Assembly (NCBI GenBank): GCA_903854185.1
Contig: CAINVP010000063.1
Span: 1 to 38,094, forward strand
Origin: an uncultured Actinomycetes bacterium
GTDB taxonomy: Bacteria > Actinomycetota > Actinomycetes > Nanopelagicales > Nanopelagicaceae
Length of the DNA: 38,094 bases
Reading direction: 5' to 3'
Positions 1 to 38,094 of this stretch are shown here, in pieces; position 1 is the stretch's first letter, and every line of letters begins with the position of its first letter. Below the pieces are notes generated by a model. It was not told the DNA's origin. It saw only the letters and a list, made by a program, of their open reading frames with translations, and searched no databases. Both the position numbers and the translations under genes were made by a program.

Positions 1-1
1 C

Positions 2-496
2 GCCTTCTTGCTGCCCGTGCTGCACACCTTGCTCAAGCAAGCCGCAGACGCAGAAGAAGCCGAGCGCCAGGAATACGAAAAAGCCGTAGCCGAAGCCACC
101 GCCAAAGGCGAAGCACCCCCTAAGCGTGCCAAGCGCAAGGACCCCACCAACCCCCGCAACTTCAAGGCGCCCACCCCTGGCGCGCTGATTGTGTGCCCCA
201 CGCGCGAACTGGCCCAGCAAGTGGCCCATGACGCGATTGACCTGGTGCAGCATTGCCGTGGCTTGCGCGTTGCCAACATCGTGGGCGGCATGCCTTACCA
301 GTTGCAAATCGCCAAGCTGCAAAACGCCAACCTGGTCGTGGCAACGCCTGGCCGTTTGCTGGACCTGCAGCGTTCTATGCAAATCAAACTGGACCAGGTG
401 CAATTCCTGGTGGTGGACGAAGCCGACCGCATGTTGGACCTGGGCTTCTCGGACGATTTGGCCGAGATTAACCAGCTCACCATCGAGCGCAAGCAA
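2..496 (+). CDS. DEAD-box RNA helicase, internal fragment (RhlE-like), probably foreign to the rest of the contig
   Basis: ATP-dependent RNA helicase core fragment. The frame is open from the first bases and reads AFLLPVLHTLL, the stretch that follows the Walker A motif in RhlE-type helicases, so the Q motif and motif I lie off the left edge. Visible in order are a charged insert of about 45 residues, motif Ia (PTRELA), a GG element, motif Ib (TPGR) and motif II (DEAD within VVDEADRMLDLGF). The family-like sequence ends at LTIERKQ near base 496, where motif III (SAT) should follow within a few residues. The frame runs on without family resemblance to a stop at 548-550. Base composition and the insert resemble Burkholderiales helicases (family knowledge, not searched). 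Motifs III-VI are absent, so this is a truncated gene or an assembly join. Confidence 0.85.
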
Positions 497-500
497 TGGA
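490..500. other. Probable assembly chimera or recombination breakpoint
   Basis: Two unrelated genes on opposite strands both lose their family-like sequence within this interval. The plus-strand helicase ends at ERKQ (base 496). The minus-strand membrane protein is still convincing at IFKVFYP (base 497). The two sides differ strongly in GC content. There are no transposase, terminal repeats or integrase remains. A join of two organisms' reads is the simplest explanation. True horizontal transfer with deletion is possible but would have to break two genes at one base. Confidence 0.75.
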
Positions 501-1333
501 TAAAAGACTTTGAAGATGACGGTGAGACTCAACTTGGTCGCAACGGATAGCACTGCGGGAAGAACCGTGATTGAAAGCATGGAATGGTAGGCAGCAGAAG
601 TACTCAGAGGCAGCCAATTTTGCTCAGTCAATGTTCTAATCGCAACCGCATACTCGGCGTTAATGTCATATCCCCAGAACCCGCCGTCACCCCGGAAAGT
701 TGAACCAAAAAGAATGGCCAGGGTTGTTAAATAGAAAAGTGCGTAGTGCAGGAAGATTGAGCGTCGAATTACTGCCTTTGAGATCATAAATAGATAGAGG
801 GCGATAGCGAGATAAAGAAATATCCCGACACTTCGAGAGTCGTTTCGCTCATTTAATCGTGTTACTGCAACGAGGGATGCGCCAGGAATCAAGAGAAATG
901 TGAGTGCCGTAGCGACATTTCCACTCAGTAGCTCTCTTCGAATAAATCTTTGTAGGCCACGTTGAATATGGCGATTTCCTGAGAGAAACAGAGCACTTAA
1001 GGCCAGAGTTATGGACTCAACAATCAGCACCAAGCTGGTGGTGAAGGAATGATTGAAGCCGAGTCTATGCAGCAGTACTGAGAATCCAGCGAAGAAGGCC
1101 TCGATGACAAAGAGCGATCCAACAATTGAGAGGAAGAGATTGGTGAATCCTGCTTTCACATTGAGTCCAAGTGCAAAGAGGATTGCGTAACCAGGAAGTG
1201 TGCAGATGAGTACGATGTTAATTGCGCTCAAGAAGAAGTTTGAGCCAAGGAGGTGTCCTGCGGTGAGCATCACGACCGGAATACCTGAGATGGCTAGGCG
1301 ATATCTGAGTGGTACTACCTCTGCCCGTTTCAT
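497..1333 (-). CDS. DUF2206-like large multi-pass membrane protein, N-terminal part only
   Basis: The frame starts at an ATG (1331-1333) that overlaps the TGA of the upstream glycosyltransferase by four bases. It stays open for about 279 residues to the breakpoint near 497. It opens MKRAEVVPLRYRLA and contains several hydrophobic segments such as FFLSAINIVLICTLPGYAIL. A segment reading FRGDGGFWGYDINAEYAVA is followed by MLSITVLPAVLS and IFKVFYP. That combination recalls the N-terminal half of the DUF2206 predicted membrane proteins, which are often linked to surface glycosylation. The C-terminal part is lost at the join, and the frame then continues by chance antisense to the helicase with no stop. 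A role as a membrane glycosyltransferase or glycan-handling protein is inferred from the operon. The family call is from memory of motifs and is moderate. Confidence 0.65.
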
Positions 1334-2373
1334 AAACTTTTCCTGCCAGAGAACTTGAGTTGGGTCTCATCTCTTTCGACTACTTCTGCATACCCGAATA
1401 GAAAGCCAACATTATTGGCAGTTTCTACCCCCAACCTCACCCAAGGATCAATGAAAAAATGTCCAAATCTCCAAGTCGAAATTGGTCGAGAGAGGAGACT
1501 TGCAAAGAGAGGTGCGAGAGCCACTGGCAGAGCAATTTTTAATGGAATCGCGAGTGCTGCAAGAATGACAGCGCTCACAACTAGAAGAGATGGGATCGGA
1601 AGAAATGTTGGTATCCCTGATTCGGATCGCCATTTACGGCCCGAGGTCTTCCCATAACGAAAGCTACGATGAAGGACTTCCGATAATTGATCATGTGAGT
1701 AGTGGGTCAGCTGCACATTGGAACTGAAGTAAATCGCCTTTTCCCCGTAGCGAGCAGTTATCCGCCGACAGATATCGTCATCCTCGCCACCAGCGGCCAA
1801 CGAAATGTCATACCCTCCAAGGGCGCGGGCAAAACGAACATTAAGCGAGAGGTTTCCATTTCCAGCAGACTCTATGTACCCATTTGAAAGGTCCTGTTTC
1901 ATCAGAAAGTACCGAATAAGCCGAGTCTTGAATGAGCGCCCGCTGGAAGTTGTATTTCGAATAGGCAGGAAGGGATTATTTCTCGAGAGATACTTCGAGA
2001 TCACGGTGTTGCCACGTAAGTGGATTGGACCAGCGAGTGCTACTAGCCCTGGAAGTCTTGCCTTCCACTCACTTTCAAGCTCTATAAACCAACCATCACC
2101 CACGATGCATTCATCATCGATGAAGGCTAAGACGTCGGTATCACAGTTAAGAAGTGCAGATTCTCTCGCCTGCCCGAACCCCATATTTTCCTCATGGCGT
2201 ACAACTCTCGCCCCAAAACTCTTTGCGATCTCTGAAGTTGAATCTGTCGATCCATCATCAACCACAATCAGCGCAGTCTCGTCACCAATTTGTTCCCGTA
2301 ACCTCCGCAACGTCTCAGGTAGACGCTGTGCCCCGTTCAGTGAACAAATGGCAACTGAGATGGATGGGCTCAC
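1330..2373 (-). CDS. GT2-family glycosyltransferase with C-terminal membrane segments
   Basis: Inverting-type GT-A glycosyltransferase, probably cytoplasmic-facing at the membrane and transferring a sugar from a nucleotide donor to a surface-glycan intermediate. Motifs seen: SVAICSLNG at the N-terminus, VVDDGSTD (residues 37-44, nucleotide binding), a DXD-like IDDE at 85-88 (metal and donor phosphates), and GGEDDDICRR near 215-225, which supplies the ED catalytic-base motif. A hydrophobic stretch near 265-300 is probably membrane-associated. Length (347 residues) is normal. Its ATG overlaps the stop of the GT4 gene by four bases and its stop overlaps the DUF2206-like start by four, so translation is probably coupled. 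The sugar and acceptor cannot be read from sequence. Confidence 0.88.
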   Translation of the reverse strand: MSPSISVAICSLNGAQRLPETLRRLREQIGDETALIVVDDGSTDSTSEIAKSFGARVVRHEENMGFGQARESALLNCDTDVLAFIDDECIVGDGWFIELESEWKARLPGLVALAGPIHLRGNTVISKYLSRNNPFLPIRNTTSSGRSFKTRLIRYFLMKQDLSNGYIESAGNGNLSLNVRFARALGGYDISLAAGGEDDDICRRITARYGEKAIYFSSNVQLTHYSHDQLSEVLHRSFRYGKTSGRKWRSESGIPTFLPIPSLLVVSAVILAALAIPLKIALPVALAPLFASLLSRPISTWRFGHFFIDPWVRLGVETANNVGFLFGYAEVVERDETQLKFSGRKSL

Positions 2374-3482
2374 TTAATAAGCTTCTTCCAGAGCGACTCA
2401 TACTGTTCCGACATTCTGTAATGACTGATACTTGAGGAGAGCACTGAGTGATCGGCTTCGAAATCCAGCATTTCTAATATCGCTTCAGCGTGTGCGTCTG
2501 GCGTGTTCTCCTCAAGAACTCTGCCGCGCGGATGATTAATCACAAAATCGACAGCGGCATTATCAGGATGATCAGCAACGCTGACTTGCATTCCTAGGGC
2601 TAACGCCTCTCCCACAGCTAGTCCAAATCCCTCTCGCTCAGAGGCGCTCGGAAATACTCGGGATTTCTTCATCAAGCCAATGACATCACTTCGTTCAGGT
2701 AATTCGCCATGGAAGATGATGTTTTTCGATAAACCGATTGAGTGAGAGAGACGCTCGAGCGATTCTCGCTCTGGGCCATCGCCCACTATTCCAAATGAAA
2801 TTTTCGGATGATGTTTGCTTACAATTTCTGCAGCTCGAATCAGAACATCCACTCGCTTATGTTCAATAAGTCGTCCCGCAAAGAGCAAATCATGCCCCGG
2901 AAGAGCGGTATCAAAATGGCTGAGATTATCCACATCTAATGAGGCCTCGATCGTCGTGATCTTAGATTGGCGCACTCCTGCTTCCTTCAGACGATCAGCT
3001 GTCAGATTAGATACTGCAATTATTTGGTCTGGTAGCATCATCGCTATGCGCTCAATGAGGGCTGCAATCGCGGCAATCCTTGGAGAATATTCCTGCCAAT
3101 ACTCCTTGCCCCAGACTTCATGCCAAGTAACTGTGAAGGGAATTCGTCGGATTCGGGCAACAAGCCACACAGCGTAGATTTGTAAAAATGGAATCTGATC
3201 CACTTCGATGAGATCGGCCTTCACTCGGAAGAGTTTTAAGCATGAGAAAGCAAATTTGATTGCCTGAATTGTTGCTCGCTTCCCGCTCGCGGTATAAAGC
3301 GGATATTTTTTGCAGAGAGCCAAGTGATTAGTAGGGGCACTTCCCTCCCACCACTTCATGGTCGCGAAGTTAAGTTCTAACTCCTCGTTGCGAAAATCCG
3401 CGGCAAGTTGTCTTAAACGCTCCTCTTTGCCCCCAACGTGCCACGGCGCAATGGCATCTGAAACAATGACGATCTGCTTCAC
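2370..3482 (-). CDS. GT4-family (GT-B fold) glycosyltransferase
   Basis: Retaining GT-B glycosyltransferase of 370 residues. The N-terminal acceptor domain starts MKQIVIVSDAIAPWHVGGKE, with the usual glycine-rich turn. The C-terminal donor domain has FAGRLIEHKRVDVLI (201-215), with the R and K that contact donor phosphates. It also has the E-x7-E motif at 284-292 within PSASEREGFGLAVGEAL. It probably adds a sugar to a lipid-linked or protein-linked glycan at the inner membrane face. Its start overlaps the stop of the 171-residue gene by four bases, and its stop overlaps the GT2 start by four, placing it firmly in the operon. The donor sugar is unknown. Confidence 0.88.
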   Translation of the reverse strand: MKQIVIVSDAIAPWHVGGKEERLRQLAADFRNEELELNFATMKWWEGSAPTNHLALCKKYPLYTASGKRATIQAIKFAFSCLKLFRVKADLIEVDQIPFLQIYAVWLVARIRRIPFTVTWHEVWGKEYWQEYSPRIAAIAALIERIAMMLPDQIIAVSNLTADRLKEAGVRQSKITTIEASLDVDNLSHFDTALPGHDLLFAGRLIEHKRVDVLIRAAEIVSKHHPKISFGIVGDGPERESLERLSHSIGLSKNIIFHGELPERSDVIGLMKKSRVFPSASEREGFGLAVGEALALGMQVSVADHPDNAAVDFVINHPRGRVLEENTPDAHAEAILEMLDFEADHSVLSSSISHYRMSEQYESLWKKLIK

Positions 3483-3994
3483 TCTCCAACAACCTCAACC
3501 GTGATGGGGTTTGCTAGGCCTGATATTCCGATTGAAAGTCGATCGCCTGCAACAGCGCCATCAGAAGTTTGTGCAACGAGCTGTTGTGAGTTCGGAGCAA
3601 GATTCACGACTCCCTGATGAATCACAGTGGTTCCTGAAGCCATCGTCCAAGTAATTGTTTGGGCAGCTCGTGAGCCATTTGTTATCCCAAAAACAACGAG
3701 ATCCCCTGCAACGAGGCCAGTGCCAACAATCTCTGGGTTCTGGAAGAAGACAGCCTCATAAGTAGCTGGATCGATTGGAATACCAATCTCACGCCCAATT
3801 TGTGGTCCCCAAAATCCGGCAAGAAGGATTCCAAATATAACTGCAAGGGTAATGACGCTCTTTGGGCGGGTGCGGAGCAATCTCCTCGTTGAGTGACTGG
3901 CTTCAGCCAACTCATCTGGGCTCAAATTTTTCGGAGAGCCTTCATCAGTCGAACCGCTCCAGTCCTGGCCGCTAACTTCCTTCTTCTTGCCCAT
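3479..3994 (-). CDS. Single-pass membrane protein with small extracytoplasmic beta domain, function unknown
   Basis: The 171 residues begin with a Lys/Glu/Ser-rich cytoplasmic tail (1-43), followed by a stop-transfer-like basic patch RRLLRTRPK. One membrane segment follows (about 46-63), then an exported domain of about 100 residues. That domain alternates short hydrophobic strands with glycine and asparagine turns (VVFGITNGSRAAQTITW, ending ITVEVVGE), which suggests a small immunoglobulin-like beta sandwich. There are no cysteines and no catalytic motif that I recognise. The domain is loosely reminiscent of the exported part of DUF1616 proteins, which keep company with DUF2206 proteins in some archaea, but I would not assign it. 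It lies between the adaptor gene (one-base TAATG overlap at 3994) and the GT4 gene (four-base overlap). Confidence 0.75.
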   Translation of the reverse strand: MGKKKEVSGQDWSGSTDEGSPKNLSPDELAEASHSTRRLLRTRPKSVITLAVIFGILLAGFWGPQIGREIGIPIDPATYEAVFFQNPEIVGTGLVAGDLVVFGITNGSRAAQTITWTMASGTTVIHQGVVNLAPNSQQLVAQTSDGAVAGDRLSIGISGLANPITVEVVGE

Positions 3995-5676
3995 TAGAAA
4001 GTCACCCGAATCTGATCTTGTTCAGTAAGGCCGGAGGTAATCTCAGTAGAGACATTTCCTTGTGCTCCAACCTGGACTCGAGTCTTAACAAACTTCGTCT
4101 TTCCTTTGACGATTGTCTGCTTCATAACGTAAAAGAAGTTGTTTGCCGTTCTTAGGAGCGCCTTATTTGGGACGAGGAGAACATGACGCGCACCAATCAC
4201 AGATACCGAAACCGTCCCACTCTCACCTGGATAAATATCTGGTGATGACTTATCTAAGTTGAAGGTCAAAATCGTACGAGATGGATGCTTGAACGTGGGC
4301 GGCGCAGTCTTCATCTCAGAAATAGTGCCTCTCAGGACGAACTTGGCAGGATAAGCAAACTCAAAGGTCGCGCCTTGATTCTGACGAAGTTGACTACCCG
4401 TTTTTAGTTCGACTGAAGAAACTATTTGATAGTCGCTCACCGCAGTAATTACAAACATGCCGGAGTTCTCACCGTCAGATTGAAATTTCACCAACGATGG
4501 TGTCTGCCCCACGATATTATTTATTGATCCGATAATTCCGTTCACAGGAGAAGTGAGAACGGTGGCAGCGAGATTTTCTTTCGCTAACTTGAATTCGAGT
4601 TTTGCCGCAAGTAGCGATGAAGAGTCTTGGACTATATCCGTGTAATTCATCTGAAGTTTAAGTCCATCAATTTGTGAATTTAAGTTTGCAACTGCTTGAT
4701 TTGCTAGAGCGGTAACTTGTCCATCTTTTGCAGAGCCGATTATCTGGGCATTGACCGCATTTGATAGCGCCGAGTTCAGAGTAACAATCTGGGCGTTATC
4801 ACCGGAGAGGTTTATCTCCCTCTGCTTTACCGCGGTTTGCAGGGCCAAGTTCGCATTCTTCAAATTTGTCATGACAGAGAGAAAGGTGCTGTAGGAATTT
4901 GAGACTGCAGAAGAGGTGCAGGAGGCTCCGGTTAAACCGAATACCTGACAGGCAGCACTTGGATTCCCCGAATGCACCAAGGTATCGACAGTGGTCGGAT
5001 CACTCATTAAATTTTGGTAGGCACTAGCCAACTTCTTCGCCTGGTCTAAATTATTGCTTGCAGTGTCGACCGCTGCCTGATAATTCAACGCCTTAATGAG
5101 ATTTTGCGACTTTGCAGACTGCACATTGAAGGTTGCCTGATCTACTGCAACTTGATACACGGGCGCATTATTGGCTTGATTAACTTCCGCCGCCTTCACT
5201 TGTGCTTGAAGACCTGTCAGTGTCACTTTGAGCGTTGCTAGTTGTGAATTCAGAATGGCCTTCTGCTTTGCAAACTGCGTCTGAGAATTCTTCAATTGTT
5301 GTTCTGCCGCGCTTAGATTGGCTTGAGCGGCAGCTACTTTCCGGGTCTCAATCTGATTGTCGAGAATCGCTAACGTCTGGCCAATCCGCACTTTATCGCC
5401 AACCACTACCTTGATGGCAAGAATGGTTTCAGAGACTTTCGGAGATAGAAACACATCTCCAGCCGAAATGACTTCTCCGGGGAAGCTCTTAGTTACAGTC
5501 ACATCGCCGACAGGAACAGTCATTACCAGCACCTTCTGAGCGCGCGGAGGCGTCGCGGAAGCTGGCACAGCAGGAATCAAGACCAGCAAAAAAAGAGAGA
5601 GCAAAGTTACGGGGCGCCAGGCATACGCCCGCCGATGACTAAATGGCGAGAAATCAAACGGAGACATAAGGTTCAA
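3994..5676 (-). CDS. HlyD/RND-type membrane-fusion (adaptor-like) protein, exported
   Basis: A 560-residue adaptor-like protein. It has a basic N-terminus, a hydrophobic signal (about 22-41, ending VPASA, a plausible signal peptidase site), and the first half of a biotinyl-lipoyl domain (about 70-107). A very long Ala/Gln/Asn-rich helical hairpin (about 108-360) follows, then the second lipoyl half (LTSPVNGIIGSI, about 375-390) and C-terminal beta-barrel and membrane-proximal domains. The hairpin holds a Cys pair, C243 and C253. Adaptors of this family usually couple an ABC or RND exporter to its substrate path, but no permease or ATPase gene lies in the operon. ATGs at 5676 and 5667 are both possible starts; either overlaps the end of the upstream GT2 gene. 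A role in glycan or glycoprotein export is inferred from context only. Confidence 0.82.
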   Translation of the reverse strand: MNLMSPFDFSPFSHRRAYAWRPVTLLSLFLLVLIPAVPASATPPRAQKVLVMTVPVGDVTVTKSFPGEVISAGDVFLSPKVSETILAIKVVVGDKVRIGQTLAILDNQIETRKVAAAQANLSAAEQQLKNSQTQFAKQKAILNSQLATLKVTLTGLQAQVKAAEVNQANNAPVYQVAVDQATFNVQSAKSQNLIKALNYQAAVDTASNNLDQAKKLASAYQNLMSDPTTVDTLVHSGNPSAACQVFGLTGASCTSSAVSNSYSTFLSVMTNLKNANLALQTAVKQREINLSGDNAQIVTLNSALSNAVNAQIIGSAKDGQVTALANQAVANLNSQIDGLKLQMNYTDIVQDSSSLLAAKLEFKLAKENLAATVLTSPVNGIIGSINNIVGQTPSLVKFQSDGENSGMFVITAVSDYQIVSSVELKTGSQLRQNQGATFEFAYPAKFVLRGTISEMKTAPPTFKHPSRTILTFNLDKSSPDIYPGESGTVSVSVIGARHVLLVPNKALLRTANNFFYVMKQTIVKGKTKFVKTRVQVGAQGNVSTEITSGLTEQDQIRVTF

Positions 5677-6394
5677 CTCCCTTTGATTTCTTAAATCTTT
5701 TTACGGTAATGATCTTTAGGCAGATAAGAGCATCGCGTTTAGTAATTTTCTTTCCTTGAGCTGCCGTCCGCCCAACATAAGTGATTGGGACTTCAAAAGG
5801 ATGTACCCGATTTTTTAGTAGCAAGCAGGTCATCTCGGTATCTAAACCAAAACCATTCTCCTTCAGATCACCGTTCAAGAGATATTCAACTGGGATCAGC
5901 TTGAAACAGGTGTGAAGATCCGTGATTGCAGATCCGAAGAGTATGTTCATATAAAGAGTCATTACTGTGCGGCCTAGTGAGAAGATAAACGAGGGTTGCA
6001 TGGTGTTAATGCCACGATTACGCGAGCCAAATACAACATTGGCAAGTCCCATTTGAATAGGTTTGAACATCGCTGGAATATCTGATGCAAAGTATTCGAG
6101 ATCAGCATCGAAGATTAAAACGTGGGAATTCGTTGCCATCTCAATTCCCTGTCTGACCACATTGCCCTTGCCTTGATTCACTTTGTTGTCGACGAAACGA
6201 ACATTGAAGATGTGACGCGGCTCTAGCACAATTTCGGAAGTTCGATCTTTTGAGCCATCACTCAAGACAATGATCTCCATCGGAAAATCTGGTTGAAGCG
6301 CAATCAAGTCACATAGGACTCGACAGATGGTTCGCTCCTCGTTGTAAGCCGGAACAATGATGCTAAGACCCTGGGGGCGAGTCTGCGTGGTCAT
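5654..6394 (-). CDS. GT2-family polyprenyl-phosphate glycosyltransferase (DPM1/GtrB-like)
   Basis: A 246-residue GT-A transferase resembling dolichyl-/undecaprenyl-phosphate hexosyltransferases, which move a sugar from GDP- or UDP-sugar to a polyprenyl phosphate at the cytoplasmic membrane face. Seen: LSIIVPAYNEERTICRVL (10-27), SDGSKD (45-50), NQGKGNVVRQG (about 73-83), and the DXD as DAD (96-98) followed by LEYF. FGSRNRG and ITDLHTCFKLIP (typical of this branch) come next, and a basic Lys-rich C-terminus follows. No long C-terminal membrane domain is present, so it is a DPM1-like short form. It shares ATGA with the GAF gene upstream at 6391-6394. It is the likely source of a lipid-linked sugar for the other glycan enzymes, by inference. 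Confidence 0.85.
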   Translation of the reverse strand: MTTQTRPQGLSIIVPAYNEERTICRVLCDLIALQPDFPMEIIVLSDGSKDRTSEIVLEPRHIFNVRFVDNKVNQGKGNVVRQGIEMATNSHVLIFDADLEYFASDIPAMFKPIQMGLANVVFGSRNRGINTMQPSFIFSLGRTVMTLYMNILFGSAITDLHTCFKLIPVEYLLNGDLKENGFGLDTEMTCLLLKNRVHPFEVPITYVGRTAAQGKKITKRDALICLKIITVKRFKKSKGVEPYVSV

Positions 6395-6984
6395 TTCAAG
6401 GCGCTTAGCGCGCTATCTTTCTCAATGAGATGGTTTGAGAGAAGGACTTGCAGCGTCGATAACAGCTCGATATCTGCCGGTTCGAAGATTGGCTCATTCG
6501 GAATCAATCCAACCAATACCTCTTGAACTACGAGATTTCCGATAAGTGGGATAAGTAGAAGTTGAAAGGAGTCATGTCCGGGGGTGCCCGATGGGTTCGT
6601 CATCTTGACTGTTTCAAAGAGTTCACCAGTCGTCTTGGAAATTCCCAAGGAGCCAGTTTCGAAGGCCTGGGATAGTGCATGAGTATCGCTAATGGGAAAT
6701 TCTGGATTGAAGTCGATCTCACCGGTGGCAGCGGGGCTCCAGGAGACGGCCCAATTACCCGATTCTGATTTACGAATTAGATACAGTGTCTGGACGCGGT
6801 AGTCAGCAAGTGCCACATCGAGCGTCCATTGCAACAGCTCGCTCTCGTCCGCTCCGCTCGCGATCAACCGTAGAAGTTCAGTCGATACCGCAAAGTTGCG
6901 CCATCTGGTGTCATTAGAGTGGAATGGCAGAAACGTTGAATCGCTCTTCACTCGAATCCTCGCTTTTTCTAAGGCCAGTAGCAT
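6391..6984 (-). CDS. GAF-domain-like protein, first gene of the glycan operon
   Basis: The 197 residues read like a single GAF sensor fold. After a leader of about 35 residues comes LLRLIASGADESELLQWTLDVALADY, the usual GAF entry helix. Strand YRVQTLYLIRK follows, then a long loop, and finally LLLIPLIGNLVVQEVLVGLIPNEP with ADIELLSTLQVLLSNHLIE, the GAF exit strands and helix. There is no attached kinase, cyclase, HTH or output domain, so it would have to act through a partner. Being the first gene after the divergent promoter region, and facing a response regulator on the other strand, it could tune this operon or the adjacent two-component pair. That is inference. The ligand is unknown. The start at 6984 lacks a clear SD. 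Confidence 0.68.
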   Translation of the reverse strand: MLLALEKARIRVKSDSTFLPFHSNDTRWRNFAVSTELLRLIASGADESELLQWTLDVALADYRVQTLYLIRKSESGNWAVSWSPAATGEIDFNPEFPISDTHALSQAFETGSLGISKTTGELFETVKMTNPSGTPGHDSFQLLLIPLIGNLVVQEVLVGLIPNEPIFEPADIELLSTLQVLLSNHLIEKDSALSALK

Positions 6985-7148
6985 CCTGCGCTCTCGCTGT
7001 TTACCGAATCTTAGGAAGGGGAATTTTAGGTAAGTTGGAATGTGAGTAAAGTGAGGGGCTAATCCTTAATGGAAAATTACGAGAATTCGGTCCCAAGAAT
7101 TCACTAGGGGATAGCCCCTTCAATGCTCCCAAGGTATTGAACGCTCCG

Positions 7149-7158
7149 CCTAATTAGG
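7149..7158. promoter_or_regulatory. Perfect 10-bp palindrome just upstream of the response-regulator start
   Basis: CCTAATTAGG is its own reverse complement and ends 13 bases before the response-regulator ATG, inside the 187-bp divergent region between the GAF gene and the regulator. A short GGGG-ATAG-CCCC inverted repeat (7106-7119) lies in the same gap. The position suits an operator or autoregulatory site. A palindrome this short and AT-centred also occurs by chance. Confidence 0.3.
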
Positions 7159-7171
7159 GGACTCTTCTCCC

Positions 7172-7873
7172 ATGAGAACACTTGAAGAGTTAGTTTCAAA
7201 TCCCAAGATACTTCTCGTCGAGAACGACCGAATCCTCTTGACCGCCATGGCCAATATGTTGAATGCCCGCAGATATGGTGTCACCGGTACCGCCGTTGAC
7301 GCTATGACTGGTATGGAATACTTCAATCGAATCAGACCGGATGTCGCTATTCTCGATATCGATTTAGGCGCTGGGCCAAGTGGAATCGATTTAGCCGCAA
7401 ATATGCGTACTAAGCACCCAATGATTGGCATCATCTTCTGCAGCACAATTAAAGACCCAAGATTTCTTCGTATTCCGGCTCGATTGACTACAACGAGTTT
7501 CTTTCTACCAAAAACCTCAGTCACAAAGTTCGAGGTTTTGGAGTCTGCAATAGTCGATTCAATTCGTATGGTGCGGATGCCCGAAGTCCCCTCGACGAAT
7601 CTTTATGTTAACAAGCTGGAGTCGGATCAGAAGGTTGAGATAAGTAACTCCGATTATGAACTTCTTGAACTCATCGCTTCCGGACACTCAAATGTTGAAA
7701 TAGCTAGGAAGCGGAGCATCGTGGTGAAGTCATGCGAGAATGCAATCTCACGTTTAGCCAAGAAACTTGAGATTCCCGCTGCTGGAGACTCAAATCAGCG
7801 CGTTTTGCTCACTCGCAAGTTCTTTGAACTGAGCGGAAAAATTGACGCTCTTGATCATCGTCATCATTCTTAA
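7172..7873 (+). CDS. NarL/FixJ-type response regulator (REC + LuxR-type HTH)
   Basis: A 233-residue DNA-binding response regulator. The receiver domain (about 12-130) begins KILLVEND, with acidic residues E17 and D19 for Mg binding, and places the phospho-acceptor at D62 in AILDIDLGAGPSG. A conserved-type lysine lies in FFLPKTS near residue 114. The output domain (about 157-220) matches a LuxR helix-turn-helix: LELIASGHSNVEIARKRSIV, followed by a recognition-helix-like ENAISRLAKKLEI. The HTH has an unusual KSCENAI where families usually show KTV..H. It is followed 177 bases later by a histidine kinase on the same strand and is divergent from the glycan operon, so that operon is a natural candidate target. 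The target is inferred. Confidence 0.85.
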   Translation: MRTLEELVSNPKILLVENDRILLTAMANMLNARRYGVTGTAVDAMTGMEYFNRIRPDVAILDIDLGAGPSGIDLAANMRTKHPMIGIIFCSTIKDPRFLRIPARLTTTSFFLPKTSVTKFEVLESAIVDSIRMVRMPEVPSTNLYVNKLESDQKVEISNSDYELLELIASGHSNVEIARKRSIVVKSCENAISRLAKKLEIPAAGDSNQRVLLTRKFFELSGKIDALDHRHHS

Positions 7874-8050
7874 GAACTTGTTTGCTAATATGGTGGTTCT
7901 TCTACCGAAGTTAGTAGGTGTATTGTAGGCAGACCTTTAGCGCGGCAACCCCTCGACCGAGAGTACAGTTTAGGTTCGCTCTTTAAATCGCGTTCTGGTA
8001 ACAAATTTGATTTCTTTACTCTTGTCCTGCCGTTATACCCGCTCGCCATC

Positions 8051-9640
8051 TTGGGCTTCGGAGTCGAATCTCATTATCAACGATTCTGGGTGCTCAGAGG
8101 GGTTTCTGGTTTTACCTTCGTGGTTTTTCTTGTTGTTGGGGCACACGAAATTTTCGATCGACTCAAATGGCGAAGGTGCTTTAGAAATTCGCTAGTAATC
8201 TCAATAATGGTTTCCAGTTTAGGAACTCTTCTCTCAATCACGGTTGCGCCTAACATCTGGATACATGATTCCGTTGGCTTGTTTTTCCATTTCTCAAGGA
8301 ATGTCATTTGGGTAACTGCCTGGACGATATTGGCGATGAAAGTAAAGAGTTCTGCAAGAAGATTCTTCCGCACAGAGAAGCTGATAGAGGCGCAGCGAGT
8401 GCATGAGACGCGAATCGCGTTAATTCAAGAGGAATCAATCAAGCGAATCAAAGAGAGTGTCGAAGGCAATATTAGAGGAGAACTCTCCACAATCTTCAAT
8501 AACGTCGATAGCGGGAATTTTAGTGCCGAAAAGATTCGGAATTTCTCACACGATATCCTGATTAATTCTGAGATTGTCGCATCCGATTACCACGACCATT
8601 CTCATAAATCGGGACAGAGAAGAACGTTTCTTTTTTATTCAATCAAATCCCTCAAATTCCTCACAATTAATCCATTTTTTGCGGTGCTTTTATTCGGCTC
8701 AATTTACGTGGATGTTTTAGGGTTGAGAGCATCTCTACTTCAGTTTCTATATGCTGCTGTGATTACCCTTATCTTTTTTCTCTCACTGGTGATTCAAAAG
8801 TTTATTAAAATTAGAGGGATACCTCCTTGGGTTCAATTCCTGTTCTTTGGCATCTTTCAATTATTTCTCACTCGATGGCTTTTTCTCTCGTTCTCGCGAT
8901 TAAGACCAGGCTTTGCTGTATTTCATTTCTCTTTCCTAGAGTCTTTGGTTTCCTTTTACCTGTATTTCCTTGTTTGTGGCTACCTCTTTCTCTTTCAGGC
9001 GGGAAGAATGCAATCACGAGAGCTCGATGAGGCATTCTTTACTGATTTGATGCACGATCAATACGAGAACAAGATTGTGAAAGGCGAAGTAGTGACTCTT
9101 TTGCGAGAGTGGGCCAAACTGGTCCATGGAGCTGCTCAAGCGAAAGCGCTGCAATTGGAATCGATGTTGGATTCTCATTCCGAAGTTGCTCGATCAAATG
9201 CGCGCCTCATTGTGTACGAGGAGTTGCAAGATTTCATTGAATCGTTACAGGTTGAAGGAGATTTAGATGATTGGAGCCTCGAAGATCGCCTAATCGATTA
9301 CATTTCTCCGTGGCGAGCTCTCGTGGAGATAGAACTTGATTTGGAAGATGTCGACCAATCCAGAATCTCGCTGGAGCATCGTTCGAGAATAGCTGCGGCC
9401 GTACAAGACGGAATCGTAAATGCGTTTCGCCACGGGGCGGCGAAGAAGATATTAGTGAATCTATATAGCACTCCAACCCATCATCATCTGGAGATGAAAA
9501 ATGATGGCAGCCCGTTACAAAAGGGCAAAAAGTTAATTTCGGGTCTTGGCAGTCAGAACTTCGATTTCATCTCTTCAGGTGCCTGGAGCCTCTCCAATGT
9601 AGATGGCTATGTTGTTCTCAAAGTCGCCTTCCCTATTTGA
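8051..9640 (+). CDS. Membrane sensor histidine kinase (NarL-partner type), start uncertain
   Basis: 529 residues from a TTG at 8051. Hydrophobic segments lie near 18-34, 47-66 and 78-97, a soluble helical region near 98-193, and four more segments near 206-225, 227-248, 257-278 and 297-316. Then comes a DHp-like helix with WAKLVHGAAQAKAL (H359 the likely phospho-acceptor, compare the HG.VQ pattern of some actinobacterial kinases). A degenerate HATPase follows: N-box VQDGIVNAFRHGAA (about 451-464), NDGSP near 484 and GLGSQNF near 498. The same frame is open back to a stop at 7886-7888 and encodes a convincing hydrophobic segment (FFTLVLPLYPLAILGFG) just before the TTG. No ATG, GTG or other TTG exists there, so the real start may be non-canonical or a frameshift may be present. 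The 3' end overlaps galU by 8 bases, convergently. Confidence 0.78.
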   Translation: MGFGVESHYQRFWVLRGVSGFTFVVFLVVGAHEIFDRLKWRRCFRNSLVISIMVSSLGTLLSITVAPNIWIHDSVGLFFHFSRNVIWVTAWTILAMKVKSSARRFFRTEKLIEAQRVHETRIALIQEESIKRIKESVEGNIRGELSTIFNNVDSGNFSAEKIRNFSHDILINSEIVASDYHDHSHKSGQRRTFLFYSIKSLKFLTINPFFAVLLFGSIYVDVLGLRASLLQFLYAAVITLIFFLSLVIQKFIKIRGIPPWVQFLFFGIFQLFLTRWLFLSFSRLRPGFAVFHFSFLESLVSFYLYFLVCGYLFLFQAGRMQSRELDEAFFTDLMHDQYENKIVKGEVVTLLREWAKLVHGAAQAKALQLESMLDSHSEVARSNARLIVYEELQDFIESLQVEGDLDDWSLEDRLIDYISPWRALVEIELDLEDVDQSRISLEHRSRIAAAVQDGIVNAFRHGAAKKILVNLYSTPTHHHLEMKNDGSPLQKGKKLISGLGSQNFDFISSGAWSLSNVDGYVVLKVAFPI

Positions 9641-10415
9641 TTCCCTCGGGGCTATTCACCAGACTTCGAGCGAAGAGGTTGTTCGAGCGCAGCCAGCTAG
9701 GTGGATTTCCTAAGTCACAACGAATTCCAGTGGTTTCAACGCCAAATAGACCAGAACTCTTGGCGACCGTTGCCAAGGCAGGTGTGAGTTGTATTTCTCC
9801 AAGTTGAAAATTATTTGGACTCTTCAGGGCTGCCCAAATATCAGAGGTCAATAAATAGCGCCCATTCACACTGAAATTCGAAGGGGCACTTCCCCGCCGC
9901 GGCTTTTCGACCAGATCAGTAACAATTACTTGGCCGACATCAGGGATCTGCACCGCAGCGACTCCGTAATTTTCTAACAGCTCTTCCGGGCTCTGGCTTA
10001 GTGAGATTACCGATCGCCCATTCTCCTCGTAATTTTCTGTGAGCTTTAGAGAGATATTCTCATTTAGCACTAGGTCATCCGGAAGTAGAACCAGGAAGGC
10101 GTCGGTACCGGCCCACTGCTCACCACAGAGAATTGCCCCGCCTAAACCGTTCGCGCTCTCTTGGATGATGTAGGTAAATGTTATTTCTGGGAAGTAGCCA
10201 TGGAGATGGCGCTGAAATATCGGCTTCTTATACTCAGATGTAATGATGGCTATCTCGGCGACACCCGCCTCCAGGCATTCAGTGATAATCCAATCAAGGG
10301 CGGGACGGTCTACCAAGGGCAGCAATTCTTTAGGAATGGCGCGGGTCATGGCTCCCATGCGAGTTCCGTTGCCAGCCGCAGGTATGAGCGCTCTTCGAAT
10401 ACGGCGAGATTCCAT
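9633..10415 (-). CDS. galU: UTP-glucose-1-phosphate uridylyltransferase (GalU-like nucleotidyltransferase)
   Basis: Makes an NDP-sugar, most likely UDP-glucose, from a sugar 1-phosphate and UTP; a donor for the nearby glycosyltransferases. The signature loop is complete: RALIPAAGNGTRMG followed by PKELLPLVDRPALDWII, as in GalU/RmlA nucleotidyltransferases. AILCGEQWAGTDAFLVLLPDD gives the nucleotide-binding aspartates, and DLVEKP is the usual sugar-binding segment. Length is 260 residues from ATG 10415. A GTG at 10430 would add five residues (MRNYG) and is less likely. This is slightly shorter than typical GalU (about 290-300), so another nucleotidyltransferase specificity is possible. Its 3' end overlaps the histidine-kinase gene on the other strand. 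Confidence 0.75.
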   Translation of the reverse strand: MESRRIRRALIPAAGNGTRMGAMTRAIPKELLPLVDRPALDWIITECLEAGVAEIAIITSEYKKPIFQRHLHGYFPEITFTYIIQESANGLGGAILCGEQWAGTDAFLVLLPDDLVLNENISLKLTENYEENGRSVISLSQSPEELLENYGVAAVQIPDVGQVIVTDLVEKPRRGSAPSNFSVNGRYLLTSDIWAALKSPNNFQLGEIQLTPALATVAKSSGLFGVETTGIRCDLGNPPSWLRSNNLFARSLVNSPEGIK

Positions 10416-10495
10416 GCCATAATTTCGCACTCAGCTCGCTGCCTATTTAATCAATCAGTGGCCTTTCAGGGGCTACCCCTACGTGCGTAGAAACT

Positions 10496-11518
10496 TTACT
10501 TCCGAATGACCCTTAATAAATTCACCGGCAGCAAGATTGTTACTGCTAATGGCATCGCCCACCAGCCATTGTGACCAGAATGCACCAAGATATTTGTCGC
10601 CTCAAGTCCGGCGATAACGATTCCAAAGCCGATGATGTCATCACCAATGAGGAAGTCATACCAAAAGTAGCCAAAGTCCTTTGCTAATTTCCAAAGCCCG
10701 CGGTCATCAAGTATTGCTTCAGAGTCCAGTTCATCGAAATCCACGGCATGAGATTCAAGTGCCGAGCTACTCTCAAGGACCAGGGCTTCATGTGACTTCA
10801 TTGACTTCAAGAGGAGAATCATCGCGGAGGAAATCAACAGAACAAACGGAACTATGACAAGGAGTGCTGCATCAGTGTGCGGCCACTTCACTCCTGCTCC
10901 TTCAGCGCCCCAGAAGATTCCAAATGAGGTGAGCATGACGCCAACTATGTACTTCATGGTGTTTTCGGGAACTCGCGCCAGCGGCTTGCGCAGTGCAACT
11001 CCCGCGATCACGACGATAACGACGGCAATAAGTGCGCCAAGGGAGGCTACGCCAACATTATGTTGAATTGTTCCGAAGGTCAGAACGATAAAGACAACTT
11101 CTAAACCTTCGAGCAGAACACCCTTAAATGAGAGGGTAAAGGCATACCAATCTGCAACTCCAAAGCGCTTACCTTCTTTTGCTTTGCGCGCGGCCGCTAA
11201 CTCCTCTTGGAAAATTGCCTCCTCATCGTGAAGAGCCTTATATCCGCTGCTTCGAAGGATTGCTTTTCGCACCCATTGGAGGCCAAAGACAAGTAAGAGC
11301 GTTCCAACAAAGAGACGTAATGAATCAATGGGAAGGCTTGAGATCGATGGACCAATGGCAGCAATAATCACTGCCAGTAGTACGAAAGCAGAACTGGTTC
11401 CTTGAAGTGCAGATTTCCAGTCACGCGCAGTTCCAGCAGCCAAGACGATAGTCGTCGCTTCTACTGCCTCTACGGCACAGGCGAGAAAAACCGAGATAAA
11501 TAATGGCCAGCTGTTCAT
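10496..11518 (-). CDS. COG4280-like multi-pass membrane protein (putative metal permease)
   Basis: From ATG 11518 the product is about 340 residues with roughly nine hydrophobic segments. Two similar acidic motifs stand out: FLACAVEAVEATTIVLAAG near the N-terminus and FKGVLLEGLEVVFIVLTFG in the middle. They are the hallmark of the uncharacterised COG4280 family and resemble the REGLEA-type motifs of Ftr1 iron permeases, suggesting an internal duplication and cation transport. A cytoplasmic loop with EEAIFQEELAAARKAKEG separates the halves. A late acidic loop (FDELDSEAILDD) follows the main membrane block. An in-frame start at 11647 would overlap the divergent gene and adds 43 residues without family character, so I chose 11518. 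An ATG at 11554 is also possible. The substrate is not known. Confidence 0.7.
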   Translation of the reverse strand: MNSWPLFISVFLACAVEAVEATTIVLAAGTARDWKSALQGTSSAFVLLAVIIAAIGPSISSLPIDSLRLFVGTLLLVFGLQWVRKAILRSSGYKALHDEEAIFQEELAAARKAKEGKRFGVADWYAFTLSFKGVLLEGLEVVFIVLTFGTIQHNVGVASLGALIAVVIVVIAGVALRKPLARVPENTMKYIVGVMLTSFGIFWGAEGAGVKWPHTDAALLVIVPFVLLISSAMILLLKSMKSHEALVLESSSALESHAVDFDELDSEAILDDRGLWKLAKDFGYFWYDFLIGDDIIGFGIVIAGLEATNILVHSGHNGWWAMPLAVTILLPVNLLRVIRK

Positions 11519-11590
11519 ACCGTAATAGTAACTACCGGCAAGCAGGTATGGCATGAGCGTAGGAGTCAAAATCCGTTCTAAGATAGCGAA

Positions 11591-12508
11591 GTGAGTGTGC
11601 CAAGAATTGCAGTTGCGTTGGTGACAACTCATTACCAACCCGAGCAATCAGAGTTCTATGCTCGCGTCGCTGACTTTGGTATGGATTTCTACACGGTCGT
11701 TGACTCGCAGACTGCTATTGCTGGTGCTCCGATTAGCCACGGCATCTACCAAGTCGACGATCAGCTCTGCCTGGCGGCCGGCTTAAGTCGAATGAATCCA
11801 ACAAATCCCAAGGTATCCCAAGTCTGCGCCTGGGAGAAGGCGCTCTATCTCTTTACCCATGTAAAGCAGGACTACGACTACATCTGGATAGTGGAATATG
11901 ACGTCTTCACACCCGTTATTGAGGTCTTCGATTTACTTAACAAGCGCTTTACGGAATCAGATTGCCTAGCACGCAAATTACATTACATACGAGATTCCCG
12001 GTTTGAACCATGGCCTGATGCCAGACTCTCCCCAACTCACTTGCTGCCCCAACCATGGGCAAGAGCGATGGTCTGTGTAGCAAGATTCAGCAGCGAACTT
12101 CTGAATTCTGTCGCCAACTTCGTCTCTTCCCACGATCAATCAGAGATGGATTTCGCCCCCATTGAGTTCATCTTCCACACCATTGCACTTCGAGATGGGT
12201 TGCGCATCAACCATGCGAGGGAATTTAAAGATGTCACCTTTCGACACCGTCGACGCTTTCTCTTCTTTTTCCAGGAGAGTGAATGGCAACCACAAGAGAT
12301 CTCCAGAAACCGCTTCTATCACGCAGTAAAGACCTGGGATGCCCAGGTTTTGCTCCGCGAAAGATTCGAAAACTTCTCTCCAGCCCAGCGTCTCTGGTGG
12401 CAGGCAAAGGCGCTGGCACGTTTCAAGATTGCTTACATTACAAAGGCACCGCTCTTCTATATCAACTTAATCAAGCGCTACTCCGCAGCGATTCGCTCGG
12501 CAAAGTAA
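11591..12508 (+). CDS. Putative GT-A-like glycosyltransferase, uncharacterised
   Basis: 305 residues from GTG 11591; a second in-frame GTG lies at 11597. The N-terminus IAVALVTTHYQPEQSEFYARV looks like the first strand and turn of a nucleotide-diphospho-sugar transferase. VCAWEKALYLFTHVKQDYDYIWIVEYDVFTP has the pattern of proteins whose Glu/Asp pair (E-Y-D-V) sits where the DXD metal motif does. The rest is rich in aromatic and basic residues (FRHRRRFLFFF), and the C-terminus is basic (LIKRYSAAIRSAK). There are no membrane segments or signal peptide. I cannot name a family with certainty. Its neighbours (GalU, a surface protein) fit a glycan role. It is transcribed divergently from the permease across 72 bases. 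Confidence 0.5.
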   Translation: MSVPRIAVALVTTHYQPEQSEFYARVADFGMDFYTVVDSQTAIAGAPISHGIYQVDDQLCLAAGLSRMNPTNPKVSQVCAWEKALYLFTHVKQDYDYIWIVEYDVFTPVIEVFDLLNKRFTESDCLARKLHYIRDSRFEPWPDARLSPTHLLPQPWARAMVCVARFSSELLNSVANFVSSHDQSEMDFAPIEFIFHTIALRDGLRINHAREFKDVTFRHRRRFLFFFQESEWQPQEISRNRFYHAVKTWDAQVLLRERFENFSPAQRLWWQAKALARFKIAYITKAPLFYINLIKRYSAAIRSAK

Positions 12509-12511
12509 GAG

Positions 12512-12537
12512 ACCCCCGCACCTTTCGGTACGAGGGC
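12512..12537. terminator. Probable bidirectional terminator between convergent genes
   Basis: An imperfect hairpin occupies the 48-base gap between two convergent genes. CCC-CGC-ACC on the left pairs with GGT-ACG-AGGG on the right, across a TTTC loop with two mismatches. A T-containing tract follows on the plus strand. The position is right for a shared terminator; the stem is not perfect. Confidence 0.45.
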
Positions 12538-12556
12538 CTTACTTACTATTTACTGA

Positions 12557-15500
12557 TTACTTCGCAGCAATCTCCACGCGACGGTTCTTCGCCTGTCCTG
12601 CCTCTGTGTCATTGGAGACCAAAGGATTTGTATCTGCGAACCACTTCTTGACGAAGGTGAGTTCGACATTAGGAAGGTGTGAGACCAGATACGCCATGAC
12701 GGCGTTATCGCGGTTAAGTGAGAGTGTCTTGTTGTCATAGCTGCCAGCGCCGTTGTTATCGGTGTGGCCGTTAAGAGCAACAGATGTGTATCCGCGTGAC
12801 TTGATGACGGCAACAACGCGCTTCAAAATCTTGATAGCCGCTGGCGTGAGGTCATATGAAGCCAAGTCGAAGTTCACATTGGCGATTACAACGCGGTCAT
12901 TGCTGTAAGGAACGGTGATCTTCGTCGCCTCGGAATCACCATCCTTTGCAGTAACAATGAGTTCATCCTTAGGGCCAACGCGAACTGGAAGGTTGACACG
13001 GCCGTTTTCGACTGTGACTTCTACCGGCGCACCATTGATGGTGAGAGTAATGGTCGTAGTCGACGTAGGAAGTGTGATGGTGAAGTACTGGTAAGGCGGC
13101 GCCATGCGATTACGAGCCGTAATCTCAGGGACATCGCCAGACTTAACTGGGCCAACGGTTACTTGAGGCGCAGGGACAGGAGTTGTTGTCGCAGGCGCTG
13201 GGTTTGGGGTTGGAGTTGGGGTAACAGTTGGTGTTGGTGTTGGTGTTGGTGTTGGCGTAGGTGTCGGAGTTGGGGTGACAACCGGAGCCGGATCAACAAT
13301 CACGGTAACTGTGTAGTACTTCGTTGTGCCATCTGGGGCAGTCACGATGTAGGTAACAGGTGAGGTGAAGTTATTTGTTGTAACGCCAGGGATTTGGAGC
13401 AGAGGTCCCACGAAGGCAATTGCTGGAGCAATCAAGGCGAAGTTCAATGGCAGCGCCGTGATAACCGTTCCGTAAGGAACGTGAATGGTCACATTGGTAC
13501 CTGAAATTGTTCCCACATTGCTACCGATGTTGGCGCTCTGAATATCCTTGTTATAGATAATTGCAGGGCCAGTTGGGGCAGGAGCAGGTTCGCTCCAATG
13601 TGCGTAGTACGTGGTTGCAGTTGTCACGATGGTAGAACTCGTTACTTCAGCTCCACCTTCAAGTGCGGTAAACCAACCATTAAAGACCGAATTTGGTCCC
13701 GCGTGGGTCGGTAGCGGAAGACCTTCAGCTGTCGAGGAGCCGGTGCTAAGCGCATCACCCGAGAAAACATCTGAGGAGAACGGATCTGGGCTGATAACGC
13801 CGCCGTTAGGATCAAAGTGAACTGTTACAAGAGCTCGAACGGTCAGAATTCCGGTGATCATGCGGTAATTTCCGAAATTCTCGGTGTCATTTGTTGGACG
13901 ACATGCGATTGTGTAATTGCCAGGTTCCGAGATTGCGCTAAGCACAACTGGTGTTAGGTAGTGGATGTCGCTGTTTGCAAATACGCCACAGTTCAAACCA
14001 CTCTCAGCACCTGCATTAAGCGGATAGAAACTTCCAGTGAGCGAAGGTTCCGTTCCACCGACTGTGAAGTTCTGATTATCAGCAGTCACTGTATAAGAGC
14101 TGACTGAATTGTTAATCCATTGGGCGTAATAGGTGGTGTTCCCTGTTGGAGTCTCCTGTGAGAGATCGGTAACTAGATATGTCGGATCCCAAGTAGGAAT
14201 AGTGCTCCAACCATCAAAGGTCATCAATTCATGTGTTGGCGTTGGGAAAGGATTGTAGAAACCAGTGGTCAGGTTGCTACCTGACACGATTCCTTCCGTG
14301 AGCGTCTCACCTGTTGCATGGCCATCAAAGGCGCCCATCGTTGGATCTAAGGTGATGACATATGGAGTCTGAACTGTCAGAGTTCCGTTAATCAGAATTG
14401 GGGTTCTGAATCCGGAATGTGCTGTGGCGGTACAGTGAATTACATATGTACCAGCAGCAAGGAAGGAGTTAAGAACAAGAGTAGTGCTGTAACTTGTATC
14501 TGCACTCGTGTACGCAGCACAGGTTGGCGTATCAGTGACTCCACCGTTAGGCGATACTACGGATGTAAGCGTGGGTGACGGATCGCCGGCAAGGTATACC
14601 GCGCTATTTGCGGTGACTGTCACTGTTTCTAGTGTCGTGTCGTACCAATGCGCGTAGTAGGTGACATCTCCAGTTGGGACTGTCGTTACGTCAATCAAAG
14701 AACCGACACCATCTGTTGCAGACGTGTACCAGCCAAGGAAGTTATGCCCGGTCCACGTTGGAGTTGGGAGCCCACCAGATGTGAGCGTTCCTGTTGAAAG
14801 TGCCGCATCAGCGGTGATGGTCTCACTAAATGGTGAAGGCGAAAGCGCATCTCCACCATTGGGATCGAAGCTAATGGTGTGATCTGTAGGAACTGGATTT
14901 CCATACAGATTTGGATTTGTTGAACAGAGTTCAGCGTCACCGGTGTAATTAAATACTGCGGTGATTGCCTCATTTGTTACATTTGAAAGTGACCCAACAT
15001 CGGCACCTTTCTTGAGGTGAATTCCAAAGAGCGGAGCCGATAAGCCAATATGAGAATTGAAGCTGGCGAGATCAACAGAACCAGTTGAGGAAATCGTTGC
15101 AGTATCAACGATGATGCCTGCCTGATTGAAGAGCGTTACATAACCACCATAAGCGGCGGCCGGCGTTGCCGGCGTGACCTGGAGCGAGGAGAGGTTGAGA
15201 ACCGTATCGCTGCTCGTAAAGCATTGTTGATTTACGCTAATGTTTGAGAGCGGTAGAACAGAACCATTTGTTCCGCATTCGCCACCGGTATAAGCGTCAA
15301 AATTCTGAATCTGACCGCTGCCACTATGGGAGTTTGCCCAGAGACAGGTTGGATTTGTAGGGTCTTGGGTGATTGTGTACAGCAATGACATGTTACTAAA
15401 TGACTTTGCCGTCTCGAAGTTGCTACATGCTGCGTGAGTTGCGTAGTCATAGCAAGCCACGGTTACAGCGTTCTGCTGTGGGAAATAGAGACGCGTTCCC

Positions 15501-16630
15501 ACTGTGGCCGGATAACCAAACGAAGAGGTCACAGCCGAGGTCAGTCCTTCCGGTGCTGTTGTGCTCGTGAATCCGTTCTGAAAGTCTCCACATTTCCACG
15601 ATGAGACCGGTGGTACTGAGCCATCGAACCCGCCCAAACAGAATCCAGTCGTAGCTCCAGTAGTCGGGCTTAAGACAGGGAATGGTGTTCCATTGACACC
15701 ACTTGGAAGTTCTATTGGCCACGCGTTGGAACAGTTCGAATCATCAATGAGATTGGTGCATGCCACGATAACCCTATATGTATCTGTATCCACACGATGG
15801 TTAGCCATAGTGATTAAATAATGATCGAAAAGGGAAAGTCCCCCGCCACCAATATCAATGTTGCTGAAAATTCCAGAAGCATTATCAATTGAGAAAAGAT
15901 TTTCAGAGCAAACATCCTGAGTATCCATATTGAAACACATCATCTTGTTTGCTAAAGATGACGTGACTCGAGGAAGGACGATGGGAGGGTAACTCATGTA
16001 ATCTAAGTTTGCGCCAACATTGAAAGCGTAAATTTTATTCTTATATTGATACTGCTGGCCAAGGGGAACATATGCGCTCTCGGCACCAGTTACTGAAAAG
16101 TGAACATCACCATTTCCACCTGTGGGAGTAAATTTCACGAAAGTTGGATTTGATGCACTATTGATGTCGATTTGGACAACACCGAAGGTAGCTGTCCTCG
16201 AATCAACGGTATAGAGGTAGAGCATTCCGTTGCTCTGATCAATAGTAAAAAGTGGCCCGCCTGGAGTAGGAAAGTGATCTCCGGTTGCATAACCGGTGCC
16301 GCTGTTTGTCGCAGTGATGACCTTGGTGCCGCCTGAATAACAATCTCCGGCATTCGACTGGTACTTGCAAGCGAGCGTTAAATCTGCAAGATGGTGGAAG
16401 ATGTTGTATACGCGACCCTGAAAGAAGCCAACCGAGTAGCCATCTCCGCCAGAGGAACCGGAGAAAGATCCGGTTGGTGGCGGATTAATAATGTTTGTCA
16501 CCGAGTACGACTGTGATGTGACGGTCGCCCGCGCTGCTGGCGCGCTGACAATTGAGATACCTGTCGCTGCTAGTGCGAAGATGAGGGTGAGGCGGATAGC
16601 TTTTGCGAAGCGATTAAACATCGATGGCAC
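12557..16630 (-). CDS. Giant secreted surface protein: beta domains, three InlB-type repeats, Thr-Pro linker, OmpA-like C-terminus
   Basis: 1357 residues. A signal peptide (about 1-35, ending SAPAARA) starts at ATG 16630 or, less likely, the ATG three codons on. Residues 36-580 are a Cys-, Gly- and aromatic-rich beta region, perhaps a propeller. Three InlB/Listeria-Bacteroides-type repeats follow near 584-663, 755-839 and 935-1013. Each opens like FDPNGG and closes YYAHW or YYAQW, and MBG-like beta modules near 665-750 and 842-930 separate them. A cadherin-like module ending GTTKYYTVTVIV lies near 1025-1115, then a Thr-Pro linker (about 1118-1160). The OmpA domain spans 1244-1357: FDLASYDL, LNGHTDNNG, LSLNRDNAV and KNRRVEI, keeping the Asp and Arg that grip diaminopimelate. 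It is probably anchored to peptidoglycan by that domain, since no LPXTG motif is visible. A function in adhesion or cell-cell contact is inferred. Confidence 0.85.
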   Translation of the reverse strand: MPSMFNRFAKAIRLTLIFALAATGISIVSAPAARATVTSQSYSVTNIINPPPTGSFSGSSGGDGYSVGFFQGRVYNIFHHLADLTLACKYQSNAGDCYSGGTKVITATNSGTGYATGDHFPTPGGPLFTIDQSNGMLYLYTVDSRTATFGVVQIDINSASNPTFVKFTPTGGNGDVHFSVTGAESAYVPLGQQYQYKNKIYAFNVGANLDYMSYPPIVLPRVTSSLANKMMCFNMDTQDVCSENLFSIDNASGIFSNIDIGGGGLSLFDHYLITMANHRVDTDTYRVIVACTNLIDDSNCSNAWPIELPSGVNGTPFPVLSPTTGATTGFCLGGFDGSVPPVSSWKCGDFQNGFTSTTAPEGLTSAVTSSFGYPATVGTRLYFPQQNAVTVACYDYATHAACSNFETAKSFSNMSLLYTITQDPTNPTCLWANSHSGSGQIQNFDAYTGGECGTNGSVLPLSNISVNQQCFTSSDTVLNLSSLQVTPATPAAAYGGYVTLFNQAGIIVDTATISSTGSVDLASFNSHIGLSAPLFGIHLKKGADVGSLSNVTNEAITAVFNYTGDAELCSTNPNLYGNPVPTDHTISFDPNGGDALSPSPFSETITADAALSTGTLTSGGLPTPTWTGHNFLGWYTSATDGVGSLIDVTTVPTGDVTYYAHWYDTTLETVTVTANSAVYLAGDPSPTLTSVVSPNGGVTDTPTCAAYTSADTSYSTTLVLNSFLAAGTYVIHCTATAHSGFRTPILINGTLTVQTPYVITLDPTMGAFDGHATGETLTEGIVSGSNLTTGFYNPFPTPTHELMTFDGWSTIPTWDPTYLVTDLSQETPTGNTTYYAQWINNSVSSYTVTADNQNFTVGGTEPSLTGSFYPLNAGAESGLNCGVFANSDIHYLTPVVLSAISEPGNYTIACRPTNDTENFGNYRMITGILTVRALVTVHFDPNGGVISPDPFSSDVFSGDALSTGSSTAEGLPLPTHAGPNSVFNGWFTALEGGAEVTSSTIVTTATTYYAHWSEPAPAPTGPAIIYNKDIQSANIGSNVGTISGTNVTIHVPYGTVITALPLNFALIAPAIAFVGPLLQIPGVTTNNFTSPVTYIVTAPDGTTKYYTVTVIVDPAPVVTPTPTPTPTPTPTPTPTVTPTPTPNPAPATTTPVPAPQVTVGPVKSGDVPEITARNRMAPPYQYFTITLPTSTTTITLTINGAPVEVTVENGRVNLPVRVGPKDELIVTAKDGDSEATKITVPYSNDRVVIANVNFDLASYDLTPAAIKILKRVVAVIKSRGYTSVALNGHTDNNGAGSYDNKTLSLNRDNAVMAYLVSHLPNVELTFVKKWFADTNPLVSNDTEAGQAKNRRVEIAAK
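13199..13279 (-). repeat. Simple repeat encoding the Thr-Pro linker
   Basis: On the plus strand this is a run of GGTGTT/GGAGTT-type hexamers; read on the coding strand it gives alternating Thr-Pro with a few Val. It is a low-complexity coding repeat and a likely site of length variation by slippage. It is not a CRISPR array: the units are only six bases and have no spacers. Confidence 0.8.
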
Positions 16631-16715
16631 ACTTTCACTCTAAGACTCTAATTGAGGGGTTCAGTACAGGGTGAAGGCTACTTGACCAGAGTTATTAGTG
16701 CGGTAATTACGAGGG

Positions 16716-17015
16716 TTATCCCCTTACAGAGCCTTTTCCTAGCCGCCACCAGAGACTCAGTACAAGCAGGATGAGTGCAAAACCGAAGCCAAGGTCTTCA
16801 ACCGGGGCACCGCAGATGCGTAGCCCGACAATCTGAGCGTGGTCATAGTTCACAATATTTCGATAGGTGAGCCAGCCATTAGATATCAACTGGAAGGGCA
16901 AGATGATGGCGTAGGAGACCCAAAATCCGAGCTGGCCTATCAATCGTGACTTAGTAACGAACCGATCAAAGAGAATCGCATCGATGATGGCGAAGATAGT
17001 GATGGCGGTATACAT
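16716..17015 (-). CDS. crtYd: Lycopene beta-cyclase subunit CrtYd (heterodimeric type)
   Basis: One half of the integral-membrane heterodimeric lycopene cyclase that closes beta-ionone rings on lycopene. 99 residues with three predicted membrane segments. The family signature for this subunit is PVEDLGFGFALILL, matching the P-x-E-(D/E) motif shared by CrtYc and CrtYd. It starts two bases after the CrtYc stop, and neither half would be active alone. Ring-bearing carotenoids are the precursors of retinal in rhodopsin-bearing freshwater actinobacteria, but no blh or rhodopsin gene lies in the window. The subunit could equally serve a C50 cyclase (CrtYe/Yf type), since these share the fold; sequence alone does not settle this. 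Confidence 0.78.
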   Translation of the reverse strand: MYTAITIFAIIDAILFDRFVTKSRLIGQLGFWVSYAIILPFQLISNGWLTYRNIVNYDHAQIVGLRICGAPVEDLGFGFALILLVLSLWWRLGKGSVRG

Positions 17016-17017
17016 AA

Positions 17018-17347
17018 CTATCGCCCACGCTTAAAGAGTGAGGGCCTCACTTTATTTACCGCTTCAATCGTAAGAACTGCGGCGATTGGAATCACTAGAA
17101 AGAAGAGGTACTCCTCGAGCGGAATATGAAAGGGGCCGAATATCCCAAGTATCTGTGCCGGATCAAACCACCAGTTATGGCGATGAATCGCAATCGCATC
17201 CCACAGTAGGAAACCAAGGGCGACCGGGGCGATAGATAGAGAAAGTCGGCGCACCTGCTTAAGTACGCCGACTTTAAGGAATATCTCTAACCAGAATGAA
17301 CCAACAACGGTGAAGGTGAGCATCGCCACATAGCCGTAGTGGTTCAT
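17018..17347 (-). CDS. crtYc: Lycopene beta-cyclase subunit CrtYc (heterodimeric type)
   Basis: Partner of the preceding gene. The 109 residues contain the classic lycopene-cyclase-domain block LLWDAIAIHRHNWWFDP followed by ILGIFGPFHIPLEEYLFFLVIP. This includes the PLEE catalytic-type motif and three membrane segments. The start ATG (17347) reads MNHYGYVAML and lies nine bases after the stop of the DsbA-FKBP gene, so it is part of the same transcription unit. Product: beta- or gamma-carotene-type rings from lycopene. No crtE/B/I genes are nearby; the rest of the pathway must be elsewhere. Confidence 0.82.
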   Translation of the reverse strand: MNHYGYVAMLTFTVVGSFWLEIFLKVGVLKQVRRLSLSIAPVALGFLLWDAIAIHRHNWWFDPAQILGIFGPFHIPLEEYLFFLVIPIAAVLTIEAVNKVRPSLFKRGR

Positions 17348-17356
17348 TCGCTAAAA

Positions 17357-18430
17357 CTACTTAACTACGTAGGTATCTACTACGAAAATCAGAGTTTCAT
17401 TTGCAGCGATTGGACCTGATGCAGTTGAGCCGTAACCAAGTGCTGGCGGAATGATAAGTAGACGACGTCCACCGGCCTTTGCGCCAACGAGGCCTTGCTG
17501 CCAGCCCTGAATAACACCAGAGAGTGGGAATGTTGCCTTCTGTCCGCTACTCCAGCTGGATTCAACAATCTTGCCCGTTGACCAGGCCATGAGTGTGTAA
17601 TGCACCGTAAGAGTAGAAGTTGGAAGGATGGTTGTGCCATCTCCAACGTAAAGATCTTTGATCTCTAGCGTGCCTGGTGCCTTGCCAATTGGCTTACCAA
17701 GTACTGGGGCACTTCCAAGTGCACCAGTAACAGTGATGTACTTCGAAGCATCTGATGCTGGTGCTGCTGAGGTCGGTGTTGTCACTGGAGCTGCCTTTCC
17801 ATCGAGGGCTGACTTAAATCCATCAAGAGTTCCGTAAGCAGTGTTTCGATCAATCTCTTTGCCATTTACAAATACTGTAGGCGTTGAGGAGATCTTCGCA
17901 GCAGATGCAGAATTTTCTACTGCAGCAACCCACTTAGCGTACTTCTTTGTATTCACACATGAAGCAAAGGTTGCGCTCTTGATTCCGACGCTCTTACCGA
18001 GTGCAATGAGCGACTTCGCAGTCCACTTGCCAGAGTTCTCATTAGCGGGCTGATTCTTAAAGAGCGCGCCATGGTATTCAACGTACTTGCCAGCATCTGA
18101 AGCACAACCGGCAGCATTTGCCGCTAGGACGGACTCTGCTCCGATGAAGCTGAGCATGTGATACACAACTTTGATCTTCTGTGCTTTGATCTGAGTGTTG
18201 AGATAGGTCGCAGCCTTCCCCTCAAACGCGTTGCAGAATGGGCATTGGAAATCTTCCCAAATATCAACGGTCTTAGCGGCAGATGCGTTAAGGACAATGC
18301 CGTAGCCATTTGTAGCTGATGCGCCTTTAGGAAGTGGTGTAACAGATGCGGCCTGCGCTGTTGAAGCGATGCCACCGAGAAGTGCGCCGATTGTGAGCGC
18401 TACGAGGACTTTGCGAATTTTCATTGACAT
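17357..18430 (-). CDS. Secreted DsbA-like thiol oxidoreductase fused to an FKBP peptidyl-prolyl isomerase
   Basis: From ATG 18430 the product is 357 residues. An N-terminal signal peptide (KIRKVLVALTIGALLGG...STAQA) precedes a DsbA/thioredoxin-4-like domain with the active site CPFC in WEDFQCPFCNAFEG (C63 and C66 from this start) and the cis-Pro loop SSTPTVFVNG. A Thr/Pro/Ala linker leads to an FKBP-type domain in the last ~110 residues: VHYTLMAWSTGKIVESSW, FPLSGVIQGWQQGLVGAKAGG and IPPALGYGS are the isomerase core. The protein thus joins disulfide formation and prolyl isomerisation for exported proteins. A TTG start at 18457 is open but unlikely. The upstream wecA-like gene ends at 18458. 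No VKOR or DsbB partner is in the window. Confidence 0.86.
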   Translation of the reverse strand: MSMKIRKVLVALTIGALLGGIASTAQAASVTPLPKGASATNGYGIVLNASAAKTVDIWEDFQCPFCNAFEGKAATYLNTQIKAQKIKVVYHMLSFIGAESVLAANAAGCASDAGKYVEYHGALFKNQPANENSGKWTAKSLIALGKSVGIKSATFASCVNTKKYAKWVAAVENSASAAKISSTPTVFVNGKEIDRNTAYGTLDGFKSALDGKAAPVTTPTSAAPASDASKYITVTGALGSAPVLGKPIGKAPGTLEIKDLYVGDGTTILPTSTLTVHYTLMAWSTGKIVESSWSSGQKATFPLSGVIQGWQQGLVGAKAGGRRLLIIPPALGYGSTASGPIAANETLIFVVDTYVVK

Positions 18431-18457
18431 AGGATAGCGAGCGTTCAGTAAATCCAA

Positions 18458-19495
18458 TTACGCGTCAGCGGTGCTCAAGAAGAATCCGAAGAGTGAAATC
18501 CAGGTTAGCGCCGCCACCCAGACGAGGAAATTGCTGGTGCTTTTGGAGGTCATGGTGATGAGCACAGAGCAGAGGGCGAAGAATCCTGAGAGTATCCAGA
18601 GTAGGACTGCGGCGATTGGGCGGGAGACGCCAGCCCGAATGAGTCGATGCGAGAGGTGATCTCGGCCGCCTTGGAAGGGCGAGAGTCGTCGCTTCAATCG
18701 TGAGAGCACGGCAACCGAGGTATCGAGAATAGGAACACCAAGTAAGAAGAGTGGAACGGCGAAGGAGTGATACTTTCCTGAAGCGTGCGGATGAATTCGC
18801 ACGGTAAGTGAAGCTACAAGAATCCCAAGAAAGAGCGCTCCAGCGTCACCCATATAAATACGTGCTGGACTCTTATTCCACAGCAGAAAGCCGATCATCG
18901 CACCCGCTGTAACTGCCGCAAATCCCGTGATGAAGTACTGGTTGCTGTTGTAGCCAATCACAACCAAGCCAAGTGAGGTTACGGCGACTGTACCCGCGGC
19001 TCCGCCATCCAAGTTGTCAAAGAAGTTGATGGAGTTAGTAATTCCTACTACCCAGATAACTGTTATGGCTACATCCAGAATATGAGAACTCGTTGGCGTT
19101 CCAACGGTATCTGTCACGACTAGAAGTACGGCGGTAAAGATGCCGGCAACCGTTTGAGCGATAAAGCGGGGAAGGGGTGAGAGATTACGTAAATCATCCC
19201 AAAGACCAATCAGCCCAAGAATAAGTGCCGGTCCGATGATAGATAGATCGAGCCAGAGCGTTCTTGTTGAATAGTTTTTCAAAATCAGAGCGATCAACGG
19301 AACAACAGTGATGCCGAGAGCGATAGCGACGCCGCCGAGATATGGCACCGCTTCCTTATGTGTCTTATGCGCAGTCGTTGGTGCATCTAATACTTCGCGG
19401 TTAATCGCTATTCGCCGCATGACCGGAGTTAGAAATCCGACTATCGTGAAGGTTGCGATAAAGAGAAGTACGTAATCAAACTTCGAAACCGTCAT
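18458..19495 (-). CDS. wecA: Undecaprenyl-phosphate HexNAc-1-phosphate transferase (WecA/TagO-like)
   Basis: Integral-membrane enzyme of the MraY/WecA superfamily that moves a sugar 1-phosphate from UDP-sugar to undecaprenyl phosphate, the first lipid-linked step of a wall or capsule polymer. 345 residues with about eleven hydrophobic segments. Seen motifs: DAPTTAHKTHKEAVPYLGG, the substrate-binding LIGLWDDLRNLSP, NFFDNLDGGAAG (DN.DG motif), RIYMGDAGALFLG, and the basic HLSHRLIRAG loop that marks WecA/TagO types rather than MraY. Its start overlaps the bldC stop by four bases. It can supply the lipid-linked primer for polymers built by glycosyltransferases elsewhere in the genome. Confidence 0.85.
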   Translation of the reverse strand: MTVSKFDYVLLFIATFTIVGFLTPVMRRIAINREVLDAPTTAHKTHKEAVPYLGGVAIALGITVVPLIALILKNYSTRTLWLDLSIIGPALILGLIGLWDDLRNLSPLPRFIAQTVAGIFTAVLLVVTDTVGTPTSSHILDVAITVIWVVGITNSINFFDNLDGGAAGTVAVTSLGLVVIGYNSNQYFITGFAAVTAGAMIGFLLWNKSPARIYMGDAGALFLGILVASLTVRIHPHASGKYHSFAVPLFLLGVPILDTSVAVLSRLKRRLSPFQGGRDHLSHRLIRAGVSRPIAAVLLWILSGFFALCSVLITMTSKSTSNFLVWVAALTWISLFGFFLSTADA

Positions 19496-19740
19496 GCCTT
19501 CTCGGAGCCCTTCACCTTTTCAACTGGGGCAATCTCAGTCACCGGTGGATTTAATATTGCACGGACCTCTGATGCGCGATATCTGCGGTGACCACTTGGC
19601 AGGAAGACTGGTGTGAGCTTTCCCTGATCGGCCCAGCGAGAGACGGTCTTAGGTACTACGCGAAGTCGCTTGGCCACCTCCCGGGGAGGCAACAGCTCTT
19701 CTTGCTCTTCAACCTCGAGCTTGATTGCTTTCTCCGCCAT
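19492..19740 (-). CDS. bldC: BldC-like MerR-type helix-turn-helix regulator
   Basis: 82-residue DNA-binding protein. The HTH (about 16-60) reads LLPPREVAKRLRVVPKTVSRWADQGKLTPVFLPSGHRRYRASEVRAIL. It carries the wing GGHRRY-type motif (here SGHRRY) and the KTV.RWA recognition helix, both typical of BldC. Streptomyces BldC is a cooperative head-to-tail DNA-binding regulator of development; family knowledge says homologues occur in many actinobacteria that do not sporulate. A Glu-rich N-terminus and a Lys/Glu tail flank the HTH. It stands next to the wecA-like gene and within the purM-DUF3073-hypothetical-bldC order known from Streptomyces. Targets are unknown here. Confidence 0.88.
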   Translation of the reverse strand: MAEKAIKLEVEEQEELLPPREVAKRLRVVPKTVSRWADQGKLTPVFLPSGHRRYRASEVRAILNPPVTEIAPVEKVKGSEKA

Positions 19741-19765
19741 GGCGCAACTGTAATCTCTTACTTAT

Positions 19766-20587
19766 TTAAAATGCCGATTCAAGCGCAGCGACTTTACGCC
19801 AACGTCCAACAAGACGCTCATAACCAATGCCAGCACGGCTGCCATCGCCTTCGGCCAACCCACCGAGTGAGAGGTGAATATCTTCAAAGGAGGTATCTGC
19901 GTTGAGACCATCTTCGCCCTCAGAGCGGAGAATGGAGTCAAGGTAGAACGCTAACCCGCCGTAATCTAATTCCACAATTGATTCAGGATGGAAGATATCC
20001 ATCCACTCAATCAAATCGGCAATCTCTTCCTCAATCGGACCATTACCAAATGCGCGAACAACGGTCTCGTGGGTGAAGATGCATCGCTCTTTCGCTTTGC
20101 GGATCGAGGTGCGCGCAGTGGTGTACGGACCATCATCATTGATGCCACGATCAACATCATCCATGGTGAAGAGTGAGAACCAACGTGGCGGAATCATCCA
20201 GGTCTCCGTCAAAATGTATGAGACTTTATCGTCGAGTGCTTCCGCTTCCGCTTGAAATGTTAAGAAATCATCGACCTCTGTTGGGATGAAGAATTTTGCA
20301 ATTGGTCGCGGAACAGACTCTTTGAAATCTTCCATTGCATTCCATGACCGGACGCCGCTTGACCATGGTGAGACGAAACGTCGTCCCTCAATTTCTAGAA
20401 TGTGTGCACCATCTGGCTTTGCACTCGTTGTCTTCATCGCAACGGTGCGAGCGAGCGCACGGCTCTGCTCTTCTCTCACAGTGGGAGCCCACAATGCGAT
20501 TGCTTTCCAGCGGAGTTGATCAACTGGCTTAAATGCATCCATCGGTTCGTAGATACGAAGCGATGCCACGTAGGGAGTTGGACGCAT
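19766..20587 (-). CDS. Conserved actinobacterial protein of unknown function
   Basis: 273 residues, soluble, acidic, with no signal or membrane segment. The N-terminus is MRPTPYVASLRIYEPMDAF. It is Trp-rich (LRWKAIALWAP, SWNAMEDF, TWMIPPRWFSLF), and the C-terminus is rich in Asp/Glu and Gly (LRSEGEDGLNADTSFEDI, LAEGDGSRAGIGYERLVGRW). I recall proteins of this kind beside bldC in Streptomyces, and the position between DUF3073 and bldC agrees, but no function is known to me. It begins three bases after the DUF3073 stop and ends 25 bases before bldC, so it is probably co-transcribed with both. Confidence 0.7.
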   Translation of the reverse strand: MRPTPYVASLRIYEPMDAFKPVDQLRWKAIALWAPTVREEQSRALARTVAMKTTSAKPDGAHILEIEGRRFVSPWSSGVRSWNAMEDFKESVPRPIAKFFIPTEVDDFLTFQAEAEALDDKVSYILTETWMIPPRWFSLFTMDDVDRGINDDGPYTTARTSIRKAKERCIFTHETVVRAFGNGPIEEEIADLIEWMDIFHPESIVELDYGGLAFYLDSILRSEGEDGLNADTSFEDIHLSLGGLAEGDGSRAGIGYERLVGRWRKVAALESAF

Positions 20588-20590
20588 TAC

Positions 20591-20767
20591 TTACGCTCGA
20601 CGGATGTAGTTGCCCTCTGCGAACGGGTCGTCATCATTCTCATCGTCATTCTGGTTTGACTCACCATGCAGCTCCTTGGCTAGACGCTCAAGGTCCATAT
20701 CTTGGGAGTTGTACTTAAGATCTCTTGCTACTTTGGTCTGCTTAGCTTTCGCACGGCCTCGGCCCAT
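20591..20767 (-). CDS. DUF3073 small protein
   Basis: A 58-residue gene that falls below usual length cut-offs. It starts MGRGRAKAKQTKVARDLKY, a basic nucleic-acid-binding-like head. It continues through NSQDMDLERLAKEL and ends in an acidic tail, DDENDDDPFAEGNYIRR, with a final Ala. This basic head, helix, acidic tail pattern is the DUF3073 family, conserved in actinobacteria next to purM. A good SD (AAGGGGG) lies about ten bases before the ATG. The gap to the purM stop is 40 bases and to the next gene three bases. The function is unknown; RNA or DNA contact is a guess from charge. Confidence 0.88.
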   Translation of the reverse strand: MGRGRAKAKQTKVARDLKYNSQDMDLERLAKELHGESNQNDDENDDDPFAEGNYIRRA

Positions 20768-20807
20768 AGCGAGACCCCCTTATCGTGTAATTCGTCAGGA
20801 AGGTACT

Positions 20808-21863
20808 TTATCGCCCTCGGTAGGTACCTTCCAAAGCGGCGCCAATTCCCGCCTGTCTATCCCCTATAACGCCTGCTGCCCAGGCTTTCATTCCCCTAGC
20901 GGCCAGGCTCCGGATGGCTCGATCAGCCTCAGATGGGGCGACGATAGCCACCATTCCGATGCCACAGTTCCAGGTCCGCTCCATATCCTCCTGCGGAACC
21001 TCGCCTAGTGAGGCCATGAACTCCATCTCCACCGGCAGTGACCAGGTGGTCCGATCGAAGGTCGCAGAGAGGTGGTCTGGCAGAACGCGAGCGGTATTAG
21101 TAGCGATTCCCCCGCCCGTGATGTGGGCAAATGCGTGCAGATCAGATTGGATCCCCTTGTACAGCGCGAGGCAATCCAACGAGTAGATCTCAGTTGGCGT
21201 CAAGAAGACTTCACCAGCTGTCTTGCCGTATTCGCTGACCAGATAATCCAGTGACAACTGCTTCGTATTAATAATGTGCCGGACGAGTGAGAAACCATTT
21301 GCATGGAATCCAGATGCGGGCATCCCGATGATGACATCACCCGTGCGAACGCGATCTGCACCGAGCAGATTTTCGGCATCGACGATACCAGTTGCCGCAC
21401 CTGCAATATCAAATTCATCTTCATCGAGTAAGCCTGGATGCTCGGCGGTCTCTCCGCCGACTAGTGCAGTTCCTGCCTTTGCACAGCCCTTGGCAATTCC
21501 AGAGACAATCTCGGCGATACGTTCTGGAAAGACTTTGCCGACTGCGATGTAATCCGTCATGAAGAGTGGCTCTGCACCACAGACAACGAGATCATCAACA
21601 ACCATCGCGACGAGATCTTCGCCAATCGTGTCGTACTTACCAATTGCGCGCGCGATCTCAGTCTTGGTGCCGACGCCATCTGTTGATGTTGCAAGGAGCG
21701 GCCGCTTCATCGTCTTGGCAGCGCTGATATCGAAGAGACCAGCAAAGCCACCAATATCGCCCACAACTTCTGGGCGACGAGCATTAGCAAGGTGCGCCTT
21801 CATCAATTCAACAGCGCGGTCTCCCGCATCGATATCTACGCCAGCTTGTGAATAGGTGCTCAT
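20808..21863 (-). CDS. purM: Phosphoribosylformylglycinamidine cyclo-ligase (AIR synthetase)
   Basis: ATP-dependent closure of FGAM to aminoimidazole ribonucleotide, step five of purine synthesis, in the cytoplasm. 351 residues, normal length. Typical blocks: YSQAGVDIDAGDRAVELMK at the N-terminus, the ATP-site LLATSTDGVGTKTEIA, DLVVCGAEPLFMTDYIAVG, ALVGGETAEHPGLLDEDEFD, and IGMPASGFHANGFSLVR. A late HITGGGIATN glycine loop and RTWNCGIGMV are also present. It overlaps the purF stop by four bases (ATGA), so expression is probably coupled with purF. Confidence 0.97.
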   Translation of the reverse strand: MSTYSQAGVDIDAGDRAVELMKAHLANARRPEVVGDIGGFAGLFDISAAKTMKRPLLATSTDGVGTKTEIARAIGKYDTIGEDLVAMVVDDLVVCGAEPLFMTDYIAVGKVFPERIAEIVSGIAKGCAKAGTALVGGETAEHPGLLDEDEFDIAGAATGIVDAENLLGADRVRTGDVIIGMPASGFHANGFSLVRHIINTKQLSLDYLVSEYGKTAGEVFLTPTEIYSLDCLALYKGIQSDLHAFAHITGGGIATNTARVLPDHLSATFDRTTWSLPVEMEFMASLGEVPQEDMERTWNCGIGMVAIVAPSEADRAIRSLAARGMKAWAAGVIGDRQAGIGAALEGTYRGR

Positions 21864-23329
21864 TCGTTAGTCACGATTTCTAACAGATCTTTCCCTGCAG
21901 ATAGATCTGCAGGAATTTCAATGGGGTATTCACCCGTAAAACAGGCGCTACAGAGTTTGTCGCCAGCGATAGTCGTCGCCTCTATCAACCCTTCATTGGA
22001 GACATAGCCAAGTGAGTCGGCACCGATAGAGCGACGAATCTCTTCAATCTCAAGGCCAGAGGCAATCAGCTCTGCACGGGTAGCAAAATCGATACCGTAG
22101 TAGCACGGCCACTTCACTGGTGGGCTCGAGATACGCACGTGGATTTCGAGCGCTCCGGCCTCACGCAACATCCGTACAAGCGCCCGTTGGGTATTTCCGC
22201 GAACAATCGAATCATCTACAACAACGAGACGCTTTCCTTCCACGATTTCTCGCAGTGGGTTGAGCTTCAAGCGGATACCAAGTTGGCGGATCGTCTGCGA
22301 TGGTTGAATAAATGTGCGGCCAACATATGCGTTCTTTACTAAGCCAAGGCCATAAGGAATACCAGATGCGCGGGCATAGCCAACAGCGGCTGGTGTGCCG
22401 GATTCTGGTACTGGAATCACCAGATCGGCCTCTACCGGGTGCTCTTGGGCGAGGCGCTCTCCGACAGCTACGCGAGTGGCATGAACATTGCGACCGGCGA
22501 TGGTTGTATCCGGACGTGCGAGATAGACATATTCAAAGATACAACCCTTAGGAGTTGGCTCTGCCCACTTAACCGAGCGCAGGCCATCTGCATCTATTGC
22601 AATGAACTCACCGGGTTCAAGTTCGCGGATAAATGAAGCGCCGACGATATCTAAGGCAGCAGTCTCTGATGCAACGACCCAGCCATTCTCGAGTCGACCA
22701 AGAACAAGTGGACGGACTCCGTGGCGATCACGAGCCGCATACAAGGTGTGCTCATCCATAAATACCAACGAGAAGGCGCCCTTAAGCATCGGTAGCACGC
22801 TCACCGCAGCACTCTCGAAGTTCTTACCCTCTTGCGCAGCAATCAACGCCGTCATAATTTCAGTATCGGTTGTCGCAGAATTTCCGTGATCTTTATGACC
22901 CGGAACATTCTTCTCTAAGAACTCTGCTAAATCACCAGTGTTGGTGAGGTTGCCATTGTGAGCAAGAGCAAGCGTTCCGTGATTTGTTGCGCGCAACGTT
23001 GGCTGGGCATTAGCCCAGACACTTGAACCAGTGGTGCTGTACCGCGTATGGCCAATTGCTAGCGAGCCGGTCAACGTTGCTAAATCATTCTCAGTGAATA
23101 CTTGAGAGACCAGGCCCATATCCTTATAGACAAAGATGCGTTCGCCATCAGATGTTGCGATTCCTGCTGATTCTTGTCCGCGGTGTTGTAGTGCGTAGAG
23201 GCCATAGAAAGTTAACTTTGCGACTTCCTCACCCGGAGCCCAGACTCCGAAGACGCCGCACTCTTCTTGCGCACCTCTATCCTCCGGAAAGAGTTCGTGT
23301 GTAAGGCGACCATCGGGGCGACGACTCAT
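21860..23329 (-). CDS. purF: Amidophosphoribosyltransferase
   Basis: Committing step of purine synthesis: PRPP plus glutamine to phosphoribosylamine. 489 residues. A 23-residue propeptide precedes the nucleophile C24 in AQEECGVFGVW, so N-terminal processing is expected. The Ntn glutaminase domain shows LYALQHRGQESAG and GHTRYSTTG. The phosphoribosyltransferase domain has the PRPP loop VVVDDSIVRGNTQ. Four cysteines sit where the Bacillus-type enzyme holds its 4Fe-4S cluster: in GCIFEYVYLARPD, WPCYYGIDF and the CSACF pair near the C-terminus. It overlaps both purM (4 bases) and the SCP-like gene (4 bases). Confidence 0.97.
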   Translation of the reverse strand: MSRRPDGRLTHELFPEDRGAQEECGVFGVWAPGEEVAKLTFYGLYALQHRGQESAGIATSDGERIFVYKDMGLVSQVFTENDLATLTGSLAIGHTRYSTTGSSVWANAQPTLRATNHGTLALAHNGNLTNTGDLAEFLEKNVPGHKDHGNSATTDTEIMTALIAAQEGKNFESAAVSVLPMLKGAFSLVFMDEHTLYAARDRHGVRPLVLGRLENGWVVASETAALDIVGASFIRELEPGEFIAIDADGLRSVKWAEPTPKGCIFEYVYLARPDTTIAGRNVHATRVAVGERLAQEHPVEADLVIPVPESGTPAAVGYARASGIPYGLGLVKNAYVGRTFIQPSQTIRQLGIRLKLNPLREIVEGKRLVVVDDSIVRGNTQRALVRMLREAGALEIHVRISSPPVKWPCYYGIDFATRAELIASGLEIEEIRRSIGADSLGYVSNEGLIEATTIAGDKLCSACFTGEYPIEIPADLSAGKDLLEIVTNE

Positions 23330-23631
23330 GAGCGCATCCTATTCGTTACTTGTATAAAGAGAGTTTCCAAGTTGCTCCGCTCACCAGAGGCATGGATCGC
23401 ACCGGCCTCGATGAGCTCAGCCCATGGCGTTCCCGAAGCAAGAGCGAAGAGCGTCTGTGCACTCATCTCTACCACATTCGGCGGAGTACCGCGGGTGTGC
23501 TTTGGTCCTTCTACACATTGAATCGCAGAGTAAGGCGGGATGCGAAGTTCGACCGCATGACCCGGAGCAATCTCAGAGATTTCACTTAATATCCCTTTGA
23601 CGCGCGCCATGATCTGCGGATCTCGCTTCAT
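23326..23631 (-). CDS. SCP-2-like (sterol carrier family, bacterial orthologue) small protein
   Basis: 101 residues. It contains [30 protein letters not shown], then [32 protein letters not shown], which is the SCP-2 fold pattern of the short actinobacterial family placed between purL and purF. The role is unproven; SCP-2 folds bind hydrophobic ligands, and nothing in the residues points to a purine ligand. It starts four bases inside the purL stop and its stop overlaps the purF start by four, so it is embedded in the purine operon by translational coupling. Confidence 0.8.
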
Positions 23632-25865
23632 CCGAAGAGTCTCGGGAAGGTCTCTGTGTAGGCGGCGCTGAGTTCAGCAAGGGGAATGCTCGCTCCATTA
23701 ATAACGAGCGCATCCCCACCTGTTACGCCAAGGGTGTGCATCGGGATATTGAGGTCAGTTGCGATGCGCTCAACCGCTGCGACATTATCGGTCTTAACGG
23801 CAATCACCACACGGCCAGGTGTCTCGGCAAAGAGTGCGCCAGTTAATCCGCCTGGAACTACCTCACCTGGAATAGAGATGGTTGCACCGATTCCGCTCTT
23901 GATCACCATTTCAGAGAGCGTTGCTGCAAGACCACCATTGCTGATGTCATGTGCTGCTGCGAAGTATTTCTGGCCAGCGAGCAATACTTTTACTAGTCGA
24001 GTCTCGTGATCAACATCCGGTGTAGGTGCCCGGTCGCCCATCTGACCATGCAAGTGTGCCCACTCGGATCCGCTGAAGTTATCGTCCGCATTTCCCAATT
24101 GGAAGAGCTCAAGGCCCGCCTCTTTAAATGACATTGCAGATCTCGTGCGCACATCTTCAATAACGCCAAGAACTCCGACGACCGGTGTTGGCAGAATCGC
24201 AACCTTGCCCGTCTGGTTATAGAACGAGACGTTGCCACCAGTAACGGGTAGCCCCATCTCTAAGCAGATATCTGCCAGGCCGCGAACTGTCTCTGCAAAG
24301 GTCCACATCACGCCGGGATCTTCAGGTGAACCGAAGTTAAGGCAGTTAGTGATTGCTAGCGGCTTAGCGCCCGATGTGGCGATGTTGCGGCACGATTCAA
24401 GGAGCGCCAGCTTTACGCCGTTATATGGATCAAGGTAACTCCATCGCGCATTCGCATCTGTTGAGATAGCAATGCCGAGATGAGTCTTCTCATCGATCCG
24501 AATCATTCCTGAATCCTCTGGCTGCGAGAGGATGGTATTGCCCTGCACATAATGATCGAACTGCTTCGTCACCCAGGATTTATCAGCAATATTTGGTGCG
24601 CTCATTAACTTCAATACTGCCGCTTTAATATCTGCAGCGCTCTCAATTGGCGCAAGTGAGGTAGGTGTAAGTGAATCTAAGTACTCTGGCCGCGCCATCG
24701 GGCGGGTGAGAACTGGTCCATCATGGGCGACGGTGCGAGGTGGAACATCGACAATGAGCTCGCCGTTGTGAGTGATGTGAAGACGATCTCCTGATGTCAC
24801 TTCACCGATAACAGTTGCAGTAACATCCCACTTCTTGCAGATAGCCATAAAGCGAGCAAGTTTGCTCGGCTCAACAATGGCACACATCCGCTCTTGTGAC
24901 TCGGACATCAGAATCTCTTCTGGTGAGAGTGATGGGTCGCGCAATGGCACCTTCTCAAGTTGAACGTTCATGCCACCAGTACCGGCTGATGCCAGTTCAG
25001 TTGTTGCGCATGAGATACCAGCTGCACCGAGATCTTGAATTCCGACAACGAGATCTTCAGCGAAGATTTCGAGTGAGCACTCGATCAATACCTTCTCCGC
25101 AAATGGATCGCCCACTTGTACGGCAGGGCGCTTTGTTGGCTTTGCAGTATTAAAGGTCTCAGAGGCGAGAATGGAAGCGCCGCCGATGCCATCGCCACCG
25201 GTCTTTGCGCCGTAGAGAACTACGAGGTTGCCAGCACCGTGTGCTTGCGCCAACTTAATATCTTCATGTCGCATTACTCCAACGCAGAGCGCGTTAACAA
25301 GTGGGTTGCCTGCATACGTTTCATCAAAGACAATCTCGCCACCGATATTTGGTAAGCCAAGACAGTTGCCGTAACCACCGATGCCGGCGACGACGCCAGG
25401 CAGTACGCGACGGGTATCGGGGGCATCTGCTGCGCCAAAACGTAATGGATCCATCACGGCAATCGGGCGGGCGCCCATCGTCAAAATATCGCGAACGATT
25501 CCGCCAATGCCCGTTGCTGCGCCTTGGTATGGCTCAACAAATGAGGGGTGATTATGTGACTCGGCTTTAAAGGTGACCGCATAGCCCTGTCCGATATCGA
25601 CAACGCCGGCGTTCTCACCGATTCCTACCAGGAGGGCATCTGACTTTACGGCCTTCTCACCGAATTGCTTAAGATGAACCTTCGAAGATTTGTAAGAGCA
25701 GTGCTCTGACCACATGACGGAGTACATCGCAAGCTCTGACCCGGTTGGGCGTCGTCCGAGGATTTCACGAATCTTTGCGTACTCATCTTCCTTGAGACCT
25801 AACTGCGCGAATGGCAATTCGAAATCGGGAGTTGCTGCCGCATTGGCTACGGTATCAAGCGCCAC
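23628..25865 (-). CDS. purL: Phosphoribosylformylglycinamidine synthase, large subunit (small-PurL type)
   Basis: Converts FGAR to FGAM using ammonia delivered by PurQ. 745 residues, the usual size of the separate PurL that works with PurS and PurQ, unlike the ~1300-residue fused enzyme of proteobacteria. Visible blocks: [79 protein letters not shown] and [16 protein letters not shown]. The second half contains [19 protein letters not shown] and [16 protein letters not shown], with an [16 protein letters not shown] motif near the C-terminus. The ATG shares one base with the purQ stop. Confidence 0.97.
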
Positions 25866-26533
25866 TACTTCACCATCGCATTCAAAATCGAGGTGAAGAA
25901 GGTGAGGCCATCTTCACTTGGTCCAGTTAATAAGTCGATAGCGTGCTCTGGATGCGGCATGAGCCCCACAACATTTCCACGTTTATTTGTAATTCCGGCA
26001 ATGGCAGCACGGGAACCGTTCGGATTAGCGCCAACATAACGGGCAATAACGCGACCCTCGGATTCGAGTTCATGAAGAGTCGCATCGTCGCAGTTGAAAT
26101 TGCCTTCGGCATTCTTCATAGGGATAAGAATCTCTTGACCAACTGCGAAACCATTAGTCCACATCGTCTTGTTATTTTCGATTACTAACTTTTGATCAGT
26201 GCAGAGAAAGTGCATGTCGGCATTACGAGTAAGTGCGCCGGGCAGAAGGTGCGCTTCCGCTAGAACTTGAAAGCCATTACAGATTCCTAGAACTGGGAAG
26301 CCATGCTCTGCTGCGACGATAATACTTTGCATGATTGGCGCCTTAGCGCTGATCGCACCACAACGGAGGTAATCACCATAAGAGAAGCCACCCGGGAGAA
26401 CGACGGCATCAACGTGCTTGAGATCATCACTTCCGTGCCAGAGTGAGATCGCCTCCGCGCCTGCATATTCGACTGCGCGTGCTGCGTCCCGATCATCGAG
26501 CGTTCCTGGGAAGGTGACGACGCCAATCCGCAT
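25865..26533 (-). CDS. purQ: Phosphoribosylformylglycinamidine synthase, glutaminase subunit
   Basis: Class I glutamine amidotransferase subunit that feeds ammonia to PurL. 222 residues. The catalytic triad is visible: nucleophile C85 in [13 protein letters not shown], and the His/Glu pair in [13 protein letters not shown] near the C-terminus. The N-terminus [16 protein letters not shown] is typical of PurQ. The oxyanion loop [17 protein letters not shown] is intact. It overlaps purS and purL by one base on each side, forming the purSQL block. Confidence 0.97.
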
Positions 26534-26778
26534 TACTGCTCTACCTTTACGACAAAGCTCTCGATAACGGTATTTGCGAGAAACTCTTCGGCAGCGCGCT
26601 CGGCATCTGCCAGCATTGCCGGAGTTGGCTCACCAGCAACCTCAATTTCAAATCGCTTTCCTTGGCGCACTGATTGGGCGAAGGTAAAGCCAAGGCGAGG
26701 TAGCGCTGCTGCTACGGCCTGACCCTGTGGGTCGAGAATCTCTGGCTTCAACATAACTTCGACGATGATCTTTGGCAT
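26533..26778 (-). CDS. purS: Phosphoribosylformylglycinamidine synthase subunit PurS
   Basis: The small bridging subunit of the PurSQL complex, needed to join PurQ to PurL. 81 residues, normal. It shows the ferredoxin-like pattern [28 protein letters not shown], then [11 protein letters not shown]. The motif [12 protein letters not shown] is diagnostic. The ATG directly abuts the purC stop with no spacer, and the stop shares a base with the purQ start. Confidence 0.95.
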
Positions 26779-27636
26779 TTATAGGCCTCTCCCAGATAGT
26801 GCAATCAGTGCGGATGTGTAACGCTCTACCGTCTTCTCAACAACGTTAGCGGGTAGCTCGGGTGGAGTACTCATTCGATCCCAACCTGAAGCGAGTAACC
26901 AATCGCGGACAAATTGTTTATCGAAGGAGGCTTGCGCGCCTCCAGGTACCCACTCATCCGCCGACCAGAAACGAGATGAATCAGGTGTTAAGGCCTCATC
27001 GCCAAGGGTGATTCTACCTTCGCTATCGAGACCGAATTCAAATTTCGTATCGGCGAGAATAATCCCGCGCGTGGCTGCGTAGTCGTGCGCTCTCTGATAC
27101 AGGGCAAGCGTCAATTCTCGGAGCTTCACCGCATTCCCTTCTCCGACTATCGAGGCGGCACGAGTGAAATCAATATTCTCATCATGGTCGCCGATATCAG
27201 CCTTCGTTGCAGGAGTAAAGATCGGCTCTGGTAACTTCGATCCATCCTGAAGGCCAGCAGGAAGTGCGATGCCACAGACGCTCTGGCTCTCCTGGTACTC
27301 CTTCCACCCAGAACCGGTGAGATATCCACGTGCTACGCACTCGATACCGAACATCTCAAGTGGCTTCACAATTACTGCGCGACCCTTAACAATCTCGGGG
27401 ACAACTTCACTCACAATGTGGTTTGGGACAAACTCTTCTAAGTAGTTAAACCAAAATTGCGAGAGAGCGGTAAGAAGCTTTCCCTTGTTAGGAATCTCCG
27501 TCGGGAGAATGAAGTCAAAGGCAGAGATTCGGTCAGATGCAACAATCAGCAGAGTGTTGCTCTCATCTTCCGGCGCGTAGAGATCGCGCACCTTGCCACT
27601 GCGTAAGTGACGATATCCAGGAATCTCGAGCGTCAT
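26779..27636 (-). CDS. purC: SAICAR synthetase
   Basis: Joins aspartate to CAIR with ATP to give SAICAR. 285 residues. Key blocks: HLRSGKVRDLYAP (ATP loop), LLIVASDRISAFDFILPTEIPNKG, VVPEIVKGRAVIVKPLEMFGIECVARGYLTGSGW, and DTKFEFGLDSEGRITLGDEALTPDSSRFW near the end. The purB stop lies only eight bases upstream of its start, so it is in the same transcription unit. Confidence 0.97.
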   Translation of the reverse strand: MTLEIPGYRHLRSGKVRDLYAPEDESNTLLIVASDRISAFDFILPTEIPNKGKLLTALSQFWFNYLEEFVPNHIVSEVVPEIVKGRAVIVKPLEMFGIECVARGYLTGSGWKEYQESQSVCGIALPAGLQDGSKLPEPIFTPATKADIGDHDENIDFTRAASIVGEGNAVKLRELTLALYQRAHDYAATRGIILADTKFEFGLDSEGRITLGDEALTPDSSRFWSADEWVPGGAQASFDKQFVRDWLLASGWDRMSTPPELPANVVEKTVERYTSALIALSGRGL

Positions 27637-27644
27637 AAGTGGGG

Positions 27645-29048
27645 CTATCGGATAGCGCCTGGGCGATACTTTGCCGCAGTCGCATGCGCAGTGGTGATCG
27701 CGCCGATGCGATCGATAACACGCTGGGTCTGCGCATGAGCATCCCCAGTAAATTCAAGTGGTGATGAGATGAGTGCGCGAAGGTCATCTAGTGACAGTGG
27801 GATACGTGAATCTTCAGCGATTGCTTCCAACATCTTATTTGGCTTACCTTCGCGGGTGCCAAGAGCCGCTGCAACCGCATGCTCCTTGATGGTCTCGTGC
27901 GCCTCTTCACGGCCAACGCCCTGCTTCACCGCCGCCATCAAAATCTTTGTCGTTGCAAGAAATGGCAAGTAGCGCGTCAGTTCGGCGGCAATTACTTCAG
28001 GGAAAGCCCCGAACTCTGCGAGAACTGTCATGAACGTTTCGAGAAGTCCATCGATTGCGTAGAAGGCATCTGGCAATGCAATGCGGCGAACGACGCTGCA
28101 TGAAACATCGCCCTCATTCCATTGATCACCAGAGAGTTCGCCGACCATAGATGCATATCCACGCAAGATAACGGCCAGCCCATTTACGCGCTCGCATGAA
28201 CGAGTATTCATCTTGTGTGGCATTGCGGATGAACCAACTTGGCCAGCTTTAAATCCCTCAGTAACAAGTTCCGCACCTGCCATTAAGCGGATTGATGTAG
28301 CAAGAGATGATGGTGCTGCTGCAAGTTGAACGAGGGTTGTAACAACATCAAAGTCAAAGGAGCGTGGGTAGATCTGGCCAGCAGAGTCCAGGACGTTATC
28401 AAAACCTAGGTACTTAGCAATTTCAGTCTCTAGTAGCGCATGTGATGCCGCTGAGCCAAGGAGATCCACTGAATCTTGCGCTGTTCCAACTGGACCTTTT
28501 ATGCCACGGATCGGATAACGTGAGATTAAGTTATCGAGGCGGCTGTAGGCAAAGAGCAACTCTTCACCGGCAGAGGCGAAGCGCTTGCCAAGAGTTGTAA
28601 TCTGCGCCGGCACATTATGCGAACGACCAGCAATCGGTTGATCAATGTACTGAGCGGCGCGCTCTGCAATCAATGCAAGCGTTGCAACGATGCGGTCGCG
28701 TACAAGGATTAGTCCATCGCGAACCTGCATTGCTTCTACATTCTCGGTGAGATCACGGCTCGTCATTCCGGCGTGAATTGCCTCGTGACCGGCGAGCGCG
28801 TTGAACTCTTCAATGCGAGCTTTCACATCGTGGCGAGTTACAGCTTCGCGGGCATCGATTGATGCAAGATCAACGTGAGTAAGAACTTTTTCGTAATCGG
28901 CGATAACGGAATCAGCAATGGCATGGCCAAGGTGGCTCTGGGAGCGCATGACCGCGACCCACAATTTGCGTTCGAGAATAATTTTGGATTCAGGCGAGAA
29001 GATAGCCTTCATGGCCGAGGATGCGTAGCGATCAGCGAGCAGGCTCAT
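27645..29048 (-). CDS. purB: Adenylosuccinate lyase
   Basis: Cleaves SAICAR to AICAR and adenylosuccinate to AMP, releasing fumarate in both. 467 residues, the actinobacterial size. The fumarase/aspartase-superfamily signature loop is present as GSSAMPHKMNTRSCERVNGL, and the His in AGRSHNVPAQITTLGKR is the expected catalytic or substrate-binding site. The C-terminus ends in a basic AKYRPGAI segment. It follows purD by 14 bases and precedes purC by eight. Confidence 0.96.
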   Translation of the reverse strand: MSLLADRYASSAMKAIFSPESKIILERKLWVAVMRSQSHLGHAIADSVIADYEKVLTHVDLASIDAREAVTRHDVKARIEEFNALAGHEAIHAGMTSRDLTENVEAMQVRDGLILVRDRIVATLALIAERAAQYIDQPIAGRSHNVPAQITTLGKRFASAGEELLFAYSRLDNLISRYPIRGIKGPVGTAQDSVDLLGSAASHALLETEIAKYLGFDNVLDSAGQIYPRSFDFDVVTTLVQLAAAPSSLATSIRLMAGAELVTEGFKAGQVGSSAMPHKMNTRSCERVNGLAVILRGYASMVGELSGDQWNEGDVSCSVVRRIALPDAFYAIDGLLETFMTVLAEFGAFPEVIAAELTRYLPFLATTKILMAAVKQGVGREEAHETIKEHAVAAALGTREGKPNKMLEAIAEDSRIPLSLDDLRALISSPLEFTGDAHAQTQRVIDRIGAITTAHATAAKYRPGAIR

Positions 29049-29062
29049 AACCGTATTCTCCC

Positions 29063-31578
<2,516 letters not shown>

Positions 31579-31633
31579 CTAGGCAATCAGATCAACGAAG
31601 TTCGTCAGCGATTGCGCGATTGAAAAACGTGTA

Positions 31634-32668
31634 TTACTTAAGTAGTGATGTACCGGTTGAGCGAAGGTCTTCACAAGCAACGCCAACGCGAGCTGCGATG
31701 CCGGCTTCTGCTGCCTTACCCCACGCACGTGGGTCATACGCCTTCTTATTTCCAACTTCACCATCAATCTTCAAGACGCCGTCGTAGTTCTTGAACATAT
31801 GCTCAACAACAGGCCGAGTAAATGCGTACTGCGTATCGGTATCGATATTCATCTTTACGACGCCGTAATCCAGTGCTTCGCGGATCTCTGAAAGTAGTGA
31901 ACCAGAGCCACCGTGGAAGACGAGGTCCATTGGCTTTGCGCCAGCTGGCAGACCCATCTTTGCTGCTACCGCATCCTGAAGGGTGCGGAGAATCTTTGGT
32001 TGAAGGACAACGTTTCCTGGCTTATATACGCCGTGAACGTTTCCGAAGGTTGCAGCGACCATATAACGACCACGCTCACCGGTACCGAGAGTCTCGATCG
32101 TGAGGAGCGCATCCTCTGGTGTTGAGTACAACTTTGCATCGTGCTTTGCTTCAATGCCATCTTCTTCGCCGCCGACAACGCCGATTTCGATCTCAAGAAG
32201 TGTGCGCGCAGCAGCTGAGGCGTCGATTAGCTCGTTGGCAATCGACATATTCTCTTTCATATCAACCGCTGAGCCATCCCACATATGTGAGTTGAACAAT
32301 GGCGCCTTTCCGCTCTTGATACGCTCTGCACCGAGTGCGAGCAGTGGACGCATGAAGCCATCCAACTTCTCGGCTGGGCAGTGATCAGTGTGAAGCGCAA
32401 TGTTGACGTTGTAATTTTTTGCAACAACGTGTGCGAACTCAGCGAGCGCAACCGCGCCGTCGACCATATTCTTTACCGTTGAACCTGAGAGGTATTCCGC
32501 TCCGCCCCAAGAGATTTGAATGATTCCGTCAGATTGCGCTTCTGCGAATCCGCGGATCGCTCCGATGAGAGTCTGTGATGATGAGACGTTAATTGCTGGG
32601 TAGGCGAAAGCGCCTGCCTTCGCGCGGTCTAACATCTCTGCATAAACTTCTGGGGTTGCGATTGCCAT
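31634..32668 (-). CDS. fbaA: Fructose-bisphosphate aldolase, class II
   Basis: Zn-dependent aldolase of glycolysis and gluconeogenesis. 344 residues, class IIA size. Metal and catalytic elements seen: ALHTDHCPAEKLDGF (first Zn His and catalytic Asp), EIEIGVVGGEEDG, FGNVHGVYKPGNV (Zn His), FHGGSGS (Zn His and phosphate loop) and VKMNIDTDTQYAFTRPV. An SD-like GGGAG sits seven bases before the ATG. It heads the minus-strand block; downstream purA follows after 70 bases. Confidence 0.97.
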   Translation of the reverse strand: MAIATPEVYAEMLDRAKAGAFAYPAINVSSSQTLIGAIRGFAEAQSDGIIQISWGGAEYLSGSTVKNMVDGAVALAEFAHVVAKNYNVNIALHTDHCPAEKLDGFMRPLLALGAERIKSGKAPLFNSHMWDGSAVDMKENMSIANELIDASAAARTLLEIEIGVVGGEEDGIEAKHDAKLYSTPEDALLTIETLGTGERGRYMVAATFGNVHGVYKPGNVVLQPKILRTLQDAVAAKMGLPAGAKPMDLVFHGGSGSLLSEIREALDYGVVKMNIDTDTQYAFTRPVVEHMFKNYDGVLKIDGEVGNKKAYDPRAWGKAAEAGIAARVGVACEDLRSTGTSLLK

Positions 32669-32888
32669 TTTTATTCTCCCAATGTGGTCCAGTGTTCTGG
32701 TTAAAGAGCTCTTCTGGATAGACTCGTAAAACTGCGAGATTCACGTCGTTGGGTTCGCGCGCCTTACGGCTAATCCCACCACATTTAGGGGCGGATTGGA
32801 AAACCATCTGCCTCTCTCCCTGATTTTGAGCCTATTTACCGCTCATCTCGGGGTCTTTAGTGCTTTTCTCCCGTAACGCCCTAGTCGG
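32669..32888. other. Intergenic leader of fbaA (220 bases)
   Basis: Between the small gene and fbaA. On the minus strand there is an open stretch of 219 bases that overlaps the fbaA start out of frame, but it has no SD and no protein-like composition. The segment should hold the fbaA promoter. I see no convincing -35/-10 pair, tRNA or strong hairpin. Confidence 0.4.
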
Positions 32889-33050
32889 CTAGAACCCCAG
32901 GTGGCTGAAGATTCGATCCAGGCCGAGCAGCCCGACATTGGAGTGCATCAGCCCCTTTACGACCTTTACCGCCACATGGGCGACCGCCTTCACCGCGGTG
33001 TTGAATACTGGAATGTGGGAGGCCACATTCACCAGACGAATCCACCACAT
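32889..33050 (-). CDS. 53-residue hydrophobic/amphipathic small protein, unknown
   Basis: Starts at ATG 33050, preceded at an ideal distance by the SD AAGGAG (spacer TAAAT), and ends at TAG 32889-32891. The product opens MWWIRLVNVASHIPVFNTAV and continues with KAVAHVAVKVVKGLMHSNVG, ending DRIFSHLGF. It has four His, five basic Lys/Arg in the first two thirds and one Asp, and it can form an amphipathic helix (valine/alanine face, Lys/His face). No signal peptide or conserved motif is recognised. It is divergent from acs and precedes fbaA. Its size and charge recall membrane-binding peptides, but this is only an analogy. It is strand-isolated and supported mainly by the SD and composition. Confidence 0.6.
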   Translation of the reverse strand: MWWIRLVNVASHIPVFNTAVKAVAHVAVKVVKGLMHSNVGLLGLDRIFSHLGF

Positions 33051-33125
33051 ATTTACTCCTTCTTATTAGTCAGCTCTATGGCTTAGCAGTCACCTTGGTG
33101 GCCAGCGCCTTGAGTTGAAGTGAGT

Positions 33126-33171
33126 GCGGATTCGACTGAATCCGCAGGGTCGTGAAGGTATGACCCTGCGG
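33126..33171. promoter_or_regulatory. Pair of mutually exclusive perfect hairpins
   Basis: GCGGATTC (33126-33133) pairs perfectly with GAATCCGC (33138-33145) over a GACT loop. CCGCAGGGTC (33142-33151) pairs perfectly with GACCCTGCGG (33162-33171) over a ten-base loop. The two stems share CCGC (33142-33145), so both cannot form fully at once. They lie between the small gene and acs (61 bases before the acs ATG). A/T-rich bases follow on the plus strand (CTAAAAAATTT), but there is no run of T typical of an intrinsic terminator on either strand. An attenuator, protein-binding hairpin or back-to-back terminator are options. Confidence 0.55.
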
Positions 33172-33231
33172 CTAAAAAATTTCTTCCTAATTTCCATAGT
33201 GTGGATAAAGATCGGCTGGTAATCTCGCAAA

Positions 33232-35211
33232 ATGAGCGATGAGACCACCCACGAATCGATCGATAACCTCAGCCACGAAGATCGCACATTCGCCCCATCC
33301 GTCGCCTTTACCTCGCAGGCGAATGCGAAGCCCGAACTCTTCACAAGAGCCGCCGATGACTACACCGGCTTCTGGGAGGATGCGGCGAGCGCACTCCATT
33401 GGTCAGAGAAGTGGCATACCGCTCTTGAATGGAATTTGCCCTTCGCCCAATGGTTTATCGGCGGAAAGTTAAATGCGGCCTACAACTGTCTCGATGTTCA
33501 TGTCCTTGCTGGTCGTGGTGATCGGACCGCCTTCCACTTTGAAGGTGAACCTGGCGATACTCGCACCATCACCTATTCGCAGATGTTGCATGATGTAAAG
33601 CAAGCATCGAACGCACTGATTGAACTTGGCGTGAAGGCCGGTGATCGAGTTGCGATCTATATGCCGATGATTCCTGAAGCTGCGGTTGCAATGTTGGCCT
33701 GCGCGCGAATCGGAGCAGCACACTCTGTTGTCTTCGGTGGCTTTAGCGCGGATTCATTGTTAGCTCGGATTCAAGATGCCGATGCTACGTTAGTAATTAC
33801 CGCCGACGGTGGCTACCGCAAGGGCGCTGCTTTCGCGTTGAAGCCCACTGTTGATGAGGCACTTCAAGGTGAACATAACGTCCGCAATGTGCTGGTCGTA
33901 AAGCGCACCGGCCAAGAGGTGGCCTTTGATGCTTCGCGTGATATTTGGTGGAACGAGATCGTTGATCGCCAATCAGCAGAACATGAAGCAGAGTTCTTCG
34001 ATAGTGAGCATGTTCTCTTTATTCTCTACACCTCGGGCACCACTGCAAAGCCAAAGGGAATTTTCCATACAACTGGCGGTTACTTAACTCAAGCAGCGTT
34101 CACTCATAAGATGGTCTTCGACCTTAAGCCTGAGAGCGATGTCTATTGGTGTACCGCCGATATCGGATGGATTACTGGCCACTCTTATGTTGTCTATGGT
34201 CCAATGATTAATGGCGCAACGCAGGTGATGTATGAAGGCACACCTGATACGCCTACAAAGGGACGGATCTTCGAATTAATTGAGAAGTACAACGTTTCAA
34301 TTCTTTACACCGCACCAACGCTGATTCGCACCTGGATGAAGTGGGGCGATGAATATCCAAACGCCGCTGACTTATCCTCACTGCGATTACTCGGTTCTGT
34401 TGGTGAGCCAATTAACCCTGAAGCCTGGATGTGGTACCGAGAAGTTATCGGTGGTTCACGTTGTCCGATTGTTGATACCTGGTGGCAGACCGAGACTGGC
34501 GCCATCATGATCTCACCACTTCCTGGTATCACTGCGACCAAGCCTGGATCTGCGATGGGACCACTTCCAGGTATCGATGCAACTGTTGTGGATGATGAGG
34601 CACGCGTGGTTGGTAATGGCCACGGTGGTTACCTCACGATTAATCGCCCATGGCCATCGATGCTGCGCGGCGTGTGGGGTGAGGCTGAACGCTACAAAGA
34701 GACTTATTGGTCACGCTTTGCTGGTCGTTACTTTGCTGGTGATGGTGCAAAGTTAGATAGCGATGGAGCACTCTGGTTGATGGGTCGCGTCGATGATGTC
34801 ATGAACGTTTCTGGCCACCGTATTTCAACCACGGAAGTGGAATCGGCACTCGTCTCTCATGAAGAAGTTGCAGAGGCAGCTGTCGTCGGCGCTAAAGATG
34901 ATATGACCGGCCAAGCAATCGTCGCATTCGTTATCTTGCGTGGTGGAATCGATCATAAGAATGTCGATCATGGAGAGGCGCTCACAAAGGCGCTCAAGGC
35001 GCATGTGGCAAAGGAGATTGGTGCAATTGCCCGTCCACGTCAGGTGATTGTGGTCAATGAACTTCCTAAGACGCGCAGTGGAAAGATTATGCGCCGCTTA
35101 CTGCGCGATGTTGCCGAAAATCGCAGCGTCGGAGATTCAACGACACTCGCCGATCCGAATGTTATGAAACTTATCCAAGCGGGTTTAACTTCGACAACGA
35201 GTGAAGATTAA
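33232..35211 (+). CDS. acs: Acetyl-coenzyme A synthetase (AMP-forming)
   Basis: Activates acetate to acetyl-CoA via acetyl-AMP. 659 residues, the usual length. Adenylate-forming motifs: LYTSGTTAKPKGIFHTTGGY, DVYWCTADIGWITGHSYVVYG, SVGEPINPEAWMWY, DTWWQTETGAIM, and the C-terminal hinge RVDDVMNVSGHRISTTEVESAL. The last motif SGKIMRRLLRD carries K618, the lysine acetylated by Pat-type enzymes in this family. The start ATG 33232 lacks a strong SD. The gene overlaps the 3' end of cvpA by 41 bases on the opposite strand. Confidence 0.97.
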   Translation: MSDETTHESIDNLSHEDRTFAPSVAFTSQANAKPELFTRAADDYTGFWEDAASALHWSEKWHTALEWNLPFAQWFIGGKLNAAYNCLDVHVLAGRGDRTAFHFEGEPGDTRTITYSQMLHDVKQASNALIELGVKAGDRVAIYMPMIPEAAVAMLACARIGAAHSVVFGGFSADSLLARIQDADATLVITADGGYRKGAAFALKPTVDEALQGEHNVRNVLVVKRTGQEVAFDASRDIWWNEIVDRQSAEHEAEFFDSEHVLFILYTSGTTAKPKGIFHTTGGYLTQAAFTHKMVFDLKPESDVYWCTADIGWITGHSYVVYGPMINGATQVMYEGTPDTPTKGRIFELIEKYNVSILYTAPTLIRTWMKWGDEYPNAADLSSLRLLGSVGEPINPEAWMWYREVIGGSRCPIVDTWWQTETGAIMISPLPGITATKPGSAMGPLPGIDATVVDDEARVVGNGHGGYLTINRPWPSMLRGVWGEAERYKETYWSRFAGRYFAGDGAKLDSDGALWLMGRVDDVMNVSGHRISTTEVESALVSHEEVAEAAVVGAKDDMTGQAIVAFVILRGGIDHKNVDHGEALTKALKAHVAKEIGAIARPRQVIVVNELPKTRSGKIMRRLLRDVAENRSVGDSTTLADPNVMKLIQAGLTSTTSED

Positions 35212-35674
35212 GCACCACCTTCGGTGCATGGTTCTCCATCTGCTGGAAGAGTGCGCTTGAACCAATATCGTGTTGCGCCCAGCCCCACGGCATAGCAAGT
35301 AGTAGCTTGCCGATGATGAATGCCATCACCAGAGTTCGCGCTACCGAGAATGCTGCACCAGCCACAGAGTCCAACGACTTAAATGGCCCAAAGAGAACTT
35401 TTCCGTGAAAGAACTTTGCGAAGTGGCGCATCAGTAGTTCACCAATCCAAGCACCACATGAGATCAGTGCAAGGATGGCGGCAAAGGTGCCAGCGCTCTG
35501 GCTCCAATGTTTTGTAAGTGCGATGCCTCCGACCAGACCCACGATTCCGCCACCAACAAAACCAATGGCACTAAAGATGGTCGCGAAGAAACCAGCACGC
35601 CACCCTCGAATAAGTGATGAGATGAGTGCAACTGCAAGAACGACATCTACCCAGTTCTTAATGACTGAACCCAT
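35171..35674 (-). CDS. CvpA family membrane protein
   Basis: 167 residues with about four hydrophobic segments: VDVVLAVALISSLIRGWRAG, IFSAIGFVGGGIVGLVGGIA, TFAAILALISCGAWIGELLM and VARTLVMAFIIGKLLLAMPW. The early RGWRAGF pattern and the later SLDSVAGAAFSVAR motif are those of the CvpA (colicin V production) family, whose members occur next to acs/nth in actinobacteria. The molecular role is not firmly known. It starts two bases after the TlpA-like stop, and its 3' end runs 41 bases into acs from the other strand. Confidence 0.8.
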   Translation of the reverse strand: MGSVIKNWVDVVLAVALISSLIRGWRAGFFATIFSAIGFVGGGIVGLVGGIALTKHWSQSAGTFAAILALISCGAWIGELLMRHFAKFFHGKVLFGPFKSLDSVAGAAFSVARTLVMAFIIGKLLLAMPWGWAQHDIGSSALFQQMENHAPKVVLNLHSLSKLNPLG

Positions 35675-35676
35675 TG

Positions 35677-36198
35677 CTAAGCCGCTATTCCTAGGTACTT
35701 CTTTACCTTGCTAAATAATTCTTTCTGCGACTTCATTACGCCAATATTTTTGTAGATAACTCGGCCGTCTGCATCAATGAACCACGTGACCGGGACTCCT
35801 AAACCGAAGAGTGATCTCGTAATTGAATTCTCATCATAGAGATTTGGCCACTTCATGGATTTCTTCAGAACAAAGTTCTGCGCTGATTTTCGGTTTCGCT
35901 CTTCCACATCTACGCCAACAATCTGCACCTTCCCAGTTGCCTGTAACTTCACAAAGTAGGGCAACTCCTGATTACATGGTTCACACCAGGATCCCCAGAC
36001 GTTGACGACGACCGGTCCACGAATGGCGTTGAAATCCACTGTGCTCTTGCCATCTAAGCAAGGGAGCAGAATCGCACTCTTTCCAGTATTGCTACTCGCT
36101 AACGTGATGTGAACGCAGGAAGTGGTCGCAGCTTGTGTAGGTGCTGCGCCCATCTGAAGTGAGAGAAGAATTGAAATCGCCAGAGCGAGACGCTTCAT
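35677..36198 (-). CDS. TlpA/ResA-like secreted thioredoxin
   Basis: 173 residues with a signal peptide ([16 protein letters not shown], ending TQAA) and a periplasm/outer-face-type thioredoxin domain. The active site is WCEPC in [20 protein letters not shown], and the cis-Pro is in [11 protein letters not shown]. This is the ResA/TlpA layout, which usually reduces disulfides in exported proteins or cytochrome c apoproteins. Two more cysteines (TSC near 28, LPC near 47) precede the domain and could form a structural disulfide. It overlaps the nth stop by four bases and is part of the nth-tlpA-cvpA unit. Confidence 0.85.
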
Positions 36199-36890
36199 CG
36201 GAAATCCTCATCGCTCTTTACCATCGCCATAGCCTTAACTTTATCCATCTCTCCGACGCCATAAGAGGGGCATAACTTAGCGAGTGGACATGCCCCGCAG
36301 GCAGGTTTACGCGCAAAACAGATTCGCCGCCCATGCCAGATCATGACCTGCGAGAGATTGGTCCACTCTTTCCGCGGGATCAACTCGCCAACCTCATGTT
36401 CAACCTTCACTGGGTCATCAGAGGTGCTCCAATGAAAGCGTCGACTCAATCGACCAAAGTGAGTATCGACGGTGATGCCTGGAACGCCAAAGGCATGTCC
36501 CAGTACAACATTTGCCGTCTTCCGCCCTACGCCAGGCAACTTCACTAGTTCATCCTGGTTCCCAGGAACTTCACCGCCATATTCCAGAACGAGTTTCTCA
36601 CTGAGCGCTTTCAAGTTGCGCGCCTTCGTGTGGTGGAAGCCTGTGGTTCTGATGATCTCTTCAATCTCGATAACAGCGGCCTTCGCCAATTTCTTCGGCG
36701 TTCCATATCTCTTAAAGAGCAGCGGCGTTACAAGATTGACGCGTTTATCGGTGCATTGAGCTGAGAGCACTGTCGCGCAGAGAAGTTCAAAGGGTGTTGT
36801 GAAATCTAACTCGCAATCAGCCTCGGGATAGCGCTTTCTTAGGGCGCGGAAGATAGCCATCGCATCCTTACGATTTGCGGCCTCTGACAT
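36195..36890 (-). CDS. nth: Endonuclease III (DNA glycosylase/AP lyase)
   Basis: Base-excision repair of oxidised pyrimidines. 231 residues. HhH-GPD elements: [18 protein letters not shown], the HhH hairpin [17 protein letters not shown] with the catalytic Lys, and [11 protein letters not shown] with the catalytic Asp. The C-terminal 4Fe-4S site is seen as C-x6-C-x2-C-x5-C in [18 protein letters not shown]. It lies divergent from the crp/glxR gene and forms an operon with the tlpA-like and cvpA genes. Gene order (crp, nth, thioredoxin, cvpA, acs) matches that of Streptomyces as I recall it. Confidence 0.95.
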
Positions 36891-36941
36891 GGCGTTAGGT
36901 TATTCCAAAGGCTCCAGATAGCGGTTACTAGGCTCTCAGTT

Positions 36942-36970
36942 TTGAACTCCCTGCCTTGGGTGAGTACCCT
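36942..36970 (+). promoter_or_regulatory. Probable promoter of the crp/glxR gene, leaderless
   Basis: TTGAAC (36942-36947), a 17-base spacer, and TACCCT (36965-36970) form a good -35/-10 pair. The GTG at 36977 lies seven bases after the -10 end, where transcription should begin, so the mRNA would have no 5' leader. No SD precedes that GTG, which agrees with leaderless translation, common in actinobacteria. Confidence 0.55.
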
Positions 36971-36976
36971 GCGATA

Positions 36977-37669
36977 GTGCCAACAATCAAGAATGATGAT
37001 GCCGTAGTCCGCAAGGCCCCACTTTTTAACGCTCTCGATGAGGCTGATTCCGATGCCGTAATTGCATCGATGACCAAGGTAAAGGTCTCAAAGGGGAACA
37101 CCCTCTTCCGCGAAGGCGATACCGGCGACAAGTTGTACATCGTCCTTGAAGGAAAGTTAAAGCTTGGAACATCAAGTCCGGATGGCCGCGAGAATTTGCT
37201 CTCAATCCTTGGACCTGGCGAGATGTTCGGTGAACTCTCACTCTTTGATCCAGAGCCCCGCACATCGACCGCTACTGCTGTGACGGATGCTCGGGTTGCA
37301 GCGCTCGCGCACGATCAGGTCATTGGCCTCGTTACTCAACACCCACAAGTTTCCCTCGAATTACTTCGCCGCTTGGCGCAGCGTTTCCGCCGTTCGAACG
37401 AAGTCCTCGCAGACCTCGTTTTTGCCGATGTTCCAGGTCGCGTTGCTAAGGCGATCGTTGATCTCGGCACCCGTTTTGGTGTGCAGAAAGATGATGGCCT
37501 TTACGTTAATCACGACTTAACTCAGGAGGAGTTAGCGCAGTTAGTTGGCGCATCGCGCGAGACTGTGAACAAAGCACTAGCTGACTTCGCATCCCGCGGT
37601 TGGGTACGCCTTGAGCCACGCGCCGTTGTTGTTATTGATCAGGAGCGAATCCGCAAGCGCGGAAGATAA
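36977..37669 (+). CDS. glxR: Crp/Fnr-family regulator (GlxR-like)
   Basis: cAMP-responsive-type global regulator. 230 residues from GTG 36977; a TTG start at 36956 is open but would precede the predicted transcription start. The N-terminal helix VVRKAPLFNALDEADSDAVI is followed by the cyclic-nucleotide domain, with the phosphate cassette GEMFGELSLFDPEPRTSTATA (Glu, Arg and Ser/Thr in the cAMP positions). The dimer helix comes next, then a winged HTH with LTQEELAQLVGASRETVNKALADF as recognition region. Actinobacterial GlxR controls carbon and acetate metabolism, which suits the nearby acs. The link is inferred. It is convergent with the amine-oxidase gene, with three bases between stops. Confidence 0.9.
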   Translation: MPTIKNDDAVVRKAPLFNALDEADSDAVIASMTKVKVSKGNTLFREGDTGDKLYIVLEGKLKLGTSSPDGRENLLSILGPGEMFGELSLFDPEPRTSTATAVTDARVAALAHDQVIGLVTQHPQVSLELLRRLAQRFRRSNEVLADLVFADVPGRVAKAIVDLGTRFGVQKDDGLYVNHDLTQEELAQLVGASRETVNKALADFASRGWVRLEPRAVVVIDQERIRKRGR

Positions 37670-37672
37670 CGC

Positions 37673-38094
37673 TTAACAGTTACAGGCCTCATCGACCGCT
37701 TCAGATGGTGCAACATCCATAGCAGGGCTGCGTCTAAAGAATCCTGACGGCTTCAAGTGGAATCCGGTGCGTTCAACCGGCATCACTGGCCAATCCTCTG
37801 TGCGTGGAATGTGATTCGTGCCAAATACGTGCCACAAAACAAGATCCGTGTTCTCAGTTGAACGATTCTGTTGCGTCCACTCTGGCAGACCAGCCCCGCC
37901 ATCATGTTGGAATGGGTAGTCACCCGCTGGGTAACGCTCAGCCTCAGCATTGGGTGTTACCCAGAGATGGCTATACATAAAACCGGCCCGCTTACCTAAG
38001 ACTGATTCACGATGTGCAAGTGGATATGTTGTGTGACCAGGTATCAGCTTGTAACCAATTGAGTGCCCCACATGATTCTTCTTATTTGGATTAA
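37673..38094 (-). CDS. Copper-containing amine oxidase, C-terminal part (runs off the window)
   Basis: The frame enters from the right edge and reads NPNKKNHVGHSIGYKLIPG, so the true start lies outside. It contains YPAGDYPFQHDGGAGLPEW, then ENTDLVLWHVFGTNHIPRTEDWPVMPVERTGFHLKP. That block is the copper amine oxidase C-terminus with the third Cu ligand in the THVPRxEDWP-like motif (here NHIPRTEDWP). The enzyme oxidises primary amines such as tyramine, phenethylamine or putrescine with a topaquinone cofactor made from a Tyr in the missing upstream part. It ends with a DEACNC tail. Substrate is unknown. Confidence 0.93.
   Translation of the reverse strand, partial: NPNKKNHVGHSIGYKLIPGHTTYPLAHRESVLGKRAGFMYSHLWVTPNAEAERYPAGDYPFQHDGGAGLPEWTQQNRSTENTDLVLWHVFGTNHIPRTEDWPVMPVERTGFHLKPSGFFRRSPAMDVAPSEAVDEACNC

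Follow-up and report, generated by a model that had tools for sequence, protein, structure and literature searches.

Accounts of surface display in Gram-positive bacteria usually centre on sortase motifs or a few non-covalent domains. The consulted part of a review of monoderm surface display (PMC5817068) does not mention OmpA. In the sections consulted of a survey of CshA-type adhesins, Gram-positive species carry sortase motifs only and OmpA anchors are predominantly found in Proteobacteria (PMC10952558), which makes the pattern of OmpA tails reported here of interest. For A. baumannii OmpA, D271 and R286 are reported, in the part of the article consulted, as critical for association with diaminopimelate (DAP) (PMC6572160).

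The window, that is, the whole stretch of 38,094 nucleotides analysed here, derives from an uncultured Nanopelagicaceae bacterium (GCA_903854185.1, contig CAINVP010000063.1, positions 1 to 38,094, forward strand). A preliminary description had proposed that it encodes a 1357-residue surface-type protein with an OmpA-like end. The open reading frame is real and lies on the minus strand, which had not been stated; the plus-strand frame over 12557-16630 is interrupted by stops. The C-terminal domain resembles the PF00691 domains of YiaD, Pal, A. baumannii OmpA and Rv0899 in being full length and in carrying the DAP-contacting Asp and Arg and the NRR motif. Unlike those proteins, the domain here ends a giant secreted repeat protein that has neither a beta-barrel nor a lipid anchor. 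With OmpA-anchored fibrillar adhesins the protein shares a head, a repeat stalk and a C-terminal OmpA anchor, but its host is an actinobacterium and its stalk and head belong to families other than those in the consulted part of the survey (PMC10952558). The PF09479 family of the stalk is that of internalin-type proteins with InlB B-repeats, from which the protein differs in having no LRR match or sortase motif and in using OmpA as its anchor. A literature search by title and start of abstract returned no description of OmpA-tailed giant proteins in these bacteria. We read the protein as a fibrillar-adhesin-like secreted protein whose OmpA tail would sit on a DAP-containing wall, and as a member of a lineage-wide set of modular giants; we give this reading a probability of about 0.6. 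The features of the gene are collected in Table 1.

Table 1. Positions of the features of the giant gene in the window
Feature	Position	Strand	Basis
Gene, secreted multidomain protein, 1357 aa, GTG start	12557..16630	minus	ORF translation
Signal peptide, residues 1-36	16523..16630	minus	basic start, hydrophobic 11-29, AxA-type cleavage region; site judged by eye
Cys-rich head, residues 37-580	14891..16522	minus	four CX8C pairs
Repeat stalk, residues about 584-1015	13586..14881	minus	three List_Bact_rpt (PF09479) stretches
Beta-sandwich-like module, residues 1020-1112	13295..13573	minus	weak DUF5018 match
Thr-Pro linker, residues 1116-1155	13166..13285	minus	composition
Short module preceding tail, residues 1160-1242	12905..13153	minus	
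OmpA-like C-terminal domain, residues 1243-1357	12560..12904	minus	Pfam match 12581-12871
Asp1291 codon, invariant Asp of GHTD motif	12758..12760	minus	tail alignment
Arg1307 codon, invariant Arg of LSxxR motif	12710..12712	minus	tail alignment
Candidate terminator hairpin, 13 pairs	12510..12539	minus	directly 3' of stop

The OmpA-like end proposed earlier, together with the HMM search suggested for it, is borne out by a PF00691 match at residues 1254-1350 (E 5.8e-11; 43 bits against a curated cut-off of 27.2; profile positions 2-98 of 98). The nearest PDB chains by sequence are YiaD (7.6e-12), the OmpA-family chains 7bba and 5m38, and mycobacterial Rv0899 (9.1e-11), and the Asp, Arg and NRR motifs of the tail line up with those of YiaD and Rv0899. 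A canonical alignment (A1) covers 19 tails. Besides that of the window, it takes in 16 tails of congeneric genomes and single tails from two genomes of the family, G034 and G036; its residue numbers carry an offset of 1242, confirmed at four residues. Gly1288, Asp1291, Leu1303, Arg1307, Arg1350 and Arg1351 are invariant in 19/19 of these tails, a count that leaves out five Asp-less tails (A2). The Asp/Arg pair, whose absence had been named as grounds for rejecting the preliminary description, is thus present as D1291 and R1307. We take the pair to be the probable equivalent of D271 and R286, a correspondence drawn from motifs in common, that of A. baumannii OmpA among them, and from the alignments with YiaD and Rv0899. 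MurE of the host genome carries a DNPR motif, which marks meso-DAP-adding enzymes. This points to a diaminopimelate wall in the host, so that the wall should hold the DAP ligand.

The A2 tails come from contig C44 of the host genome, G027, G022 (twice) and G029. They have GYAQ or GYAE in place of the Asp and retain the Arg in 5/5 cases. Profile comparison by hhalign relates them to the canonical tails with 98% probability, and they match OmpA structures (Rv0899 at 1.5e-8); the C44 tail itself scores 19.7 with PF00691 against the cut-off of 27.2. From their motifs, the A2 tails are not expected to show the usual mode of DAP binding, and because all five are without the Asp, the tail may persist for reasons besides DAP binding. 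They lend some weight to a protein that is mainly released, its OmpA-like tail serving at the C-terminus as a stable cap or for assembly and having no hold on the wall, since the OmpA fold with Gln or Glu for Asp implies that some tails can do without DAP binding. The invariance of Asp and Arg in every canonical tail, that of the window included, and the DNPR motif of the host MurE argue against release, which we regard as unlikely. The C44 protein (L031:5544-8120) is a second large protein of the host, an 858-residue frame with laminin-G and Ig matches ahead of its GYAQ tail. A third group of tails (A3: C79 of the host genome, L055, L063 and L064) looks similar to OmpA by eye, a likeness that is not established, as hhalign gave 6% probability and a PDB profile search no match. 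The C79 protein (L051:1563-6791), from a frame of 1742 residues, has List_Bact_rpt (11 stretches), LRR_5 and laminin-G matches. Its C-terminal domain (GYxY...WVAVSYR), whose OmpA likeness is likewise not established, is common to giants of G006, G011 and G019.

Secretion, as proposed, agrees with the signal peptide, in which hydropathy and a pattern scan place APAARA after the hydrophobic core. Other anchoring routes were sought in the same protein. The pattern scan found no LPXTG-type motif except LAATG within the signal peptide, and the hydropathy scan no C-terminal hydrophobic or membrane segment, in keeping with what the preliminary description had supposed. A search of the genome with PF00746, the sortase-signal model, gave no match in the window gene. 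There is no lipobox, because the first Cys is residue 88, and neither the whole protein nor residues 1-580 alone gave a Pfam match to an N-terminal outer-membrane beta-barrel.

One internal segment, residues 1056-1074 within the beta-sandwich-like module, is hydrophobic (KD 2.13 over 19 residues). It could speak for a protein held by the cytoplasmic membrane, spanned by this segment, or by an outer mycolate-type layer; a hold by such a layer has been proposed for some mycobacterial OmpA-domain proteins. Since the N-terminus is exported, a span here would leave the OmpA domain on the cytoplasmic side. In addition, L068 has an alignable module (E 4.7e-10) in which the counterpart of the segment is, by eye, less hydrophobic and strand-like. 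On these two grounds we rejected the span and judged the segment to be more probably a strand. The missing beta-barrel match also counts against membrane retention, which we consider quite improbable.

The earlier claim of attachment without sortase holds for the window protein, which has no sorting signal, and fails for the genome, which encodes one sortase (C101:6475-6837; locus L052:6439-8678). Adjoining it is a 534-residue Ice_binding and SpaA_2 protein whose end combines LPNTS with a hydrophobic segment and basic residues; it scores 12.2 bits with PF00746 against a cut-off of 20 and is, by these features, a probable sortase substrate. On the other side of the sortase lies a 565-residue Thr-Pro-rich protein. 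With a sortase and the LPNTS protein beside an OmpA-tailed protein free of a sortase signal, the host cell seems to have both routes of display. Sortase matches occur in 7/31 other genomes of the genus, and of the 17 genomes in the genus that carry OmpA, the window's own included, 11 have no detectable sortase.

N-terminal to the stalk, residues 1-580 contain a Cys-rich head that is distinct from the List_Bact_rpt repeats and was missing from the preliminary description. Its CX8C pairs lie at 88/97, 232/241, 291/300 and 393/402, and when residues 1-585 were shuffled 20,000 times, one shuffle had as many such pairs. The even spacing of the pairs suggests a head of repeated blades, perhaps a beta-propeller. 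The head gave no Pfam match, and a two-sequence head profile no match in the PDB. A search of the other 59 genomes found one homologue of the head, in G028 (L035, 1258 aa), with 35% identity over the aligned head, and that protein likewise has List_Bact_rpt repeats and an OmpA tail. Single-sequence AlphaFold models of residues 36-580 (mean pLDDT 34.4) and of the C-terminal 198 residues (43.6) were too poor for use. The InlB-type repeats anticipated for the stalk were recovered by the HMM check as three PF09479 stretches (E 2.7e-19; 69.5 bits against a cut-off of 27). The Thr-Pro linker was also recovered, residues 1020-1160 being 22% Thr and 18% Pro, and its DNA contains a 6/12-bp tandem repeat at 13204-13280. 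Among the ORFs of L031-L070, loci selected for OmpA or List_Bact_rpt matches, phmmer found nothing that matched the short module at residues 1160-1242. Of the parts that characterise fibrillar adhesins, the protein thus has the stalk and the anchor, together with a head for which neither Pfam nor the PDB supplied a match.

OmpA-domain proteins, many of them giant, occur in 16/31 other genomes of the genus; the remaining 15, some of them incomplete, gave no OmpA match. Of 296 genomes sampled evenly across the phylum, 78 gave an OmpA match, mostly in frames of 200-650 aa. The domain is therefore less unusual in actinobacteria than had been implied, and giant size is the rare part. Besides the window's own, frames of at least 1000 aa in this sample were confined to G177 (two) and G345 (a partial match), lengths being taken from stop to stop and clipped at contig ends. 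Such frames occur in 10/37 genomes of the family (own included) versus 2/295 other sampled actinobacterial genomes (Fisher's exact test, 5e-9, a value that is descriptive only because the genomes share descent and are not independent). The search that covered the family added one frame of this size outside it (G051, 1179 aa). The OmpA-type tails end varied architectures, including fn3/LRR_5 (L047), laminin-G/Ig (L031, the host's C44) and List_Bact_rpt (L035), although tail frequencies in L031-L070 are biased by the selection of these loci for those very matches. On our reading, the giants of the lineage form a set in which heads and stalks are exchanged while the OmpA-type tail is shared. A scan of the full-length window protein against genome contigs gave no relative, and a plasmid search distant OmpA proteins only. 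Relatives sought through the DsbA-FKBP neighbour (80 loci) came from freshwater-type actinobacterial records, including Nanopelagicaceae and Planktophila; they contained no OmpA protein, the matches being DsbA/FKBP in other gene contexts. In L033, L036 and L039, OmpA-tailed proteins of 633-852 aa adjoin oppositely oriented ORFs of more than 1800 aa, which have an NE(S/T)GFxxQRR stretch in common. The very large ORF of L036 contains a HCHLLGHEEGDMM stretch, which we take to be multicopper-oxidase-like.

It had further been suggested that a glycosyltransferase (GT)-like neighbour and GalU glycosylate the protein. A glycosylated-adhesin locus formed by the three genes would suit their adjacency, the Thr-rich linker and a PMT-like gene elsewhere in the genome (a partial match). 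The GT-like gene, however, has no Pfam or NCBIfam match, and a search of the other 59 genomes found it in none of them. Of 14 window neighbours compared by blastp (E 1e-8) with L031-L070, not one lies near the OmpA genes there. As the GT-like gene and the neighbourhood do not recur, the idea has no genomic support, and we consider such a locus very improbable. The gene called GalU has its best match to TIGR01099, below the cut-off of that model. Immediately upstream of the giant gene, a small lycopene-cyclase-domain gene (TIGR03462) occupies 17018-17347; positions 11591-12508 encode a 305-residue protein that has no Pfam or NCBIfam match and none in the other 59 related genomes. Terminator-type hairpin sites are no more numerous in the region than in shuffles.

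From sequence comparison, the window protein is best read as anchored non-covalently to the wall. The protein would be exported by its signal peptide from a small freshwater actinobacterium of the Nanopelagicales/acI type, and its OmpA domain would use Asp1291 and Arg1307 for a non-covalent hold on the DAP side chain of peptidoglycan. The wall would be spanned by the Thr-Pro linker, the InlB-type repeats would form the stalk, and the Cys-rich head would face outward and bind a target; this topology and the adhesive role of the head are what we infer from the domain order. A known domain seems to serve in an unusual role that is regular in the lineage. More tentatively, and with the odds slightly against the proposal as a whole, freshwater Nanopelagicales-type actinobacteria, taken to be single-membraned and genome-streamlined, may show giants with swappable heads and stalks by means of sortase-independent OmpA tails, with a Gln/Glu class of tails that has changed its ligand or retention. 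The Asp-less paralogues are a natural setting for testing the role of the OmpA domain in the absence of DAP binding. If the reading is true, abundant freshwater bacteria, often without any sortase gene, would have an extra route of surface display for their largest secreted proteins, and adhesin surveys restricted to sortase motifs in Gram-positive bacteria would overlook display by OmpA tails.
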